NCBI GenBank assembly: GCA_927797885.1
Contig: OV696605.1
Coordinates: 2,579,157-2,643,156 of the forward strand
Length of the DNA stretch: 64,000 nucleotides
Direction: 5' to 3'
From: Gloeomargaritales cyanobacterium VI4D9
GTDB taxonomy: Bacteria; Cyanobacteriota; Cyanobacteriia; Gloeomargaritales; Gloeomargaritaceae
Notes under the pieces: model-generated
Databases searched by the model: none
Told to the model about the DNA's origin: nothing
The model's input: only the letters and a program-made list of their open reading frames with translations
Program-made: the position numbers and the translations under genes
Shown: piece by piece, positions 1 through 64,000 of the stretch
Position numbering within the stretch: position 1 is the first letter of the stretch
Layout of the letters: each line of letters begins with the position of its first letter

Positions 1-1197
1 GTGTAACCCACAGGCATCCTGCACCGCCTGGAGCAACCCCGCCGTCTCAAACCGTGCCCCGTGGACGTTAGCCGCATCCGTAAAGCCGTCCGTGTAATAC
101 ACCAACACATCTCCAGGCGCAAGGGTCACGGTGCCGTTTTCATACTGACTTTGGGGTTCCAGACCGATGAGCATCCCGGGGGTGTCCAACTGAAGTATTT
201 GCTGGGAGGCACATTGCCAGAACAGAGGCGGGTTGTGGGCGGCATTACAAAAGGTCAAGTTGCGGGTCACCGGGTCATATTCGGAATAAAACAGGCTCAC
301 AAAGCGGTGGGAATTGGTTAAATCTTCGTACATCACCTGGTTCAGGTGGCTGAGAATGTCCGCCGGTGAATTGCCCCGCAAGACTTCCGAGCGCAACATC
401 CCCCGGGTCATGGTCATGATCAGCCCGGCGGGTACTCCTTTGCCCATCACATCCCCGATCACAATCGCCCAGCGTTGCCCCCCCGCCACCGGGATAAAGT
501 CGTAATAGTCGCCGCCCACCCACTGCGCCGTGAAATAACGGGACTCCAACTGCAACCCCGGAATCTGGGGATGGGTTTCCGGTAGAAGGTGCTTTTGAAT
601 TTCTGCCCCCAGCTTTAATTCCCGATCCAGCCGTTCCCGTTCCCGCAGTGCCAGCCGCAACTGCTCCTGCTCAATCGCCACCGCCGTCTGATCCGCCACC
701 AAATTTAACAACTGCCTGCGGGCATCCGTATTCAGTAAACCAGGGCGGTCACTCAACACCACCAGCCATCCCTGCTCCTGTCCCGCCACAATCACCGCCG
801 TCCCCAGCACCTCCACCGACAAGATGGTAGGCAGTTCCGCCTCAACTCGAGTAAACAACGCCCGGGCTGACCCGGCGGGTAACTGTCGCACATAGTCCGC
901 CAACGGCTCCCGCACCTGCACATCCCATTCCTCCCGGTGGGAGTGAAACTGCGCCAGGGTCAAACGACGATCCTTCTCCTGCCACAGCAACAGTGCCGCC
1001 CCCTCCCCATCACACACCCGGGTGGCAATCACCGGAATCAGTTGTAAAAACTGGTTCAAATTGTGCAAATTCCGCAGGGCTGACCCCAGATAGCTCAGCA
1101 ATTCCTGCACCTTGCGATGCTCCCGCTGGGAACGCGCCACCAATTCCTTGAGGGTGAGGACTCCTGCCAAAGTCGGAGTCGAGGGCTGATCCGCCAT
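1..1197 (-). CDS. GAF domain SpoIIE/RsbU-type PP2C protein phosphatase (3' part missing)
   Basis: The gene enters from the left edge, so the C-terminus is cut off; 399 codons are visible from an ATG at 1197. Residues about 25-170 look like a GAF sensor domain. Residues about 205 onward are a SpoIIE-type phosphatase, with the metal-binding stretches VGGDYYDFI and GDVMGKGVPAG. Proteins of this family dephosphorylate anti-sigma antagonist or STAS proteins in partner-switching cascades; that role is inferred from family membership. No STAS or kinase partner is visible next to it. I see no signal peptide or membrane segment, so it is probably cytosolic. Confidence 0.85.
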   Translation of the reverse strand, partial: MADQPSTPTLAGVLTLKELVARSQREHRKVQELLSYLGSALRNLHNLNQFLQLIPVIATRVCDGEGAALLLWQEKDRRLTLAQFHSHREEWDVQVREPLADYVRQLPAGSARALFTRVEAELPTILSVEVLGTAVIVAGQEQGWLVVLSDRPGLLNTDARRQLLNLVADQTAVAIEQEQLRLALRERERLDRELKLGAEIQKHLLPETHPQIPGLQLESRYFTAQWVGGDYYDFIPVAGGQRWAIVIGDVMGKGVPAGLIMTMTRGMLRSEVLRGNSPADILSHLNQVMYEDLTNSHRFVSLFYSEYDPVTRNLTFCNAAHNPPLFWQCASQQILQLDTPGMLIGLEPQSQYENGTVTLAPGDVLVYYTDGFTDAANVHGARFETAGLLQAVQDACGLH

Positions 1198-1733
1198 GCC
1201 CGCTCTATCCTGCCGAAATGTAATGCGCTATTTTAACACTCGAACCCACCATGTCAAGTGCCCCATCCCCTAGGACGTTCGTACCCTCCCTGCGGACACT
1301 AATCCCGACAATCGCCAGCCCTGCTGGCCATTCGTTGCGCCCATAGCCAAGGCCATTGGCACAGAATGTGGGCAAAGTGTTCATTATTTATAATGTGTGG
1401 CGATCCCCACAATTGCTCAGGGATAAGTGCCGCAGTTTTGGTTCCCATGATGTGCAGGGGTTGACCCCAAATCTTCCCCAAACTCAGAGCCACCTGCCAT
1501 AGTCTTGGATGCTCATTATCGCCCTCAATCCCCACCTCGGTTATGACTGGGTTGCCCCAGTTGCCCCCAAAGCCGATCAGGAACCCAAAAACCGGCGACA
1601 AGCTGGTGTGGAATTGGGCGATTTTACGGTGACGGAATTTCACCCCTGGGTGCAACCCAATCCGATGACCCCACCCCACCCCAGCCGGGACAATTTCCAG
1701 GGATAATAAGACCACCTTTCCTACCCATTGACC
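1198..1733. other. long spacer without a recognisable gene
   Basis: About 540 bases separate the phosphatase gene from ilvN. I find no tRNA, no known small RNA signature and no copy of the A, B or C repeats. A 65-codon plus-strand frame (1509-1706) and a 147-codon minus-strand frame (1299-1742) are open but match no family I know and lack ribosome binding sites. The ilvN promoter probably lies here. A decayed gene or an unrecognised small RNA is possible. Confidence 0.4.
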
Positions 1734-2252
1734 ATGAAACACACCCTTTCCGTCCTAGTGGAAGATGAAGCTGGGGTTTTGACCCGAATTGCCGGATTAT
1801 TTGCCCGCCGGGGATTTAATATTGAGAGCCTCGCCGTTGGCCCCGCTGAACAGACCGGTATCTCCCGGATCACCATGGTTGTCCCCGGGGATGAACGGGA
1901 AATCGAACAACTCACCAAACAACTCTATAAACTGATCCACGTCCTCAAGGTTCAAGACATTACCCATGTGCCCTGCGTGGAGCGGGAATTGATGTTGATC
2001 AAGGTCAATGCCACCCCCCTGACCCGGCGGGAAATCATCGAAATTGCCCAGGTATTTCGAGCCAGAGTGGTGGACTTGGCGGAAGATTCCCTCACCGTAG
2101 AGGTGACCGGTGACCCAGGGAAAATGGTAGCGATTGTACAAATGTTGCAGAAATTCGGTATTCGGGAGATAGCTCGCACCGGTAAAATTGCCCTGGTACG
2201 GGAGTCGGGCGTGAACACCGAATATCTCAAAACCTTAGTCACTCGTGGGTGA
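1734..2252 (+). CDS. ilvN: acetolactate synthase small (regulatory) subunit
   Basis: This 172-residue protein is the regulatory subunit of acetohydroxyacid synthase, which condenses two pyruvates, or pyruvate with 2-oxobutyrate, in valine, leucine and isoleucine synthesis. The N-terminal ACT domain (residues 1-75) shows the typical start [16 protein letters not shown] and the RGFNIESL motif. The C-terminal half contains [10 protein letters not shown] and an ending [11 protein letters not shown] that are usual for IlvN. In this family valine binds the ACT domain for feedback inhibition. A TTG lies two codons upstream, but ATG at 1734 gives the standard N-terminus. The large subunit is not adjacent. 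Length is normal. Confidence 0.95.
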
Positions 2253-2409
2253 TGACATGGTCTGGGCAGATTCCCCCCAGCGGATTGGGGTGATTTCCCC
2301 CCAAATTCCCCTAAAATTTTCTGCAAATTGACCAAAAAATTCTTTGCAGCCCTAGGAGGATAAAACCAACTCTGCTATGCTAGGAATTGATCAATTTCTA
2401 GGAAACAAT

Positions 2410-2811
2410 ATGACTGAAACCACTTTGGAATTACCCAAGGAGCCACTCACGGGAAAAGCCCTGCTGAAAAAGGTGGATGAATTGCGTCATCTCACCCGCC
2501 GGGAGAAGGCCAAATACTGTGGTTACTACCGGGTCAAGGGGGATAAGATACGGATTAACGTATCCGACTTCATGGATGCGGTTTTGCTCGCCAAAGGTGT
2601 GGCAATTGATAATGCCCGGGATGGACGGGGTCGGGAACCTACCTATCGGGTGAGTGTGCATCGCAACGGGCAAATTGTGATCGGTGCCGCCTACACCCAA
2701 AAAATGGGTTTAAAGCCGGGGGATGAGTTTGAAATCAAGCCCGGTTATAAGCATATCCACCTGACCCAAGTGGAGCGTTCTTTGAATGGGGTTGTCCCCA
2801 GCGAAGACTAA
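2410..2811 (+). CDS. cyAbrB-type AbrB family transcriptional regulator
   Basis: The 133-residue product matches the cyanobacterial AbrB-like (cyAbrB) family, abundant DNA-binding proteins that modulate carbon and nitrogen genes. The AbrB/SpoVT-like fold sits in the C-terminal half (about residues 78-120, with VHRNGQIVIG and MGLKPGDEFEIK), which is the cyanobacterial arrangement. The N-terminal half is charged and includes HLTRREKAKYCGYYR. ATG at 2410 has AGGAA 7 bases upstream; an in-frame ATG at 2377 is less convincing. Its 3' end abuts or slightly overlaps pdxA, depending on the pdxA start. Which of the two usual cyAbrB paralogues this is cannot be decided from the sequence alone. Confidence 0.88.
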   Translation: MTETTLELPKEPLTGKALLKKVDELRHLTRREKAKYCGYYRVKGDKIRINVSDFMDAVLLAKGVAIDNARDGRGREPTYRVSVHRNGQIVIGAAYTQKMGLKPGDEFEIKPGYKHIHLTQVERSLNGVVPSED

Positions 2812-2863
2812 TAGACACTCGCCCGAATTTTGGGCACTTTTGGCATCACTCCTACCCTTTTTT

Positions 2864-3856
2864 GTGACCATCACCCTGACCTTGGGTGACCCAGCGGGGA
2901 TTGGGTCGGAAATCATCCTCCGGGCATTCTCAAGCTATCGCCCCCGTTGGCCGGTACGGGTGGTGGGTTCTGTTGCGGTGCTGGTAGCGACCTACGAACG
3001 TCTGCGGGGGTTGGGACAGGCGGTGGCGGATCCGGCGGCGCTGGATGTGGTGGATGTGCCCACCCCAGAGCCGGTGCAACCGGGGCAACCCTCGGTGCTG
3101 ACCGGGGCGTTGAGTGTCCAATATCTGCAAACTGCCCTGGCGTTGGGCTGTCAGGCGTTGGTCACTGCCCCGGTTGCCAAAGCCTATTGGCAGAAAGCGG
3201 GGTATGCCTTCCCAGGGCAGACGGAATTTTTGGCGCAGGCAGTCGGGGCGCACCCAACCGCTATGGCTTTTTTTGCCCGCTCCCCCCATACGGGTTGGGT
3301 ACTCAGAACCGTACTGGCGACCACCCACATTCCCCTGGCGCAGGTGCCGTCTTGTATCACCCCGGCTTTGCTGACGGCAAAATTAACCCTACTGGTGGCA
3401 AGTTTACGGCAGGATTTCGGACTAGAACGGCTCCGGATTGCCCTGGCGGGTCTGAACCCCCACAGTGGGGAGCAGGGGCATTTGGGCAGGGAAGAGCAGG
3501 ATATTTTAAAACCCTGGATGCAGTCCATGCGGGCGCAGTTTCCCCAGGTGGAGTTGCAAGGGCCGGTGCCCCCGGATACCCTGTGGGTCGCCCCTGCCCA
3601 AGCCTGGTGGCATCGGGATGTCCCTTCCCCCTGGGATGCCTGCATCGCCCTTTACCACGACCAGGGGTTAATTCCGGTGAAAGCTTTAGCCTTTGACCAG
3701 GCCGTGAACACCACCCTAGGGTTGCCCTTTGTACGCACATCCCCGGATCACGGCACCGCCTTTGACATTGCTGGCCAGGGCAAAGCCAACCCCACCAGCT
3801 TCATTAGTGCGTGGCAATGGGCGGAATGGCTCTGGGAACGGCGGTTTGGGGCTTAA
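2864..3856 (+). CDS. pdxA: 4-hydroxythreonine-4-phosphate dehydrogenase PdxA
   Basis: PdxA oxidises 4-phosphohydroxy-L-threonine in the DXP-dependent route to pyridoxal phosphate. Family marks: TLGDPAGIGSE at the N-terminus, TAPVAK, LNPHSGEQG and YHDQGLIPVK with metal-binding histidines, and SPDHGTAFDIAG near the end. The frame is open from 2786, which would overlap cyAbrB by 26 bases. I prefer the GTG at 2864, which gives a 330-residue protein with the usual N-terminus; no clear ribosome binding site supports either start. The enzyme is a cytosolic homodimer. No other pyridoxine gene is nearby. Confidence 0.92.
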   Translation: MTITLTLGDPAGIGSEIILRAFSSYRPRWPVRVVGSVAVLVATYERLRGLGQAVADPAALDVVDVPTPEPVQPGQPSVLTGALSVQYLQTALALGCQALVTAPVAKAYWQKAGYAFPGQTEFLAQAVGAHPTAMAFFARSPHTGWVLRTVLATTHIPLAQVPSCITPALLTAKLTLLVASLRQDFGLERLRIALAGLNPHSGEQGHLGREEQDILKPWMQSMRAQFPQVELQGPVPPDTLWVAPAQAWWHRDVPSPWDACIALYHDQGLIPVKALAFDQAVNTTLGLPFVRTSPDHGTAFDIAGQGKANPTSFISAWQWAEWLWERRFGA

Positions 3857-4182
3857 ACTTCCGCAGGAGTAGCCGGTTGGCGCACCAGGTTGGCTAACTC
3901 TTGTAGTTGGGCAATGGCTTCTGCCCCTTCCAGCTTCATCAACTCCCGGTCATCCCGCATTTCCGTCCAGGTAATGCCATAGTCGGACACCAGAAAGCGA
4001 ATCAGGTGCCCTTCCCCCAAGCTGACCATAAACGAAGCACTGTTCATCGCCGGGCCACAGGTGTAGCAGGAAGCCAGCCGCCCCTGCCGTTCTAACACCG
4101 TGGCGAGGGCTTGGAGATTCATCACCAAGTCCCGGACAAATTCCCGATGCTGACTGGCCAAACGAATAAACACAGCAATCAC
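3853..4182 (-). CDS. DUF1815 family protein
   Basis: A 109-residue protein of the cyanobacterial DUF1815 family, function unknown. The stretch HREFVRDLVMNLQALATVLE followed by ASCYTCGPAMNSASFMVSLG and DYGITWTEMRDDRELMKLEG is strongly conserved in the family as I remember it. The start is a GTG at 4182; a second GTG at 4173 would begin at FIRLASQHR and fits the family length slightly better. The gene converges on pdxA and overlaps its end by 4 bases. No signal peptide. Two cysteines in a CYTC arrangement could bind metal or be redox active, which is only speculation. Confidence 0.8.
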   Translation of the reverse strand: MIAVFIRLASQHREFVRDLVMNLQALATVLERQGRLASCYTCGPAMNSASFMVSLGEGHLIRFLVSDYGITWTEMRDDRELMKLEGAEAIAQLQELANLVRQPATPAEV

Positions 4183-4424
4183 TCCGGGCTGATTTTTTTT
4201 AATCTTAGCTTAAAAGTTTGCCAAATGACGACTGGACAACCCATGACCCCGGTGTTACCGATGTTTTCCGGGTGCCTACGCCGGTCAAAAATTCGCTGAT
4301 TTCGTACTGATTTCATACCGCTACAGCTAAAAAGGCTCCTGGGAACGGGCTACACCTTAGCATTCAGGGAATGTTACTCTCCCCTTGCAAAAGGTCTATT
4401 TTTTTCAAAAGGGAAATTCTCTTC

Positions 4425-4522
4425 TATAGCAATCCTATTTGATTAACGAACACAAATTTCCCAGAACCAAGGACGGGGGCGGTGCCCCGGTGACCCCTTT
4501 TTCTAAATTGAATTAGGATTTT
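4425..4522. repeat. family A inverted-repeat element, copy A1
   Basis: Begins TATAGCAATCCTATTTGATT and contains the family core GACGGGGGCGGTGCCC followed by GTGACCCC. The right terminal repeat is degraded (AATTAGGATTTT). It is nearly identical over its left 70 bases to copy A7 at 27166. Confidence 0.75.
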
Positions 4523-4528
4523 CATTTA

Positions 4529-4640
4529 AGGGCAGCTCTATTTATTGCCAGCACTGGAAGATTATTTCGCTAAAACGTTCATATTATCAAGAACCATAGA
4601 CGGGGGCTACGCCCCTGCGACCTATTTTTAGAGGTGCCCT
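4529..4640. repeat. family C inverted-repeat element, copy C0
   Basis: Flanked by AGGGCAGCTCTAT and TTAGAGGTGCCCT. The interior shares CACTGGAAGATT, GCTAAAACG and GGGGGCTAC with the copy at 35431 read on the other strand. It lies 6 bases from copy A1, so this 470-base spacer is essentially two stacked repeats plus about 240 bases (4183-4424) where I see nothing. Confidence 0.7.
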
Positions 4641-4655
4641 TAATTTTATTATTTA

Positions 4656-5636
4656 TTATCCTTTATTTTGTTGCCCCACAGTGATAACGACATTGCCTTT
4701 TTTTCCTCCTTGTTCAACATACCGGTGCGCCTCGGCAGTCTGCTCTAATGGGTAATATCTATCGATGACCGACCTGATTTTCCCCGCCTCAATTAACTCT
4801 TTGAGGAATAGCAAATCCTCTTGACGTTCGATTGCTACCCCACCCATGACTTGCTTACGGCTGGTCATGGACGTCCACAGCCCCCGCAGGATTGGCAAGA
4901 GATTAATATGAACTGCCCTCAGATAACGTCCATCCGGTTTCAGAGACTTTAGACAACCTGCAAATGGGCTTTTACCGCTGGTGTCAAAAATAATATCGTA
5001 GGTCTTACCATTTTGAGTAAAATCCTCTTGCATATAGTCAATGACGCTATCGGCTCCCAGAGATTTCACCAAGTCCAATTTCGCTGTGCGACATACCCCC
5101 GTTACCTGTGCCCCAAAAAACTTGGCAAGCTGGACGGCAGCCATCCCCAATGCCCCAGAAGCCCCATAAATCAAAATCTCCTGCCCCCTCTGAATCTTGC
5201 CCTTGTCTCTGAGGAAAAATAGGGAAGTTGTTGCCCCGAAAGGAATAGCCGCCGCTTCCTCATAGGTCATATTGTTCGGTTTGATGGCAACCGCACCTGT
5301 TTCCGGCAAACAAATGTATTCCGCATTGGCACCAAGACCAATTCCGGCACCGGCAAAGACCGGATCACCTACTTTGAATTGTTTAACATTTTTGCCAACC
5401 GCTTCAATTGTTCCGGCTAGTTCCGACCCCAAAATGGTATTGTTTTTAGGCCTGGGGAAACCGTAGAAAAATCGTACCGGAAATGGGTCAGCTTTGCGGA
5501 TGCGTAGGTCTGCTGAGGTGACGGTTGTCGCATATATTTTAATCAGTATTTCATTGGCTTTCGGCGTTGGCTTCTCTACTTCTTGCAGTTGCATCACCTC
5601 AGGAGAACCATACTCTGTACATACGATTGCTTTCAT
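4656..5636 (-). CDS. zinc-free MDR family NAD(P)-dependent oxidoreductase
   Basis: A 326-residue medium-chain dehydrogenase/reductase of the quinone-oxidoreductase-like branch. The N-terminal GroES-like fold (residues 1-125) carries [18 protein letters not shown]. The Rossmann fold follows with [16 protein letters not shown] as the cofactor loop. The cysteine and histidine ligands of zinc alcohol dehydrogenases are absent, so hydride transfer to alkenals, enones or quinones is the likely chemistry; the substrate is unknown. Codon use is more AT-rich than that of the flanking genes and the gene stands alone between repeats, which suggests acquisition by transfer (inference). ATG at 5636 is followed by a normal [10 protein letters not shown] start. 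Confidence 0.85.
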
Positions 5637-5721
5637 TAATCTTCCTTACAGATAGATAGTTTTATCAATTGCAATTGACGCCACCGAACGGGTCAGATCA
5701 GAAGCAATCGCCTAAAGTGCG

Positions 5722-6291
5722 TTACCAACCCAAAATGGTCGGGGGTGTGCCCTTGATGTCAGCGGGAGGGGTCAGTGCCGCCCGGGTTTCCACCGCAAAG
5801 GTAGCCATGCTCATCCCCCCAAACCCATAACCGAGGGTGCTGGTACGCAGACGGATGGTTTCCCCCTCAAACCAAAGCCGTTCCTGGGAGCGTAGGGTTT
5901 CATATTCCGTGATTAAAGTCATGGCACCCGTTTCGTCCATCTCGTAGGAACCGGCTACCGGGCTTTTCTCCGCATAACCGACCTCCCGCAGGAGTTTCCC
6001 CGTCCGCTCACCCGTGGGGATGAGAACCATCACTGTACTGCCGTTTTGCTGTTCCCCTTCCTTGTCCCAACCCATCACCCCCTGCCAGGTCACCCGGGAC
6101 GCTCCATGCGCCTGCTCCCAGGAATATTGGTACAATGCACAGACGGCATCCACGCCCGGATCATCCAAGGGCAGGGAGGTGACCGAAATGAGCGAGCGAC
6201 CCATTTCCGTTTGCCGAAAGGCGAGATGATGGGTCACCCGTTGGGAATGCCATTGACCTGCACTGCGGGCAAAAAAATCCTTGGCATCCAT
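5722..6291 (-). CDS. cpcS: phycobiliprotein lyase, CpcS-III (Ycf58-like) type
   Basis: The 189-residue protein belongs to the CpcS/CpeS lipocalin-like lyases that attach phycocyanobilin to Cys-84-type sites of phycobiliproteins. Landmarks: FFARSAGQWHSQRVTHHLAF at the N-terminus, GKLLREVGYAEKSPVAGSYE in the middle, LTLITEYETL and RLWFEGETIRLRTSTLGYGF. As remembered, these match the Thermosynechococcus CpcS-III protein closely. Type assignment is by that resemblance. The protein is cytosolic and acts before phycobilisome assembly. No phycobilisome structural gene is visible in the window, so the lyase is encoded apart from its substrates. Confidence 0.88.
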   Translation of the reverse strand: MDAKDFFARSAGQWHSQRVTHHLAFRQTEMGRSLISVTSLPLDDPGVDAVCALYQYSWEQAHGASRVTWQGVMGWDKEGEQQNGSTVMVLIPTGERTGKLLREVGYAEKSPVAGSYEMDETGAMTLITEYETLRSQERLWFEGETIRLRTSTLGYGFGGMSMATFAVETRAALTPPADIKGTPPTILGW

Positions 6292-6333
6292 CGGGGATGA
6301 ACAAATAGCAACTTTTTTATCTTAACAGGGGAA

Positions 6334-6444
6334 TTAGGCGATTTCGTCCTTTTCGATGTAAACGAACAGAAATGCCATCGCCACTGCCGGTAACACCAAA
6401 CCCACCAGGGGCACCAAAATACTCGGGAGAAACGCCGCCGCCAT
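6334..6444 (-). CDS. psaI: photosystem I reaction centre subunit VIII PsaI
   Basis: This very small gene encodes 36 residues. After a short head (MAAAF) comes the membrane helix with [20 protein letters not shown] and a tail [11 protein letters not shown]. PsaI is a single-helix thylakoid protein that helps hold PsaL and the trimer contact of photosystem I. The pattern [17 protein letters not shown] is closer to plastid PsaI than to the ASYLPW forms of many cyanobacteria. ATG at 6444 has GGAG 8 bases upstream. PsaL is not adjacent. Confidence 0.85.
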
Positions 6445-6474
6445 AATTCACTCCAAAAGATGAGAATTCTCTAG

Positions 6475-7095
6475 TTACTCTAAAACATCCGGTTCACCGC
6501 TTCCACGCCTGTGTAATCTTTTGTTATGGTCTGGAGCTTGCCGTACCGCCTGAGCGAGTAACCGCCGATATTCCCGGTCGCTGATGGGATAGGCCCCAAA
6601 GCGGGCCAGATGGGGGTTCATCAACTGGGCATCAAACAACTGAAATTCCTGCTGGCGCAGATGTTGTACCAGGGTCACCAAGGCGACTTTGGAGGCATCC
6701 GTCACCCGATGGAACATAGATTCGCCGATAAAGGCTTTGCCGATGACGATGCCCAAAATACCCCCCGCCAAGACCCCATCCTGCCAGGTTTCCCAACTGT
6801 GGGCATGACCGGCGCGGTGCAATTCTTTGTATAGATGTTGTAATTCTTCGGAAATCCAGGTTTCCTGGCGGTCGGCGCAACCGGCCACCACCCCCGCAAA
6901 GTCCTGGTTCAGGCGCACGGTGAACTGTCGGAATTTACGCCGGAGGGAACGGGGGCAATGGAAACGGTCATCGAGGGGGATCAAGGCTCGTTCACGACTC
7001 CGGTACCAGCGCAAGGAGCCGGTCTGCTGATCCGCCATCAGGAAATAGCCCTGACGGTAGCCCCGCAGGATCAAATCCAGGTCAAAGTCGGTCAT
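6475..7095 (-). CDS. aat: leucyl/phenylalanyl-tRNA-protein transferase
   Basis: Aat transfers leucine or phenylalanine from charged tRNA to N-terminal Arg or Lys of proteins, marking them for ClpS-ClpAP degradation. The 206-residue protein begins with [15 protein letters not shown] and has the [12 protein letters not shown] segment, GHAHSWETW, and [18 protein letters not shown] typical of the GNAT-like fold. [20 protein letters not shown] near the C-terminus is also characteristic. Length is typical for cyanobacterial members. ATG at 7095. It lies 30 bases upstream of psaI on the same strand, so the two may be cotranscribed. Confidence 0.93.
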
Positions 7096-7143
7096 AGACT
7101 GCGTTCCGTTAGGTTACATTAGGGATAAATTTCTGGCAGAGCG

Positions 7144-7530
7144 ATGCCCCAGTACCTGATTATTTACGATGGCCAGTGCAACCTGTGTAGTACGGGTGTG
7201 CAGGCGGTTCATGCCCTGGATCAAGGCCGTTTATTTACCTACCTACCGATGCAGGATGAAACGGCGTTAGCCGCCTGGGGCATTACCCCCGACACCTGCG
7301 CCCAAGGGATGATGGTGATTGACATGAATGAACCTGACCAGTGTTGGCAGGGCAGTGCCGCCGTGGAACAGTTGGTGAGTTTACTGCCGGGGTTGGCACC
7401 CTGGGTGGACACCTACCGGAGCATGGGCGGTCTGAAATCCCTGGGGGACGCCTGCTATGCTCAAATCCGGGATCATCGCTACGAATGGTTCGGAGCCCGG
7501 GCAGAGGTTTATCGGGTGATGAACCCCTGA
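7144..7530 (+). CDS. DCC family thiol-disulfide oxidoreductase-like protein (DUF393)
   Basis: A 128-residue protein with the DUF393 hallmark YDGQCNLC close to the N-terminus, a thioredoxin-like CxxC variant. Family members are predicted to have thiol redox activity, but few have been tested. The rest has the usual YLPMQDETA, a central SAAVEQLVSLLPGL and a short C-terminal helix. There is no signal peptide. ATG at 7144; the stop overlaps the coaBC start by one base (TGATG), so the two are probably translationally coupled. A functional link to coenzyme A synthesis is not established. Confidence 0.8.
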   Translation: MPQYLIIYDGQCNLCSTGVQAVHALDQGRLFTYLPMQDETALAAWGITPDTCAQGMMVIDMNEPDQCWQGSAAVEQLVSLLPGLAPWVDTYRSMGGLKSLGDACYAQIRDHRYEWFGARAEVYRVMNP

Positions 7531-8756
7531 TGGGTCGGATTTTGGTGGGGATTGGCGGGGGCATTGCCGCCTATAAAATCTGTGAGTTGATTTCCCGGTG
7601 GGTGCAGGAAAACCATCAGGTGCGGGTGATTTTGACGCAGATGGCGGAGCGGTTTATCACCCCCCTGACCGTCAGCACCCTGAGCCGCCAGCATGCTTAC
7701 ACGGACGGGGATTTTTGGCAGGTCACGGGACGACCCCTGCACATCGAATTGGGACAATGGGCAGAGGTGATCCTGGTTGCCCCCCTGACGGCGGATTTAC
7801 TGGCGAAAATTGCCCACGGACAAGCGGATGACCTGCTCACCAATACCCTTTTGGCCAGTACCGCCCCCGTCCTGGTTGCTCCGGCGATGAATACCACCAT
7901 GTGGCAGAAACAATCAGTTCAAGATAATTACCAAAAAATCCAATCTTGGGCGCAATTTCACAGTGTGGGTATCCGGTCGGGGCTGTTGGCCTGTGATGCG
8001 GTGGGGCCGGGGCGCATGGCTCAGCCGGAGGAAATTCATCCCTGGGTGCATTCGCTCCTCATCACCGGCGGCAAGAGGGATTTGGCGGGCTATAAAATCC
8101 TGGTCACAGCGGGGGGAACCCGAGAATATCTTGACCCGGTGCGGTTTTTAGGCAATCCGGCCACGGGAGCGATGGGGCTGGCTCTGGCTCAGGCGGCCAA
8201 CCATCGGGGCGCTGAAGTGACGTTGATCCACGCTCCCGTGGGGGGGTCTCTGCCAGCGTTAGACCGGGTGGTGGCGGTGACTAGCGGGGCAGAAATGTAC
8301 CAGGCGGTGGTGGATGCCTTTCCTACCCAGGACTGGTGTTTGATGGCGGCGGCGGTGGGGGATGTGCAACCCCGGCACTACCACCCGGAAAAACTCCCCA
8401 AGCGGGATTTGCCGGACTGTTTACCCTTGCAACCGGTGCCGGATATTTTGCAGGCGTTGGGCACCAGTAAACAACCCCACCAATTGCTGGTCGGGTTCGC
8501 CGCCCAAACCGGAGACATCACCTCCCCCGCCTGGGAAAAGTTACGGCATAAAAACCTGGATGCCATCGTTGCCAACCCAGTGGACGAACCGGGAGCAGGT
8601 TTTGGGAGCGCCACCAACCGGGGCGTTTGGCTGGATCGGCTGGGGCAATGGCGGGATTTGCCCCTCGTGCCGAAATTAACCCTGGCGCACCAGATTCTCG
8701 ATGCGTGCCGGGATTTCTATGCTTCCGTCTCGTCTCCCTCGTCAGTGGGTGGGTAG
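7530..8756 (+). CDS. coaBC: bifunctional phosphopantothenoylcysteine decarboxylase / phosphopantothenate-cysteine ligase
   Basis: CoaBC makes 4'-phosphopantetheine in two steps: CoaB joins cysteine to 4'-phosphopantothenate, and the flavin-dependent CoaC part decarboxylates the product. The CoaC domain (residues 1-170) shows GIGGGIAAYK, the APAMNTTMW substrate motif and LLACDAVGPGRM. The CoaB domain (about 190-400) has VTAGGTREYLDPVRFLGN, AAAVGDVQP, KLPK and NPVDEPGAGFGSATN. The 408-residue length is normal. The frame extends upstream, but ATG at 7530 fits the family and overlaps the preceding stop. The last 40 bases overlap rpmF on the other strand. The panD and coaX genes of the same pathway lie elsewhere in the window. 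Confidence 0.95.
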   Translation: MGRILVGIGGGIAAYKICELISRWVQENHQVRVILTQMAERFITPLTVSTLSRQHAYTDGDFWQVTGRPLHIELGQWAEVILVAPLTADLLAKIAHGQADDLLTNTLLASTAPVLVAPAMNTTMWQKQSVQDNYQKIQSWAQFHSVGIRSGLLACDAVGPGRMAQPEEIHPWVHSLLITGGKRDLAGYKILVTAGGTREYLDPVRFLGNPATGAMGLALAQAANHRGAEVTLIHAPVGGSLPALDRVVAVTSGAEMYQAVVDAFPTQDWCLMAAAVGDVQPRHYHPEKLPKRDLPDCLPLQPVPDILQALGTSKQPHQLLVGFAAQTGDITSPAWEKLRHKNLDAIVANPVDEPGAGFGSATNRGVWLDRLGQWRDLPLVPKLTLAHQILDACRDFYASVSSPSSVGG

Positions 8757-8896
8757 TAGAAACTGCGGGAACGACCGGTCAGGATCGACTTAGCTAGGGA
8801 CAGAGCTTTGCGGGCAGAAAAGAGAGCCTCCCGCTTCCAAACCGCTTTGCGCCGACTACTGCGAGCCTTGGACGTTTTCTTCTTAGGAACGGCCAT
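8717..8896 (-). CDS. rpmF: 50S ribosomal protein L32
   Basis: A 59-residue basic protein beginning MAVPKKKTSKARSSRRKAVW, with ALSLAKSILTGRSRSFYYP towards the end, as in cyanobacterial L32. The zinc-binding cysteines found in some L32 proteins are absent, also usual in cyanobacteria. The acidic C-terminal tail (TDEGDETEA) is encoded on the strand opposite the coaBC 3' end, giving a 40-base convergent overlap. ATG at 8896. No other ribosomal gene is nearby. Confidence 0.92.
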   Translation of the reverse strand: MAVPKKKTSKARSSRRKAVWKREALFSARKALSLAKSILTGRSRSFYYPPTDEGDETEA

Positions 8897-9041
8897 GGGG
8901 GTATTTAATAGACAGTATTCTCCATCTTACCATCCATCCGTACCTGGGCTAAACCCAGCAGTCGAGCAACCTCCACCACTGGGATGGATTATCAAGAAAC
9001 CTGGGTCTAAAACCCCGCAGAATTATACGACGGCTTTGTGC

Positions 9042-9161
9042 TATAGCAATCCTAAATGAGAATGGAACAGGGGGTCGCAGGGGCACCGCCCCCGTAAAAG
9101 AAGCACCTGCGGTGTATGGTTCTGAAAAATTTTTGTTTGAAAATCAAGTGGGATTGCTATA
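9042..9161. repeat. family A inverted-repeat element, copy A2
   Basis: Runs from TATAGCAATCCTAAATGAG to GTGGGATTGCTATA with the core GGGGTCGCAGGGGCACCG. It is a long form: an extra GAAGCACCTGCGGTGTATGG lies between core and right arm, which is also found in A6 on the other strand. Confidence 0.85.
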
Positions 9162-9256
9162 CAATTCTAAATGATTACATAACAGGCAATCAAAGAAATT
9201 AAGTTCTGGCCAGCTTCCTATGTGATCACCGTTTTAATCTCTGATAGGATTGCTAC
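9158..9256. repeat. family B inverted-repeat element, copy B1
   Basis: Begins TATACAATTCTAAATGATTA and ends GATAGGATTGCTACA. Read on the minus strand it aligns along its length with copies at 22911 and about 27350 (shared GAGAT, GATTTCT-like stretch and GTAATCATTTAGAATT). It shares its first four bases with the end of copy A2. Confidence 0.7.
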
Positions 9257-9296
9257 AGGTGTGCAAATTCCAGATGTCGAGGCAATTCAAAAAAAT

Positions 9297-9326
9297 GACA
9301 CCCCTCAATTAGGTTGAGGGATGTCT
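9297..9326 (-). terminator. rho-independent terminator after the redoxin gene
   Basis: A stem of CCCTCAA and TTGAGGG around TTAGG, extended outward by GACA and TGTC. Read on the minus strand it is followed by ATTTTTTTG. It lies 27 bases beyond the stop of the redoxin gene, so it closes the DsbD-redoxin operon. Confidence 0.75.
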
Positions 9327-9352
9327 CAAAAGTGGATGTTAGCGAATTTCTT

Positions 9353-9988
9353 TTAGTTTTTGTATTTCACAGAACACCCATAGGGCTGGGTAGTACTGGT
9401 CGTCACCTTTTGACCGGCCATGATTTGTCCAAGGGCCGCACGGACGTAGTTATTGGCCTTGGTGACATTTTGATTTGCCAAACTAGGATCATCGTCAATC
9501 GCTCCCATGTACTGCAATTGACCCGCTTTATCAATCACAAACATATGGGGGGTTGTCCGGGCACCGTACAGCTTCCCCAAGGTGCCATCCGGGTCGAGCA
9601 GTACCGCTGTCGGAGTGGCTTTTTTCTCCTTCACCACCGCATTGGCTTGCTCGGCAGTGACAAACCCCTGTTGCCCCGGCGCGGAAGAGACGACGGAGAA
9701 CCACACTGCCCCCTTGGCCTTGGCTTCCTGTTGGAGCTTTTGCATATTGCCCGTGCTGTAATGCTTGACCACAAAGGGACATTCGTGGTTTGTCCATTCC
9801 AAAACCACCACCTTGCCCTTGTAGTCGCTGAGGTTCACCGTCTGCCCGGTGCTGGTCTTAGCGGTAAAATTTGGGGCGGGACTCCCCACCCGCACGGTAG
9901 CAGATGTATTTACAGTGAGTGTACTTATAGTTGCCCCAGCGATGACCACAGCGGCGGTAGCGGGAACGAACCAAGAAAAACGAGCCAT
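9353..9988 (-). CDS. exported redoxin-domain (peroxiredoxin/thioredoxin-like) protein
   Basis: A 211-residue protein with an N-terminal signal or anchor (MARFSWFVPATAAVVIAGAT) and a thioredoxin-fold redoxin domain: GSPAPNFTAKTSTGQTVNLS, then WTNHECPFVVKHY with one active-site cysteine, and TPHMFVIDKAGQLQYMGA. A second cysteine is near the C-terminus (YGCSVKY). This one-cysteine ECPF form with a late GC is a known subgroup of exported peroxide or thiol reductases. ATG at 9988 has AGGAGG upstream. Only 2 bases separate it from the DsbD-like gene, so the membrane protein likely supplies its electrons. It would act in the periplasm or thylakoid lumen. Confidence 0.82.
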   Translation of the reverse strand: MARFSWFVPATAAVVIAGATISTLTVNTSATVRVGSPAPNFTAKTSTGQTVNLSDYKGKVVVLEWTNHECPFVVKHYSTGNMQKLQQEAKAKGAVWFSVVSSAPGQQGFVTAEQANAVVKEKKATPTAVLLDPDGTLGKLYGARTTPHMFVIDKAGQLQYMGAIDDDPSLANQNVTKANNYVRAALGQIMAGQKVTTSTTQPYGCSVKYKN

Positions 9989-9990
9989 AG

Positions 9991-12060
9991 TTAACCTCCT
10001 AATTGAGCCGACAACAACGCCGTGACCTGGGTCGGACTGAGCCGACTGGGCCACACCACCGGGGGCTGATTTCCCCGCGGATACAGGACATACAGGGGCA
10101 CGCCACTGCGGCCAAACCCCTGCAAAACTTGGGTAATCTCTGGATTCCGCCTTGTCCAGTCCGCCTTGAGGAGGGTGACCCCCCGCTCGCTAAAGGCTCG
10201 TTGCACCTCCGGCTGGCTGAAGACCAACCGTTCGTTCACTTGGCAACTCACACACCAGGCCGCCGTAAAATTCACAAACACGGGTTGCCCCTGCTGGCGG
10301 AGTTCCTGCAACCGGCTAGGGGTAAATGGTTCCCAACTGGCCGCCTGCGTGTCTGGAGTATTCGTATAAACAACAGCATTACTACTGGGCAACCAACTCG
10401 GCAGGGTCAGACAAAAACTTAAAATTAACAATGTACTAAAAATAGCAAGCCTACGTCCTGCCGTCTGTGCTTGACTTTGACCATACACCCACGCCGCCAA
10501 CCCCAACAGCACCAGCCCCAGTAGTCCCACCGCCAAGCCATCGGTGCCGGTCTGGAGGGTCAACACCCACAGCAACCAAGCCGCCGCCCCGTAGAGGGGA
10601 AACGCCAACAGCCGTTGCAGGGTGTGCATCCAGGCTCCCGGTTTGGGTAACCACCTGCGCCAGGCCGGGACAAAACACAAAGCCACGTAGGGCAGGGCAA
10701 ATCCCACCCCCAGGCTGATAAAGACCGCCATCGCCGCCCCGGGGGGTAACGTCAAAGCCGCCCCAATCGCCGTCGCCATGAAGGGAGCCGTGCAGGGAGT
10801 CGCCGCCACCGTTGCCAGTACCCCGGTGAAAAATTCCCCCAGATACCCCGGTCGTTCCGTTAAAGTTTGCCCCACCCCCAGCCAACCCGTGCCCACCTGA
10901 AACACCCCGGACAGATTCAGTGCTACCCCGAACAGGACATATATCAAGAGCAAGACCATCCCCGGCGATTGCAACTGGAATCCCCACCCCAACTGTTGCC
11001 CCAACCCTCGCAGGATCAGCAACCCGCCCGCCAGCGCCACAAAACTCACCAGCACCCCCGCCCCGTAGCTCACCCCCCCCCAGCGCACTTGCCGGGGAGA
11101 TTGACGCATCTTGTCCGCCAATTGCAGGGTTTTCAGGGATAAAATCGGCAGGACACAGGGCATGACATTCAACACCAATCCACCCAAAAAGCCCAGCCCC
11201 AAAATCCGTCCCAGATTCCCCATCCCGCCGGAAGTGGGTAGGGTTCCCGGTTGCGCCTGGATGGTGTAGGCGTTGGTTCCCCGCTGGGTGGTCAGCACCA
11301 ACACCCCCTCCACCGTCGTTAAATGTTCCTGATAGCCCCGCTGGAGGGTTAATTCGGTGACCTTTCCCCTGCTGGTCAAGGTTTGGGGCGACGCATAGGT
11401 AATCACCCCATCCGCCCAGGGGAAAAACCAGGCTTCCTTCACCCCACCGACCGGCAGGCTTAACGTCAATTTCTCCCCGTCAACCCCATAGACCACTGAC
11501 CAAGGGGCAGGCTGGGGATGTTGCGCCCGCACCTGCGCAAACGCATTCGTCACCGTTGGATTGGGCTGGGCAGCACTGGCAATGGGTAAGCTCAAGGTCA
11601 CGGGGGTCGCTTCGGGGATGCAGTCCTCCTGGCACACCAACCAACTGGCCTGCGCCCGCAAATCCAAGGTTTGACCGGGGGTGAGGTCAGCCGGGGGCGT
11701 AATTTGGCTGAGGAGCAACACCTGGTTCTCGTAACCAAAATTCATCAGAGGGCCAACGGGAAACCGCTGGGGGTAAGGCCATTGCAATTCACCCGCCGTC
11801 ACCCCTGGGGGCAGTTGCCAATTCAGGCGCACCCGGTCCCCGGAATCCCCCGGATTTTGCCAATAGACGTGCCAACCTGGCGTGATCTGCAACTGTAAAC
11901 CCACCCAAAATGGCGTTCCCGGTTGTACCGTCCGCACCTCGCTCACCAGTTCCGCCTGCACATAACGGGGACTCGCCGCCTGGGCGGGTACAGCCATGCC
12001 CAGCCCTCCCCACAGGGACAGCAAGCCCACCAACATCAGCCCCAGCCAGCGTCCGTACAT
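9991..12060 (-). CDS. DsbD/ScsB-family protein-disulfide reductase
   Basis: The 689-residue protein moves reducing power from cytosolic thioredoxin across the membrane. After a signal peptide comes a DsbD-alpha/ScsB-like N-terminal domain with VCQEDC. The membrane core (about residues 280-520) keeps both hallmark cysteines, in VMPCVLPI and ATPCTAPF. The C-terminal thioredoxin domain has AAWCVSCQ. So all three cysteine pairs of a complete DsbD/ScsB relay are present, which is more than the short CcdA form common in cyanobacteria. The frame is open from 12096; ATG at 12060 (MYGRWLGLMLVG) gives a sensible signal peptide. It is followed directly by the redoxin gene, its probable partner. Confidence 0.87.
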   Translation of the reverse strand: MYGRWLGLMLVGLLSLWGGLGMAVPAQAASPRYVQAELVSEVRTVQPGTPFWVGLQLQITPGWHVYWQNPGDSGDRVRLNWQLPPGVTAGELQWPYPQRFPVGPLMNFGYENQVLLLSQITPPADLTPGQTLDLRAQASWLVCQEDCIPEATPVTLSLPIASAAQPNPTVTNAFAQVRAQHPQPAPWSVVYGVDGEKLTLSLPVGGVKEAWFFPWADGVITYASPQTLTSRGKVTELTLQRGYQEHLTTVEGVLVLTTQRGTNAYTIQAQPGTLPTSGGMGNLGRILGLGFLGGLVLNVMPCVLPILSLKTLQLADKMRQSPRQVRWGGVSYGAGVLVSFVALAGGLLILRGLGQQLGWGFQLQSPGMVLLLIYVLFGVALNLSGVFQVGTGWLGVGQTLTERPGYLGEFFTGVLATVAATPCTAPFMATAIGAALTLPPGAAMAVFISLGVGFALPYVALCFVPAWRRWLPKPGAWMHTLQRLLAFPLYGAAAWLLWVLTLQTGTDGLAVGLLGLVLLGLAAWVYGQSQAQTAGRRLAIFSTLLILSFCLTLPSWLPSSNAVVYTNTPDTQAASWEPFTPSRLQELRQQGQPVFVNFTAAWCVSCQVNERLVFSQPEVQRAFSERGVTLLKADWTRRNPEITQVLQGFGRSGVPLYVLYPRGNQPPVVWPSRLSPTQVTALLSAQLGG

Positions 12061-12263
12061 AAAATTTAGTATTACGTTACATCCTATGGTAGCCAATCGT
12101 TTATACGGGGATGGGGCGATTTTGGTTCACAGGGATTCCCGTTGAAATTTCAGGTGGTGGGGCAATCCTAATGGAATTTAGAACAGGGGTGGCAACAGCA
12201 TCCCCCTAGGGACGACTCTTCACAATTGTAGCAATCACATTTGAATTGTGAGTAAAATGTTTG
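12061..12263. other. spacer with degraded family A fragment
   Basis: Contains AATCCTAATGGAATTTAGAA at about 12164 followed by a damaged core (GGGGTGGCAACAGCATCCCC), a probable broken A copy. Promoters for the divergent DsbD and symporter genes should lie between here and 12532. Confidence 0.4.
12240..12257. repeat. short dispersed motif D, copy 1
   Basis: TTTGAATTGTGAGTAAAA, just upstream of copy A3. The same 16-18 base word stands near 18835, 27132 and 35410. Confidence 0.6.
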
Positions 12264-12364
12264 TATAGTAATCCTAAATGAGTTTAGAAAACGGGTCGCA
12301 AGGGCAACTCCCCCGTACCTGGTTCTTCTGAATATCCATTCGCCAAGCGAGTGGGATTGCTACA
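12264..12364. repeat. family A inverted-repeat element, copy A3
   Basis: From TATAGTAATCCTAAATGAG to GTGGGATTGCTACA with the core GGGTCGCAAGGGCAAC. About 40 bases beyond it a fragment of a family C right end (CCTATTTTTAGAGGTGGC, about 12426-12443) is visible. Confidence 0.75.
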
Positions 12365-12532
12365 GGTGTAAATTAGCAGAGGTATCCTATAGAGATTTTG
12401 GCGAGCTGGGGGCGACACTCCTACGCCCTATTTTTAGAGGTGGCTAATGGATAGAGATGTCCAAGAAAACGACCGATTAGCGTATGATCAATGCGAGTTA
12501 ATTTATTTTAGCTAGCCCCTTTTGAGGCCAAC

Positions 12533-14269
12533 ATGGGGATTTTAGATTGGGCAGTGGTGGTCATTTACTTAGGATTAAGCCTGTTTTTAGGGCTGTATTT
12601 ATCCCGTCAAGGTGCCCGCAGTTTGGTGGATTTTTTTGTGTCCGGGCGGGCTTTGCCCTGGTGGTTGGCGGGGACAAGCATGGCGGCGACGACGTTTTCC
12701 ATTGATACCCCTTTGTATGTGTGTGGGTTGGTGGCGCAGCGGGGGGTGGCGGGGAATTGGGAATGGTGGAGTTTTGGGTTGACCCATGTGGTGATGATTT
12801 ATATTTTTGCCCGGTTGTGGCGACGCTCGGAAATTATCACCGATGCCGAATTAACGGAACTGCGTTATGGGGGCAAACCAGCGGCAATTTTACGGGCGAC
12901 CAAGGCATTTTTATTTGCTGTGCCGATTAATTGTATTGGTATGGGGTACGCCTTATTGGCGATGGTGAAAGTGATTGATGCCCTGGATATTTGGGGTATT
13001 TTGGGCATTGACCCCGGGGCGAATGCCAAGCTCTGGAGTGTGGTCGGGGTGAGTGTGTTGGTGCTGATTTACGCTGGGGTGGCGGGCTTGTGGGGGGTGG
13101 TGGTGACGGATTTGTTTCAATTCGTCCTGGCGTTGGGGGGGGCACTGCTGGTAGCGGTAGTCGCTCTTCATCACGTTGGGGGGATGGGCAGGGTGGTGGC
13201 GCATTTCCAGGGGACGGAGATGTTGCGGCTGTGGCCTTGGGGTCAGCAGGTGGGGTTGTCCGCCAGTACGTTGTTTGCCTATGTGTTTGTGCAGTGGTGG
13301 GCGTTTCGGCGCAGTGATGGGGGGGGGGAGTTTATCCAGCGGTTGGCGGCGGCGAAGGATGAACGGGAGGCGGAGCGGTCGGCCTGGTGGTTTAACATTT
13401 TGAATTACGTTGTCCGTACCTGGCCCTGGGTGGTGGTGGCTTTGGTGGCACGGGTGATTTACCCGGACTTGCCGGACCCGGAGTTGGGCTATCCCAAGTT
13501 GATGCGGGAGTTTTTGCCGCCGGTGCTGTTGGGGGTGGTGGTGGCCTCTTTGCTGGCGGCGTTTATGAGTACCATGTCCACCCTGATCAATTGGGGGGCT
13601 TCCTATCTGACCCGGGATTTGTACCAACGGTTTGGGCGACCCCAGGCGAGTCAGGCGGAATTGGTGATGGCGGGGCGGCTGGCCTCGGTGGGGGTCACGG
13701 CGTTGGGGGCGGTGGCGGCTTTCTATGCCCAGGATGTGACGGCGGTGTTTCGCCTGGTGATTGCCATCGGTACCGGGCCGGGGCTGGTGCTGATCCTGCG
13801 CTGGTTTTGGTGGCGGATCAATGCGGTGGCGGAATGGACGGCGATGGTGGCTGGGTTTCTGATTGGGCTGGGGACGACGGTGGTGCCGGTGATCCAAATC
13901 CCGGATTTTGGCTGGCGGCTGATGGTGACGACCGGGGTGACCGCCCTGGCCTGGCTGACCGCCATGTACTGCACTGCCCCGGAGAGTGAGGCCACGTTGA
14001 ATGAATTTTACCGGCGGATTCGTCCGGGGGGCCCGGGCTGGCAGCGGCAACAACAGGCTACCGGCTTGGCCCCGCTCCAGGACTTGGGCTGGGAACTGCA
14101 GCGCACCCTGGCGGGAATTGGTGTGCTCTTTGGCACCATGCTGGGGGTGGGGGGCTTCCTCCTCTGGCAACCCCTGGCGGGCTGGGTCTGCTGGACGGTG
14201 GCGGTGGGGGCAGGCTGGTGGTTGCGTCACCTGCAACGGCGGGGCAAATTGGGCGAAATTCACGATTAA
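12533..14269 (+). CDS. sodium:solute symporter family protein
   Basis: A 578-residue integral membrane protein of the SSS family, with about 13 predicted hydrophobic helices. Family features include the start WAVVVIYLGLSLFLGLYLSR, FFVSGRALPWWLAGTSMAAT near the sodium site of helix 1-2, TFSIDTPLYVCG, and YLTRDLYQRF in the cytoplasmic loop after SSTLINW-like SSTM segments. The substrate cannot be read from sequence. The gene stands alone; the next gene starts 93 bases later. The coding strand is strikingly rich in G, giving long spurious frames on the opposite strand. ATG at 12533. Confidence 0.88.
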   Translation: MGILDWAVVVIYLGLSLFLGLYLSRQGARSLVDFFVSGRALPWWLAGTSMAATTFSIDTPLYVCGLVAQRGVAGNWEWWSFGLTHVVMIYIFARLWRRSEIITDAELTELRYGGKPAAILRATKAFLFAVPINCIGMGYALLAMVKVIDALDIWGILGIDPGANAKLWSVVGVSVLVLIYAGVAGLWGVVVTDLFQFVLALGGALLVAVVALHHVGGMGRVVAHFQGTEMLRLWPWGQQVGLSASTLFAYVFVQWWAFRRSDGGGEFIQRLAAAKDEREAERSAWWFNILNYVVRTWPWVVVALVARVIYPDLPDPELGYPKLMREFLPPVLLGVVVASLLAAFMSTMSTLINWGASYLTRDLYQRFGRPQASQAELVMAGRLASVGVTALGAVAAFYAQDVTAVFRLVIAIGTGPGLVLILRWFWWRINAVAEWTAMVAGFLIGLGTTVVPVIQIPDFGWRLMVTTGVTALAWLTAMYCTAPESEATLNEFYRRIRPGGPGWQRQQQATGLAPLQDLGWELQRTLAGIGVLFGTMLGVGGFLLWQPLAGWVCWTVAVGAGWWLRHLQRRGKLGEIHD

Positions 14270-14362
14270 GTGTAAAGAAACGATAAAATTTTGTTGGGGA
14301 TCAAAACATTTTTTTATTAACCTGATTAAGGAACTTAATAAAAGTGTTGGGGTAAAGGATTC

Positions 14363-16000
14363 ATGGCGAGAGCGGGGCGATTGGAGCAGATGCGGCGGTA
14401 TGACCCGGACGTGATTGCGGACTACTACCGGTGGCGACCGGGGCGGGTGGTGGGGCGACTCCTACAGGTGGGGTGGGCGATTTTGGTGTTTTTACTCGCC
14501 TTGGGGTGGGATCATGTCACCGGCAGGGAGGAACGCCATCGTCCCCAGCGGGCGGCGCAACTGCGGCGGTTGATCACGGCGATGGGGCCAACCTTCATCA
14601 AGGTGGGGCAAGCCCTGTCCACCCGGCCCGACCTGGTGCGGCGGGATTATTTAGAAGAATTAACCCTTCTGCAGGACCAACTGCCTTCCTTTCCCAATGC
14701 GGTGGCCTACGAATTAATCAAGCAGGAATTGGGGCAACCGGTGGATGTCTTGTATCGGGAATTGTCCCCGGAACCGGTGGCGGCGGCCAGTTTGGGGCAG
14801 GTGTATCGGGGGCGTTTGCAGACCGGGGAAGAGGTGGCGGTCAAGGTACAGCGCCCGGGCTTAATTCCGGTATTAACCCTGGATTTGTATATTCTGCGGG
14901 GGATGTTGCACGTTTTCCAGCCCTGGTTGCCCATCCATATGCAGGATGATTTGCGGTTGATTGTGGATGAATTTGGGCGCAAATTGTTTGAGGAAATTGA
15001 TTACTTAAACGAAGCCTGCAATGCGGAAAAATTCGCTGACAATTTTCGCAATGACCCAACGGTGAAAGTCCCCAAAATTTATTGGGCATTCACCAGCCAT
15101 CGGGTGCTGACTTTGGAATGGATCAATGGTTACAAATTAACCGATGCGGAAGCGGTGCAAAAAGCCGGGATTGCCATGCACGAATTTGTGCAAATTGGGG
15201 TGCGGGCTGGGCTAAAACAGCTTCTGGAGTTTGGGTTTTTCCACGCCGATCCCCACCCTGGCAACCTATTTTTAACCACCGACGGGCGGCTGGCTTATAT
15301 TGATTTTGGCATGATGGACCAACTCACCCAAGAAGCCAAGGAACAATTGGTAGATGCCCTGGTGCATTTGGTGAATAAGGATTATCGGGAATTGGCACGG
15401 GACTTTATCCGGTTGGGTTTTTTACCTCCGAACACGGATATTGATCCAATTGTACCGGCGCTGGAATTACTCTGGCAGGAGGCGGTGGGGAGCCAGTTAC
15501 GGGATTTTCGATTCAAACAGGCGACGGATCAATTTTCTGATTTGATGTATCGCTATCCATTTCGAGTCCCCGCCCATTTTGCCTTAATTATTCGCTCCCT
15601 AGTGACCCAGGAAGGGATTGCCATGAGTTTGGATCCAAATTTCAAGATTGTGGATGCGGCTTATCCCTATGTGGCACAGCGATTATTAACCGGAGAAACC
15701 CCACAATTTCGGCAACGCCTGCTGGAGGTTTTATTCAAAGACAATCGCTTCCAGTGGCAACGCCTAGAAAGTTTGTTGTCCGTGACCCAAGGCGGGGATG
15801 GGGTGGATTTACAACCGGTTTTGGGGCCAGCGTTGAGCTATTTATTCTCCTCAGAAGGACAATTTTTACGCAACCAATTAATTCTGGCTTTAACGGAAGA
15901 CGACCGTTTACATTTTGCGGAGGTGGGGCGGTTGTGGCAGTTGGTACAGGGACAAATTCGCCCCCGGGCTTTGTTAGAATTGGCTTGGCATTATGGGTGA
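14363..16000 (+). CDS. ABC1/UbiB family atypical kinase (AarF-like)
   Basis: A 545-residue member of the ABC1/ADCK/UbiB family. In cyanobacteria and plastids these regulate prenylquinone metabolism and membrane quinone supply. Signature elements: KxGQ region TFIKVGQALSTRPDLV, the alanine-rich loop VAAASLGQVYRG that replaces the P-loop, VAVKVQRPG with the catalytic lysine, FHADPHPGNLF, and the DFG equivalent YIDFGMM. It begins with a long N-terminal region containing a hydrophobic helix (about 30-50). ATG at 14363. The downstream protease gene starts 16 bases after the stop, so cotranscription is likely. Confidence 0.92.
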   Translation: MARAGRLEQMRRYDPDVIADYYRWRPGRVVGRLLQVGWAILVFLLALGWDHVTGREERHRPQRAAQLRRLITAMGPTFIKVGQALSTRPDLVRRDYLEELTLLQDQLPSFPNAVAYELIKQELGQPVDVLYRELSPEPVAAASLGQVYRGRLQTGEEVAVKVQRPGLIPVLTLDLYILRGMLHVFQPWLPIHMQDDLRLIVDEFGRKLFEEIDYLNEACNAEKFADNFRNDPTVKVPKIYWAFTSHRVLTLEWINGYKLTDAEAVQKAGIAMHEFVQIGVRAGLKQLLEFGFFHADPHPGNLFLTTDGRLAYIDFGMMDQLTQEAKEQLVDALVHLVNKDYRELARDFIRLGFLPPNTDIDPIVPALELLWQEAVGSQLRDFRFKQATDQFSDLMYRYPFRVPAHFALIIRSLVTQEGIAMSLDPNFKIVDAAYPYVAQRLLTGETPQFRQRLLEVLFKDNRFQWQRLESLLSVTQGGDGVDLQPVLGPALSYLFSSEGQFLRNQLILALTEDDRLHFAEVGRLWQLVQGQIRPRALLELAWHYG

Positions 16001-16016
16001 ATGAGTAACGAGTCAA

Positions 16017-17630
16017 ATGCGGAGCAAAACGTTTGTGGCATTGCTAGTTTTGGGGTTGAGTGGTGGGGGAATAAGGCTCGCCCCCGTACCCTTCCTTATG
16101 AAACCAGCAATCGCACAGGCGGCTTTGAGTAAAAGTCAAATTGCCGAAGTCGCAGAAAAAATCACGGTGTTGATTCAAACCCCGGCGGGGCATGGTTCTG
16201 GCACGATTATTGCTAGGAATGGGGAGGTCTATCAGGTCTTAACCGCCAAACACGTGATTGAGAGTATTAAACCCGGCGAAGAGGCGGATATTACCACCCA
16301 CGATGGCAAGGTTTATCCCTTAGATTCCCGTCGGATTCAAAACCTCCCCCAGGTGGATTTGGCGGTGGTGGAATTTCGCAGTTCAGGAAATTATCCCCAG
16401 GCGAAATTGGGGAATGATCTGGCTGTCAAACGGGGGATGAGTGTGTATGTGGCGGGCTTTCCTTTGCCGGGACAAGCGATTACCAAACCGGTTTTACAGT
16501 TCACCAGCGGGGATGTGACGGCGACTTCGGAAAATATATTACAGGATGGTTATTCCCTCACTTATACGAACAACACTTTGCCGGGGATGAGTGGGGGGCC
16601 GGTATTGAACGAACGGGCGGAGTTAGTTGGAATTCATGGGCGAGCCGAAGGGAGTTATCAATCCACTAAACAGGGAACGATTGCTCTGAAATCGGGATTC
16701 AATTTAGCGATTCCCATTCGCACCTACATCGCTTGGGTGAACAAGCAACCGATTAGAATTAATACCACCGGCACCACCGCTCAAGAATTATATATTTTGG
16801 CGGAACGGAAGTACGAAGCGGGGGATATTCAGGGGGCGTTAAATGACTTAAATCAATTGATTAAACTTGACCCCAATTCCGCTCTAGCCTACATGAGCCG
16901 GGGGATTTTGAAAGCCCTTAACCAACAGGATTACCAGGGGGCGTTAGCAGATTACAATCAAGCCCTCCAACTTGACCCCAAAAATGCCGATATTTATGGC
17001 AATCGTGCCTTTTTGAAAACTTTATTGCGTGACTTTTCCGGGGCGACTGCGGATGCGGATCAGGCGATTCGCCTGCGCCCAAATTATGACAAAGCCTACG
17101 TTTTACGGGGGTTTGTCAGAAGTCAAATGAATGATCATTCAGGAGCTTTGGCGGATGCCAGTCGGGCGGTGGAATTAAATCCCAATTTAGCGGATGCGTG
17201 GTTGATGCGAGCGACGGCGAAGGTGTATTTGAATAATCCCAAAGGGGCATTGGACGATGTCACCCGAGCGATTAAAATTAATCCTAAAGAAGCGAGTAGT
17301 TATGCCATCCGTGCCCTGGCAAAAACCGCATTACAGGACTTTGCAGGTGCCCTGGTTGATGCGAACCAGGCGGTCACCTTGGATGGGAATAATGCGATTG
17401 CCTATACGGCTCGCAGTACGGCTAGAGTTTTCACTCAGGATTTTCGGGGCGCATTGGAAGATGCCAATCGGGCGATGCAAATCAATCCCACCAATTCGGA
17501 TAATTATTTTGTGCGGGGGGTAGCCAAAATCGGTTTGGGCGATGGGGTAGGGGGCTGTATGGATTTACAAACGGCGGGTAATTTGGGCAGTGCGGAAGCC
17601 CGGACTACTTATCAACAATTCTGCCGGTGA
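16017..17630 (+). CDS. exported trypsin-like serine protease with TPR repeats
   Basis: The 537-residue protein has a signal peptide (to about residue 33), a chymotrypsin-fold protease domain (about 40-240) and about seven tetratricopeptide repeats (about 255-510). The catalytic triad is visible: His in LTAKHVIE, Asp in VDLAVVEF and Ser in PGMSGGPVL. The TPR units share spacing and words such as ALADYNQALQLDP and GALADASRAVELNP. Such fusions are common in cyanobacteria, and the repeats presumably bind client or partner proteins. The substrate is unknown. It follows the ABC1 kinase closely; a shared role in membrane quality control is only a guess. Confidence 0.87.
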   Translation: MRSKTFVALLVLGLSGGGIRLAPVPFLMKPAIAQAALSKSQIAEVAEKITVLIQTPAGHGSGTIIARNGEVYQVLTAKHVIESIKPGEEADITTHDGKVYPLDSRRIQNLPQVDLAVVEFRSSGNYPQAKLGNDLAVKRGMSVYVAGFPLPGQAITKPVLQFTSGDVTATSENILQDGYSLTYTNNTLPGMSGGPVLNERAELVGIHGRAEGSYQSTKQGTIALKSGFNLAIPIRTYIAWVNKQPIRINTTGTTAQELYILAERKYEAGDIQGALNDLNQLIKLDPNSALAYMSRGILKALNQQDYQGALADYNQALQLDPKNADIYGNRAFLKTLLRDFSGATADADQAIRLRPNYDKAYVLRGFVRSQMNDHSGALADASRAVELNPNLADAWLMRATAKVYLNNPKGALDDVTRAIKINPKEASSYAIRALAKTALQDFAGALVDANQAVTLDGNNAIAYTARSTARVFTQDFRGALEDANRAMQINPTNSDNYFVRGVAKIGLGDGVGGCMDLQTAGNLGSAEARTTYQQFCR

Positions 17631-17744
17631 AATGGGATGGATTTCTATTAGTAGCAGTATAGGTTACCGCTGTAAATTGCAGATTGCAGATGAATGTTTG
17701 CAGGGGCATCGTCCCCGGATTTGGTTCACCAAAATATCTATTTG

Positions 17745-18713
17745 TCAATTGGGTGAGATGGCTAATATGTTAAATTTCTCACGCACTTTGTCCAGGGGTT
17801 GGACTAAGTCCGGCCAAAAATCCCACCCCTCACTTAAGTCGGTATTGACATGGGTACCTCGTTCCAGCGCTTGAAATAATAAATCCGCCAGCCCTGGGGT
17901 CGCAAGAACACTTTGCGTTGGTGCGGTTTCAATCGGAACCACCTTTACCCCAGCACTAAATTGCAACATAACAAACATCAGCAAATAGAGGGGATAACTA
18001 CGCCGAAAACCGGCGATAAATGAGGCCACCTGAATCTCACCAGCAATGGTTGTATCATACCCCCCCAAAACATGGAATAGGTCATGATAAACAGCGGCTT
18101 CGGGAAAGCCATAACGCTCTCCAGGAAAGGCAAAACCATTGGTGTGATAATGGTGCCATAATTGATAGCCCAAAGTTGTCATCGGTAAGTCTTGTAACCG
18201 GTGATATTTAGCCGCCAATTCCGGTTCTTCCAGCAGTCCCTTGAGACCCAAAAACCCCTTGACCACCCCCAAAAATCCCTGATTTTCAAATTGGTCTGCC
18301 ACCATCGAACGCAGGTGGGAACGGCGCATAAAATCCAAGCGAAACAAAAGGGAGTTTTTTTCAGTTAAAAATTTGATATTTTGAACAGCCGGTTGGGTGA
18401 CTTCCAGGGCTTGAGCAAATTGTTCCATCCGTTGTATTTGGGTTGGGGTAGGGACATCATCCGCCAAACTGACCACCACCATTCCCTGCACAAATTGTTC
18501 CCGCAATTCTGGACGGGTAAATCCCTCGGCCAGTTGCCCTGGAGTGATCGGGGGTAGAGTATCCAGTTCGTAGTCCGTATGCAGGATATGGCTCTGCGCC
18601 GCCGTGAGGAGATGGCGTGCCGCCGGGGTTAACCTGCCCTCTCGCTCCGCCACCATTTTCATGGCTCGCAGTCCCAGGTAGGCTTCCTCAGGGTTAGGAT
18701 GGTGGAGTTTCAT
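17745..18713 (-). CDS. protein with TerB-like N-terminal and Coq4-like C-terminal regions
   Basis: A 322-residue protein. The first ~130 residues are all-helical and resemble TerB-type domains (AAQSHILHTDYEL, then VVVSLADDVPTPTQIQRMEQ). The second part contains EAAVYHDLFHVLGGYDTTIA followed by GEI, which matches the metal-binding HDxxH...E signature of Coq4, the ubiquinone-pathway decarboxylase/hydroxylase. Cyanobacteria make plastoquinone, not ubiquinone, so the reaction here is unknown. No signal peptide; ATG at 18713. The assignment rests on this motif and on helix pattern; a fold search would be needed to confirm either domain. Confidence 0.6.
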   Translation of the reverse strand: MKLHHPNPEEAYLGLRAMKMVAEREGRLTPAARHLLTAAQSHILHTDYELDTLPPITPGQLAEGFTRPELREQFVQGMVVVSLADDVPTPTQIQRMEQFAQALEVTQPAVQNIKFLTEKNSLLFRLDFMRRSHLRSMVADQFENQGFLGVVKGFLGLKGLLEEPELAAKYHRLQDLPMTTLGYQLWHHYHTNGFAFPGERYGFPEAAVYHDLFHVLGGYDTTIAGEIQVASFIAGFRRSYPLYLLMFVMLQFSAGVKVVPIETAPTQSVLATPGLADLLFQALERGTHVNTDLSEGWDFWPDLVQPLDKVREKFNILAISPN

Positions 18714-18834
18714 TGGGGTACCTTGATTTATTCAGAGTATGGGGTCGCAGGGGCACAACCCCCGTCTTTTTGTAACATATCATTATTCCATCAAGATAAT
18801 TTTCTGCTGGTGCCAATAATACATAGCGATCTCA

Positions 18835-18852
18835 CCTGAATTGTGAGCAAAA
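18835..18852. repeat. short dispersed motif D, copy 2
   Basis: CCTGAATTGTGAGCAAAA, 22 bases before copy A4, the same order as at 12240 and 27132. Confidence 0.55.
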
Positions 18853-18874
18853 ATCTTATACTTATGGGCACCAC

Positions 18875-18955
18875 TATAGCAATCCCAATTGAATTTAGAA
18901 TAATGGTCGCAGGGGTACCGCCGACGTACTTGGTTCTGGGGAATTATTGAAATGA
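18875..18955. repeat. family A element, copy A4 (right end lost)
   Basis: Starts TATAGCAATCCCAATTGAAT and keeps the core GGTCGCAGGGGTACCG and TTGGTTCTGG. The right inverted repeat is absent. Confidence 0.6.
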
Positions 18956-19137
18956 TGTGGTCAGTCTGAAAGCATCTTATTCGACAGTTTCATGATTCAC
19001 CAGTAAAAAATATACAGTCAATCATCCAAGTATCTTTGTTATTAATTAATCCTTCCTCTTTTGCAAATTGGTTTACTAAATGTTGTTATCGCACCCTATA
19101 ATAATTAAGGACTGTATTTGGGATGAATGGTTAGGGG

Positions 19138-20245
19138 CAGAAGTGTTGAAAGGTAGGTAAAGGCAGAAAAAGAGGGGTCAAAATATGGTATTCTAATTCA
19201 TATAAACCAAAACATGAAACAACTATGAAATTCAATTCTTTTCCCGGGATTGTCAAATTTTTACTCAAAGACCTGCCAACTAATGATTATCCAGTTCTAA
19301 ATTCTCGCTTATTTTGTTCAATCTGGTTTGCTGGCATTTTAGACAAAGGAATCAACAGTTTACGGGACTTATTTTACCAATTAAATCATGCGGGCATTAA
19401 GGTTGACTTATCCACGTTTTCTAAGGCGAACAAGACAAGAGACCCACAAATTTTTATGCATCTTTATCATAAATTATTGCATTATATTGAGGAAGCTCAT
19501 CCTGAAAAGAGGTTGGTTTTATGTCCTTTTGATGCTACCGTAATACCGCTGATGAGTAAGTTATTTTGGCTCCAAGGCTATCGCCAAGTAAAGTTAATAA
19601 CCACTTTGAATCAAGATACGAAATCTACTGGTCATTTAATTGTTAGTCCTGGACAGGCACATGAGATTAATTTTGGTGAAGATATTGTGAAAATGCTACC
19701 GGAAAATGGAGTCGCAGTCGGGGATAGAGGGTTTTGCAGTCACAAAGTATTTGAACAATTTATCGAAAATGATGCCCTTTTTATTATCCGTATTAAGTCG
19801 AATTGGAAATGGGATGAAAACTATCATATCACCACAGAACGAGGTAAGGCGAGAGTAGTTTGTTTTGGCAATGTTCAACAGAAAGTAGACTATTATTTAG
19901 CTACCAATATTCCTGAGGATGTAATGAGTAATGAAGAGATAGGGGAAGCCTATAGACAACGCTGGGCGATAGAGGTACTATGGAAATTTCTAAAGATGAA
20001 CTTAAAGCTCGATAAAATGATGAGTAAAAATTTGAATGGAATTACCATTCAAATTTATGTAATTTTAATAGTTTACTTGATATTGCAACTGTTAAAAGTT
20101 CCACGGATGTACGGAAGTAAATTGGCAGATAAGTTCCGATATATACAAATCTTAATACGGCAGGAGTGGAATTTTGTCCATTGGCTCAATCGGGTCGTCC
20201 CACGCCTAAATATGTAAAGTTTTATTGCAGGATTCAACACTTGTG
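19138..20245 (+). mobile_element. complete IS4-family insertion sequence, 1108 bp
   Basis: Ends are CAGAAGTGTTGAA (left) and the complement of TTCAACACTTGTG (right), a 13-base inverted repeat with one mismatch. Both sides are flanked by the 9-base direct repeat GGTTAGGGG (19129-19137 and 20246-20254), a fresh target duplication. One intact transposase gene fills the element. It is clearly richer in A and T than the surrounding chromosome, which points to recent arrival. Confidence 0.9.
19225..20217 (+). CDS. IS4-family DDE transposase
   Basis: The 330-residue transposase shows the three catalytic acids: Asp in PFDATVIPL, Asp in VGDRGFCSH, and Glu in YRQRWAIEVLWKFLK. The last segment is an exact Y-x2-R-x3-E-x6-K signature of the IS4 family. 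Residues beyond the Glu form a hydrophobic stretch typical of the group. No frameshift or stop interrupts it, so the element is probably active. ATG at 19225 lies 87 bases inside the left end. Confidence 0.92.
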   Translation: MKFNSFPGIVKFLLKDLPTNDYPVLNSRLFCSIWFAGILDKGINSLRDLFYQLNHAGIKVDLSTFSKANKTRDPQIFMHLYHKLLHYIEEAHPEKRLVLCPFDATVIPLMSKLFWLQGYRQVKLITTLNQDTKSTGHLIVSPGQAHEINFGEDIVKMLPENGVAVGDRGFCSHKVFEQFIENDALFIIRIKSNWKWDENYHITTERGKARVVCFGNVQQKVDYYLATNIPEDVMSNEEIGEAYRQRWAIEVLWKFLKMNLKLDKMMSKNLNGITIQIYVILIVYLILQLLKVPRMYGSKLADKFRYIQILIRQEWNFVHWLNRVVPRLNM

Positions 20246-20261
20246 GGTTAGGGGATTTGCC

Positions 20262-20648
20262 TCAAAATCCTTTGCGTTGCCGGAGCATGGCATCTTGAAT
20301 GCGTTTACTGAGGGTGGGGTCTTGCTGGGCTTGGGTGGTGATCAGGTTAAATTCCTGGATGGTTAAGCCCCTCTGCTCGACCAGCCGTTGGGATTTTTCA
20401 AAGTAGCGATTGCAGACGGTTTGGACGGGGGCGGGGAGGTTGCGCTCGCCACAGAGGTTGCCGCTGGTGTTGATGGTGCCCAGTAACCGGCGGGCTTCTT
20501 CCAGGTGGGCTTGGCGGATGGGTTCCAATTCCAGCACGATCAGGGCGTACCGCTGAATCCGGTCATCGCTCAAGGGGGTCTGTCCCCAAACCGGGCGGTT
20601 TAGGCAGAGGAGGCAGAACAGCAGGGGCAGGGTCAGACGGGTGAACAT
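20262..20648 (-). CDS. exported DUF4168-like protein
   Basis: A 128-residue protein with a clear signal peptide (MFTRLTLPLLFCLLCLNRPVWGQ). The mature part has LSDDRIQRYALIVLELEPIR and then a helical region ending in DPTLSKRIQDAMLRQ, which resembles the DUF4168 family of exported cyanobacterial proteins. Two cysteines (LCGERN and TVCNRY) could form a disulfide in the periplasm. Function is unknown. The IS element inserted just 16 bases beyond its stop, sparing the gene. ATG at 20648. Confidence 0.65.
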   Translation of the reverse strand: MFTRLTLPLLFCLLCLNRPVWGQTPLSDDRIQRYALIVLELEPIRQAHLEEARRLLGTINTSGNLCGERNLPAPVQTVCNRYFEKSQRLVEQRGLTIQEFNLITTQAQQDPTLSKRIQDAMLRQRKGF

Positions 20649-20781
20649 GGGGCGGGAATGTTCAATGCAGTGTATGAATGTTCCGTTCCTATATGAAGTC
20701 CTCGGAGGGGGAAGGTTCCGGGTGTTGCGCTGGGGAGGATTGTGGAGTAGGCTTTTGAGTAACTGTTATTTAGCCTAACCT

Positions 20782-21030
20782 ATGCCCAGGGTTGCTGACG
20801 AATATTTGGTGCATTTGCTTCTGGAGGGAGGGCACCGGGAAGAGGTGCGTTTTGGCTCGATCCAGGAGTTCCAAAAGTGGTACCAGGGGGAGTTGATGGC
20901 GCAAAGTACGTCCAATGACTTGGTGAATGTGCCGGTGCGGGGGATGCAGGGGGAGTTTTTGGTACTACGTCCGGCGCGGTTGGTGGCGATTCGGGTGGAA
21001 CCGGTGTTTTTATCGAGCATTGAACGCTAG
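20782..21030 (+). CDS. small conserved-looking hypothetical protein
   Basis: An 82-residue soluble protein that I do not recognise by name. It is rich in beta-type segments: EYLVHLLLEGGHREEVRFGS, then FQKWYQGELM, and LVNVPVRGMQGEFLVLRPAR ahead of the C-terminus. Coding bias is the same as in its neighbours and the start context is plausible. The NhaP-type antiporter starts 33 bases after the stop, so the two may form an operon. It has no cysteine and no membrane segment. Confidence 0.6.
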   Translation: MPRVADEYLVHLLLEGGHREEVRFGSIQEFQKWYQGELMAQSTSNDLVNVPVRGMQGEFLVLRPARLVAIRVEPVFLSSIER

Positions 21031-21062
21031 GCGGTTGCCCCGGGTTGGGGGGTGAAACGGGT

Positions 21063-22883
21063 ATGACCGATTCTTTGTCCCTCACCCTACAAATTGTTTT
21101 GGCGGTGGTTGCGGGGATTGGGGCGCAGGTGCTGGCGGATGTGCTCCGGGTGCCGAGCATTATTTTTTTATTGCTTTTTGGGATTGTTTTGGGTGCGGAT
21201 GGTCTAGGTTGGTTGCAACCCCAATCCCTGGGGACGGGGCTGGAAGTGGTGATTTCCCTGTGTGTGGCGTTGATTTTGTTTGAGGGGGGATTGAATCTTT
21301 CCCTGCGGGAGTTGGGGCAGGTGTCGGGGACAATCCAGAATTTGGTGACGGTGGGGGCGTTGATTACCCTGGTGGGGGGCGGGGTGGCGGCCCATTTCCT
21401 GGGGGAGTTTCCCTGGCCGTTGGCATTTTTGTATGGGTCGTTGGTGACGGTGACGGGGCCGACGGTGATTGGGCCGTTGTTGCGGCAGGTGAAGGTGGAT
21501 CGCCGGGTGAGTGCCCTGTTGGAGGGGGAGGGGGTGTTGATTGACCCGGTGGGGGCGATTTTGGCGGTGGTGGTGCTGAATATTGTCCTGACGGGGGATA
21601 CGGGCTGGACGGAGATTGTCCTGGGGTTGGGGACCCGCCTGGGGCTGGGGATTGGGATTGGGGCGGCTGGGGGCTGGCTGTTGAGTTGGCTATTCCGAGA
21701 GGAGAGCGTCCCGAGTCAGGATTTGAAAAATTTGGCGGTGTTGGCGGGCTTGTGGGGGTTGTATGGTTTGGCGCAGTGGGTGCAGAGTGAGTCCGGGTTG
21801 ATGGCGGCGGCGGTGGCGGGGATTGTGCTCCAGTTGACGGCTCCGGAACAACGGTTATTGCGCCGGTTTAAGGGGCAATTGACGACCTTGGCGGTGTCCA
21901 TGCTGTTTATTTTGTTGGCCGCCGATTTGTCCCTGGCGAGTTTGGGGATGTTGGGGTGGGGGGGCTTGTGGACGGTGGTGGTGCTGATGCTGGTGGTGCG
22001 CCCGCTGAATATCCTGGCTTCGACTTGGAATAGTGACCTGAATTGGCGGCAAAAGGCGTTTTTGGCCTGGATTGCGCCCCGGGGCATTGTTTCAGCTTCC
22101 GTAGCGTCCCTGTTCTCGATTGTGCTGACCGCCCGGGGGTTGAACGGGGGGGATTCGGTGAAGGGGCTGGTGTTTTTAACCATTATTCTCACGGTGGTGG
22201 TGCCGGGGGTGACGGCGCAGGGGGTGGCGCAACTGTTGGGGGTGCGTTCGGAGGCCACGAATGGGGCGGTGATTGTGGGGAGCAATCCCTTGGGACGACT
22301 GCTGGCTCGGCTATTTCAGGAACATGGGGAGCCAGTGGTTTTGATTGATACCAATCGGGAGGACTGTCAGGCGGCGCAACGGGAAAATCTGCGGACGATT
22401 CCGGGGAGTGCCCTTGACCCGGAGGTGCTGGCGGAGGCGGGGATGGGGAATATGGGCACGTTCCTGGCGTTGACCAAAAATGCGGAGGTGAATCTGGTTT
22501 TGGCGCAACGGGTGGCGGAGGAATTTTATCCCCCCCGGGTTTTGGCGGTACTGCCGGAGGAACAACGGTCGAACCATTCCCAGGTGCGGTGTGCCTTTCA
22601 CCCCCGGTTGGTACTGCGGGACTGGAATGAAGCCCTAGAACGGGGACAGGTGCGCTTGGCGGAAACTCGGCTGGGGGAGTCGGCACTGGCACTGGATGAC
22701 CCCCATGTACTACCTCTACTGCGGCAGAGGCATCATTTTTTGGAAGTGGTGTCCACAGATATGGCCTACCAAGCGGGGGATCGGTTGATTTATTTGGCTC
22801 CTTATCCCCCCAGTGACAGCGAAGCGGAACCCGAACCTGTCGAAGCGGGGGATGTGGTACAGGGGTTATTGGGGTTGGGGTGA
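21063..22883 (+). CDS. NhaP/CPA1-type cation:proton antiporter with C-terminal RCK domain
   Basis: The 606-residue protein has about 12 membrane helices (residues 1-395) of the monovalent cation:proton antiporter-1 family, with FEGGLNLSLREL, TGPTVIGPLLR and GEGVLIDPVGAILAVV as family landmarks. A cytosolic TrkA-N/RCK nucleotide-binding domain follows (about 400-520) with AVIVGSNPLGRLLARLF and LIDTN. It exchanges Na+ or K+ for H+; the RCK part suggests control by nucleotides. ATG at 21063 is preferred over a TTG six codons upstream. It probably contributes to ion and pH homeostasis together with the Ktr-type potassium genes at 53712-55763. Confidence 0.9.
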   Translation: MTDSLSLTLQIVLAVVAGIGAQVLADVLRVPSIIFLLLFGIVLGADGLGWLQPQSLGTGLEVVISLCVALILFEGGLNLSLRELGQVSGTIQNLVTVGALITLVGGGVAAHFLGEFPWPLAFLYGSLVTVTGPTVIGPLLRQVKVDRRVSALLEGEGVLIDPVGAILAVVVLNIVLTGDTGWTEIVLGLGTRLGLGIGIGAAGGWLLSWLFREESVPSQDLKNLAVLAGLWGLYGLAQWVQSESGLMAAAVAGIVLQLTAPEQRLLRRFKGQLTTLAVSMLFILLAADLSLASLGMLGWGGLWTVVVLMLVVRPLNILASTWNSDLNWRQKAFLAWIAPRGIVSASVASLFSIVLTARGLNGGDSVKGLVFLTIILTVVVPGVTAQGVAQLLGVRSEATNGAVIVGSNPLGRLLARLFQEHGEPVVLIDTNREDCQAAQRENLRTIPGSALDPEVLAEAGMGNMGTFLALTKNAEVNLVLAQRVAEEFYPPRVLAVLPEEQRSNHSQVRCAFHPRLVLRDWNEALERGQVRLAETRLGESALALDDPHVLPLLRQRHHFLEVVSTDMAYQAGDRLIYLAPYPPSDSEAEPEPVEAGDVVQGLLGLG

Positions 22884-22910
22884 ACCGCTGTCCCCTTGGT
22901 TCAGCTACGA

Positions 22911-23008
22911 TAGTAATCCTATTAGAGATCAAAACAGCGACCACACAGAAAGCCTGTTGAAAAACGATTTCTGTGATTGCTCGTTATGTAATCATTTAGG
23001 ATTGCCAC
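22911..23008. repeat. family B inverted-repeat element, copy B2
   Basis: From TAGTAATCCTATTAGAGATC to GTAATCATTTAGGATTGCCA. It follows the antiporter gene directly. Confidence 0.7.
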
Positions 23009-23040
23009 ATTATAATCCTGATTGAATTTAGAACACTTTA

Positions 23041-23125
23041 TAATTTTCTACCTACACGACAGGCTCGGAAGCCCTCTTCTTTCCTTAGCGATTATCAATA
23101 GCCGTGAATCAATATAAGGTGCCCT
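23041..23125. repeat. family C fragment, copy C3
   Basis: On the minus strand it reads AGGGCACCTTATATTGATTC and later GGGCTTCCGAGCCTG, which aligns with the copy at 61578. Its other terminal repeat is missing. Confidence 0.6.
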
Positions 23126-23194
23126 ACAGAAGAGTTGAATCTTAAAATTTTGAGGGTTTGCGCCAAAATGTGCATCTGGCCTGATGATACAAAA

Positions 23195-23295
23195 TATAGC
23201 AATCCTAAATGAGAATGGAACAGGGGTCGCAGGGGCACCGCCCCCGCATTTGGTTCTGAAAAATTTTTGTTTGAAAATCAAGTAGGATTGCTATA
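23195..23295. repeat. family A inverted-repeat element, copy A5 (reference copy)
   Basis: A 101-base element with terminal repeats TATAGCAATCCT and AGGATTGCTATA that match perfectly. The interior holds GGGGTCGCAGGGGCACCG, TTGGTTCTGAAAAATTTTTG and no coding capacity. This is the cleanest short form. Confidence 0.9.
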
Positions 23296-23324
23296 TATAG
23301 ACGAAATGCGGTATAGTTATTGAC

Positions 23325-25091
23325 TCAATTAGCTTGGGGTTGCGCCAGGTCAAATCCTTGATGAATCTCTTGGAGTGCCTTTTTGCCCACCGTCCGGGGC
23401 ACCAAACAGCTAATTTTAATCTCCGACGTGGCAATCATCTGGATATTGATGCCCGCCTGCCCCAAACTGGCAAACATCCGGGCGGCTACCCCCGGTTGGC
23501 GCACCATCCCACTGCCCACCACGCTGACCTTGGCAATCTCCCGGTCAATGGTGAGGGTGCCACAGGCGAGTTTTGCCAGCGCTGTCTCGAGGGCATCACA
23601 AGCCAGGGCGACATCATCCTGGTGAATGGTAAAGGCAATATCCCGGGTGGGTCGCCCCTCCACCCAAGTCACCCGCTCCGATTGGATAATCATATCCACG
23701 CTCACCCGTGCCTGCGCCAAGGACAGGAACAAACAAGCCGCCGCCCCCGGTCGATCCGGCACCCGTTGAATCGCCAGTCGGGCTTGCTGGTCATCCAACG
23801 CCGCCCCCCGCACCGGCATCATTCCCCCAAACCCCGGCGGAGTTGGTAATACCGGCACCTTAAAACTACTACTCAACACCCGTACCGCCTGGGTCGCCTG
23901 CGCCAAATCCACCAAACAACTGACCTTAATTTCCGACGTAGAAATCAGGTCAATATTAATTCCCGCTTCCCCCAGGGCACTAAACATCGCCGCCGCCACC
24001 CCCGGTCGCCCCACCATCCCCGCCCCCACAATGCTCACCTTCGCCATCGCCGCCGAGACGGTGCAGGTCACCCCTTCCCCCCAAGTGGGCATCAAATCCC
24101 GCACCAGCCGTTCGGTTTGGGTCACAGCATCCCGATGCACGGTAAAGGCAATGTCATTCGTTTCCCCCGCCTGAATGGACTGGATAATCAAATCCACATT
24201 CACTCCCGCCTGCGCCAACGCTCCAAATAACTGAGCCGCCATCCCCGGTCGATCCGGCACATTGCACAGGGCTAATTTCGCCTGCTGGTCATCCAATTCC
24301 ACCCCGTCCACCAGGCGGGACACTTCCAAATCCCGGTGGGGCATGACCCGGCGCTCAGGGGTCAACAGGCGAGTCCCGGGTGCCGCTGTCCAACTGGAAC
24401 GCACCACCACCGGCACACCAAAATTCCGGGCAATCTCCACTGCCCGGGGATGCAACACCTTTGCTCCCAAACTCGCCAATTCCAGCATTTCCTCACAGGT
24501 CACCTGCGCCAACACCTGCGCCTCGGGAACGATGCGGGGGTCGGTGGTGAGAATCCCCGGTACATCCGTATAAATTTCACACACCTCTGCCCCCAGAGCC
24601 GCCGCCAGTGCCACCGCCGAGGTATCCGACCCCCCCCGCCCCAGGGTGGTAATTTCCAAAGTACGGGTGCTGCTGATCCCCTGAAACCCCGCCACCACCA
24701 CCACTTTCCCCAGTTCCAACTCTTGGGTAATCCGGTCGGTGGGAATGTGCAGAATCCGTGCCCGCCCGTGGTCCGCCTCCGTGATCACCCCGATTTGGGT
24801 GCCGGTCAGGGAAATTGCCGGTTGTCCCAAAGCCTCCAAAGCCATCGCCACCAGGGCAATGCTCACCTGCTCGCCAGTGGACAGCAACATATCCAATTCC
24901 CGCGCCGGGGGGCTGGGGCTGACGGCTTTCGCTAAACCCAGCAATTCATCCGTGGTGCGTCCCATCGCCGAGACCACCACCACCACTCCATGCCCCTGTT
25001 CCACCGTTGCCACAATGCGCTGGGCTACCGCCTGGATGCGCTCGATGGTAGCGACGGAGGTGCCGCCATATTTCTGGACAATCAATCCCAT
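23325..25091 (-). CDS. lysC: aspartate kinase with four ACT domains
   Basis: Aspartate kinase phosphorylates L-aspartate at the head of lysine, threonine and methionine synthesis. The kinase domain (residues 1-250) shows [15 protein letters not shown], the [19 protein letters not shown] segment, [20 protein letters not shown] and [17 protein letters not shown]. The regulatory part (about 265-588) contains four ACT domains as two tandem pairs, recognised by repeated [20 protein letters not shown]- and [15 protein letters not shown]-like units. This doubled layout is typical of cyanobacteria and usually gives concerted inhibition by lysine and threonine. ATG at 25091. The homoserine kinase gene of the same pathway is at 48749. 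Confidence 0.95.
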
Positions 25092-25110
25092 AGTTTTCTA
25101 GGGTACGGCA

Positions 25111-26262
25111 TTAGGGGGCGGGTTCGATACGCAAAAGTTGCCCATTGGGGGCATCGGTCAAGATATAAATCAACCCATCTGGTCTCACCCGCACATCCCG
25201 CACCCGGGCACCGATGGGAATTTTACCCACTTCCTTCACCTGTCCCTGGGGATTCACCTGGAACCGATGCACCGCTTGGGAAATCAACCCCCCGGCGAGT
25301 AACTGCCCCTGCCATTGGGGAAATTTAGCCCCCCGATACACCGCCAACCCAGAGGGAGCTACGGTTTCCGACCACACCCACACCGGGTCAACCATCCCTG
25401 GCAAAGAGCGGTGGGGGGAAATCTCCGGCCCAAAATACTCCCGGCTATGGGTGACGGCAGGCCAGCCATAATTTTGCCCCGCTTGCAGGCGATTCACCTC
25501 ATCTCCGCCTAGGGAACCATGTTCCGTCGCCCACACCTGCCCCGTCTGGCTGTCCACCGCCAAACCTTGGATATTCCGGTGCCCCCAACTCCACACCTCC
25601 GGCAGTGCCTTTGCCCCCAGAGGATTATCCCTAGGAACCGTGCCATCGGCGTTGATCCGTAACACCTTTCCCAAGTGACTGCGGGGATTTTGGGCTTGCA
25701 GGCGAATCAATTGTCCCGCCAATTCCGTAGGGGGATTGCCCCCATCCCCAATACTTACGAGCAATGTTTCATCGGGCAACCAAGCCAAACGAGAGCCAAA
25801 ATGCTGGGTTCCCGACTTGCTCTGGCTCACCCGCAGGACTTCCCGCCGGTCGGTGAATCCTTGCCCATCCCAGGTTAGCCGTGCCACCACCGTGCGATTC
25901 GCCTCCCTTGTCCCCTGGGCATAGGTGAGATACACCCAAGGTTTGGCTGGAAACCGGGGATGCAGGCTAATATCCAACAACCCCCCCTGTCCCGCCGCCA
26001 ACACCTGGGGTACTCCCGTTACAGGTTCGGTTTGCAGTACACCTGAACGCACCCGCCGCACTCGCCCTGGGCGTTCGGTGATCAGCATCTCCCCATTGGG
26101 CAACCAAGCCATGCCCCAGGGGTGTTCCAGCCCAGCCAGCATCGGCACCACCCGATAGCGGGTTGACTGCGCCACTACGGGCATATTTCCCTGAGAAGGT
26201 ACACCCTGACAACTGGCGACCAAACTACCAGTGAGGAGTAAACCCCACAGCCAGGTTTTCAT
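25111..26262 (-). CDS. PQQ-type soluble aldose sugar dehydrogenase, lipoprotein
   Basis: A 383-residue beta-propeller protein of the glucose/sorbosone dehydrogenase family. It starts with a lipoprotein signal (LLLTGSLVASC, lipobox cysteine about residue 19). The body has LEHPWGMAWLPNGEMLITER, LLDISLHPRF, GDGGNPPTE, LRINADGTVPRDNP, WSWGHRNIQGLAVD and WATEHGSLGGDEVN, all usual for Asd/YliI-type enzymes. Substrates are aldoses oxidised at C1 with PQQ. No PQQ synthesis genes are visible here, so the cofactor may be imported or unused. It lies 19 bases upstream of the aspartate kinase gene on the same strand. Confidence 0.87.
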   Translation of the reverse strand: MKTWLWGLLLTGSLVASCQGVPSQGNMPVVAQSTRYRVVPMLAGLEHPWGMAWLPNGEMLITERPGRVRRVRSGVLQTEPVTGVPQVLAAGQGGLLDISLHPRFPAKPWVYLTYAQGTREANRTVVARLTWDGQGFTDRREVLRVSQSKSGTQHFGSRLAWLPDETLLVSIGDGGNPPTELAGQLIRLQAQNPRSHLGKVLRINADGTVPRDNPLGAKALPEVWSWGHRNIQGLAVDSQTGQVWATEHGSLGGDEVNRLQAGQNYGWPAVTHSREYFGPEISPHRSLPGMVDPVWVWSETVAPSGLAVYRGAKFPQWQGQLLAGGLISQAVHRFQVNPQGQVKEVGKIPIGARVRDVRVRPDGLIYILTDAPNGQLLRIEPAP

Positions 26263-26471
26263 CGTTTTTGCTCCAGTAATGCCTGGAATTTTAGCTCTTA
26301 ACCGAGTGTTGTATGAGTCATCTAACGACTTCTACGTCTAGGGCTAAGCAAATGTAAAAGGTTGAGGCTTTTGGATAGGTTTCAGTAATTAGGTTTGTTT
26401 TGGCTTATTCCGCCTCTGGATTGGTACCTTGGCATTGCTGATTAGTGCCATGAAATTCACCTTAAGGGCGA

Positions 26472-26500
26472 CCGCAACCTCTTATGTCTGCGGGCTTTTT
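26472..26500 (+). terminator. possible weak terminator hairpin
   Basis: CCGCA and TGCGG enclose 12 bases and are followed by GCTTTTT. No plus-strand gene ends nearby, so its role is unclear. The rest of 26263-26588 holds nothing I recognise beyond the promoter region of the sugar dehydrogenase gene. Confidence 0.35.
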
Positions 26501-26588
26501 CTAAGATTTTCAGTAATCATACACAGATTCAACAACACCGGACTACCATAGCAGAGTCCTTGTTACCCTCCCTTGAGCATTACAAAGA

Positions 26589-26728
26589 TATAGCAATCCT
26601 ACTTGATTTGCATTAGCTTGCGTGCCGTAGGCATACAAAAATTGTCCAGAACCATACACCGCAGGTGCTTCTTTTACGGAGGCGGTGCCCCTGCGACCCC
26701 TGTTTTAAACTCATTTGGGATCGCTATA
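26589..26728. repeat. family A inverted-repeat element, copy A6 (long form)
   Basis: From TATAGCAATCCTACTTGATT to GGGATCGCTATA, 140 bases. The interior carries the core GGCGGTGCCCCTGCGACCCC and two insertions relative to A5, one of which (ACCGCAGGTGCTTC) is shared with A2. Confidence 0.85.
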
Positions 26729-26757
26729 GCACTACCCTAAAAGCCCTAGTGGGGAAT

Positions 26758-27042
26758 TTATTTTTCCCCGTAGTAGAAGGCAATTTCCTTGGGTTTGAGG
26801 GGTGCAAAATCTGCCTGTATTAGTTTTTCATTTAATGTTTCTAGGGGTAAATGTTTGGCACCGATGCGAATAATGCGAGAACGCATGGTATTGGCAACAC
26901 CACTGCGCTGGCGGTTGGCTTCCAAAGCCATTACTTCATGGTAAAGTGCCAGGCGCAACGGCGGAATAGGCGTGCCATCCAAGTCAATGCCCTGGGCAAT
27001 GGCTATATCCACCGCATCCGCACCAAGAGTTTCAGGAGTCAT
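26758..27042 (-). CDS. small conserved-looking hypothetical protein
   Basis: A 94-residue soluble protein I cannot assign. It starts MTPETLGADAVDIAIAQGID, continues with PIPPLRLALYHEVMALEANR and ends in LKPKEIAFYYGEK. The basic segment TMRSRIIRIGAKHLP suggests nucleic acid or membrane-surface contact (speculative). The frame extends upstream to 27108, but the ATG at 27042 removes an implausible hydrophobic leader and has AGGAG-like sequence nearby. It is isolated between copies A6 and A7. Confidence 0.6.
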   Translation of the reverse strand: MTPETLGADAVDIAIAQGIDLDGTPIPPLRLALYHEVMALEANRQRSGVANTMRSRIIRIGAKHLPLETLNEKLIQADFAPLKPKEIAFYYGEK

Positions 27043-27131
27043 GGTTTTTTTCGTGGGTAACTTTGCTTTTAGAATAATCAAATATAAGCCAGGGATCAAG
27101 AAAAACAATTTGAGGACGCTATGGTAATTAC

Positions 27132-27150
27132 CCTTGAATTGTGAGTAAAA
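27132..27150. repeat. short dispersed motif D, copy 3
   Basis: CCTTGAATTGTGAGTAAAA, 15 bases before copy A7. Confidence 0.6.
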
Positions 27151-27165
27151 TGAGTAAAAATTTTA

Positions 27166-27266
27166 TATAGCAATCCTATTTGATTAACGAACACAAATTT
27201 CCCAGAACCAGGGACGGGGGCGGTGCCCCTGCGACCCCTGTTCCATTCTTATTTAGGATTGCTATA
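27166..27266. repeat. family A inverted-repeat element, copy A7
   Basis: A 101-base copy from TATAGCAATCCTATTTGATT to ATTTAGGATTGCTATA, in the opposite orientation to A5. A degraded core (AGGGTCGCAGGGCGTAGTCC) follows at about 27280. Confidence 0.9.
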
Positions 27267-27349
27267 CTTACAAACATTAAGGGTCGCAGGGCGTAGTCCC
27301 ATGTTGGTTCTAAGTAACCTGGTTATTCCCATGAAGCTTCTGGGATAGC

Positions 27350-27453
27350 TACTGCACACCTATCGGAGATTGAAACAGTAATCACACGGGAAGCCCGCTG
27401 AAAGTTGATTTCTGTAAGTGTCTGTTGCGTCATTATTTAGAATTACTGTATAG
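27350..27453. repeat. family B inverted-repeat element, copy B3
   Basis: Aligns with B1 and B2 through CGGAGATTGAAACAGTAATC, GATTTCTGTAA and ATTATTTAGAATTACTGTAT. The outer ends are more diverged. Confidence 0.6.
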
Positions 27454-27508
27454 TTGACGGGCAAAAATAGTAGATTCCATCGTTAGAAGGTAGGAATTTG
27501 ACAAAAAC

Positions 27509-28417
27509 CTACAGGGGCAATGCCCGCAATTCCTGATGTTTTACTACAGATTGATTCATCTCTGATAAAGCCAAATTGGGGTCAAGGTGATGGACGGTTC
27601 CCCAGGCCGCCAGCATAAATAATAATCGCCCCAAATGTTCATGAGTGGGTTGGATTAGAAACCCCTGGAATTGCTCATTTAGGGTCTGGGGATTAATAGC
27701 AAAATCCTGGTGATCCTGACCTTGGATTTTTTGGTAGATTTTACCGGCGGCAATGAGAGCCGGGAACATCGCCATATAGTTATGCAGTTTTTCAGTTAGG
27801 GAATATCCCTGTTCCTGTTGTTTAATCGCTTCCCAATTCTGGCGTACTACTGCCACATCTTCAGCCACTAATTCACCAAACACATGGGGGTGGCGACGGA
27901 TCAATTTCTCACTAATACCAGCGGCAACTTCTGCTAAAGAAAATGTGCCCATTTCTTGTGCAATTTGCGATTGAAGTACCACCTGTAACAGTAAATCTCC
28001 CAATTCCTCTTGGATGGCGGCGGGTTGCCCCGTCCCAATCGCATGGACGACCTCATAGGCTTCTTCGATGATGTAGGGGGTCAAACTGGTTGGCGTTTGC
28101 GCTAAATCCCAGGGACAACCGGTTTGCGGATGTCGGAGTTGGGCAACAATATCCACCAATTGCCGACAGCTTTCTCCCACTGGATCAGCAAGATAAACGT
28201 GGAGGGGATAGGTAAATTCCCAGTGAGATAATTGGGATTTTTCTCCAGTAAAAATACTGGTTTCAGAGTTAAAAATAGTTAGGGGTTGGGTGGAAGTACA
28301 ATGGTTCAAAAGGGCATCTAATTCCTGAGCATGTTGAATCCCTAAAAAAAGAGCAGGTAATTTCAGTACTTGTCCCCGCTCCCAGTGATCAATAGATAGT
28401 ACATTCAAACCACTCAT
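27509..28417 (-). CDS. mazG: MazG-type nucleoside triphosphate pyrophosphohydrolase
   Basis: MazG hydrolyses (d)NTPs to NMPs and pyrophosphate, cleaning the pool and damping stringent signalling. The 302-residue protein has a MazG domain at about residues 85-185: LRHPQTGCPWDLAQT, the metal-binding EEAYEVVHAI and ELGDLLLQVVLQSQIA, then KLIRRHPHVFGEL. The second MazG half is present but degenerate, and the final RF-type motif of canonical MazG is not seen. The first 80 residues, with FTYPLHVYLADPVGE, look like a remnant of the methylase-like domain often fused to MazG. ATG overlaps the stop of the preceding gene by 4 bases. Confidence 0.87.
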   Translation of the reverse strand: MSGLNVLSIDHWERGQVLKLPALFLGIQHAQELDALLNHCTSTQPLTIFNSETSIFTGEKSQLSHWEFTYPLHVYLADPVGESCRQLVDIVAQLRHPQTGCPWDLAQTPTSLTPYIIEEAYEVVHAIGTGQPAAIQEELGDLLLQVVLQSQIAQEMGTFSLAEVAAGISEKLIRRHPHVFGELVAEDVAVVRQNWEAIKQQEQGYSLTEKLHNYMAMFPALIAAGKIYQKIQGQDHQDFAINPQTLNEQFQGFLIQPTHEHLGRLLFMLAAWGTVHHLDPNLALSEMNQSVVKHQELRALPL

Positions 28418-28923
28418 ATCCGCCCCATATCCCGTTTTAATTGTTCAAACTCTTTCTCCAATTCCAGATGCCTAAACTCCCTTTCTACCCCCTCTGATGT
28501 CCTATGACCGGGGGAGGCATGGGTTTGGGACTGGACTTGCTGACGTTTGGATTGAATTTGAGCTAGCAAGGTCTCCAACTGTTGGATTCGTTTTTTGGCA
28601 ACGGTCAATTCTGCCCAGTATTGATTGCCCTGGGTCATGAACATCCCCTGCCGCACCTTAGCCGCTTGGATTAAATCCTGTCGCCCCGCCTGTTCCGCCA
28701 ACTTCAGCCGTCCATGCCAAAGGCGAATCTGCTCTCCCGTCGCTAGAATTTTTTGCTCTAACTTTTGGGCTTCCCCCCGCAACTGTTGGAGGAGCTGGCG
28801 TGTCTGGGTTTCCTGCTCGGCGAGGGTGTCCCGTTCCATTTCCGCCGCCACGTCCGGGTTCGCTCGCAAAAAATCGTCTAACCTGGCCGTTAAAGAGGCC
28901 TCTAATTCATCCCACCAGCCCAT
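28414..28923 (-). CDS. TIGR04376 family coiled-coil protein
   Basis: A 169-residue, highly charged helical protein of the cyanobacterial TIGR04376 family. It begins MGWWDELEASLTARLDDFLR and runs through long coiled-coil segments such as LRGEAQKLEQKILATGEQIR and RIQQLETLLAQIQSK. Function unknown. ATG at 28923 is chosen because family members start at this short amphipathic leader; the frame itself is open to 29034. The stop overlaps the mazG start (ATGA), so the two are coupled. The pyrC gene runs divergently 69 bases away. Confidence 0.78.
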   Translation of the reverse strand: MGWWDELEASLTARLDDFLRANPDVAAEMERDTLAEQETQTRQLLQQLRGEAQKLEQKILATGEQIRLWHGRLKLAEQAGRQDLIQAAKVRQGMFMTQGNQYWAELTVAKKRIQQLETLLAQIQSKRQQVQSQTHASPGHRTSEGVEREFRHLELEKEFEQLKRDMGRI

Positions 28924-28992
28924 AGATGCCCTCACCGCAGGATAATATATATAGTCTAACAATTTGACCGATACCTTGCTCCAGGTTATCCC

Positions 28993-30324
28993 ATGTTTAA
29001 CAACGGTAACAATCTGTGGATTCACCAAGCCCAATTATTAGGGGAAGATAATATATTACGCCCCTATAATGTGGGGATTCAAGGGGGTAAAATTGCCACC
29101 ATTACCCTTGAGGATTATCGCTCTCAATACCCCCATATTTTAGACGCTCAGGGTTTGGTTTTATTGCCTGGAGTCATTGATCCCCAGGTACATTTTCGGG
29201 AACCTGGTTTAGAACACAAAGAGGATTTGTGGACGGCCAGTCACGCCTGCGCCAAGGGAGGGATAACATCTTTTTTGGAAATGCCCAATACTCGCCCATT
29301 AACTACCGACCAAGCTACCCTTGACGATAAATTGCATCGAGCCGCCCAGAAATCCCTCGTGAATTATGGTTTTTTCATAGGAGCTACCCGCTTTAATCTG
29401 GCAGAACTCAATCAAGTCCATCCCGTCTGCGGCATTAAAATTTTTATGGGTTCAATGCACGGAGATTTGCTTATGGATGATCCTGAATATTTAGAACGTA
29501 TCTTCGCCCAAGGTACCCGTTTGATTGCCGTTCATGCGGAAAATCAACAACGGATTACCCAACGTCGCCCCCAATTTGCTAACCAGTATCATATCCCCGA
29601 TATTCATTCAGAAATTCAGGATGATATTGCCGCATTAGAGGCGACAGAATTAGCGGTTAATCTTTCTATTAAATATCGCAGAAGATTACATATTTTACAT
29701 TTGTCCACCGCTCTAGAAGTAGAGTTTTTACGCCTACACAAACGGCCTTGGATCACTGCAGAAGTTACGCCACAACATTTACTTCTCAATCGTTCAGCCT
29801 ATCAAGAATTAGGTACGCTTGCTCAGATGAATCCACCCCTACGCGCCGCCCACGATAATCAGATATTGTGGCAGGGACTAAAGGAGGGAGTGATTGATTT
29901 TATGGCAACGGATCATGCTCCCCATACGTTAGCAGAAAAAGCCCAACCCTATCCCAAATCTCCTTCAGGAATGCCAGGGGTGGAAACCCTATTGCCCCTG
30001 ATGCTCACCCAAGCAAAACAGGGGAAATGCACCCTCAAACAAGTGACGCAGTGGTTATCTACTAAAGTGGCAGAAGCCTATAAAATCCCTAATAAGGGAC
30101 GGATTGCCTTAGGCTACGATGCGGATTTAGTTCTCGTGGATTTGGAACAGGAATACCCTGTGCGCCGAGCGGATTTGCAAACAAAATGTGGGTGGAGTCC
30201 CTTTGAAAACTGGATCCTAACGGGTTGGCCGCAAGTGACGATTGTAGGGGGACGAATTGTTTATTATCAAGGGCAATTTAATGAGGGAGTGCGGGGTACA
30301 GCGTTACAGTTTTTATCTGATTAA
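28993..30324 (+). CDS. pyrC: dihydroorotase
   Basis: Dihydroorotase closes carbamoyl-aspartate to dihydroorotate, the third step of UMP synthesis. The 443-residue length and motifs are those of class I enzymes: LLPGVIDPQVHFREPGLEHK, EMPNTRP, the metal-bridging lysine in CGIKIFMGS, AVHAEN, HILHLST and the catalytic MATDHAPHT. The first metal-ligand position reads DPQVH, not DPHVH; a Gln at that place is seen in one known branch, so I do not take it as a defect. ATG at 28993. No other pyr gene is close. Confidence 0.92.
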   Translation: MFNNGNNLWIHQAQLLGEDNILRPYNVGIQGGKIATITLEDYRSQYPHILDAQGLVLLPGVIDPQVHFREPGLEHKEDLWTASHACAKGGITSFLEMPNTRPLTTDQATLDDKLHRAAQKSLVNYGFFIGATRFNLAELNQVHPVCGIKIFMGSMHGDLLMDDPEYLERIFAQGTRLIAVHAENQQRITQRRPQFANQYHIPDIHSEIQDDIAALEATELAVNLSIKYRRRLHILHLSTALEVEFLRLHKRPWITAEVTPQHLLLNRSAYQELGTLAQMNPPLRAAHDNQILWQGLKEGVIDFMATDHAPHTLAEKAQPYPKSPSGMPGVETLLPLMLTQAKQGKCTLKQVTQWLSTKVAEAYKIPNKGRIALGYDADLVLVDLEQEYPVRRADLQTKCGWSPFENWILTGWPQVTIVGGRIVYYQGQFNEGVRGTALQFLSD

Positions 30325-30464
30325 TTATAGGTAGGATTTGACTAGAACTACCGAAAACATCTAGGAAATTTACATCGAGCAATGGGTCACATCTGCAACT
30401 TGGCTATGGCTAAGCTACGGGTATGATGGTCAGGTGCTGTTGGTTTATAACTTTTCTTATCAAT

Positions 30465-31694
30465 TTAATCTAAAATCGTGATGTTCTCTAATTCTAATAA
30501 AAGGTTAGCTAACACGATATTGGACATCAGAAATCCCTGGGGTGGGATGAGAAACCATTGGTTACGTTTTTTCCCTACCCATCCCTCCGCTTGAAACCGG
30601 CTTAATTGACGCACAATTAAATTCTCAACTAAGGTTTTGGTACCAGCCGGAAATTTCTTGAGTAACTGGGTTAAATTAATTCCCTCCCGCAGGCGCAACC
30701 CTAACATCAAACTCTCGATTAATTGCTCTTTGGTACTTAGGGGATAATCCAGCATCTCAATCGTGCCGAAAACAGCCTGCTTTTCCACCCATTTATAATA
30801 GGCTTTGAGTTGTTTGGGACGCTCAAAACGCACTTGGTCAAAATAACTCGTTGCCCCCAAACCAAAACCGTAATAGGGTTGATTGTGCCAATAGGCTAAA
30901 TTATGACGGCATTGGTAATCGGGCTGGGCATAGTTGGAAATTTCGTAGTGGTGATAACCGTGCTTTTCTAAAAATTCATGGGCGAAACAGTACATTTTAG
31001 CGGTCAATTCATCCCCGGGTAACGCTGGAGAATCTTCCGGGTAGTCGCGATAGAAACGGGTTTTGGGTTCTAGGGTTAAATCATAGACAGAAATATGTTT
31101 AGGTTGGGCTTCTACCGCTTTTTGTAAACTCAATTCCCACTGTTCTAAAGTGTGTCCTGGTAAGCCTTGAATTAAATCTAAGCTCCAATTTTCCCAACCA
31201 CAGGCTTTAATCTGCTGAATTGCCGTTTCTATATCTTCAACCGTATGGGTGCGTCCACTCACTTGCAGTAATTCTGGGACAAAACTTTGCACCCCTAAAC
31301 TCAAACGATTTATCCCTAGTTTTTGATACTCTTCCAGATGGTGAATGCCAGGCGTACCGGGGTCTGCTTCTAGGGAAATTTCTATATCTTCCGCAAAGCC
31401 AAATTGTTCTCGCAAATCCTGTAAAATTTGCCCTAATTCCGCCGGGGTTAGCAAAGAAGGTGTCCCACCGCCAAAAAACACCGAAGTTAAGGGTTGGTTG
31501 CGACCAGGCGTTAGTTTAATTTCCCAGCGTAACATTTCTAAATATTTAGACCGATGCCGGGAATTGGGTTTATCATCCACCACTACCGGGAAATCGCAGT
31601 AATGGCATTTCTGTTGACAAAAAGGGATATGCACATACGCCGCTTTGGGAGCCAGAGCCGCTCGTTTTTTGTAATAACTTGGGGGCAAAAACAT
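30465..31694 (-). CDS. hemW: radical SAM heme chaperone HemW
   Basis: A 409-residue radical SAM protein. HIPFCQQKCHYCDF supplies the CxxxCxxC iron-sulfur ligands plus the extra residues typical of HemW. SVFFGGGTPSLL and EISLEADPGT follow, and a C-terminal HemN-like domain ends the protein. HemW delivers heme to membrane targets; older annotation called such genes oxygen-independent coproporphyrinogen oxidase. The true HemN motif is not seen, so HemW is preferred. It lies 27 bases downstream of htpG on the same strand, so it is probably cotranscribed. ATG at 31694. Confidence 0.9.
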   Translation of the reverse strand: MFLPPSYYKKRAALAPKAAYVHIPFCQQKCHYCDFPVVVDDKPNSRHRSKYLEMLRWEIKLTPGRNQPLTSVFFGGGTPSLLTPAELGQILQDLREQFGFAEDIEISLEADPGTPGIHHLEEYQKLGINRLSLGVQSFVPELLQVSGRTHTVEDIETAIQQIKACGWENWSLDLIQGLPGHTLEQWELSLQKAVEAQPKHISVYDLTLEPKTRFYRDYPEDSPALPGDELTAKMYCFAHEFLEKHGYHHYEISNYAQPDYQCRHNLAYWHNQPYYGFGLGATSYFDQVRFERPKQLKAYYKWVEKQAVFGTIEMLDYPLSTKEQLIESLMLGLRLREGINLTQLLKKFPAGTKTLVENLIVRQLSRFQAEGWVGKKRNQWFLIPPQGFLMSNIVLANLLLELENITILD

Positions 31695-31721
31695 TGAAGT
31701 ACCTCTGGGTGTCTGGAAGGA

Positions 31722-33617
31722 CTAGATTGTTCCCGGCGTGGTCAGGCGGGTGAGAACGAGGCTGGCTCGGTCTAAAAAGGCTTTCATGCTTTCCGGGTCA
31801 AACCCTTTTTGCGCCATCAAAGCTAAATCGTAGATATGTTGGCATAGGTTTTTCATCAATTCCTGCCGGGGGGAATCCCCTGATGACTGCACAATAATTC
31901 CCCCTTGGGAAAGGCTGACTAAATTTTCTACCAGGGGATGTGCCATGTTCACCACCAGGGTATGTTCTTCGGGAAATTCGGCTTTTTGTTGCTGTAATAA
32001 AGCCGTCATATCCCGCAACCGTCGCAGGGCTTCCGGTAATAAAATCATCGCTGGGGGTGCTGACCCACTCAAGGATTCCGTGCGAATGGTAACTTTGGGT
32101 TTGTCCAGGTATTGCTTAAACAGTTCCTGCACCAATTCCGAACGGGTTTTGTTGGTTTTGGGGTCAATAAGTTCCGCAGACTTATTCGCATCAATTAAGC
32201 TCGCATCCAAATCCGCATCCACCCGTGTGAATTTGACATCGGTGTATTCCCGCTCCAGATAGCTAATAAAATGGGTGTCAATAAAACTATCTAGGAATAA
32301 CACCTCTAACCCTTGATTTTGGTGCAGGGCAATGTAGGTGGCTTGGGCAACCTCATCCGTAGCATAAAAGACCCGATTGGCATGGCGGTCTTTTGCCCGC
32401 TCTAAATAATCCTGCAAAGTGGTGTAATGGAATTTCTGATCCCCTGCCCCTGGGGAAGATAATTCTGCCGTAGTGCGATAGATGATAATATCCTGTACCT
32501 GTTTTTTGAACTTTTCATCATTCAAACAACCGTATTTCACAAACAAACTTAAATCCCCCCAAATTTTCGTATATTGGGCAAAATCATTTTGGTACAGTTC
32601 TTGTAAACGGTCGCCCACTTTTTTGGCAATAAAATCCCCAATCCGCCGCACGGTGCGATCCATTTGTAGGGCACTGCGGGACACATTTAAGGGAATGTCC
32701 GGGCTGTCAATCACCCCCCGCATCGGTAACAAAAATCGGGGAATGATTTCTTCGCAATGGTCACTCACATAAACTTGATTGCAAAAGAGTTTGATCTGAC
32801 TGCGGGTGACATCAATATCCGGTTGCAGCTTCGGGAAGTATAAAATTCCATTCAATAAAAATGGATAATCCGTTTGCAGATGCACCCAGAGTAACGGTTC
32901 CTCTTGAAATGGATACAGATAGCGATAAAATTCCTGATAATCTTCAGCGGTTAAATTGCTTGCGGATTCCCGCCAGATGGCTTTTTGGCGATTGAGTACT
33001 TCCCCGTCCAATTTAATCGGTACGGGCATAAAATCACAGTATTTTTTTACCAGTTGGCGAATGCGTTGGGGGTCTAAATACTCCTCTTCCCCTTCCAAAA
33101 GGGTTAAAATCACCGTTGTCCCGCGCTCGGAACGCTCAGAAGATGCCAGGGAAAATTCCGGGGAACCACTGCACGTCCAATGTACCGCTTCCGCATCTTT
33201 TTTGTAGGACAGGGTGTCAATTTCCACTTGTTGCGCCACCATAAACGCAGAATAAAAACCTAAGCCAAAATGCCCGATTAAGGGTTGGTCACCGCCTTGG
33301 TATTTTTGGATAAATTCTTCGGCGCTGGAAAAAGCCACTTGATTAATATATTTTTTCACCTCATCGGCGGTCATGCCAATGCCATTATCCGTGATACTTA
33401 GGGTGCGTTTTTCTTTATCAATGGTAATGTTAATCTCCGGTTGAAAATCCCCTAGTTCAGTTTCCCCCGCATAGCCGACCATTTTTAATTTTTGGATCGC
33501 ATCTACCCCGTTGGAAACCAACTCCCGCAAGAATACCTCATGGTCAGAATACAGGGACTTTTTGATGATGGGAAAAATGTTTTGGGTGTGAATGGTAATG
33601 GTTCCTTGTTCCAACAT
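31722..33617 (-). CDS. htpG: molecular chaperone HtpG (Hsp90)
   Basis: The 631-residue Hsp90 chaperone folds and stabilises client proteins under heat and light stress using ATP. The N-terminal GHKL ATPase domain has YSDHEVFLRELVSNGVDAIQ, SITDNGIGMTADEV and GHFGLGFYSAFMVA. The middle domain includes the VYVSDHCEEIIPRFLLPMRG loop and NVSRSALQ. The C-terminal dimerisation part is complete, ending LVLTRLTTPGTI. In cyanobacteria HtpG also interacts with tetrapyrrole and phycobilisome proteins, so the adjacent hemW gene is a suggestive neighbour. ATG at 33617. I saw no CIRCE operator upstream. Confidence 0.95.
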   Translation of the reverse strand: MLEQGTITIHTQNIFPIIKKSLYSDHEVFLRELVSNGVDAIQKLKMVGYAGETELGDFQPEINITIDKEKRTLSITDNGIGMTADEVKKYINQVAFSSAEEFIQKYQGGDQPLIGHFGLGFYSAFMVAQQVEIDTLSYKKDAEAVHWTCSGSPEFSLASSERSERGTTVILTLLEGEEEYLDPQRIRQLVKKYCDFMPVPIKLDGEVLNRQKAIWRESASNLTAEDYQEFYRYLYPFQEEPLLWVHLQTDYPFLLNGILYFPKLQPDIDVTRSQIKLFCNQVYVSDHCEEIIPRFLLPMRGVIDSPDIPLNVSRSALQMDRTVRRIGDFIAKKVGDRLQELYQNDFAQYTKIWGDLSLFVKYGCLNDEKFKKQVQDIIIYRTTAELSSPGAGDQKFHYTTLQDYLERAKDRHANRVFYATDEVAQATYIALHQNQGLEVLFLDSFIDTHFISYLEREYTDVKFTRVDADLDASLIDANKSAELIDPKTNKTRSELVQELFKQYLDKPKVTIRTESLSGSAPPAMILLPEALRRLRDMTALLQQQKAEFPEEHTLVVNMAHPLVENLVSLSQGGIIVQSSGDSPRQELMKNLCQHIYDLALMAQKGFDPESMKAFLDRASLVLTRLTTPGTI

Positions 33618-33669
33618 GGTTAAGCACCTGTTATCGTGGCAATGAGTTGATTCTTATTTTACGCAGTTG

Positions 33670-33951
33670 ATGTCATTTCCGGCAGGGGCAGTACAGGTGT
33701 GGATTTCCGGACGGGTGCAGGGGGTGGGCTATCGGGCGGCAACCCGACGGCAGGCGTTGGCATTGGGGGTCAGGGGCTGGGTGAAAAATTTACCGGATGG
33801 GCGGGTAACGGCGGTGTTTGCGGGTGAACCAATGGCGGTGCAAAAAATGGTGGATTGGTGTCATCGGGGTCCGGCTTTAGCGCAGGTGACGCAGGTGGTG
33901 GTGGCACCCTGTACCGACTTTCCTGACGAGGGTTTTGCCATTATCTCCTAG
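33670..33951 (+). CDS. acyP: acylphosphatase
   Basis: A 93-residue acylphosphatase, which hydrolyses carboxyl-phosphate bonds such as acetyl phosphate. The family motif reads ISGRVQGVGYRAATRRQALA, with the catalytic Arg in GVGYR, followed by GLGVRGWVKNLPDG-like VRGWVKNLPDGRV and a final GFAI. ATG at 33670 is used instead of the TTG one codon before it. It is a single gene between htpG (divergent) and metK. Confidence 0.92.
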   Translation: MSFPAGAVQVWISGRVQGVGYRAATRRQALALGVRGWVKNLPDGRVTAVFAGEPMAVQKMVDWCHRGPALAQVTQVVVAPCTDFPDEGFAIIS

Positions 33952-34027
33952 CCCATCCATTGCCGGTAGGGGGCGGACTCTGGTAGCCTAGATGACTAAA
34001 TTAGCGAATTAGCGATGGAGTGAAGCC

Positions 34028-35290
34028 TTGCCACGCCGTTACCTGTTTACCTCCGAATCCGTCACCGAGGGTCACCCGGATAAAATCTGTGACCAAATTT
34101 CGGACACGATTGTGGATGAATTGCTCACCCAGGATCCCCTGAGCCGGGTTGCCGCCGAGGTGGTGGTGAAAAATAATGACCTGTTTATCCTGGGGGAAGT
34201 GAAAACCCAGGCGGTGGTGAGCGAGGACTATTATCGGGATTTGGTGAAGCGGAAAATTACGGAAATTGGTTACACGGACCCGGAGTATGGTTTTTGTAGT
34301 GACCAATGCCGGGTGCAAGTGTTTTTGGATGTGCAATCCCCGGAAATTGCCCAGGGGGTGAATCTGGCTTTGGAACATCGCAGGGATGGGAGTGTTGACC
34401 CCTTGGATCAAACGGGGGCGGGGGATCAGGGCTTGATGTTCGGTTTTGCCTGTGATGAAACGCCAGAATTGATGCCTTTACCCATCGCTTTGGCGCATCG
34501 TTTAGCCCGCCAACTGGCTCAGGTTCGCAAACAGGGCACCCTCCCCTACCTGCGCCCGGACGGCAAAACCCAGGTGACGGTAATCTACGAAGATTTTCAA
34601 CCGGTGGGGATTGATACGATTTTGATTTCCACCCAGCATGACCCCACGATTGGTACCTACACCAGCAATGAGGATGTGCAAGCCAAGATCAAGAGTGACC
34701 TGTGGGAGGCGGTGGTCTTGCCCGTGTTTAGGGATGACCTGGTGCGCCCGGATGGGAATACCAAGTTTTTGGTCAATCCGACCGGCAAATTCGTCACCGG
34801 TGGTCCCTGTGGGGATTCGGGGTTGACGGGGCGGAAAATTATTGTGGATACCTACGGGGGCTATGCCCGACACGGGGGGGGAGCCTTTTCCGGTAAAGAC
34901 CCCACCAAGGTGGATCGCTCGGCGGCCTATGGCTGTCGGTTTGCGGCAAAAAATATCGTGAAGGCGGGGTTGGCGAGCCGCTGTGAGGTGCAGTTGAGCT
35001 ATGCGATTGGCAAGGCACGTCCCGTGAGTATTTTGGTGGAAACCTTTGGCACCAGTCGGGTACCGGAAAATGTCCTGCTGGATTTGATCCAAAAGTATGT
35101 GGAACTGCGTCCAGAGGGGTTAATTCAGCAGTTTAACCTGCGGCATCTGCCGAGAGAGCGGGGCGGGCGGTTTTATCAAGATGTGGCGAGCTATGGGCAT
35201 TTTGGTCGCCTGGACTTGGATTTGCCCTGGGAATATACCCAGTTGAGTAACCAATTTCGGGATTTAGCCCTTTCGGCAACGGTGTTGTAA
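34028..35290 (+). CDS. metK: S-adenosylmethionine synthetase
   Basis: MetK makes S-adenosylmethionine from methionine and ATP. The 420-residue protein has all the usual blocks: [52 protein letters not shown] and [19 protein letters not shown], with the lysine and aspartate residues that bind phosphate and magnesium. The start codon is TTG at 34028 (PRRYLFTSE follows), with GGAG 9 bases upstream; no ATG would give a complete N-terminus. It is a single-gene unit in the 3' direction. Confidence 0.95.
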
Positions 35291-35330
35291 CCAGGGGCAA
35301 ATTTATCCCAATTTCATTCCAAATTTCATC

Positions 35331-35414
35331 ATGGCACCGGCGGTTGCACCCCTTAGTTTTGAGGAATTTCTCACCCAATATGGGCAGAACCACTGCTGGA
35401 GTAATATGACTTGA
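35331..35414 (+). pseudogene. possible N-terminal remnant of a Uma2-like gene
   Basis: Starting at an ATG after metK, 27 codons read MAPAVAPLSFEEFLTQYGQ and end where motif D begins. The SFEEFL word resembles the first residues of Uma2 (DUF820) nuclease-like proteins, common in cyanobacteria. The rest of the gene is absent and repeat sequence follows. Chance similarity cannot be excluded. Confidence 0.35.
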
Positions 35415-35428
35415 ATTGTGAGTGAAAA
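35410..35428. repeat. short dispersed motif D, copy 4
   Basis: CTTGAATTGTGAGTGAAAA, directly before copy C1. Confidence 0.6.
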
Positions 35429-35430
35429 GT

Positions 35431-35579
35431 GGGCACCTCTATCAATTCAAAGTTAGCGGTGGCAGGGGTGTAGCCCCCGTTTCTAGTTTATAGTTTTCGA
35501 TAGCCTGCGTGGCGTAGCCATTAATATGGGCGTTTTAGCCAAACAATCTTCCAGTGGTGGCAATAATATAGAGGTGCCC
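35431..35579. repeat. family C inverted-repeat element, copy C1
   Basis: A 149-base element bounded by GGGCACCTCTAT and ATAGAGGTGCCC, a perfect 12-base inverted repeat. The interior contains a family A-like core (GTGTAGCCCCCGTTTC) and GCCTGCGTGGCGTAGCC. It occupies most of the spacer upstream of the ATP synthase operon. Confidence 0.85.
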
Positions 35580-35650
35580 TAAATTCACTGAGCCGCTGTT
35601 GAGATAATTGCAACGGATGCCCCCCTGGTCTTAGACTGGGGCTGGTGATC

Positions 35651-36427
35651 ATGGTAGGCACACCTATGGTTTGGATGTGGCATGGACTGCTGGGAGCGCC
35701 TCTGGCTAGTCTGGAGGTGGGGGAGCATTTGTATTGGGAACTGGGGAATCTGAAAATTCACGGGCAGGTGTTTATCACGTCCTGGATTGTGATGGCATTG
35801 CTGATTGGGGCTTCTCTTTTGGGAACTCGCAATGCCCAACGGGTGCCGCAGGGGTGGCAAAATTTCATGGAATACGTGCTGGATTTTGTACGAACCTTGA
35901 CCCGCAATCAGTTGGGGGAGAAGGAATACCGGGCGTGGTTGCCGTTTGTGGGGACGCTGTTTTTATTCATTTTTACCTGTAATTGGACGGGGATTTTGGT
36001 GCCCTGGAAGCTGATCGAACTCCCGGCGGGGGAATTGGCGGCAAGTACGAACGATATTAATACAACGGCGGCGTTGGCACTGTTAACCTCTTTGGCGTAT
36101 TTTTATGCGGGGTTCAGCCGCAAGGGGCTGCTGGGGTATTTCAAGGGGTATTTGTACCCATCGCCGATCATGTTGCCGTTTAAAATTATTGAGGATTTCA
36201 CCAAGCCTTTGTCCCTGAGTTTCCGTTTGTTTGGGAATATCCTGGCGGATGAGTTGGTGGTGGGGGTGCTGGTGCTGTTGGTGCCGGTGCTGTTGCCCGT
36301 GCCCTTGATGGTGCTAGGGCTGTTCCTGAGTGGGATTCAGGCGTTGATCTTTGCCACCTTGGCTTCCACCTACATCGCCGAAGCCTTGGAGGATCACGAA
36401 CACGAAGAAGAAGCCGAAATCGCCTAA
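35651..36427 (+). CDS. atpB: ATP synthase F0 subunit a
   Basis: Subunit a (named atpI in plastid and older cyanobacterial usage) forms the proton half-channels beside the c-ring. The 258-residue membrane protein includes [20 protein letters not shown], the [15 protein letters not shown] helix, and the essential arginine region in [21 protein letters not shown] at 35651 is one of several close starts (also 35666, 35675). The accessory gene atp1 that often precedes it in cyanobacteria is not present within this window; the preceding spacer holds repeats. It opens the operon a-c-b'-b-delta-alpha-gamma. Confidence 0.93.
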
Positions 36428-36465
36428 GATTTTGGTGGTACCGGGAACAAAACCTGGTATGGTGA

Positions 36466-36765
<300 letters not shown>

Positions 36766-36827
36766 ATGCACAGACGGAGTGGGCCTGGTGGGTGCCCCAT
36801 CGGGCCTGAATTTTGGGAGGGCGGTGG

Positions 36828-37289
36828 ATGATGATGTCCGTAGGTACGGTTTGGTTGGCAGAGGCGGGGGGGTTATTCGACCTGGATGCCACCCTGCCCC
36901 TGATGGCGATCCAGTTTTTGGTGTTGGTGGCGGTCTTGAACGCCGTTTTCTACAAACCCTTACTGCGGGTGGTGGATGAACGGGAGGAGTACATCCGATC
37001 CAATCAAGCCCAAGCCAAGGAGCTTCAGGCGAAGGCGGCGCAATTGACCCGTCAGTACGACCAGGAATTGGCCGTGGCCCGGCGGGAAGCCCAGAAGACC
37101 CTGAATGCGGCGCAGGAGCAGGCCAAACAGGAATCCCAGGCCCAAATCCGGGTGGCACAACAGGCGGCCCAAGCTCAGATTGCTCAGGCGCAGGCGGATT
37201 TGGCGGCACAACAGGCGCAGGCGCTCGCCCAGTTGGAACCCCAGGTGCAGAGTCTAGGGGAGGCGATTTTGGCAAAGTTACTGGTTTAA
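36828..37289 (+). CDS. atpG: ATP synthase F0 subunit b'
   Basis: A 153-residue b' subunit, the second peripheral-stalk protein found in photosynthetic bacteria. One N-terminal membrane helix ([20 protein letters not shown]) is followed by [16 protein letters not shown] and a long alanine/glutamine-rich coiled coil. The ATG at 36828 has GGGAGG 7 bases upstream; two more ATG codons follow in phase. The C-terminal part is unusually Gln- and Ala-rich. It pairs with subunit b encoded just downstream. Confidence 0.92.
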
Positions 37290-37292
37290 TCT

Positions 37293-37820
37293 ATGGATTC
37301 CCTACTGCTGGCGATGGTGGAAGAGGGGGCTGGGGTGCGGTTCAATCCCGACCTGCTGGGTACCAATGCCCTCAATATCTTTTTGGTACTGGGATTGTTG
37401 ATTTACTACGGGCGGGGGTTTTTGGGGAAACTGCTGGGGGAACGTCAGCAGACCATTGCCCAAACGATTCAGCGGGCAGAAACGGCGCAGAAAGAAGCAA
37501 CGGTAGCCCTGAAAACCGCCCAACAAAACTTAGCCCAGGCGCAGGCGATGGCGGAAAAATTGAAGCAGGAGGGGCTGGCCAAGGCGGAACAGACGCGGGC
37601 ATCCCTGCTGGCTCTGGCGGCGCAGGAGGTGGAGCGGATTGGTCTGCAAGCCCAACAGAGTATTGAATTGGAGCAGGAGCGCACGGTGGCGGCGATTCGC
37701 CAACGGATTACCGAACTCACCCTGGCACAGGTGACCGCCCAACTCCAAGAGCGGTTGACCCCGGAGGTGCAAAGCCGGTTGATTGACCAGGGGATTGCCC
37801 GGTTGGGAGGTGGGGCATGA
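37293..37820 (+). CDS. atpF: ATP synthase F0 subunit b
   Basis: The 175-residue b subunit of the peripheral stalk. A short polar head (FNPDLLGTNALN) leads into a membrane helix IFLVLGLLIYYGRGFLGKLL, then ERQQTIAQTIQRAETAQKEA and a long coiled coil that reaches F1. Three bases separate it from the b' stop, and its own stop overlaps the delta start (ATGA), showing tight translational coupling in the operon. Confidence 0.94.
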   Translation: MDSLLLAMVEEGAGVRFNPDLLGTNALNIFLVLGLLIYYGRGFLGKLLGERQQTIAQTIQRAETAQKEATVALKTAQQNLAQAQAMAEKLKQEGLAKAEQTRASLLALAAQEVERIGLQAQQSIELEQERTVAAIRQRITELTLAQVTAQLQERLTPEVQSRLIDQGIARLGGGA

Positions 37821-38371
37821 CGGCACAGGTAGCCCGTTTGACCGAACCCTACGCCGAGGCACTGTTGGATTTGGCAAAAGGTCAGAACCAGTTAGATCAG
37901 GTAGAACAGGAATTGGCGGCCATCAAGCAATTGCTCCAGACCGCCCCGGAGTTGGCGCAAGTGTTGCAACAGCCCACCATCAGCCCGGAGCGCAAAAAGC
38001 ATGTCCTGCGGCAGGTCTTGACGGGGCAGGTGCAACCGGTGGTGTTAAATTTTCTCTTGCTGTTGGTGGATCGGGGGCGGATTGTCCTGCTGGAGCGGAT
38101 TATCACCAGTTTTCAGGACATGGCTCGCAACCTGCGGGGTACCCGGTTGGCCCGGGTGCGCTCGGCAGTGCCCCTGACCCCGGAACAGGCGCAACGGTTG
38201 ACCGAACGCCTGACCCAGTTGAGCGGTGCCCGGCAGATGGAACTGGAAATGACCGTGGATCCTTCCCTGCTGGGGGGCTTCACGGTACAACTGGGTTCCC
38301 AATTTTTGGATACCAGTTTGCGGAGTCAGTTGCAACGGCTGGCTTTGCGGTTGAGTCAAAATGTTGTTTAG
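37817..38371 (+). CDS. atpH: ATP synthase F1 subunit delta
   Basis: The 184-residue delta subunit links the peripheral stalk to the top of F1. It begins VARLTEPYAEALLDLAKGQN, contains the helical NT domain and the conserved RGRIVLLERIITSFQDMA near the middle, and ends with VTLDPSLLGGF-like TVDPSLLGGFTVQLGSQFLD. ATG at 37817 overlaps the b stop by four bases. Plastid and older cyanobacterial maps call this gene atpD. Confidence 0.94.
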   Translation: MTAQVARLTEPYAEALLDLAKGQNQLDQVEQELAAIKQLLQTAPELAQVLQQPTISPERKKHVLRQVLTGQVQPVVLNFLLLLVDRGRIVLLERIITSFQDMARNLRGTRLARVRSAVPLTPEQAQRLTERLTQLSGARQMELEMTVDPSLLGGFTVQLGSQFLDTSLRSQLQRLALRLSQNVV

Positions 38372-39910
<1,539 letters not shown>

Positions 39911-39919
39911 GGGGATGCG

Positions 39920-40873
39920 ATGGCGAGTTTGAAAGCGATCCGGGACCGGATCAAGTCCGTGAAAAATACCCGCAAAATTACCGAGGCGATGCGGTTGGTG
40001 GCGGCGGCCAAGGTGCGGCGGGCGCAGGAACAGGTATTGGCGACCCGTCCGTTTGCGGACCGGTTGGCCCAGGTGTTGTACGGGTTGCAGTCCCGGTTGC
40101 AGTTGGAGAATCTGGATGTGCCCCTACTCCAACAGCGGCCGGTGCGGCGGGTGGCGTTGCTGATCCTCTCCGGGGACCGGGGGTTGTGCGGTGCCTACAA
40201 TGCCAACATTATTCGCCGGGCGGAGAACCGGATTACGGAATTGCGCCAACTGGGGTTGGATTATGTCCTAATTCCGGTGGGGCGCAAGGCCACCCAGTAC
40301 TTCACCCGTCGTCAGCACCCGATTGACCGGTCGTTTACCGGGTTGGAGCAGATTCCCACCGCCGAGGAAGCCCGCCGGATCAGCCAGGAGGTTTTGAGCC
40401 TGTTTCTTTCCGAGGATGTGGACCGGGTGGAATTGATTTACACCCGCTTTGTGTCGTTGATTAGCTCCCGCCCGGTGGTGCAGACGATTTTGCCCATGTC
40501 CTTGCAGGGGCTAGAATCCCAGGATGACGAAATTTTCCGGTTGACCACCCGGGAAGGGCGGTTGGAAGTGGAACGGCGACCCCAAGCCCAGGTGCCTGGC
40601 GAGGTGTTTCCCCAGGAGATGGTGTTTGAGCAGGACCCGGTGCAGATTTTCAGCGCCCTATTGCCCCTGTATCTGAATAACCAGATGCTTCGGGCCTTGC
40701 AGGAGGCGGCTTCCAGCGAATTGGCCGCCCGGATGACGGCGATGAACAACGCCAGCGACAACGCCAAAGCCCTGATCAAAACCCTCACCCTGTCCTACAA
40801 CAAGGCGCGCCAAGCCGCCATCACCCAACAAATTTTGGAGGTGGTGTCCGGGGCAAACGCCCTGCAGGATTAG
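39920..40873 (+). CDS. atpC: ATP synthase F1 subunit gamma
   Basis: The 317-residue gamma subunit is the rotor shaft. It starts [20 protein letters not shown] and shows [19 protein letters not shown] and, at the C-terminus, [20 protein letters not shown]. The length and the segment around residues 200-235 fit the photosynthetic-type insertion that damps ATP hydrolysis in the dark; the plant redox cysteines are absent, as in other cyanobacteria. Plastid nomenclature calls it atpC, bacterial annotation atpG. Its last 4 bases overlap the convergent hydrolase gene. Beta and epsilon must be encoded elsewhere. Confidence 0.96.
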
Positions 40874-42387
40874 GGAGCAAAGGCATCGCAATACCCTTCG
40901 GGAGCCACCTGCAACCCCATCAAGGGCGAGTCCGGTTGCGTACAGCGTTGGCCCCGGTAAAAGCGGCAGTGGGCGCAGGTACGTTCGGCGGTGGGGGGGG
41001 GTGCTAAGACCTCCTGGGGACTCAAGCCCCGAATCAGCAACTCTTCCCCCTGCCAGCGGGCTTCCACCAGCCCAGTCGCCCCAAAGTTTAGCCAGCGGGG
41101 GTCGTTGGTCACGGTTGGGGGCAGGTCAATGCGAATGCCGGTGGCCGTTTCCGTCAGTTCCCCCTCGTAGCTGCCCGTGTGTTCGGGCGGGGGGCTAGGC
41201 ACCAGGGACAAACCCACGGGCAAATCCAGCCAGGCCCCCGCCTGGGGAATGTGTACATGGTAACGATTGCGGAGTTCCGGCAACCCCGCCAGGTCTCCCA
41301 GATAGGTGGGTGAGCCATGCACCAGAACCAAATGCTGGGGGCGCAGGGTATGGATCAGTTGCAGGGTGGCGGCGCCATCGTTGTGCGCCTGGAGTTGATA
41401 GGGTTGGGTGGGAATGTCCGGCGGCAATACCTCCCCCTGGGGCCACAGGACTAGCCAATCCCCGGAGCTAAGGCAGTCAGAATCCGGCGGGGTACTGGCA
41501 AGGATAATGTCAAAATGTTCCGGGGCTGACCCCTGCCAGCGGTAACTCTGGGGATAAACCCGGTCATCCCAAAACAGATTTTGGTGGCGGGCAAAATTCT
41601 GCACCGGTTCCGGCAAAAACGCCAACAATTCCCCCAGGGCATCACAACCCCTCGCCACCTGCGCCTCCACCCCAATTTTCACCGGTCGCCCCGTGAGCAA
41701 ATAGTGGGTGCGCAACACCAGTAAAATCTCCTGGGCTTCCCCAATCCCCCCCGCCCCAATCCACACCCGCTGCCCCTGGGTCAACCCCCAGACCACCGCT
41801 TCCACCAGTTGCTGTTCCTGCTGTTTGCGCCGGGGATATTTGCAAGTGCCCGCCGTGCCATCCAGGATCAATACATCGGGATGGATGCCCCGCAAATCCG
41901 TCAACCGCAACCCCTCCGTCAAACGGGTATTGGCTAAAAAACAATTGCCCGTGTAGAGCAGAGAAAACGTCCGCTGGGGGGTATGGTACTGCACCCAGAC
42001 CAACGCCGCCCCCGGCAAATGCCCCGCCGGGATCAATTCCACCGTCACATCCGCCGCCAAAGACACCGGCAGTCGCCAGGGCAACACCGTCCCCAACCCC
42101 GTCAACCCCGGTTCCACCGCCCAATTCAAAGGGAGTAACGCCCGGGTCACCTCGCTGGTGTAGATCGGCAAATCGGGAAAGCCCCGATGCAGTGCCAGCA
42201 ACCCCCGACCGTGCTGGAGATGGGCATGGGAACAGACCACCGCATCCGCCGGGGGAGTCAGATCAAAATAGGGGTCTAACCCCGATAAGCCACAATCCAA
42301 CATCAGGCGGTAGGTGCCCAAATGTACCACCAGACACACCCCTGCCCCCCCGTGCCCTGGACTATAGACCCGACACCCCAGGGTCAT
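40870..42387 (-). CDS. beta-CASP-like metallo-beta-lactamase fold hydrolase with C-terminal four-cysteine motif
   Basis: A 505-residue MBL-fold protein. The N-terminal half has the fold ([15 protein letters not shown], then the metal motif as HAHLQHGRG), followed by an internal region with [20 protein letters not shown] as in beta-CASP nucleases, and [14 protein letters not shown]. The usual HxHxDH motif is changed to HAHLQH, so the second metal site may be altered. The last 40 residues add [12 protein letters not shown] and a later GYCDAF, a four-cysteine cluster that could hold zinc or an iron-sulfur centre. RNA processing is a reasonable guess from the family, not shown. ATG at 42387. Confidence 0.72.
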
Positions 42388-42397
42388 GCCTTAAGGA

Positions 42398-42520
42398 TTA
42401 ATGCGCCGAACCGTTGCCGTGGTAGTCATCCGTGTCATAAAACCCATTGCGGGTGCCGAAATAGAGGCTGGCCACCGTAAAAACCACCGTCAACCCCACC
42501 ACAATCAGCTTCACATCCAT
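42398..42520 (-). CDS. small single-helix membrane protein
   Basis: A 40-residue protein starting MDVKLIVVGLTVVFTVASLY and ending FGTRNGFYDTDDYHGNGSAH. The first half is one membrane helix, and the second half is a polar tail rich in Gly, Asp and Tyr. It resembles the small thylakoid or respiratory accessory subunits of cyanobacteria in size and plan, but I cannot name it. GGAGG stands 7 bases before the ATG at 42520, and the stop lies 10 bases from the start of the hydrolase gene, with which it may be cotranscribed. Confidence 0.65.
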   Translation of the reverse strand: MDVKLIVVGLTVVFTVASLYFGTRNGFYDTDDYHGNGSAH

Positions 42521-42631
42521 GCGCTACCTCCAGCGGTTCCCAGCTTCACCATAGCGAAAAAACCCGGCACTGGCGCAATACTTAAAATTTCCTGAGAATG
42601 CCCCCCGCCCCACCCCGGCGCAAACCCCCAT

Positions 42632-42639
42632 GTTAAAAT
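42632..42639 (+). promoter_or_regulatory. probable -10 element of the thiC transcript
   Basis: GTTAAAAT lies about 10 bases before the first base of the riboswitch aptamer, the expected place for a -10 box. No convincing -35 box is seen. Assignment is positional only. Confidence 0.35.
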
Positions 42640-42641
42640 GA

Positions 42642-44635
<1,994 letters not shown>

Positions 44636-44643
44636 GTACCCCT

Positions 44644-45159
44644 GTGAATCTGAGCCAAATCCCCGCCCAACCCGCCGAAGGTCTGGTGAATGTGATTATC
44701 GAAATCCCCGCCGGTTCCCGGAATAAATACGAATTGGACAAGGAATTGGGGGTGATCAAACTCGACCGGGTGTTGTATTCCTCCGTGCATTATCCCTTTG
44801 ATTACGGCTTTATTCCCAATACCTTGGGGGATGACGGCGACCCCCTAGACGGCCTGGTGATGATGGACGAACCCACCTTTCCCGGCTGTCTGATTACCGC
44901 CCGTCCGATTGGGATGTTGGAAATGGTGGATGGGGGCGAACGGGATGAAAAATTGCTCTGCGTGCCTGCGGATGACCCCCGCTACGAAAAAGTTAAATCC
45001 CTTAGCGATGTGGCACCCCATCGGTTGGCAGAAATTGCCGAATTTTTCCGTACCTACAAAAATCTGCAAAAGAAGAAAGTGGAAGTTGGGGAATGGAAAG
45101 ATGTGTACTCCGTCATGCCTTTGGTGGCACAATGTATCCAAGCCTATCAAAATGCTTAA
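44644..45159 (+). CDS. ppa: inorganic pyrophosphatase (family I)
   Basis: The 171-residue enzyme hydrolyses pyrophosphate and pulls biosynthetic reactions forward. It shows the family I active-site words [22 protein letters not shown] and [19 protein letters not shown] with the three magnesium aspartates, plus [10 protein letters not shown] and [20 protein letters not shown]. The GTG at 44644 gives the usual NLSQIPAQP start; a GTG at 44632 would overlap the acetyltransferase stop as GTGA and adds four residues. Cytosolic hexamer in related bacteria. Confidence 0.95.
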
Positions 45160-45177
45160 TTCACCCTAACAATCCCT

Positions 45178-45546
45178 GTGTGGCGCACGTTTCTTCTCAG
45201 TAAACTGCACAATGCTACCCTCACGGGGGTCTATTTGGACTATCAGGGAAGCATTGCCATTGACCAGGAGTTGTTGGAACAGGCGGGCATTTTTCCCCAG
45301 GAACAGGTGCAGGTCGCCAATATCACCAATGGCCAGCGATTAACGACTTATGTAATTGCGGCACCAGCGGGTTCCGGCAAGGTGGAATTAAACGGGGCGG
45401 CGGCGCACTGTGGAACGGTTGGGGACCGCCTGATTATCATGAGTTATGGATTATTAACCCCAGAGGAATGGGTGCATCATGTACCCAAAATTGTAATTTT
45501 AGATGCACACAATCGGGTGAAAACGAGCTATGGAAATCCCAATTGA
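45178..45546 (+). CDS. panD: aspartate 1-decarboxylase
   Basis: PanD makes beta-alanine from aspartate for pantothenate synthesis. It is a pyruvoyl enzyme made by self-cleavage of the proenzyme at Gly-Ser, seen here as YQGSIAID (about residues 22-29). [17 protein letters not shown] precedes the cleavage site, and [12 protein letters not shown] and [10 protein letters not shown] follow. The 122-residue length is normal. It begins with GTG at 45178, 18 bases after ppa. It supplies the same pathway as coaBC and coaX elsewhere in this window. Confidence 0.95.
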
Positions 45547-45578
45547 TTAGTAAGTGTTGCATATCCGTAAAAAACTTA

Positions 45579-45673
45579 TATAGCAATCCTAAATGAGAAT
45601 GGAACAGGGGTCGCAGGGGCACCGCCCCCGTGCTTGGTTCCGGGAAATTTTTGTTGGTTAATCAAATTGCTAT
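45579..45673. repeat. family A element, copy A8, abutting a transposase start
   Basis: Starts TATAGCAATCCTAAATGAG and keeps the full core, then ends TTAATCAAATTGCTAT, a shortened right arm. The ATG of the transposase remnant overlaps its last bases. Confidence 0.8.
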
Positions 45674-45740
45674 GGCCTATTCCAGCGACCTTAGTGATGC
45701 AGAATGGGAGATTGTTGAACTGCTGTTGTTAGAATTACAA
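45672..45740 (+). pseudogene. 5' remnant of an IS5-family transposase
   Basis: ATG at 45672 begins MAYSSDLSDAEWEIVELLLL, the conserved start of DUF4096-type IS5 transposases. After about 22 codons the sequence no longer follows the family, and the rest of the gene is missing. The open frame continues by chance into the antisense of nusB. From 45740 to 45869 I see no other feature. This marks a truncated insertion sequence downstream of panD. Confidence 0.75.
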
Positions 45741-45869
45741 CCTATTGAGGGCTTACGGGATACGGTTGTCAACCCGCTTGCTCTAATTCCATTGAAGTCA
45801 AGCCTTGGAAACACGATTTTTTTATATCCTTTAATTCGTGAACAGGCTGTAACCCCTTTGACCAAACTT

Positions 45870-46475
45870 TCAAACGGGCGGGGCATCTTGGTGCAAAAGA
45901 TAAATTTGCCGCAGGGTGCCGTTGATAAACCGATGGCTGTCTTCGCCGCAATAACGTTTCGCCAATTCCACCGCCTCATTCATCACCACCTGCACCGGTG
46001 TTCCCAAAAACACCAATTCCGCTGTCCCCAAGCGGAGAATGTCCCGCTCCATGCGATGCAGACGTTGGATTTGCCATCCCTTGATGCCCCGCTGCATGAG
46101 GTCATCAATTTCCGACTGGTGGCTCTGCCAAGTGGACAGCAACTTGTGGGCAAACGCCTGCACCTCCGCCTGCCCCGCCAAGTAAACCCACTCCGGTAAA
46201 TGGGTCGCCGTCCCCAAGTGGTTGATCGCCGTGCGGGTGGTTGCCATCGCCTCCCGGAGATTCGTTTCAGTGAGGACGGGATGGGATTCCATGTGCTGAT
46301 ACGCCCGTTTCAGGTGACTGCTCGCCTGCTCCAGGGTGTCTTCTAATTCCTGGGTCAATACCCGCAGTGCCACCAAAATTAATTCTTGTAAAGCTTCCGG
46401 GCACAGTTCCCGGGTGGGGGACACCTGGCTCAAGCCCAACAAAGCCAATTCCCGTGCCACCCGGCGGGGTTGCAT
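45870..46475 (-). CDS. nusB: transcription antitermination factor NusB
   Basis: The 201-residue protein starts MQPRRVARELALLGLSQVSP and has the NusB core in its C-terminal part: MERDILRLGTAELVFLG, PVQVVMNEAVELAKRYCGED and HRFINGTLRQIY. The long middle (EDTLEQASSHLKRAYQHMES) is the cyanobacterial insertion. NusB binds boxA RNA with S10 to keep RNA polymerase running through rRNA operons. ATG at 46475 shares one base with the DUF502 stop, so the pair is coupled. Confidence 0.92.
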   Translation of the reverse strand: MQPRRVARELALLGLSQVSPTRELCPEALQELILVALRVLTQELEDTLEQASSHLKRAYQHMESHPVLTETNLREAMATTRTAINHLGTATHLPEWVYLAGQAEVQAFAHKLLSTWQSHQSEIDDLMQRGIKGWQIQRLHRMERDILRLGTAELVFLGTPVQVVMNEAVELAKRYCGEDSHRFINGTLRQIYLLHQDAPPV

Positions 46476-47149
46476 CAGGTATGCTCCGAACGCACCAGGG
46501 TTTCCGGGCGTGCCCCCAGGGTCGGATTGACGATGCCCCCGGAAATCAATAGCTTGAACGCCTCCTCCACCGTGATCGGCAACGCCACCACATCCCGCTC
46601 CGGCACCATCGCATACCAACCCGTAGCCGGATTCGGCGTGGACGGGATAAAAATACTCACCAGGGTTTCCTGGCGGGGCACCGGCAGCGACCGCTCAATC
46701 ACTTCCCCCGGTGTTCCCGTCACAAACGCCACCGCCCACACATCCCGGCGGGGATACTCCACCAACACCACCCGGCGAAACTTTTGGTTGGAATCCCGCA
46801 ATAAGGTTTCTAGCAACTGCTTCAGGGTTTTGTACACCGACCCCGCCAGGGGAATCTGTTGCAAAATCTGCTCCCCCAAATTCAATAGCCACCGCCCGAC
46901 GATATTGCGCGCCATCAACCCAATCAACAAAATCCCCAACAAGGGCACCGTCAACCCCACGGATAAATTCACCAAATCCTGCAATAGGGGCGGTAAATTC
47001 AAAGGATTCAATTGTTTGGGAATACGGGTGAGCAACTGCACCACCCAACTGGCACTCACAAACGTCGCCCAAATCGTCGTCGCCAGGGGAATCACCACCA
47101 GCAACCCGGCGATCAAATCATTCTTCAAATCCTGCCGCCACGTGGACAT
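46475..47149 (-). CDS. DUF502 family membrane protein
   Basis: A 224-residue membrane protein of the DUF502 family (COV-like in plants). It has two hydrophobic hairpins: DLIAGLLVVIPLATTIWAT and LTVPLLGILLIGLMARN. A soluble part follows with RRVVLVEYPRRDVWAVAFVT and STPNPATGWYAMVPE, which are family hallmarks. Function is unknown; plant relatives affect trafficking and vein patterning. ATG at 47149 gives MSTWRQDLKNDLIAG; the frame starts seven codons earlier. It is always close to nusB in the cyanobacterial genomes I remember. Confidence 0.85.
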   Translation of the reverse strand: MSTWRQDLKNDLIAGLLVVIPLATTIWATFVSASWVVQLLTRIPKQLNPLNLPPLLQDLVNLSVGLTVPLLGILLIGLMARNIVGRWLLNLGEQILQQIPLAGSVYKTLKQLLETLLRDSNQKFRRVVLVEYPRRDVWAVAFVTGTPGEVIERSLPVPRQETLVSIFIPSTPNPATGWYAMVPERDVVALPITVEEAFKLLISGGIVNPTLGARPETLVRSEHT

Positions 47150-47218
47150 AGACCTTTCAACCCTCTCCAATGGACAACTGCCTAGGCAATCGTGAGCTTG
47201 ACCTTAACATGATCCGGG

Positions 47219-48184
47219 TCAGTGCAACCGGGACAACACATAATCCGTCAAATCCGCCAAGGACTGCCGCGCCGGGGAAGGGGGCACATCCCGCAAGAAC
47301 GTCGCCGCCACCTGGGCATACTCCTGCGCCATTTGCCGGGAACGCTCAATCCCACTGCCCATCCGCACCAACGCCACCGCCTGCTCCAAATCCCCCGGTT
47401 CACTGAATTTCCGTGCCACCAACGTCCGCAACGCTGGGGTTTCCTCCAAGGTAAACAACACCGGTGCCGTCAGATTCCCCTCCTGTAAATCCGACCCCGC
47501 CGGTTTCCCCAACACCGCCGTAGAAGCCGTGAAATCAAAAATATCATCCACCACCTGAAACGCCAAACCCAAATACCGCCCGTATTGATACATTTGTTCA
47601 CACAATTCCTCCGGGCAATCACTCAACACCGCCGCCGCCTTGCAACTCGCCGCCATCAGGGAAGCGGTTTTCAAAAAGGTTTTTTCTAAATAATCCTCAA
47701 AGGATAAATCCGGGTCAAAATGGGTCATGCTCTGGCGAATTTCCCCCTCGGCAAAATCCATAATCACCCGGGAGAGCAGTTTTACGACGGTTAAATTGTC
47801 CAAATTCGCCAAATACCAGGAGGACTGGGCGAATAAAAAATCCCCCGCCAAAATCGCCACCCGATTCCCGAAATAGCTGTGTACTGTGGGCACATTCCGG
47901 CGTAAATCCGCCCCATCCACCACATCGTCATGCACCAAACTAGCCGTGTGGATCATCTCGGTAATTTCCGCCAAACGCCGATGCCGCACGGTGACTTCCC
48001 CCGCCGTCGCCCTCGCCACCAACAACACCAGGGCTGGGCGCAGACGCTTCCCCCCCGCGCCAAATAAATACTCAGCAGCCGCAGACAGGATGGGATGCCG
48101 TCCCCCCACCAACTGGCGCAAATGTTCACTCAACTGCTGGAGGTCAGCTTCCACAGGGGCAAAGGGGGCGGTCACAAGAGTCAT
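47219..48184 (-). CDS. sds: all-trans polyprenyl (solanesyl) diphosphate synthase
   Basis: The 321-residue trans-prenyltransferase makes the C45 tail of plastoquinone. The two aspartate-rich motifs are LVHDDVVDGADLRR and FQVVDDIFDFTA; also GAGGKRLRPALVLLVARA and GDFLFAQSSW, typical of long-chain synthases. Small residues before the first motif fit a long product. ATG at 48184 is used; the frame is open 18 codons upstream. It is likely membrane-associated. The quinone-linked ABC1 kinase at 14363 may act in the same branch. Confidence 0.93.
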   Translation of the reverse strand: MTLVTAPFAPVEADLQQLSEHLRQLVGGRHPILSAAAEYLFGAGGKRLRPALVLLVARATAGEVTVRHRRLAEITEMIHTASLVHDDVVDGADLRRNVPTVHSYFGNRVAILAGDFLFAQSSWYLANLDNLTVVKLLSRVIMDFAEGEIRQSMTHFDPDLSFEDYLEKTFLKTASLMAASCKAAAVLSDCPEELCEQMYQYGRYLGLAFQVVDDIFDFTASTAVLGKPAGSDLQEGNLTAPVLFTLEETPALRTLVARKFSEPGDLEQAVALVRMGSGIERSRQMAQEYAQVAATFLRDVPPSPARQSLADLTDYVLSRLH

Positions 48185-48628
48185 GGCGGTTGAGTTACAT
48201 TTTTTTACATTATGTATCTCTATTCTAAGGGATTGCACCCGGGGCAGACCACTGGGCAGGGAATATCCTGGGGTTTAAGGGGTACTTGGGTTGGGTTTTC
48301 CTTGACTGAAAGGGCACAGCAGAGCGGTGGTCAGATTGCTATTGTACTGATAGACATCTTTTCCATCCCTACCGTTACAAAACGGTTATAAATTTTTCAG
48401 ATTTCTCCCGCTTTGTGTTAAGTTTAAGGTACAAGTTTAACGGATTCGGATGTTGTAGTGACTGTTTCTGGGGTTTTCCCCGGGAAGCGGTGATTGCAAC
48501 AGTTAATTTTAATAAATTTTGATTAAGGGTAGTGAGGGGTGGCGATGGGAATCGGGCAGTGGTTAACTGTGCGGTTCGGGTGGCAGAGCGGTGGTGGGTG
48601 AGGAGCGAGTGCGGGCATACTATTGGGG
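48185..48628. other. spacer between sds and the thrB unit
   Basis: It contains divergent promoter sequence for sds and thrB. A 14-base palindrome CCGTTACAAAACGG lies at 48372-48385, and two copies of AAGTTTAA are near 48420 and 48434. No repeat of families A, B or C is present. No gene is seen. Confidence 0.4.
48372..48385. promoter_or_regulatory. candidate operator palindrome
   Basis: CCGTTACAAAACGG, five-base arms around ACAA, followed by an AT-rich TTATAAATTTTT. The regulator is unknown. Confidence 0.3.
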
Positions 48629-48748
48629 ATGAAGGCAATGGTCATTCCGTTACCGATGGCAATTTTGCTGTGTGCGACGGGTTATGTTGGGCTGATTTAC
48701 CTATTGTTGAGCTTGTGGGTGCGGCGGCAACGTCGGTGCCAGGGCTAG
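48629..48748 (+). CDS. small hydrophobic protein upstream of thrB
   Basis: A 39-residue frame starting MKAMVIPLPMAILLCATGYV, continuing GLIYLLLSLWVRRQRRCQG. It is one membrane helix with a basic tail. The stop codon is directly followed by the thrB ATG with no base between, as in coupled genes. An alternative ATG is at 48638. No strong ribosome site is seen and I know no family match, so it may be a real small subunit or a leader peptide. Confidence 0.45.
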   Translation: MKAMVIPLPMAILLCATGYVGLIYLLLSLWVRRQRRCQG

Positions 48749-49633
48749 ATGGGTCAAGAAGTTACGGTCTGGGTGCCTGCCACGACGGCGAATCTGGGGT
48801 CGGGGTTTGACTGTTTGGGGGCGGCTCTGGATTTTGGCAACCGGTTTCATTTTGCCCTGCGGGCGGGCGGGGAACCGCTGATTATCCAGGGGGCAACGGT
48901 GGCGGGGGAAAATTTAGCCTACCGGGCTTTTGCCCTGGTGTATGAACGCTTGGGGCAGGCGGTGCCAGCGGTCACGCTAACCCTGGCATTGGAGGTGCCT
49001 TTGGCGCGGGGGTTGGGCAGTTCGGCGACGGCGATTGTGGCGGGTCTGCGGGCGGCGCATTATTTCCTCGGGGAACCGCTCCCGGATTCCCAGGTGTTGG
49101 CTTGGGGGGTGGGGTTGGAGGGGCATCCCGATAATGTGGTACCCGCCTGGTGGGGAGGCTGTCGGTTGACCTGCGGGGAATGCGTGACGGCGATTCCTTG
49201 GCATCGGGACATTATCCCCGTTTTGGCGATTCCTGAGTTTGAGTTATCGACGGCGGCGGCGCGGGCGGTGTTGCCCAGTCACGTCCCCTATCGGGATGCG
49301 GTGGCGAATCTGGGGGCGTTGGGGTGTTTGCTCCAGGGGTTGCACCAGGGGTCGCCAGAATTACTGCGGGCGGGGTTGCAAGACCATTTGCATCAGCCTT
49401 ATCGGCGGGGGTTGATTCCCGGTTATGACCTGGTGGAACGGGCGGCGCTGGCGGCGGGGGCCTACGGGGTGGTGATCAGTGGGGCGGGACCGACGTTGTT
49501 GGCGTTGACGGCTCCAAGGGAGGCGCAGGGGGTGGCGCAGGCGATGGTGCAGGCCTGGGCGGGGGTGGGGGTGCAGGCGACGGCTCGGATTGCCCAGGTG
49601 TGTGAGCGGGGGGCGCAGGTGACGGCGGGCTAA
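48749..49633 (+). CDS. thrB: homoserine kinase
   Basis: ThrB phosphorylates homoserine for threonine synthesis. The 294-residue GHMP kinase has the N-terminal VWVPATTANLGSGFDCLGAA, the ATP-binding LARGLGSSATAIVAGLRAAH, HPDNVVPAWWGG and the C-terminal YGVVISGAGPTLLAL. Length is normal. ATG at 48749. Aspartate kinase of the same pathway is at 23325. The strand is very G-rich, which gives long spurious frames. Confidence 0.95.
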   Translation: MGQEVTVWVPATTANLGSGFDCLGAALDFGNRFHFALRAGGEPLIIQGATVAGENLAYRAFALVYERLGQAVPAVTLTLALEVPLARGLGSSATAIVAGLRAAHYFLGEPLPDSQVLAWGVGLEGHPDNVVPAWWGGCRLTCGECVTAIPWHRDIIPVLAIPEFELSTAAARAVLPSHVPYRDAVANLGALGCLLQGLHQGSPELLRAGLQDHLHQPYRRGLIPGYDLVERAALAAGAYGVVISGAGPTLLALTAPREAQGVAQAMVQAWAGVGVQATARIAQVCERGAQVTAG

Positions 49634-49723
49634 ATCCCGGTGCCCCTTTGCAGAACTGGCGGTACATCGTACAATAGGGGCGTGATCCGGGCGGTTGTTC
49701 TTTCATTTACACCTACACCATCT

Positions 49724-51472
49724 ATGGTCAAAGCAAAGGGGCGAATCCGGCGGAAGGGTTCTCTTTGGCCTCCCCTAGTGGCGGGTTTGGGGGTGGGAGC
49801 CTTAGCGGGGGTGGTGGCGGTGCTGGTGATCAACCCGGAACGCTTGAGTTCCCTCTGGCCGGGGCAATCCGCTGGGATAAAGAGTGAGGATTGTACAGCG
49901 GGGACATTAACCGAGTTGGATATGCTCACCTGCTGGCATCTGCCCATGACCCAAACCATGACCCAACAGCGGTGGGATGCCGTCACCTTTGCGGCGAATT
50001 TGGGGGACTCGCTCATCCCCTTTTTGCGGCAGGCTCCCTGGCCAGAAATTGCGGCGGCGGCGAAAACCGCTCGGGTGCCAGTGCTGATGTACCACGATAT
50101 TCTGCCGGAGAAACAGGTTTTTTTTGATGTCACCCCTCAGGAGTTTGCCGCCCATTTGCAATTGATCCAAGAACGGGGGTTAACGCCGGTGAGTTTGGAT
50201 GCCCTGGTCACCCATTTGCGCACCGGTTTGCCCCTGCCCCCCAAACCGATTGTGCTGACCTTTGATGATGGGTATGCGGGGCATTATGAGTACGTTTATC
50301 CCCTGTTGAAAAAGTACAATTATCCGGCGGCGTTTTCCATTTACACCCAGGGGGTCGGGCAAACGGCAGGGCGACCCAAGGTGACCTGGACGCAGTTGCG
50401 GGAGATGGCGCAAGACCCCTTGGTGACGATTACCTCTCACAGCGTCACCCATCCCTTGGATTTGCGTCCCTTGAGCGATGCGGAATTGGCGCGGGAATTG
50501 AGTGAATCGAAGCAAATTTTGGAGCGGGAATTGGGCAAACCGATTCATTACTTTGTCTATCCGGTGGGGCACTACAACGACCGGGTGAAGGCGGCTACCC
50601 AAAAGGCGGGCTATGTGGCGGCGTTCACGATGCGCAATGGGGAGGAATTTTATGCGGGGCAGTCGGGCGATCTGTTGACCATTGAGCGGTTTGGGCAATC
50701 CCGGTTGGCGAGTTTGGTGGATACGGTCTGGGGAGGGACGGCACCGGCGGCTCCCTTGGCGGGGGTGGATTTTGGCGCACCGATTGCCCTGGAACGCCGC
50801 ACCATTGAGGGGGTGGATTTGGTGCTGGTCAGCGGGGGGCGGCCGGTCACCTACCATGCGGATTCCCGTTACCAGGTGGAGGAATTTTTGCGGAAGGAAC
50901 CCCGGGCGACGGCGGTGGTGGATGGAGGGTTTTTCTCCCTGGAATCCCTCACGTCTAATGTGATGATCGGGCCGGTCTATGCCCAAAATACCCGGCAATT
51001 TATCCCCGGTGGCAATGGGGACAATCCCAAGTTGAAGGGGCGGCCCTTGGTGGTGATTACGCCCAAGACGGTGCAATTTTTGCCCTTTGACCCGTTGCAA
51101 CACAACACCTTGGCGGGGGTACAGGCGCAGGTGCCGGGGGTGACGGATTTGTTTGTGGCATCTGCCTGGTTGGTCAAGGACGGTCAGCCCCGGGATTACG
51201 GCAGTTTTGGGACATTGTTTGGCTTTGATGCGGAGCGTCACCGGGCGTTCTGGGGGTTGAACCAGAGTGGTCAACCGATGATCGGCATTTCCACCAACCG
51301 GGTGGATTCGGTGCGGCTGGGGCGGGTGTTGGCGCAGGCGGGATTTCGGGAGGCGGTGATGTTGGATTCGGGGGCGACGGCGGCCTTGGCTTACCAGGGT
51401 CAACGGTACACGTACTACGAACCCCGTCCCACGCCCCATGCGGTGTTACTTTTGCCCCCGGTTACCCCGTGA
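49724..51472 (+). CDS. polysaccharide deacetylase fused to a phosphodiester-glycosidase-like domain
   Basis: A 582-residue exported protein. After a basic head and a membrane segment (LWPPLVAGLGVGALAGVVAV) comes a NodB deacetylase domain (about 140-330): VPVLMYHDILPEKQ, VLTFDDGYAGHYEYV, TSHSVTHPLDLR with the metal histidines, and YFVYPVGHYND. Residues about 370-580 match DUF2233/NAGPA: VVDGGFFSLES, MIGPVYAQNT and EAVMLDSGATAALAY. The pairing suggests processing of a cell-surface or sheath polysaccharide. The frame starts earlier, but ATG at 49724 yields a usual signal anchor. The GTG of coaX overlaps its stop (GTGA). Confidence 0.85.
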   Translation: MVKAKGRIRRKGSLWPPLVAGLGVGALAGVVAVLVINPERLSSLWPGQSAGIKSEDCTAGTLTELDMLTCWHLPMTQTMTQQRWDAVTFAANLGDSLIPFLRQAPWPEIAAAAKTARVPVLMYHDILPEKQVFFDVTPQEFAAHLQLIQERGLTPVSLDALVTHLRTGLPLPPKPIVLTFDDGYAGHYEYVYPLLKKYNYPAAFSIYTQGVGQTAGRPKVTWTQLREMAQDPLVTITSHSVTHPLDLRPLSDAELARELSESKQILERELGKPIHYFVYPVGHYNDRVKAATQKAGYVAAFTMRNGEEFYAGQSGDLLTIERFGQSRLASLVDTVWGGTAPAAPLAGVDFGAPIALERRTIEGVDLVLVSGGRPVTYHADSRYQVEEFLRKEPRATAVVDGGFFSLESLTSNVMIGPVYAQNTRQFIPGGNGDNPKLKGRPLVVITPKTVQFLPFDPLQHNTLAGVQAQVPGVTDLFVASAWLVKDGQPRDYGSFGTLFGFDAERHRAFWGLNQSGQPMIGISTNRVDSVRLGRVLAQAGFREAVMLDSGATAALAYQGQRYTYYEPRPTPHAVLLLPPVTP

Positions 51473-52236
51473 ATGTCCTGGGGTTAATTGCTGGCAATAG
51501 CCGTTATTACTGGGGTTGGTGGCGCAACGGGCAATTAAAACGCACCTGGCACACCCCCTGGCACAGTCCCACTGCGACTTGGGCGCAAAACCATTGTACT
51601 TGGCCGGTCTATGTGGTCTCCCCGGTGCCAGCGCAGGTGCAGATGTGGCACGCCTATCCCCATGTACAGGTAATGACTTTGTCAGACATTCCCTTGCCGG
51701 GGGTTTATCCGACCTTAGGGGTAGATCGGGCGTTGGCGGCCTGGGGTGCCCGTCGGTTGTACGGGACGCCGGTGCTGGTGATTGATGCGGGGACGGCGAT
51801 TAGCATCAATGCGGTGGATGCTCAGGGGCAGTTTATGGGCGGGGCGATTCTGCCAGGGTTGGCATTACAATGTAAAAGTCTGCATCAGGGTACGGGGGCA
51901 TTACCCTTGGTGAACTGGCCGGAGACCCTACCCCCGCTGTGGGCAAAGGATACGGTGCAGGCGATGCAGAGCGGGATGGCTTATACCCTCCTGGCGGGAC
52001 TGCGATTGTACCTGACGCAATGGATCGGTCAGGTGGTGGTCACGGGCGGCGATGGGGCATGGCTGTGGCAACACCTTCAGGACGAAGCCGCCAACCTGAT
52101 CTGGGAACCGGATTTATTGTTGCGTGCCCTGGGGGAGTTAATTCCCCGGACGGAAAATATTCACATAACCGCCGGGACAGGTCGGCCAGACCCCATCCCC
52201 CGCCCCATTTACATTCGGGGCGACCGAAATGCCTGA
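51469..52236 (+). CDS. coaX: type III pantothenate kinase
   Basis: CoaX phosphorylates pantothenate to start coenzyme A synthesis and, unlike type I enzymes, is not feedback-inhibited. The 255-residue ASKHA-fold protein has LGLIAGNSRYYWGWW as a variant first phosphate loop, TLGVDRALAAWGAR, VLVIDAGTAISINAVD and GGAILPGLALQCKSLHQGTG. It starts at GTG 51469 overlapping the previous stop. The C-terminal ~33 residues extend over the 3' end of the convergent pilin gene, a 99-base overlap, and look unlike the usual CoaX end. Confidence 0.92.
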   Translation: MNVLGLIAGNSRYYWGWWRNGQLKRTWHTPWHSPTATWAQNHCTWPVYVVSPVPAQVQMWHAYPHVQVMTLSDIPLPGVYPTLGVDRALAAWGARRLYGTPVLVIDAGTAISINAVDAQGQFMGGAILPGLALQCKSLHQGTGALPLVNWPETLPPLWAKDTVQAMQSGMAYTLLAGLRLYLTQWIGQVVVTGGDGAWLWQHLQDEAANLIWEPDLLLRALGELIPRTENIHITAGTGRPDPIPRPIYIRGDRNA

Positions 52237-52719
52237 ACTAGGGGCAATGCTTTCACACAAGACGGGTGCATCGGTGGACTGACGCTCTACCAGCCCATTG
52301 GGCAAGGTCACCTCCAGCACATCCCACTCGACCCCCGCTGAATATCGCTTGAGCGCCGAGTCTTTCGTGAAAGGCGTCAAGGTCACAAAGTTTTGATCCA
52401 CATTTTCCACCCCGCCGCCGCCTACATAGTTATAGGTTTTGGTGTCCGTAGGCATTCCCAAAGCCAAGTCGGTGAACGTGAAAAAGCGACCGTATTCATA
52501 ACGGTAGAGTTGTTGCGCCTTGATCCAGGCGTTGAGGGTCACCTGCGCCTCGGATTGTTTGGCTTTCGCCGACTGGGCTAAAAACGAGGGCAGGGCAATT
52601 GCCGCCAAAATCCCAATAATTACCACCACCACCAAAAGTTCAACCAGCGTAAAGCCGCCGTTACCAATCCGCTCACGCTGTTGGGTGTGCAGATACCGCA
52701 GGAGGAGAAAGGTGGACAT
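52138..52719 (-). CDS. type IV pilin-like protein
   Basis: A 193-residue prepilin. The 22-residue leader ends in IGNGG, followed by the processed N-terminus FTLVELLVVVVIIGILAAIA with the Glu-5 and the hydrophobic helix. The globular domain has GRFFTFTDLALGMPTDTKTY and two C-terminal cysteines (VLCESIAP, WPTCPGG) that may form the D-loop disulfide. It resembles PilA-like major pilins of cyanobacteria used for motility and DNA uptake. No assembly gene is adjacent. A 14-base palindrome lies about 100 bases upstream. Confidence 0.88.
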   Translation of the reverse strand: MSTFLLLRYLHTQQRERIGNGGFTLVELLVVVVIIGILAAIALPSFLAQSAKAKQSEAQVTLNAWIKAQQLYRYEYGRFFTFTDLALGMPTDTKTYNYVGGGGVENVDQNFVTLTPFTKDSALKRYSAGVEWDVLEVTLPNGLVERQSTDAPVLCESIAPSSGISVAPNVNGAGDGVWPTCPGGYVNIFRPGN

Positions 52720-52817
52720 AAAGCGATCCTCGCTTGACTGTGATTCCCATCACTCACCGTTAAATTACCCAGACCGCTTGTAGCTTACTACAGGCTTTTC
52801 GATAGAAATTACTAATA

Positions 52818-52831
52818 CCGTAGAATTACGG
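52818..52831. promoter_or_regulatory. candidate operator palindrome upstream of the pilin gene
   Basis: CCGTAGAATTACGG, a perfect palindrome with five-base arms and a GAAT centre, about 100 bases before the pilin start. No known regulator assigned. Confidence 0.3.
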
Positions 52832-52893
52832 AAATATGCCGAGGAACCCCCCGGTTTCCCCTCCGTGATCTTCCCTAATCAGCCTTCGGTCAT

Positions 52894-53715
52894 TCAAGGG
52901 CGGGAAGCGCGCCAACGCCGTCGCACCAGCCACCCCACCAGCCCCGCTACCAAAAGGTAAGGGCTAAATACCAGCAACCAGAGCGCCAACTGCACCAAAC
53001 CCACCGTGACATTGCCCAGGGTGCTGGTCGCCTGTTGCCAGGTTTCCCCCAACCGTTCAGGTATGGAACGACCGGCGTTTTCCACCATTGGGCTGGTTAA
53101 ATGCAGGCGAATGCGGGAAAAACGGACTCGGTTGAGCAAATTCACCCGTTGCGCCTCCAACTGCTCAATCTGTTCCCGCACTTGGCTCAATTCCTGGGTG
53201 ACTTTCAGCACATCCCCCACCGAACCGGAACGTTCCATGATTTTCAACAGCAATTCTTCCGATTTACGCAAATTCCGCAGTCTGGCGCCCACATCCACCA
53301 GTTGGTTACTCACATCCTCGGCGGTGACCTCCCGGCTCTCCAGCTTGCCCAGGGTGCTGAATTGAGCCAAAACCGCATCCAGTTGGGGGGCGGGCACCTG
53401 CACCTCCAAGCTCAAACGGCGTACCTCCCCTTTTGTTCCATTGTCTGTCAAATTCAGCACCTCCCCCCCCGCTTGGCGCGTCCAACCAACGGCTTGCTCA
53501 GCACTCTTGTCCACACTGTCCACCTCCAGGGATACTTGGGCGGTTTTCGCCAGTTGGGGCTGGATTTTAGCCGTATCCGCCGATTTGGCGACCTGGGTGG
53601 TGAAGAGGGCTTCCGCTTGGGTGACTGGGGCAGTGGGTTCCCGAGCGGCCTTCGGCGGCAGGGCGGTACACCCCGTGATCAGTGCCAAAATCAGCGAGAA
53701 CCAGAGGGGTTTCAT
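52894..53715 (-). CDS. DUF4349 lipoprotein
   Basis: A 273-residue lipoprotein with lipobox LALITGC at residues about 10-16, a DUF4349 domain (VSLEVDSVDKSAEQAVGWTR, then RRLSLEVQVPAPQLDAVLAQ and VTAEDVSNQLVDVGARL), a coiled coil and a C-terminal membrane helix (LALWLLVFSPYLLVAGLVGW). The function of the domain is unknown. It is the third gene of a minus-strand set with the potassium genes, and its ATG overlaps the stop of the TrkA-like gene by 4 bases. That coupling suggests a role at the membrane with ion flux, unproven. Confidence 0.85.
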   Translation of the reverse strand: MKPLWFSLILALITGCTALPPKAAREPTAPVTQAEALFTTQVAKSADTAKIQPQLAKTAQVSLEVDSVDKSAEQAVGWTRQAGGEVLNLTDNGTKGEVRRLSLEVQVPAPQLDAVLAQFSTLGKLESREVTAEDVSNQLVDVGARLRNLRKSEELLLKIMERSGSVGDVLKVTQELSQVREQIEQLEAQRVNLLNRVRFSRIRLHLTSPMVENAGRSIPERLGETWQQATSTLGNVTVGLVQLALWLLVFSPYLLVAGLVGWLVRRRWRASRP

Positions 53716-54407
53716 CGCCCCAAATCCGTAATTTTATTCAGGGCTTGGTTACTGCCAATCACCCACATCATCATCCCCGCCTCCAACGGCGCAGTGGGGT
53801 TGGGATTAATCTCAAAATGGGACCCCTGGCGACCGAGGGCAATCACGCTCACACCGTATTCATTTCGTAGCTTCAAATCCACAATACTTTTGCCCACAAA
53901 TGCCTCCGGTACCCGCACCTCCACGATGCTATTTTCCGGGTCAAGTTCCAACCGTTCAATGATGTTGGGACGTACCAAGGAACGAGCCAGATGTTCCCCC
54001 ATTTGTTTTTCAGGATAAACCACCTTGGTCGCCCCTACTTTTTCTAATAAACGACCATGAATATCTGTGGAAGCCTTAGCGATGATATGGGCAACGTTCC
54101 CTTCCTTCAAATTCAGCGTTGTGACCACACTTTCTTGAATATAATTGCCAATCGCCACAATCACCGTTTCAAACTCAAATAAACCCGCATCCTTCAAAGC
54201 GCCTGGGTCAGTGCTATCCAGTTCCACCGCATGATCCACCACCGCCTCATCCGAAACACACGCCACCAGGTGTTCATCCTTATCCACCCCCAGGACTTCA
54301 CAGCCCATACTTTTCAAGGTTCGGCAGACCGACCGCCCAAAGCGACCCAAACCAATCACCGCAAATTGATGGCTGTGTTGGCGACGCCGGTTCCAAAAAG
54401 CCTGCAT
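53712..54407 (-). CDS. ktrA: potassium uptake regulatory subunit KtrA/TrkA-like
   Basis: A 231-residue cytosolic RCK protein that gates the KtrB channel-like pore by nucleotide binding. The TrkA-N Rossmann domain (about 12-130) reads AVIGLGRFGRSVCRTLKSMG, then EVLGVDKDEHLV and TVIVAIGNYIQESVVTTLNL. The TrkA-C domain follows with EVRVPEAFVGKSIVDLKLRN. ATG at 54407. It lies 24 bases after the KtrB gene and overlaps the DUF4349 gene, so all three are an operon. In cyanobacteria this system serves sodium-dependent potassium uptake and osmotic response. Confidence 0.9.
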   Translation of the reverse strand: MQAFWNRRRQHSHQFAVIGLGRFGRSVCRTLKSMGCEVLGVDKDEHLVACVSDEAVVDHAVELDSTDPGALKDAGLFEFETVIVAIGNYIQESVVTTLNLKEGNVAHIIAKASTDIHGRLLEKVGATKVVYPEKQMGEHLARSLVRPNIIERLELDPENSIVEVRVPEAFVGKSIVDLKLRNEYGVSVIALGRQGSHFEINPNPTAPLEAGMMMWVIGSNQALNKITDLGR

Positions 54408-54431
54408 AAAGTTCCTGCCAGTGCGCTTATT

Positions 54432-55763
54432 TTACCCTACCAAAAAAGTCTCCTCTGGGTAATGGGTACGCAGGGGACGGGGTTCTCGAAACAGAGCCGC
54501 CATCAGTAACAATACCCCCACCCGACCCGCATACATGGTGAGGATAATCAATAGCTTCCCCGACAGAGATAAGCCACCGGTAATCCCGGTCGAAAGCCCC
54601 ACCGTCCCAAAGGCGGAAACCACCTCAAAAAATAATTGCAAAAAAGTGAATCCATGTTCCGCTTCCGTAATCGAAATCAGGGTCAGCATCAGCAGTACCA
54701 AGCTCATGGAACCCACCAGTACCGCAATCGCTTTATAAATCAAAATCGGGGGAATTTCCCGTTCGTAAATAATCACCTCCTCGTGCCCCCGTAAAATCGC
54801 CCGGGTTGCCCGCAATAACACCCGCACAGTTGTCGTTTTGATCCCCCCGCCGGTTCCCCCAGGACTGGCACCAATAAACATGAGAACAATCGTGAAAAAT
54901 AAACCGGTCGCCGTCATTTTGCTAGTATCAATGGTATTAAAACCCGCCGTTCTCGTTGTAACCGATTGGAACCAAGCCGCCAAAAACTGTTCCCCTAAAT
55001 TCATCCGCCCTAGGGTATCGGGATTATTCCCCTCAATCAACCAAAATGCCACCGTCCCCACCCCCAAAAGCACCAGGGTCGTACTCACCACCACTTTCGT
55101 ATTCAGACTAAAGGTAAACCGTTCCGGATGTTGACAAGTGAGCCTTAAGTAAAATTCCAACAAGACTTGATAGCCAATCCCCCCCAGAATAATTAAAGCC
55201 GTGGTTGTAAATACCAAAAGAGGTGCATTAAAATAACTCATAAAACTATTAGAAAATAAACTAAATCCCGCATTATTAAACGCACTGATACTATGAAAAA
55301 TGCTCTGCCACAGACCGCCCCAAAACCCAAATCTTGGCACAAAAAATGCCATCAACGCCAACATCCCCACCAATTCCAATATCCCCGTCGCCAGGAAAAT
55401 AGAACGCAGGAGAGCGCTGATGCCCCCGATGCCCGTTTGATCCAAAGCCTGTTGCACCGCCAATTTATCCTTCAACCGAAACCGCCGTCCCAGCAATAAC
55501 ATCAATAGGGTCATGGAGGTCATGTAGCCCAACCCACCAATTTGTACTAACAAAAGCAGGATCAGCTGTCCCCAAAAGGAGTAATAAGTGCCCACATCCA
55601 CGACGGACAAGCCGGTGACACACACCGCCGATGTAGCGGTAAATAAAGCCGTCAATAGGGAATTCCAGCCCGGCGCCTGGGTGGACAGGGGCAACCACAA
55701 CAGCAGGGTTCCCACCCCAATCACCAGAAGAAAGCCGAGACAAATCGTACGGGCGGGGGTCAT
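54432..55763 (-). CDS. ktrB: potassium transporter KtrB/TrkH family pore subunit
   Basis: The 443-residue protein has the fourfold membrane-pore-membrane layout of Trk/Ktr transporters. Selectivity-type loops are TATSAVCVTGLSVVD, HSISAFNNAGFSLFSN, VTTRTAGFNTIDTS and EVVSAFGTVGLSTGI. The gate-loop glycines near SPGGTGGGIKTTT fit KtrB. It takes up K+ with Na+ and works with KtrA. ATG at 55763 is only 36 bases from the divergent CNNM gene, so both promoters overlap in a very short space. Confidence 0.93.
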   Translation of the reverse strand: MTPARTICLGFLLVIGVGTLLLWLPLSTQAPGWNSLLTALFTATSAVCVTGLSVVDVGTYYSFWGQLILLLLVQIGGLGYMTSMTLLMLLLGRRFRLKDKLAVQQALDQTGIGGISALLRSIFLATGILELVGMLALMAFFVPRFGFWGGLWQSIFHSISAFNNAGFSLFSNSFMSYFNAPLLVFTTTALIILGGIGYQVLLEFYLRLTCQHPERFTFSLNTKVVVSTTLVLLGVGTVAFWLIEGNNPDTLGRMNLGEQFLAAWFQSVTTRTAGFNTIDTSKMTATGLFFTIVLMFIGASPGGTGGGIKTTTVRVLLRATRAILRGHEEVIIYEREIPPILIYKAIAVLVGSMSLVLLMLTLISITEAEHGFTFLQLFFEVVSAFGTVGLSTGITGGLSLSGKLLIILTMYAGRVGVLLLMAALFREPRPLRTHYPEETFLVG

Positions 55764-55799
55764 AATGAGGTACTAGGGTGGCTTCCTAACCCTTTATAC

Positions 55800-57098
55800 A
55801 TGAACACCTTGTCTGCGCTCGGCTTAATTCTGGTTCTGACCCTCATCAATGGTCTATTTGCCATGTCAGAACTGGCAATTATTTCCGCCCGCAAAGCCCG
55901 CCTCCAGCAACAGGCGAACGAGGGTAATGCCGGTGCCCAAAGGGTTTTGGATTTAGCCAGCAATCCGACCCGTATGCTCTCCACCATTCAAATCGTGATT
56001 ACCCTCATCGGTATCCTAATTGGGGCTTTCGGGGAAGCGACCCTCGGCAACAGTTTAGAAGCCAGTTTAACCCAAATTGCCTTCTTGGCACCCTATGCCT
56101 CCGTCCTGGCCACTTTAGGGGTGGCTGTGGGCAGTACCTACATTGCCCTGGTGGTGGGGGAATTGGTACCCAAACAGATGGGTTTGAGCCACCCGGAACC
56201 CATTGCCATTTTCATGGCCGCCCCCCTGGATTGGTTATCCCGGCTGATGGCTCCCTTCGTAACTATTCTCAGCATTTCGGCGCAGACCATTCTCACCCTG
56301 ATGGGGATTGAACCCATCCAAGAGCCGCAGGTTTCCGAGGAAGAGATTAAAATTCTCATCCAACAGGGCACAGAAGCGGGCACTTTTGCCGAATCGGAAC
56401 AGGATTTGGTTGAACGGGTGTTTCGGTTAGGGGATCAACGGATTAGTGCCCTGATGACCCCCCGCCCGGATATTGTCTGGCTGGATTTGGAAGACCCGCC
56501 CAGCAAAAATCAACAGGAAATTTGTGAAAATAACTACTCCCGTTTCCCAGTATGCCAAGGGGATTTGGATCATGTAGTGGGGATTGTCTCCGCCCAGGAT
56601 TTATTGGCGCAAGCGATTCAAAATCAACCCTTTGACCTCACCCGCCAACTCAGTCCACCCCTCTACGTACCAGAAAATACCCATGCCCTGAAGGTGCTGG
56701 AACTCCTGCGCCAGTCCGGCTCGCCCATGGCTTTGGTGGTGGATGAATACGGAGTGATTCAGGGATTGGTGACCTTCAAGGACATTTTAGAAGCCCTGAT
56801 TGGGGATATTCCCTCGCTGGATGACGAGGATGAACCGGGGGCAATCCAACGGGAAGACGGCTCTTGGTTGGTGGATGGACTGTTGGGCATTGACAAATTT
56901 CAAGAATTATTCCCCGTTCCCGAATTGCCAGAAAATCCTTCTTATCACACCCTGGCTGGGTTAATTATTGACCATTTAGGGCATATTCCCCAGGTGGCGG
57001 AGCAGTTTGAATGGGGTGGGCTGGGGTTTGAGATTGTGGATATGGATGGCAATCGGGTGGACAAGGTTTTAATTACCTGCCCCCAGTTGTCCAAGTAG
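55800..57098 (+). CDS. CNNM/CorC-type transporter (DUF21, CBS pair, CorC_HlyC domains)
   Basis: A 432-residue membrane protein. The N-terminal DUF21 domain has about four helices (SALGLILVLTLINGLFAMSE, then LASNPTRMLSTIQIVITLIG). Two CBS domains follow (LMTPRPDIVWLDLED and YSRFPVCQGDLDHVVGIVSA), then the C-terminal CorC_HlyC fold (QREDGSWLVDGLLGIDKFQ). Members export magnesium or affect metal balance; the older hemolysin label is misleading. ATG at 55800. It ends just before the tRNA-Gly gene. Confidence 0.9.
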   Translation: MNTLSALGLILVLTLINGLFAMSELAIISARKARLQQQANEGNAGAQRVLDLASNPTRMLSTIQIVITLIGILIGAFGEATLGNSLEASLTQIAFLAPYASVLATLGVAVGSTYIALVVGELVPKQMGLSHPEPIAIFMAAPLDWLSRLMAPFVTILSISAQTILTLMGIEPIQEPQVSEEEIKILIQQGTEAGTFAESEQDLVERVFRLGDQRISALMTPRPDIVWLDLEDPPSKNQQEICENNYSRFPVCQGDLDHVVGIVSAQDLLAQAIQNQPFDLTRQLSPPLYVPENTHALKVLELLRQSGSPMALVVDEYGVIQGLVTFKDILEALIGDIPSLDDEDEPGAIQREDGSWLVDGLLGIDKFQELFPVPELPENPSYHTLAGLIIDHLGHIPQVAEQFEWGGLGFEIVDMDGNRVDKVLITCPQLSK

Positions 57099-57120
57099 AG
57101 TGCTATCATATTTAAGCACT
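57099..57120 (+). terminator. hairpin between the CNNM gene and tRNA-Gly
   Basis: AGTGCT and AGCACT enclose ten bases and touch the first base of the tRNA. It could end the CNNM transcript or shape the tRNA leader; there is no T run. Confidence 0.35.
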
Positions 57121-57192
<72 letters not shown>

Positions 57193-57246
57193 TACCCAAT
57201 AAGAAGCTAGATTCCCGGTATTTACGGTACTTACAGGATTCACCCC

Positions 57247-57277
57247 ATTAGTACACCAAAGCTAGGGATTAGTACAG
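57247..57277. repeat. paired ATTAGTACA direct repeats
   Basis: ATTAGTACA starts at 57247 and again at 57268, 21 bases apart, that is two helical turns. They lie between the tRNA and the integrase and could be arm-type sites for the integrase or excisionase. Confidence 0.45.
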
Positions 57278-57338
57278 AAATATAGCGGAATATCCAAGTT
57301 TGGATGTAAGATGGGTGTAGTCAGATGTAGGCAAGGAT

Positions 57339-58442
57339 ATGGGCAAATCACCCAAGGGAACCGTTAGCCTGGTCAATTCTAATGGGCGGCTACAGGCAAG
57401 GTTCCGGTGGCAAGGGAAGCGGTATTACTTGAGCCTGGGTGTAACGGATACACCCAAGAATCGGAAGCTGGTGGCGGGGCGGGTGGCGCAGATACAGCGT
57501 GACCTGGACTATGGGGAATTTACCGGCGACTTATCCAAGTACCAACCCCAGGCGGTGGGTGTAGCGGTTACACCCAAGATACCTAGCTTGATGGAATTGT
57601 GGACAAGGTTTGTGGACTACAAGCGACCCCAGTTAGCGGTGTCCACCATCCACAAAATTTATGGGCGGTATGGTGAGTTGTTGCGCCGGTGCCCTTACCA
57701 AGAGTTAGAGAAGTCCACAGAGATTAGGGAATGGGCGCTGAATACGCAACCACCAATTACCGCCAAGCGACTTCTACAGCACCTGGGGGCTTGCTGTAAA
57801 TGGGCGGTTCAGTCGAAGCTAATCCCATCCAACCCATTTCAGGGAATGGCGGCTAATATCACCATCCCCAAATCTGAACGGGGCGGGGATGAAATTGACC
57901 CGTTTTCCCCAGATGAACGGGCGGCTATTATCGCCGGGTTTGAGTCATCCCAGTATTACCGACCCTATGCCCCGTTAGTACGGTTTTTATTTTTGACGGG
58001 GTGCAGACCGGGGGAAGCACTGGGCTTGGAGTGGGGACACATTACGGATGAGTTTATCCATTTCCAACAGACTTCAGTCAATGGACTCCGGGGCGAATTG
58101 AAGCAGGGACTCAAAACCCAAAGTAGTCGTAAATTCCCGATTAACCGGCAACTACAGGAACTTTTAGACAATATCCCCAGGGTGAATAAGCTAGTCTTTC
58201 CTAGTCCTACGGGGCGCATTATTGACTGGACAAATTTTAGGGCTAGGGCCTGGGTAACGGTTCTCAAGTCTGTGGGGGTGCGCTACCGCAAGGTTTATCA
58301 AGCCCGGCATACCTTCATCACGGAAGCCCTGCGCCGGGGGTTATCGGTACAGGATGTGGCAAAGCTAGTTGGCAACAGTCCCCAGGTGATTTATGCCCAT
58401 TACGCCGGGGCAAGTCGGGAACTGGTGGTGCCGGAACTATGA
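57339..58442 (+). CDS. int: tyrosine recombinase/integrase
   Basis: The 367-residue integrase has an N-terminal DNA-binding part (SLVNSNGRLQARFRWQGKRY), a SAM-like core-binding domain (MELWTRFVDYKRPQLAVSTI), and the catalytic domain with the first Arg in FLTGCRPGEALGLEW. The box II segment reads YQARHTFITEAL, where Tyr stands at the usual first His as in many phage integrases. The nucleophilic Tyr is in VIYAHYAGA. ATG at 57339 follows AAGGA. It starts 146 bases from the tRNA-Gly end and overlaps the next gene by 4 bases. Confidence 0.92.
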   Translation: MGKSPKGTVSLVNSNGRLQARFRWQGKRYYLSLGVTDTPKNRKLVAGRVAQIQRDLDYGEFTGDLSKYQPQAVGVAVTPKIPSLMELWTRFVDYKRPQLAVSTIHKIYGRYGELLRRCPYQELEKSTEIREWALNTQPPITAKRLLQHLGACCKWAVQSKLIPSNPFQGMAANITIPKSERGGDEIDPFSPDERAAIIAGFESSQYYRPYAPLVRFLFLTGCRPGEALGLEWGHITDEFIHFQQTSVNGLRGELKQGLKTQSSRKFPINRQLQELLDNIPRVNKLVFPSPTGRIIDWTNFRARAWVTVLKSVGVRYRKVYQARHTFITEALRRGLSVQDVAKLVGNSPQVIYAHYAGASRELVVPEL

Positions 58443-59236
58443 CTAATCCCAAGTGGCGGCGCAAATTGAGGGAACTGGTGGGGGCGGAACTTGCCCCATT
58501 CATCCCCCATTGGGTCGAGCTAGAACCGCCGGATGTACCCCAGGATTTTTTAATTGAATTGGAATTTTACGATTGGTGGCAAGCGGTCAAAACCCATGCC
58601 AGCCGGGGGGAACTTCACCCCAGCATCCACAACCATCCCCGAAGTGCAGTTATTGGCAAAGACGGCAATTATCAATCTGTTGACCTGACTGGCACAGGAC
58701 TACCCCGCAAATTTGAACGATTCTACACCAAAGGATTAAATTACCCCCAAACTACCCCCCAGGTGCAGTGGCCTATGACCTTAAGGTGGGCTTGGGTAAG
58801 CGTCACCCTGAGAGATGACGGGGTGAGTATGCCCAATGATGACTACAACCCAGGGGAATCCTTGTGTACGTTGATCCAGGATACCCCCCAGCAGTTCATT
58901 CATAGCCTAAACTTTTGGCATGGGCATTACCAAATTTATTTGAAATTGACCTCCATAGAACGGCGGTTCCTGAGTGCCATTAGGGGAACGTATTCTTGCA
59001 GTCACTCAACTGGAACGCAACATCAATGGTACGGTTCCTACAAAAATTTGCGATGGGAACCCGAGCGTTATTTCCCTGGTGTTGACCCCACAAACTACGG
59101 GCGGCACCTAAAAAGACTGCAAACCCTGGGACTAATCCAAATCCACCGGCTGGGAAATGGAAACATTACGAGTTTTAGCTTTGACATCGCTACAACCGGC
59201 GCAGTGATACACGTTTGCAAAAAACTTTGTAAATAA
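58439..59236 (+). CDS. hypothetical protein of the integrated element, possibly replication-related
   Basis: A 265-residue protein I cannot assign. It has a Trp-rich middle (NFWHGHYQIYLKL, GTQHQWYGSYKNLRWEPERY) and a C-terminal region YGRHLKRLQTLGLIQIHRLG with the look of a winged-helix DNA-binding motif. Three iterons lie directly downstream, the placing often seen with plasmid or phage initiators and regulators, so an initiator or repressor role is possible. ATG overlaps the integrase stop (ATGA). No catalytic motif is obvious. Confidence 0.6.
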   Translation: MTNPKWRRKLRELVGAELAPFIPHWVELEPPDVPQDFLIELEFYDWWQAVKTHASRGELHPSIHNHPRSAVIGKDGNYQSVDLTGTGLPRKFERFYTKGLNYPQTTPQVQWPMTLRWAWVSVTLRDDGVSMPNDDYNPGESLCTLIQDTPQQFIHSLNFWHGHYQIYLKLTSIERRFLSAIRGTYSCSHSTGTQHQWYGSYKNLRWEPERYFPGVDPTNYGRHLKRLQTLGLIQIHRLGNGNITSFSFDIATTGAVIHVCKKLCK

Positions 59237-59427
59237 TTGTTAAAACATACTGCTTTTATTATTACACAAATTTTGACGGGGTAAACCCTAGAATCGGTAT
59301 GTTATTACAGAAAATTTGACGGGGTAAATGGGCATATCCCCATTCAATCCCCCTGATTTTGACGGGGTAAACCCTAAATTGAGAGCCTGTAACCTTTGCT
59401 ACGTTGGACTTGTAGAGTTTTTGAGAG
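59237..59427. other. intergenic iteron and control region
   Basis: About 190 bases with an AT-rich head (TTAAAACATACTGCTTTTAT) followed by three iterons and then the leader of the excisionase-like gene. It is a candidate replication origin or operator. Confidence 0.5.
59271..59375. repeat. three iterons with exact 43-bp period
   Basis: The shared core is TTTGACGGGGTAAA; two copies extend to TTTTGACGGGGTAAACCCTA. The GAC of the core starts at 59275, 59318 and 59361, so the spacing is 43 and 43. The sequence between copies is not conserved. Such phasing (about four helical turns) places a bound protein on one face of the DNA. Confidence 0.8.
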
Positions 59428-59715
59428 ATGTTTATGACGACATTTCACCCGGTCAAAAGGTGCGCCGAGCAGTTAGGAGTCCACTGGGCATGGCTCAGGG
59501 ACAGGCGGCTACGAGGTCAATTCATCGAGGGTGTCCATTACCGCAAGGTTCCGGGGATTCGGGGGTACTGCTACAATACTGAACTTTGCGGCCACTGGAT
59601 TGATTGCGGGGGCGATCCGATTCTCCACCAGGCGGCGATTGATCAGTTTTTGGCATCCCAGCGAATGACACGGATTTTGCAACAAGTCAAGCGGGGGGGC
59701 ACCAGCAATGGCTGA
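59428..59715 (+). CDS. excisionase-like small DNA-binding protein
   Basis: A 95-residue basic protein with VKRCAEQLGVHWAWLRDRRL at residues 9-28, a helix-turn-helix like those of MerR/Xis-type proteins, then RGQFIEGVHYRKVPGIRGYC with the winged turn seen in excisionases. It ends in a basic tail. It follows the iterons, so it could bind them or act with the integrase. ATG at 59428 follows GAGAG. It overlaps the next gene by 8 bases. Confidence 0.65.
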   Translation: MFMTTFHPVKRCAEQLGVHWAWLRDRRLRGQFIEGVHYRKVPGIRGYCYNTELCGHWIDCGGDPILHQAAIDQFLASQRMTRILQQVKRGGTSNG

Positions 59716-60442
59716 GCAATTTCACCGGCTGACCCTGGGCGAACTGAAACGACTTTACCAGTCCGGCGGTTTGACCAGCGTGGCATATTTGAGACTCATT
59801 CTGCAGACCAAAATGCGCGCCGGCTGGAAGCTGACCATTGAGAGTGTTGACCAGTTCTGCGGCGAATGGGGTCTCAGCAAATCAACTTTCTACAGAGCTA
59901 GGCGAAAACTCCAGTTAGAAGGATTCCTGTCAGTACAACATACACGGCTAACCTTGACTTGTAACACAAATTCTCACCAGTGGCACTCAAGTCTCACCAA
60001 TGAGAATCCAATTCTCACCGGTGACACTCAGGATGTCACTGATGAGAATCAGACAAGCCTCAAACCCCGTGCTGGTGCGGGTTCTGGCGTTCTACTAGAT
60101 GTTTATCAGATGTCTAATAGATGTTTACTAGAGGGAACAGCCGATTTTGTTAGTACAAACCAAGCCGATCCAAGTTATCTCAGATTTCTGGGTTACAAAC
60201 GAAGGAACCCCTGGAAGCGAGTTACCGGCGAGGCGATTGAGCGAGAACTTGAGACTAACCCCGATCCCAGGATCAAGTTCGGTTGGCTCAAGACAGCCCC
60301 AAGTGTGTTGTCCCCCTGGTGGTCAGTTGAGTTTAATCCTTTAGCGGAATCCCCCCCAGGCGACCCAACAAGCCAGGGTTCCGGTCCGCACTTAGGGAAT
60401 GAGCTTGAACAGTCCCCGATGGGTGTTGGAGGCAATTTATGA
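59708..60442 (+). CDS. replication-like protein with helix-turn-helix
   Basis: A 244-residue protein. The N-terminal region carries a winged-helix-like segment (VDQFCGEWGLSKSTFYRARR, then KLQLEGFLSVQHTRL) as in phage replication and initiator proteins that resemble DnaD or O proteins. The middle is low complexity and encodes a 41-bp DNA repeat. No ATPase or nuclease motif is visible. The C-terminus (SPPGDPTSQGSGPHLGNELE) is disordered. I infer an accessory replication or regulatory role, not certain. Its stop overlaps the next start (ATGA). Confidence 0.6.
   Translation: MAEQFHRLTLGELKRLYQSGGLTSVAYLRLILQTKMRAGWKLTIESVDQFCGEWGLSKSTFYRARRKLQLEGFLSVQHTRLTLTCNTNSHQWHSSLTNENPILTGDTQDVTDENQTSLKPRAGAGSGVLLDVYQMSNRCLLEGTADFVSTNQADPSYLRFLGYKRRNPWKRVTGEAIERELETNPDPRIKFGWLKTAPSVLSPWWSVEFNPLAESPPGDPTSQGSGPHLGNELEQSPMGVGGNL
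59970..60051. repeat. 41-bp imperfect tandem repeat with inverted ends, inside a coding region
   Basis: ATTCTCACCAGTGGCACTCA begins at 59970 and ATTCTCACCGGTGACACTCA at 60011. Each unit ends with TGAGAAT, so each can form a hairpin with ATTCTCA. The period is not a multiple of three, so the protein copies are not repeats. Confidence 0.75.
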
Positions 60443-60705
60443 CCCCCGCAGTATCCCTAAGTAATGGGAAAGTTCACGTCACCTTACCGCCGCCGCCCCA
60501 GCAGATTGGGGAAATTTCGTACTCGTGTTGGCTGTGCAAAGACTCCGGGGTAGTTGCGACCGTTGACCAATTCGGGAACCCCTGGGGATGGCGGTGCCGG
60601 TGCCCTGCTGGAACCAAGGCCGCCGGTGCCCCCCAAGTGAGCCGTAGCGATTACATCACATTGTACACCCAGGCGTGGCCTGATTTTGCCGTACCACCGT
60701 ATTAG
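60439..60705 (+). CDS. small cysteine-rich hypothetical protein
   Basis: An 88-residue protein with ISYSCWLCKDSGVVATVD and then WRCRCPAG, a CxxC...CxC set that could bind one zinc ion. The region between resembles short phage zinc-finger proteins. The ATG overlaps the preceding stop. Function unknown. Confidence 0.6.
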   Translation: MTPAVSLSNGKVHVTLPPPPQQIGEISYSCWLCKDSGVVATVDQFGNPWGWRCRCPAGTKAAGAPQVSRSDYITLYTQAWPDFAVPPY

Positions 60706-60707
60706 CC

Positions 60708-60959
60708 ATGAACCATAAACCCGTTGCCCCGCATTACACCCAAGGTTCCATCGAGTGCATTACAGCCATTAAAAGTGCCTTGACCCTGGAGGAATTTAGG
60801 GGCTACTGCAAGGGAAATATCCTTAAATACGTGTGGCGGGAACGGCATAAAGGGCAACTGGAATCCTTGTTAAAAGCCCGTGATTATTTGAATTGGCTAA
60901 TAGAAACCTACCAGTTAGAATCAAAGTGTAATCCGCCCCCAAACCCCCATGAAAAATGA
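60708..60959 (+). CDS. DUF3310 family phage protein
   Basis: An 83-residue protein matching the DUF3310 family, known from many phages: HYTQGSIECITAIKSALTLE, FRGYCKGNILKYVWRERHKG and LLKARDYLNWLIETY. The family role is not established, though it often neighbours nucleotide metabolism or replication genes. ATG at 60708, two bases after the preceding stop. This is one of the best phage markers in the element. Confidence 0.85.
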   Translation: MNHKPVAPHYTQGSIECITAIKSALTLEEFRGYCKGNILKYVWRERHKGQLESLLKARDYLNWLIETYQLESKCNPPPNPHEK

Positions 60960-61107
60960 AGCCCCGCCCATTCAACAAATAACCCAATTAATCCCACTCA
61001 CTCGACTTGAATTTCAGCAAAAAATCTTAAGGCAAATTCGTGATGAGTTAGCCAAACAGGATGCGCTAAGCGCGTTTCAATCTGAGTACCCAGATGATCA
61101 CTTTTGA
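60949..61107 (+). CDS. small hypothetical protein between DUF3310 and RusA
   Basis: A 52-residue protein starting MKNEAPPIQQITQLIPLTRL, with a helical middle LEFQQKILRQIRDELAKQD and an acidic end. It overlaps DUF3310 by 11 bases and RusA by 14 bases, a spacing common in phage operons. No family recognised. Confidence 0.5.
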   Translation: MKNEAPPIQQITQLIPLTRLEFQQKILRQIRDELAKQDALSAFQSEYPDDHF

Positions 61108-61456
61108 TGTGCCCTACCCAGCCTGTCCGAAGCCCCGCCCCCGGTTTGTGCGGAACGGATGGGCGCATTTACCACCTAAGTATGTTCACTGGAAGCGAGA
61201 ATCAGCACCGCTACTGGTGGCACAGGCGAAAGCGCAGAATCTACAAATCCCCATCAGCGATCCTCATTCAGTGGAAATACTGCTAATCTCACCCAGTTGT
61301 CGGGGCGACATTGATAACTGGTGTGGCTCAGTTTTTGATGTGTTGGTGCAAGCAGGAATTTTAGTTGACGACAATCTCAAGGTCTTGCCGGAACTGACTG
61401 CCCGATGGAAACGGGGAGTCCCATCCTGCACCGTGACCCTGACCCCCATCGGTTAA
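61094..61456 (+). CDS. rusA: RusA-family Holliday junction resolvase
   Basis: The 120-residue protein has the RusA catalytic core: ITFDVPYPACPKPRPRF at the N-terminus and RGDIDNWCGSVFDVLVQAGI followed by LVDDN, giving the acidic residues that bind magnesium. RusA cuts Holliday junctions during phage replication or recombination, here with the Rad52-like annealing protein. ATG at 61094 overlaps the previous gene. Length is usual. Confidence 0.88.
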   Translation: MITFDVPYPACPKPRPRFVRNGWAHLPPKYVHWKRESAPLLVAQAKAQNLQIPISDPHSVEILLISPSCRGDIDNWCGSVFDVLVQAGILVDDNLKVLPELTARWKRGVPSCTVTLTPIG

Positions 61457-61491
61457 ACTGAAATTAACCAAACGTTAAGAATAGGTTAAGG

Positions 61492-62069
61492 ATGCTAGAC
61501 CGGGGCTTAGATGATTTGCAGAGACGGGCGGCTGACCTGGTGCTAGACGGCTGGACGCTCAGTCGGATCAGCAATTAGGGCACCTCTATGAATTCACAGC
61601 TATTGAGAATGACTCCTGAGTTATTGATAATTACCAACGAAAGAATAGGGCTTCCGAGCCTGCCGTGTCAGTACAAAAATCAATAAATAGAGGTACCCAT
61701 TATTTAGAAGTCTCTAAAGTTTCTCTCTGCAAATGGAAAAAGTTACCCGCCTGGAAGGAATACATTGCAGAACAGACGGGGGAGGGATTGGAAGCGAGAA
61801 GTCACCGTGTACGTCGGGTAGTTGACCTTGCATTGGAAACTATTGAGAGCGCATTAACCGACCCGGAAATTGTGCCCCTGAAACGGGCAGAATTGGCGAT
61901 TAAATGGCTAACGTTAATCAAAGAATCCGTAACCCAGGCGGCGGCGCCCACCCCAGAAGTCCCCAGGGTCATCCCATTGGAAATGATTAAGCGAATTAGG
62001 GAACAGGTTTATGGAATTTATGACGCTGATCCAAAACTGCCAAACACCCCCGTAGAAACTAGCGACTGA
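61492..62069 (+). pseudogene. terminase-small-subunit-like HTH gene split by a family C element
   Basis: The left part (61492-61577) encodes MLDRGLDDLQRRAADLVLDG and WTLSRISN, then hits a stop at the inserted repeat. The right part (from 61703) continues as LEVSKVSLCKWKKLPAWKEY. Joining them through the duplicated ATTA gives SRISNYLEVSKVSLCKW, an unbroken helix-turn-helix of the phage small-terminase type with a C-terminal helical region. The insert also supplies a GTG (61665) that could restart a shortened protein of 134 residues. Confidence 0.75.
61578..61698. mobile_element. family C element, copy C2, inserted in the terminase-like gene
   Basis: A 121-base insert bounded by GGGCACCTCTAT and ATAGAGGTACCC, 12-base inverted repeats with one mismatch. 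It is flanked by ATTA on both sides (61574-61577 and 61699-61702). It has no transposase gene, so it must have been moved by an enzyme supplied elsewhere. Confidence 0.88.
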
Positions 62070-62415
62070 CTACGCAAATGTGTAAGCCCAATCTGTACTA
62101 ACACCCCCTGTAGAATGCCCGGCAATGCCCCAAAAAGAAAAGCCCGGTATGAATCTATCCGCAAGGTAGGGAAACTGGATACAGGTCATTCTAGGCGGCA
62201 ATGCGTGAAAACCTGCTAAAACCGGGGATTCCCTATTGATATACAGCAGTTGTACTAACCAATGGTTGCGACTAACAAAATACATACTTGCAATGTTGCG
62301 TGATAACAATGTTTACGCTGGTAAGCTCTCTGATAGACCTTCCAATTGTACTGCAATGCCCGCAAATCTGATAGGGGAAATGGGGTGAGCCGGGATTAGG
62401 TGGGATAAGGCGGCA
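62070..62415. other. spacer without a recognised gene
   Basis: About 350 bases after the broken gene. A 79-codon minus-strand frame (62070-62309) is open but unlike any family I know, and it has no ribosome site. No large terminase gene is present where one would expect it, so this may be a deletion scar. Confidence 0.4.
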
Positions 62416-62610
62416 TCACTTAAGGACGCTGGTAATAATGACCGTGAGCGTTGCACTAGCAATCAGGGTAAAAGCCAACTGCACCACCCACTGGGTAGCC
62501 TTCTGATAGTTGTCGAACTTGTTGTTGAACTTCTCCAGCTCCAGGCGTAGCTGATCCAGTGCGGCGGCTAAACCCTCCAGGGTGGGTGGGGTATCGTTTC
62601 TGTTCTCCAT
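62416..62610 (-). CDS. holin- or XhlA-like small membrane protein
   Basis: A 64-residue protein with an N-terminal coiled coil (LEGLAAALDQLRLELEKFNN, KFDNYQKA) and a single C-terminal membrane helix (WVVQLAFTLIASATLTVIIT). This plan is typical of XhlA-type lysis accessory proteins and of some small phage membrane proteins. Identity is inferred from architecture only. ATG at 62610. Confidence 0.5.
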   Translation of the reverse strand: MENRNDTPPTLEGLAAALDQLRLELEKFNNKFDNYQKATQWVVQLAFTLIASATLTVIITSVLK

Positions 62611-62726
62611 ACGGTTACTCCATCGGTAGTTCCAGTGTATCCCCCCACCAGGTCATGGGCACCGGCGGGGGATTTAAGAGAATTTGGGTACATTTGTACC
62701 CAAACCCGATTTTGAGTTTGACAAAA

Positions 62727-62752
62727 CCCCCACCATCAAGGGACGGTGGGGG
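62727..62752 (-). terminator. terminator hairpin after the 126-residue gene
   Basis: CCCCCACC and GGTGGGGG around 10 bases; on the minus strand it is followed by TTTTGTC. It lies 9 bases beyond the stop at 62761. Confidence 0.75.
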
Positions 62753-62760
62753 AATTGTGG

Positions 62761-63141
62761 TTACTGCTGGTGGCGATTCAGGTAGTGTTCCAGAACCTGC
62801 TTGCCTAGCTTGGAAGCTTCCTCACGTTCACGTTCCAATTCTGCCAGGCGCTCCGGGGGCACCATATCTGCCAGCGTTTGATGTTCGGGGACATCTTGCT
62901 GATGGGCACCCCCGGGGGGATGTTCCCGGTTGGTGCGGGCATGATCCTTCAAGACCGAAGCGATGGCATTAGCTTCTTCTTCCAACGCATTCAACGCCCA
63001 TGATGCGGCACTGACAGCGACATCTTGGTTGATTGGCGGGTCATGCCGATCCACCGCTTCCAACAACAGGCGGATACCATTGATGCCACTGGCTACACGC
63101 TCCAAGGATTGAACAAGAAAACTCAACAACGGACTATCCAT
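62761..63141 (-). CDS. hypothetical helical protein of the integrated element
   Basis: A 126-residue, mostly helical, acidic protein. Segments include LLSFLVQSLERVASGINGIR and SAASWALNALEEEANAIASV, and the C-terminus RLAELEREREEASKLGKQVL looks like a coiled coil. I know no family. A GGAGG site stands about 7 bases before ATG 63141. The gene stands alone between two hairpins. Confidence 0.55.
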   Translation of the reverse strand: MDSPLLSFLVQSLERVASGINGIRLLLEAVDRHDPPINQDVAVSAASWALNALEEEANAIASVLKDHARTNREHPPGGAHQQDVPEHQTLADMVPPERLAELEREREEASKLGKQVLEHYLNRHQQ

Positions 63142-63174
63142 TTGAACCTCCAGAAATGAATGGGGACAAGAAAT

Positions 63175-63199
63175 GGGGGCGGTTTAACGTCATGCCCCC
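63175..63199 (-). terminator. hairpin after the Rad52-like gene
   Basis: GGGGGC and GCCCCC around 13 bases, with ATTTCTTG after it on the minus strand. The loop contains ACGTTAAACC, a word repeated upstream of the Rad52-like gene. Confidence 0.6.
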
Positions 63200-63226
63200 A
63201 GGACGCATGAATGGGTTCCTAATATG

Positions 63227-63643
63227 TCAGCGTTGGTACAGGTACAGCCCCAAGCCAAACCGGGCGCAACACCGGCGGAAGCACTGAGATTCAGCATTAG
63301 CCGCCGTTTCCCCATAACCAGAAGTATTCACCTTCTCACTGCCAGTTGATTCCCTGGTAATGGTGCCGTCACTGGTCGGGATTGATAACGAACCGGTCAT
63401 GACCAATTCATCCCCAATTTGCTGGACATTGGTAATCCGAAATTGCCAGCCGGGGGCGTATCTATCCAACACCAAACAAGCCCGATGCCAGGGGATATAG
63501 GTGATAGTCCTACCGCCTAACTTTTTGGTTTCTAAAACACTACTGGGGAGTGGTTTAGATAGGGCTTCAATCACTTGGGATAAACTCCATTCCCCCGGGG
63601 CGGTGGGGGCATTTACAGACGGTTTAACGGTGGTGTACGTCAT
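63227..63643 (-). CDS. Rad52-like single-strand annealing protein
   Basis: A 138-residue protein of the Rad52/Sak type used by phages for recombination. Landmarks: RTITYIPWHRACLVLDRYAP, then GWQFRITNVQQIGDELVMTG, SIPTSDGTITRESTG and the C-terminal AANAESQCFRRCCARFGLGL, where the family usually has YxxxxNAESxAFRRAAAxFGLG. It pairs with the RusA resolvase in the same element. ATG at 63643 with GGAG upstream is preferred to 63658. It likely acts on single-stranded DNA ends in the cytosol. Confidence 0.82.
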   Translation of the reverse strand: MTYTTVKPSVNAPTAPGEWSLSQVIEALSKPLPSSVLETKKLGGRTITYIPWHRACLVLDRYAPGWQFRITNVQQIGDELVMTGSLSIPTSDGTITRESTGSEKVNTSGYGETAANAESQCFRRCCARFGLGLYLYQR

Positions 63644-63695
63644 GGTTTTAGACTCCATTGTGCAGGGTTTAACGTTGTATGGACAATGCAGACAA

Positions 63696-63723
63696 GCCCC
63701 GCCTATCGGGTGACGGGCGGGGC
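63696..63723 (-). terminator. terminator hairpin after the 62-residue gene
   Basis: GCCCCGCC and GGCGGGGC, an eight-pair stem, followed on the minus strand by TTGTCT. It lies 8 bases after the stop at 63731. Confidence 0.7.
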
Positions 63724-63730
63724 ATTGCCG

Positions 63731-63919
63731 TTACCAATCGTGTCCCATAGCTTCCAACTCTTCCCAGGTTTCCACACCCCAAGCGGCTAACAGTTGTTCC
63801 TTCTGCATATCTTGGTAGTGGCACCACAATTCATATTCCTGATCCGGGGTTAATTGTTGGCAATCGGAGCGATATTCATCAGCACCGACATCCAGTAACC
63901 CATCCAGAAATTCATCCAT
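63731..63919 (-). CDS. small acidic hypothetical protein
   Basis: A 62-residue, very acidic and Trp-rich protein: MDEFLDGLLDVGADEYRSDC, then QEYELWCHYQDMQKEQLLAA and WEELEAMGHDW. GGAGG lies 8 bases before ATG 63919. Its charge would suit a small DNA-mimic or an inhibitor of a host protein, but nothing shows this. No family match known to me. Confidence 0.55.
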   Translation of the reverse strand: MDEFLDGLLDVGADEYRSDCQQLTPDQEYELWCHYQDMQKEQLLAAWGVETWEELEAMGHDW

Positions 63920-63952
63920 GATTCAGTCCTCCAAATTAAGTAAAAGTGAATA

Positions 63953-63978
63953 CGCCCCCAGCGGTAGTGCCAGGGGCG
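63953..63978 (-). terminator. hairpin at the right edge, probably ending the next minus-strand gene
   Basis: CGCCCC and GGGGCG around 14 bases, then TATTCACTTTTACTT on the minus strand. The gene it serves lies mostly outside the window. Confidence 0.5.
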
Positions 63979-64000
63979 AGTGAATTTAGCGGTTGTTGTA

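Follow-up and report, generated by a model that had tools for sequence, protein, structure and literature searches.

The gap between the integrase-coupled gene orf265 and the excision and replication operon that starts with orf95 is filled, within an 8.2-kb integrative element that occupies tRNA-Gly(CCC) in a Gloeomargarita genome, by three exact plus-strand copies of the 14-bp sequence TTTGACGGGGTAAA, set at identical steps of 43 and 43 bp (Table 1). We propose that this array is the operator of a switch between maintenance and excision, most likely bound by the orf265 product and repressing the operon downstream, a reading that we put a little above an even chance. The element extends past the end of the window, that is, the whole 64-kb stretch of DNA analysed here.

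According to this proposal, orf265, made together with the integrase, would encode the element's own DNA-binding regulator, with the 14-bp sites serving as its evenly spaced binding units; it would control, most likely repress, the operon starting with orf95 and orf244. In the integrated state, integrase and regulator would be produced together and the excision and replication operon held down; once this repression was lifted, the element would excise and replicate. We infer three points here, namely the identity of the regulator as orf265, its binding to the sites and its action as a repressor and not an activator, the direction of the effect being read from gene order alone.

Table 1 Features of the integrative element that lie within the window.
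Feature	Position	Strand	Remarks
tRNA-Gly(CCC), integration target	57121..57192	+	ARAGORN
attL core, 51-bp exact direct repeat	57147..57197	+	second copy beyond window end
tyrosine integrase, N-terminal arm-binding domain	57339..58442	+	Pfam PF12167, PF00589
orf265, int-coupled, putative winged-helix regulator, proposed repeat binder	58439..59236	+	overlaps int
repeat copy 1, TTTGACGGGGTAAA	59272..59285	+	exact match
repeat copy 2, TTTGACGGGGTAAA	59315..59328	+	exact match
repeat copy 3, TTTGACGGGGTAAA	59358..59371	+	exact match
orf95, excisionase-like small DNA-binding protein	59428..59715	+	phrog_539 excisionase, E=0.03
degenerate inverted copy 4, TTTTGACCGGGTGAA, 2 mismatches	59444..59458	-	inside start of orf95
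orf244, replication-initiator-like, first gene after orf95	59708..60442	+	phrog_428 E=0.003; phrog_186 E=0.007
four ~18-bp iterons, ATTCTCAYYNGTGRCACT type	59970..60049	.	in orf244; better origin candidate
three 11-bp AT-rich repeats beside iterons	60091..60132	+	possible unwinding region

In line with the preliminary description, which had reported three core copies at identical 43-base steps, every copy was found to be exact. The triplicated word is 14 bases long, against a maximum of 8 when the 250-bp region was dinucleotide-shuffled 2000 times (0/2000), and the triple is the sole equally spaced exact 12-mer triple (step 13–150) in the window. Across the whole genome (3,162,419 bases), exact copies of TTTGACGGGGTAAA are limited to these three, with a single further copy at one mismatch lying 1.26 Mb away. 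As the genome has no further exact occurrence, we consider the site specific to the element, and a host regulon site was ruled out on the count of three exact copies.

Core identity is 14/14 in all pairs of copies, whereas the flanks agree at only 2–16 of 20–29 positions, so that conservation stops sharply at the core edge. The spacers, previously described as non-conserved, are not wholly so, since copies 1 and 2 have 16/29 bases of their 5′ flank in common and copies 1 and 3 agree in TTTT ahead of the core and CCCTA behind it. The agreement between the 5′ flanks of copies 1 and 2 would suit a 43-bp tandem duplication decaying without function. We consider such an origin very improbable, given the intact core between divergent flanks, the recurrence of arrays of unrelated sequence at the same place in relatives (see below), and a fourth copy that falls at about matching codons of orf95.

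This fourth copy is inverted and degenerate, and lies 87 bp (about 2 × 43) past copy 3, in the first codons of orf95. Matches as good as this one are expected by chance at about 0.027 per 6.9 kb, and it probably belongs to the array, which would then comprise four repeats. Another core match with two mismatches, at 57991, lies within int, in codons for the motif FLTGCRPGEA, and is probably a chance effect of the codons there. A sigma-70 promoter scan of the array gap produced no convincing candidate, the one weak match, on the minus strand, being no better than chance; this counts against the operator reading.

The ends of the element are marked by the 51-bp repeat, which corresponds to the 3′ part of tRNA-Gly(CCC) and recurs 8,209 bp downstream, at window-equivalent positions 65356–65406. 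Between the two copies, the order is integrase, orf265, the repeats, orf95, orf244, then a DUF3310 gene, RusA and a Sak-like annealing protein. Identity of the integrase to its counterparts in the two array-bearing relatives is 84% and 72%. Integrase arm-type sites were rejected as an identity for the 14-bp repeats, the core being absent near both element ends (nothing at three or fewer mismatches). Exact copies of TTGGATGTAA, and likewise of TGGGTGTA, are present at both ends (about 57300–57325 of the window and 8452–8480 of locus L005), making these two sequences candidate arm-type sites.

Near the right end of the element lies a small gene whose product has, by eye, a ribbon-helix-helix look. 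Upstream of it is a second evenly spaced array of the element, formed by CTCTGTATAC at 7930, 7985 and 8041 of L005, past the window end and 55 and 56 bp apart; its counterpart in L047, a relative in the same genome, consists of GTATACA sites at 10582, 10637 and 10672, two of which are also 55 bp apart. These sites bear on the idea that the 43-bp array is a copy-control, incompatibility or partition site, working through initiator titration or through binding of a partition protein. Regular spacing and a ribbon-helix-helix-looking protein encoded by the element are what such a site would lead one to expect, but the right-end gene has different evenly spaced sites of its own, the 43-bp core is unlike the iterons of orf244, and the element has no recognisable ParA-like gene. 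We accord this explanation a slim chance.

The proposed regulator gene is closely tied to the integrase gene, with which it overlaps by 4 bp (ATGA at the int stop), and in each of the four elements with such a middle gene, this gene overlaps the int stop or closely trails it. Profile searches with orf265 returned no Pfam, PHROG or NCBIfam match. Residues 169–235 align weakly with the corresponding genes in relatives (E 0.005, five-sequence comparison), and on these weak alignments we class orf265 as a putative winged-helix protein; the winged-helix-like C-terminus of the preliminary description is retained to that extent. Single-sequence AlphaFold models of orf265 and orf95 reached pLDDT values of 33 and 52, respectively, and neither was used.

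The excisionase-like character ascribed to the downstream gene likewise comes down to a weak profile match of orf95 to phrog_539 (E = 0.03–0.05), with no Pfam or solved-structure match. Its more likely start is the ATG at 59434, which has GAGAG upstream, in preference to 59428. Homologues of orf95 occur in 40 of the 160 cyanobacterial genera sampled. The orf265–orf95 DNA had no homologue in plasmids, and no homologue of either protein was found in phages. No usable relative came from IMG/VR scans with orf265, orf95, orf244 or the middle gene of the sister element; scans with the orf95 and integrase alignments gave one distant, uninformative locus each, and a single GTDB 220 scan gave a contig of SKYG116, a Gloeomargarita MAG, as its sole match.

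Position-equivalent arrays are present in two related elements: L047, which is inserted at tRNA-Gly(TCC), and L050/L056, the element of SKYG116, which lies beside the same host gene as the window element. L047 carries AAACTGATAAC at 3208, 3245 (one mismatch) and 3320, with spacings of 37 and 75 bp, and L050 carries three exact copies and a weaker fourth copy of AAACTGGTAAC at steps of 24, 54 and 24 bp (also expressed as 24 and 78 bp). Each of these arrays beat all 2000 shuffles. The arrays of both elements have a first copy overlapping the middle-gene end and a last copy, in direct orientation, among or near the first codons of the orf95 homologue (KLIT and KLVT), not far from the position of the inverted copy in the window. 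Core and spacing, however, differ from those of the window, and the TTTGACGGGGTAAA core pair occurs in 0 of 95 other genomes; conservation of the core in relatives thus fails for its letters and holds for its arrangement. The preliminary description had also read the even phasing as placing one protein on the same face of the DNA. A step of 43 bp is about 4.1 turns, but the spacings differ among elements and are not all whole helical turns (37/75 and 24/54/24), so this argument does not transfer and same-face binding is not general.

L047 and L050 have homologous middle genes, at 36% identity over most of their length (35.6% in a second comparison), and also have in common a near-identical putative recognition helix (ASRCLREL) and a near-identical repeat. 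The window middle gene differs from both, and its repeat differs too. A further element, that of G004 (L049), has a near-identical orf95 helix region (VHWAWLRDRRLRGQFIEG) and neither middle gene nor repeats. Its integrase is split, and its translation contains X at 6822–7826 and 8558–8839, where the bases are masked or undetermined; because of this damage the absence of repeats in L049 is weaker evidence. The G007 element (L052) has a middle gene, and its array is not significant. L077, a third related element elsewhere in the same genome, has between int and its replication gene what by eye looks like an XRE-type repressor, encoded on the opposite strand, which leads us to regard this position as a regulator slot. 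L077 also has a different replication gene, a module replacement at the switch.

We favour orf265 as the binder because the repeats are alike where the middle genes are alike (L047 and L050), and because G004 is without both array and middle gene. As array-bearing elements number three (window, L047 and L050), this co-variation of regulator and site is anecdotal. The operator function that had been among the early suggestions is strengthened in that the array lies between the int-coupled and the excisionase-like gene in three elements and is absent from the element that has no middle gene.

The main rival, which we regard as unlikely and yet the most serious of the alternatives, is that orf95 itself binds the repeats and so autoregulates its own operon, as P2 Cox or RdfS does. 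Both of these proteins attach to their own promoter regions as oligomers. Orf95 has weak similarity to the excisionase family, and single asymmetric sites in direct orientation, which are less typical of repressors than palindromes and so speak against the operator reading, fit excisionase-type proteins such as orf95. Furthermore, wHTH recombination directionality factors bind att and their own promoter, as exemplified by RdfS of ICEMlSymR7A, whose targets are attP and the promoter of its own gene (PMC11963761). RdfS, however, is without a consensus motif (PMC11963761), unlike the sharp 14-bp sites described here. Excisionases act at att, where the search of both element ends gave no copy of the core, and in G004 an orf95 with nearly the same helix region is not accompanied by such repeats.

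Building on orf265 as the preferred binder, we tentatively raise the possibility, to which we give well under an even chance, that the int-coupled gene and its sites form an exchangeable cassette, in which a regulator of an undescribed winged-helix family and matching direct-repeat operators are swapped as a unit between otherwise related elements. Such exchange might include an occasional swap for a classical repressor and might give each element its own immunity specificity, which we hold just as tentatively.

A better candidate for the replication origin of the element lies about 0.6 kb from the 43-bp array, inside orf244, a gene with matches to phrog_428 (replication initiation) and phrog_186 (DnaD-like). 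The four iterons found there have dyad character, alternate in orientation and are 20–22 bp apart, and the AT-rich repeats beside them may be an unwinding region. Among nine distant orf244 homologues, six had their best local autocorrelation at lag 21 and two at lag 42, and in these eight (L083, L084, L085, L086, L088, L089, L090 and L091) the peak was at offset 216–282 of the match; the ninth, L087, peaked at lag 26 and offset 72, with no 21- or 42-bp periodicity. Counting the orf244 of the window (lag 21), in-gene periodicity was seen in 9 of 10 sequences. In a word-count test against codon-shuffled genes, 6 of the 9 homologues exceeded the shuffles at 1.3% or less, which was not the case for L087 (0.82), L089 (0.80) and the window orf244 (0.09).

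Iterons were also found inside the replication genes of two other elements of this genome. In the sister element L047, the primase/helicase gene contains TTCACCAT or its complement ATGGTGAA ten times at 5694–5870, and that of the array-less L077 has repeated GTTACTGATG on the reverse strand at about 5700–6200. Because of these in-gene iterons, three elements of the genome own an origin candidate apart from any array upstream of orf95. Judging from the periodicities, orf244 and its relatives look like a family of initiators with lambda O-like in-gene origins in several cyanobacterial genera.

These observations weigh on the suggestion, made in the preliminary description, that the array is an origin of replication, in which case the 43-bp repeats would be iterons bound by orf265 as the initiator, in the style of iteron plasmids. 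Direct repeats at about one site per four turns, beside a possible winged-helix gene, are compatible with an origin, as is a marginal match of the SKYG116 middle gene to O-like initiators (E = 0.05). Against this, the array is not the only or main iteron cluster of the element, orf244 having a separate lambda O-like cluster with flanking AT-rich repeats, and the same 21- or 42-bp in-gene periodicity is found in 8 of 9 orf244 homologues. An origin was rejected as the main reading of the array on the in-gene iterons of orf244, and we now hold it to be improbable.

Gloeomargarita is the cyanobacterial genus considered closest to plastids, and our literature search found no paper on Gloeomargarita that also mentions integrase. 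If the operator reading is true, it would locate the site at which a small mobile element of this genus is controlled. The regulator/site pairs of these elements would offer a simple set for specificity tests, and the in-gene origin family of orf244 a concrete place for testing the replication of such elements.

In its gene content, the element resembles phage satellites of the PICI-like kind, with a size of about 8 kb, an integrase, an excisionase-like gene, a replication module, RusA and a Sak-like protein, and with no structural genes seen. Unlike in phage satellites, no helper phage, packaging or interference gene was identified for the element. Orf244, and not the 43-bp array, is comparable to lambda O, in which the middle of the initiator gene holds four iterons with internal dyad symmetry next to an AT-rich region (PMC7466680); the in-gene iterons and AT-rich repeats of orf244 have the same layout, whereas the two genes have no detectable sequence homology and their iteron sequences are unrelated. 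The 43-bp array differs from the P2 C/Cox and RdfS switches in that its candidate regulator is an unclassified int-coupled gene, and in having sharp, evenly spaced direct 14-mers, none of which was found at att. Like those switches, it belongs to a small element that has an integrase at one end by a tRNA att site, and its putative protein-binding sites occupy the presumed promoter region of an excisionase-type gene.

Follow-up and report, generated by a model that had tools for sequence, protein, structure and literature searches.

The layout in which an origin of replication lies within the gene for its own initiator has already been described for phage lambda and for certain plasmids of staphylococci, and is proposed here for an apparently uncharacterised protein family of cyanobacteria. 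In available passages of published accounts, ori-lambda occupies the middle of gene O and combines four iterons, each an inverted repeat, with an AT-rich tract (PMC7466680); the origin of plasmid pSK41 consists of four Rep boxes located centrally within rep, where the central linker that they encode is dispensable (PMC5703833). The available part of PMC7145576 describes RepA_N iterons as semi-palindromic and RepA_N proteins as coming mainly from Firmicutes; that of PMC5703833 describes the pPR9 initiator of staphylococci as a phage-like HTH N-terminus (pfam13730) fused to another C-terminus. Knowledge of cyanobacterial plasmid replication proteins is limited according to the available text of PMC10899382, in which CyRepX resembles helicase domains, CyRepA holds DEXDc domains, and the words 'iteron' and 'pAQ5' do not occur. 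A search of open-licence papers returned, among the matches listed, no account of cyanobacterial iteron origins located inside a gene.

The window, the whole 64-kb stretch of Gloeomargaritales cyanobacterium VI4D9 DNA that was analysed, contains most of an integrated element of about 8.2 kb that encodes a predicted replication initiator (P0001) with a tandem repeat array inside its gene (Table 1). This array is very probably the initiator-binding part of a theta origin that lies within the coding sequence of its own initiator, a reading based on the plasmid distribution of the family, its dnaB neighbours and the composite-origin anatomy of the gene. In its mode of action the initiator is best likened to lambda O and RepA_N, but by sequence it is placed with neither.

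Table 1. Coordinates of features of the integrated element, on the scale of the window
Feature	Position	Strand	Evidence
tRNA-Gly	57121..57192
Left attachment repeat (51 bp), covering the 3' part of tRNA-Gly and adjoining flank	57147..57197	+	17-mer scan, blastn
Tyrosine integrase	57339..58442	+	Pfam Phage_integrase 1.5e-8, Arm-DNA-bind_2 2.1e-10; PHROG integrase 2.7e-44
Small ORF, excisionase-like only weakly	59428..59715	+	PHROG 539 excisionase, E 0.032
Predicted replication initiator, 244 aa	59708..60442	+	AF2 model, weak PHROG matches, family
Iteron 1, TCTCACCAGTGGCA, imperfect palindrome	59972..59985	+	half-site fit
Iteron 2, TCTCACCAATGAGA	59992..60005	+	half-site fit
Iteron 3, TCTCACCGGTGACA, best palindrome, 6/7 pairs	60013..60026	+	half-site fit
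Iteron 4, TGTCACTGATGAGA	60034..60047	+	half-site fit
Candidate DNA unwinding element: AT-rich repeats of 11 bp, TACTAGATGTT x 3.6	60093..60132	+	TRF score 52
Partner gene encoding a CxxC-D-[ST]-G motif	60439..60705	+	alignment A6 with 6 plasmid genes
DUF3310 protein	60708..60959	+	Pfam 4.5e-17
RusA-type Holliday junction resolvase	61094..61456	+	Pfam RusA 7e-9
Sak-like single-strand annealing protein	63227..63658	-	Pfam SSAP_Sak 7.4e-4, 19.5 bits, below the cut-off of 22.3
Right attachment repeat, outside the window (L010:8513-8563)	65356..65406		blastn 100% over 51 bp

The predicted initiator and its described counterparts

P0001 is predicted to consist of a winged helix-turn-helix (wHTH) at about residues 5-88, a disordered linker, and a C-terminal part that is poorly modelled and variable in the family; in the AlphaFold2 model, residue blocks 11-70 mostly have pLDDT above 90, and residues 90-178 are below 50. 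In RepA_N initiators the C-terminal domain recruits DnaG primase. The protein reaches no Pfam or NCBIfam cut-off, and a sequence-based PDB search gave nothing convincing.

Like the RepA_N initiators of the pSK41 type (PF06970), P0001 has an N-terminal wHTH, and its gene, like rep, has four repeats located centrally, where in pSK41 the linker is encoded by the origin, a likeness that here extends to position and repeats only (PMC5703833, available part). Unlike RepA_N, it belongs to a cyanobacterial host, the C-terminal part of its family is dissimilar, and the family has conserved AT-rich repeats behind the array. PF06970 gave no match for P0001, L004, L005 or L006, and is absent among the matches listed (the best 25 of 34 families) for 23 N-termini at E values up to 1. 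Like lambda O, the gene combines a mid-gene array of dyad iterons with an AT-rich tract that follows it, the match to the available description being one of anatomy only (PMC7466680). Unlike lambda O, its weak PHROG matches go to other families, namely a replication initiation protein (E 0.003) and a DnaD-like helicase loader (E 0.0072), and the gene that follows encodes a CxxC protein in the window and DnaB itself, not a loader, in two plasmid relatives. Phage_rep_O matched neither P0001 nor, among the matches listed, any of 23 family members at the thresholds used. Since the families listed include no match to PF06970 or Phage_rep_O, the window initiator is kept apart from both as a variant.

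A likeness to the pPR9-type initiator consists in matches of HTH_36, which is PF13730, to 9 of 23 family members (best E 0.0054); all of these are weak, and matches of other generic HTH models are equally frequent. With CyRepA1, CyRepX1 and CyRepX2 the family has in common that these are replication proteins, here predicted ones, of cyanobacterial plasmids; unlike them, P0001 is without a helicase or DEXDc domain.

The wHTH is confidently predicted (AlphaFold2); in the comparison with the DnaD-like fold of the N-terminal domain in RepA_N, its structural matches are generic (Z 8.0 or less), the best being transcription factors; the fold search also lists, at Z 7.1, 4pql, which we take to be a RepA domain. 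The RepA_N structures 4PTA and 4PT7, named in the available part of PMC7145576, are absent among the fold-search matches listed. Such a generic fold, closest to transcription factors, would also suit an operator array, at which the wHTH protein, or another regulator, would bind the iterons, the wHTH protein only to control its own expression, with replication starting elsewhere, and intragenic binding sites could also serve as a roadblock. This alternative is improbable: the array lies about 260 bp inside the gene, just behind the wHTH-coding part and away from the gene start; the region yields few promoter-like matches (3, against a shuffle mean of 1.2, s.d. 1.0); and the conserved AT-rich repeats and dnaB neighbours would be left unaccounted for.

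Anatomy of the array and of the AT-rich repeats

The original prediction recognized two 41-bp tandem units within a coding region (59970-60010 and 60011-60051). Both the location, in the initiator ORF, and the repeat hold: TRF reports period 41, 2.0 copies, 82% matches and a score of 115, the highest of 38 TRF rows in the window. The units are identical at 23 of 41 ungapped positions and agree at 18 of the first 20 bases, where 17 had been counted, and ATTCTCA at 59970-59976 and 60011-60017 pairs, as predicted, with TGAGAAT at 60001-60007 and 60043-60049. The unit proposed was too long, however: the true repeat unit is a 14-bp imperfect palindrome that occurs four times, each occurrence representing half of an earlier 41-bp unit, and TRF also gives periods of 20 and 21 across the same bases. 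The four iterons follow one another at steps of 20, 21 and 21 bp, and their eight half-sites fit the consensus TSTCAYY at 55 of 56 positions. The array holds seven of the 45 exact TSTCAYY half-sites found on both strands of the window, and nowhere else in the window do four half-sites of this kind cluster within 100 bp.

The array comprises the codons of residues 88-115, at the start of the predicted disordered linker. Self-match at lags of 20 to 22 behind the wHTH is 28/42, a value equalled in none of 300 synonymous-codon shuffles (maximum 26), which keep protein and codon usage, and in none of 300 codon shuffles. The transcribed array could also fold, and it has been considered whether the 81 nucleotides form an mRNA hairpin, one long stem controlling translation or stability: the predicted fold has -38.2 kcal/mol (z -6.9), none of 200 shuffles is as stable, and 9 of 12 homologous arrays have z below -3. 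The remaining three (L068, L070 and L050) keep their iterons but have folds not clearly more stable than those of their shuffles (z from -0.17 to -1.43), the topology varies among members, as it should where palindromic DNA sites fold merely as a side effect, and there is no Rfam match, so that an RNA function is judged highly improbable.

Behind the array, at a distance of about 40 bp, begin the AT-rich 11-bp repeats, in the least stable part of the initiator gene; the weakest 50 bp of this stretch are 68% AT, compared with 49% for the whole gene, and its short-repeat score is equalled in none of 300 codon shuffles. An AT-rich part also characterises the family. In 14 of 23 family genes (2.2 expected), the 40-bp stretch of lowest stability starts no more than 90 bp downstream of the array, and many members have repeats of 10-13 bp there, such as CAGATCTTTCTCAGATCTTTCTC in L028 and CAGATATTTATTCAGATATTTATTC in L006. 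These repeats are reminiscent of the 13-mers in the oriC of E. coli.

By analogy with lambda and pSK41, dimers of the N-terminal wHTH would bind the four palindromic iterons, which are spaced about two helical turns (20-21 bp) apart; the bound initiator would wrap or bend the DNA and help to melt the 11-bp repeats some 40 bp downstream; the host replicative helicase, or in some relatives an element-encoded DnaB, would load at the melted repeats; and the excised 8.2-kb element would replicate by the theta mode.

Selection on the array and its distribution in the family

Searching with the window initiator gave matches in 7 of 386 genomes of the phylum, its own genome included, and a profile built from five N-termini had matches in 50 of 388 genomes of the class, the weaker matches including short wHTH-only ORFs. 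In genome contigs a first search found no relative, and a second, with the A4 profile, found 15 loci, mostly of Leptolyngbya and its kin. The family relatives, which are distant from the window gene, are located on chromosomes and on cyanobacterial plasmids, circular ones included: L004 has an identical counterpart on a Nostoc plasmid of 58.7 kb, and its search returned 22 plasmid records, of which all the named ones are cyanobacterial. Among 50,697 phage records there was no match for P0001, L004 or L066, and one unannotated record was matched by the L031 fragment over 30% of the query. In viral contigs, the P0001 search yielded one confirmed stretch and no distinct locus, and the profile searches confirmed 0 of 15 stretches (A2) and 0 of 14 (A4).

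Among the 38 distinct family ORFs of at least 140 residues, to which the count was restricted, 26 have, according to TRF, a tandem array in the corresponding position behind the wHTH, with a period of 21 bp in 20 of them and 20 bp in six. Arrays occur in 23 of 327 other ORFs of the same loci, a number that includes ORFs overlapping the arrays and weaker family members such as that of pAQ5. The 12 ORFs in which TRF finds no array include L025, L026 and L073, with degenerate repeats only, and tandem paralogues that adjoin an array-bearing copy at L047, L052 and L078. The short wHTH-only ORFs (L007, L036, L038, L040-L045) have no iteron array directly behind the wHTH. The paralogous initiators, of which one copy only has an array (L052:2477-3975, L078:1139-3147, L047:1899-3292), may be regulator/initiator pairs.

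Iteron sequences vary widely from genome to genome, and similarity of array 6-mers tracks wHTH identity (Mantel r 0.65, p 2e-4, 16 members), a correlation for which shared descent accounts in part. The consensus units are dyads more frequently than their shuffled versions are (p 4e-7 when 31 genes are combined; p below 0.05 singly in 9 of 31).

As the closest relatives found of the window gene are less than 45% identical to it, the comparison of synonymous sites in homologues suggested by the original prediction was made on pairs of distant relatives instead, and reduced change was indeed found. In L070/L068 and L069/L074 taken together, synonymous codon changes number 12/68 in the array and AT-rich part and 157/332 in the wHTH and the rest, with regions set by hand (p 2.6e-6). 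The array alone has 3/25 in one pair (p 4e-4) and 4/14 in L069/L074 (p 0.15), and L069/L073 gives 3/53 versus 38/221 (p 0.02); five pairs were counted, including L069/L071 and L071/L073, which are too close to be informative. In total base differences the array of L069/L074 is not lower than the wHTH (31/96 versus 82/285). Selection on the array at the level of DNA is thus supported by the dyads, the 20-bp-period arrays and the synonymous conservation in relatives. It had been argued from a period not divisible by three that selection is on the DNA and not on the protein; the conclusion stands, and the argument alone does not, because 20 of the 26 arrays have a 21-bp period.

That period, seven codons in most relatives, together with the predicted disorder of the linker, would also be expected of a protein-level or neutral repeat, a low-complexity linker grown by slippage. 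Very little probability attaches to this alternative: the four iterons of the window gene start in codon phases 0, 2, 2 and 2, which makes two phases, the period is 20 bp in 6 of 26 arrays, and dyad symmetry with reduced synonymous change requires selection on DNA.

The integrated element and the plasmid relatives

The element is integrated at tRNA-Gly, is bounded by 51-bp repeats and carries recombination genes of phage type. A sister genome is 94% identical on the left flank, with homology stopping at 57200, and gene order on the right flank differs in sister genomes. The excisionase-like ORF overlaps the start of the initiator gene, and the initiator gene is absent from the other seven genomes of the order that were searched. 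The partner gene is 21-28% identical to six plasmid genes located behind initiators, with invariant C30, C33, D35, G37, C55 and W80, so that the CxxC-D-[ST]-G pattern is common to the window element and six plasmids. The original prediction offered replication or packaging as the function of the array; replication stands as a prediction on the grounds of plasmid distribution, dnaB neighbours and origin anatomy, and nothing pointed to packaging, capsid and terminase families matching none of the 14 element ORFs scanned. The 8.2-kb element itself may be a non-replicating remnant.

A functional link had also been suggested between the array and 43-bp repeats upstream (59271-59371), which are located between the ORF at 58439-59236 and the excisionase-like ORF and have the 15-bp core TTTTGACGGGGTAAA at 59271, 59314 (one mismatch) and 59357, at exact 43-bp steps. 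The link is not supported: the two sets of repeats have no common sequence, and the core is confined to the element apart from one genomic site within one mismatch, 1.26 Mb away. The 43-bp repeats are possible excisionase or regulator sites.

In a congener (L062, genome G003), 73% homology extends through the integrase to window position 58435 at the same tRNA-Gly, which may represent a related element at that site. A dispersed repeat of about 33-54 bp, found at window positions 4425-4477, 9041-9073, 23195-23228, 27165-27218 and 45575-45612 and at L010:8693-8743, also recurs in sister genomes.

On plasmids pTCL26-01_G and ATCC 29413 plasmid B, dnaB is directly downstream of the family gene; the gene of the latter plasmid, matched by L004 and below the profile threshold, contains intragenic arrays of 18 and 20 bp. 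No other initiator was seen in the PLSDB gene tables, themselves incomplete, of these two plasmids and pAQ5. In each of five whole plasmids the intragenic array is the best TRF row of period 16-44; the cumulative GC-skew minimum is within the initiator gene in one of the five, where it supports an origin at that place, and the maximum is near the gene in one other.

TubR-type wHTH proteins bind iterons for segregation. The array could accordingly be compared to a centromere-like partition site, at which the wHTH protein would bind the iterons to segregate the element, and the plasmid relatives, with their wHTH and tandem iterons, are accompanied by parA genes. On those plasmids, however, parA is away from the family gene and dnaB adjoins it in two; an integrated element needs no partition, and the AT-rich part would be unaccounted for. 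Partition is therefore considered very unlikely, and an origin within the initiator gene remains the preferred reading.

Scytonema NIES-4073 plasmid4 carries two family initiators (L088:7733-9204 and L088:21783-23101); both contain an array within the gene and are accompanied by a CFCCQDTG partner gene. A small ORF of pTCL26-01_G (L014:4830-5156) is made up of nearly identical repeats, each some 25 residues long. On pAQ5, a hypothetical ORF of 171 bp (L086:4280-4450) is annotated in PLSDB as an 'ACT beta-lactamase' resistance gene, a call that, judged by the size of the ORF, is probably spurious.

A broader proposal, to which we give an even chance, is that these genes constitute widespread one-gene replicons of cyanobacteria, each a wHTH initiator whose linker-coding DNA would hold a complete origin of iterons and AT-rich 11/12-mers; the iteron sequence would change with the wHTH and so create compatibility groups within one gene, and the replicons would serve both circular plasmids, pAQ5 included, and small tRNA-integrated elements such as the present 8.2-kb one, with satellite-like excision and replication. 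If true, several plasmids, including pAQ5 of the laboratory strain PCC 7002, would gain an origin and an initiator that can be put to the test, and vectors a compact self-contained replicon; the family would also offer a natural series of single genes whose DNA-binding domain and binding sites vary in concert.
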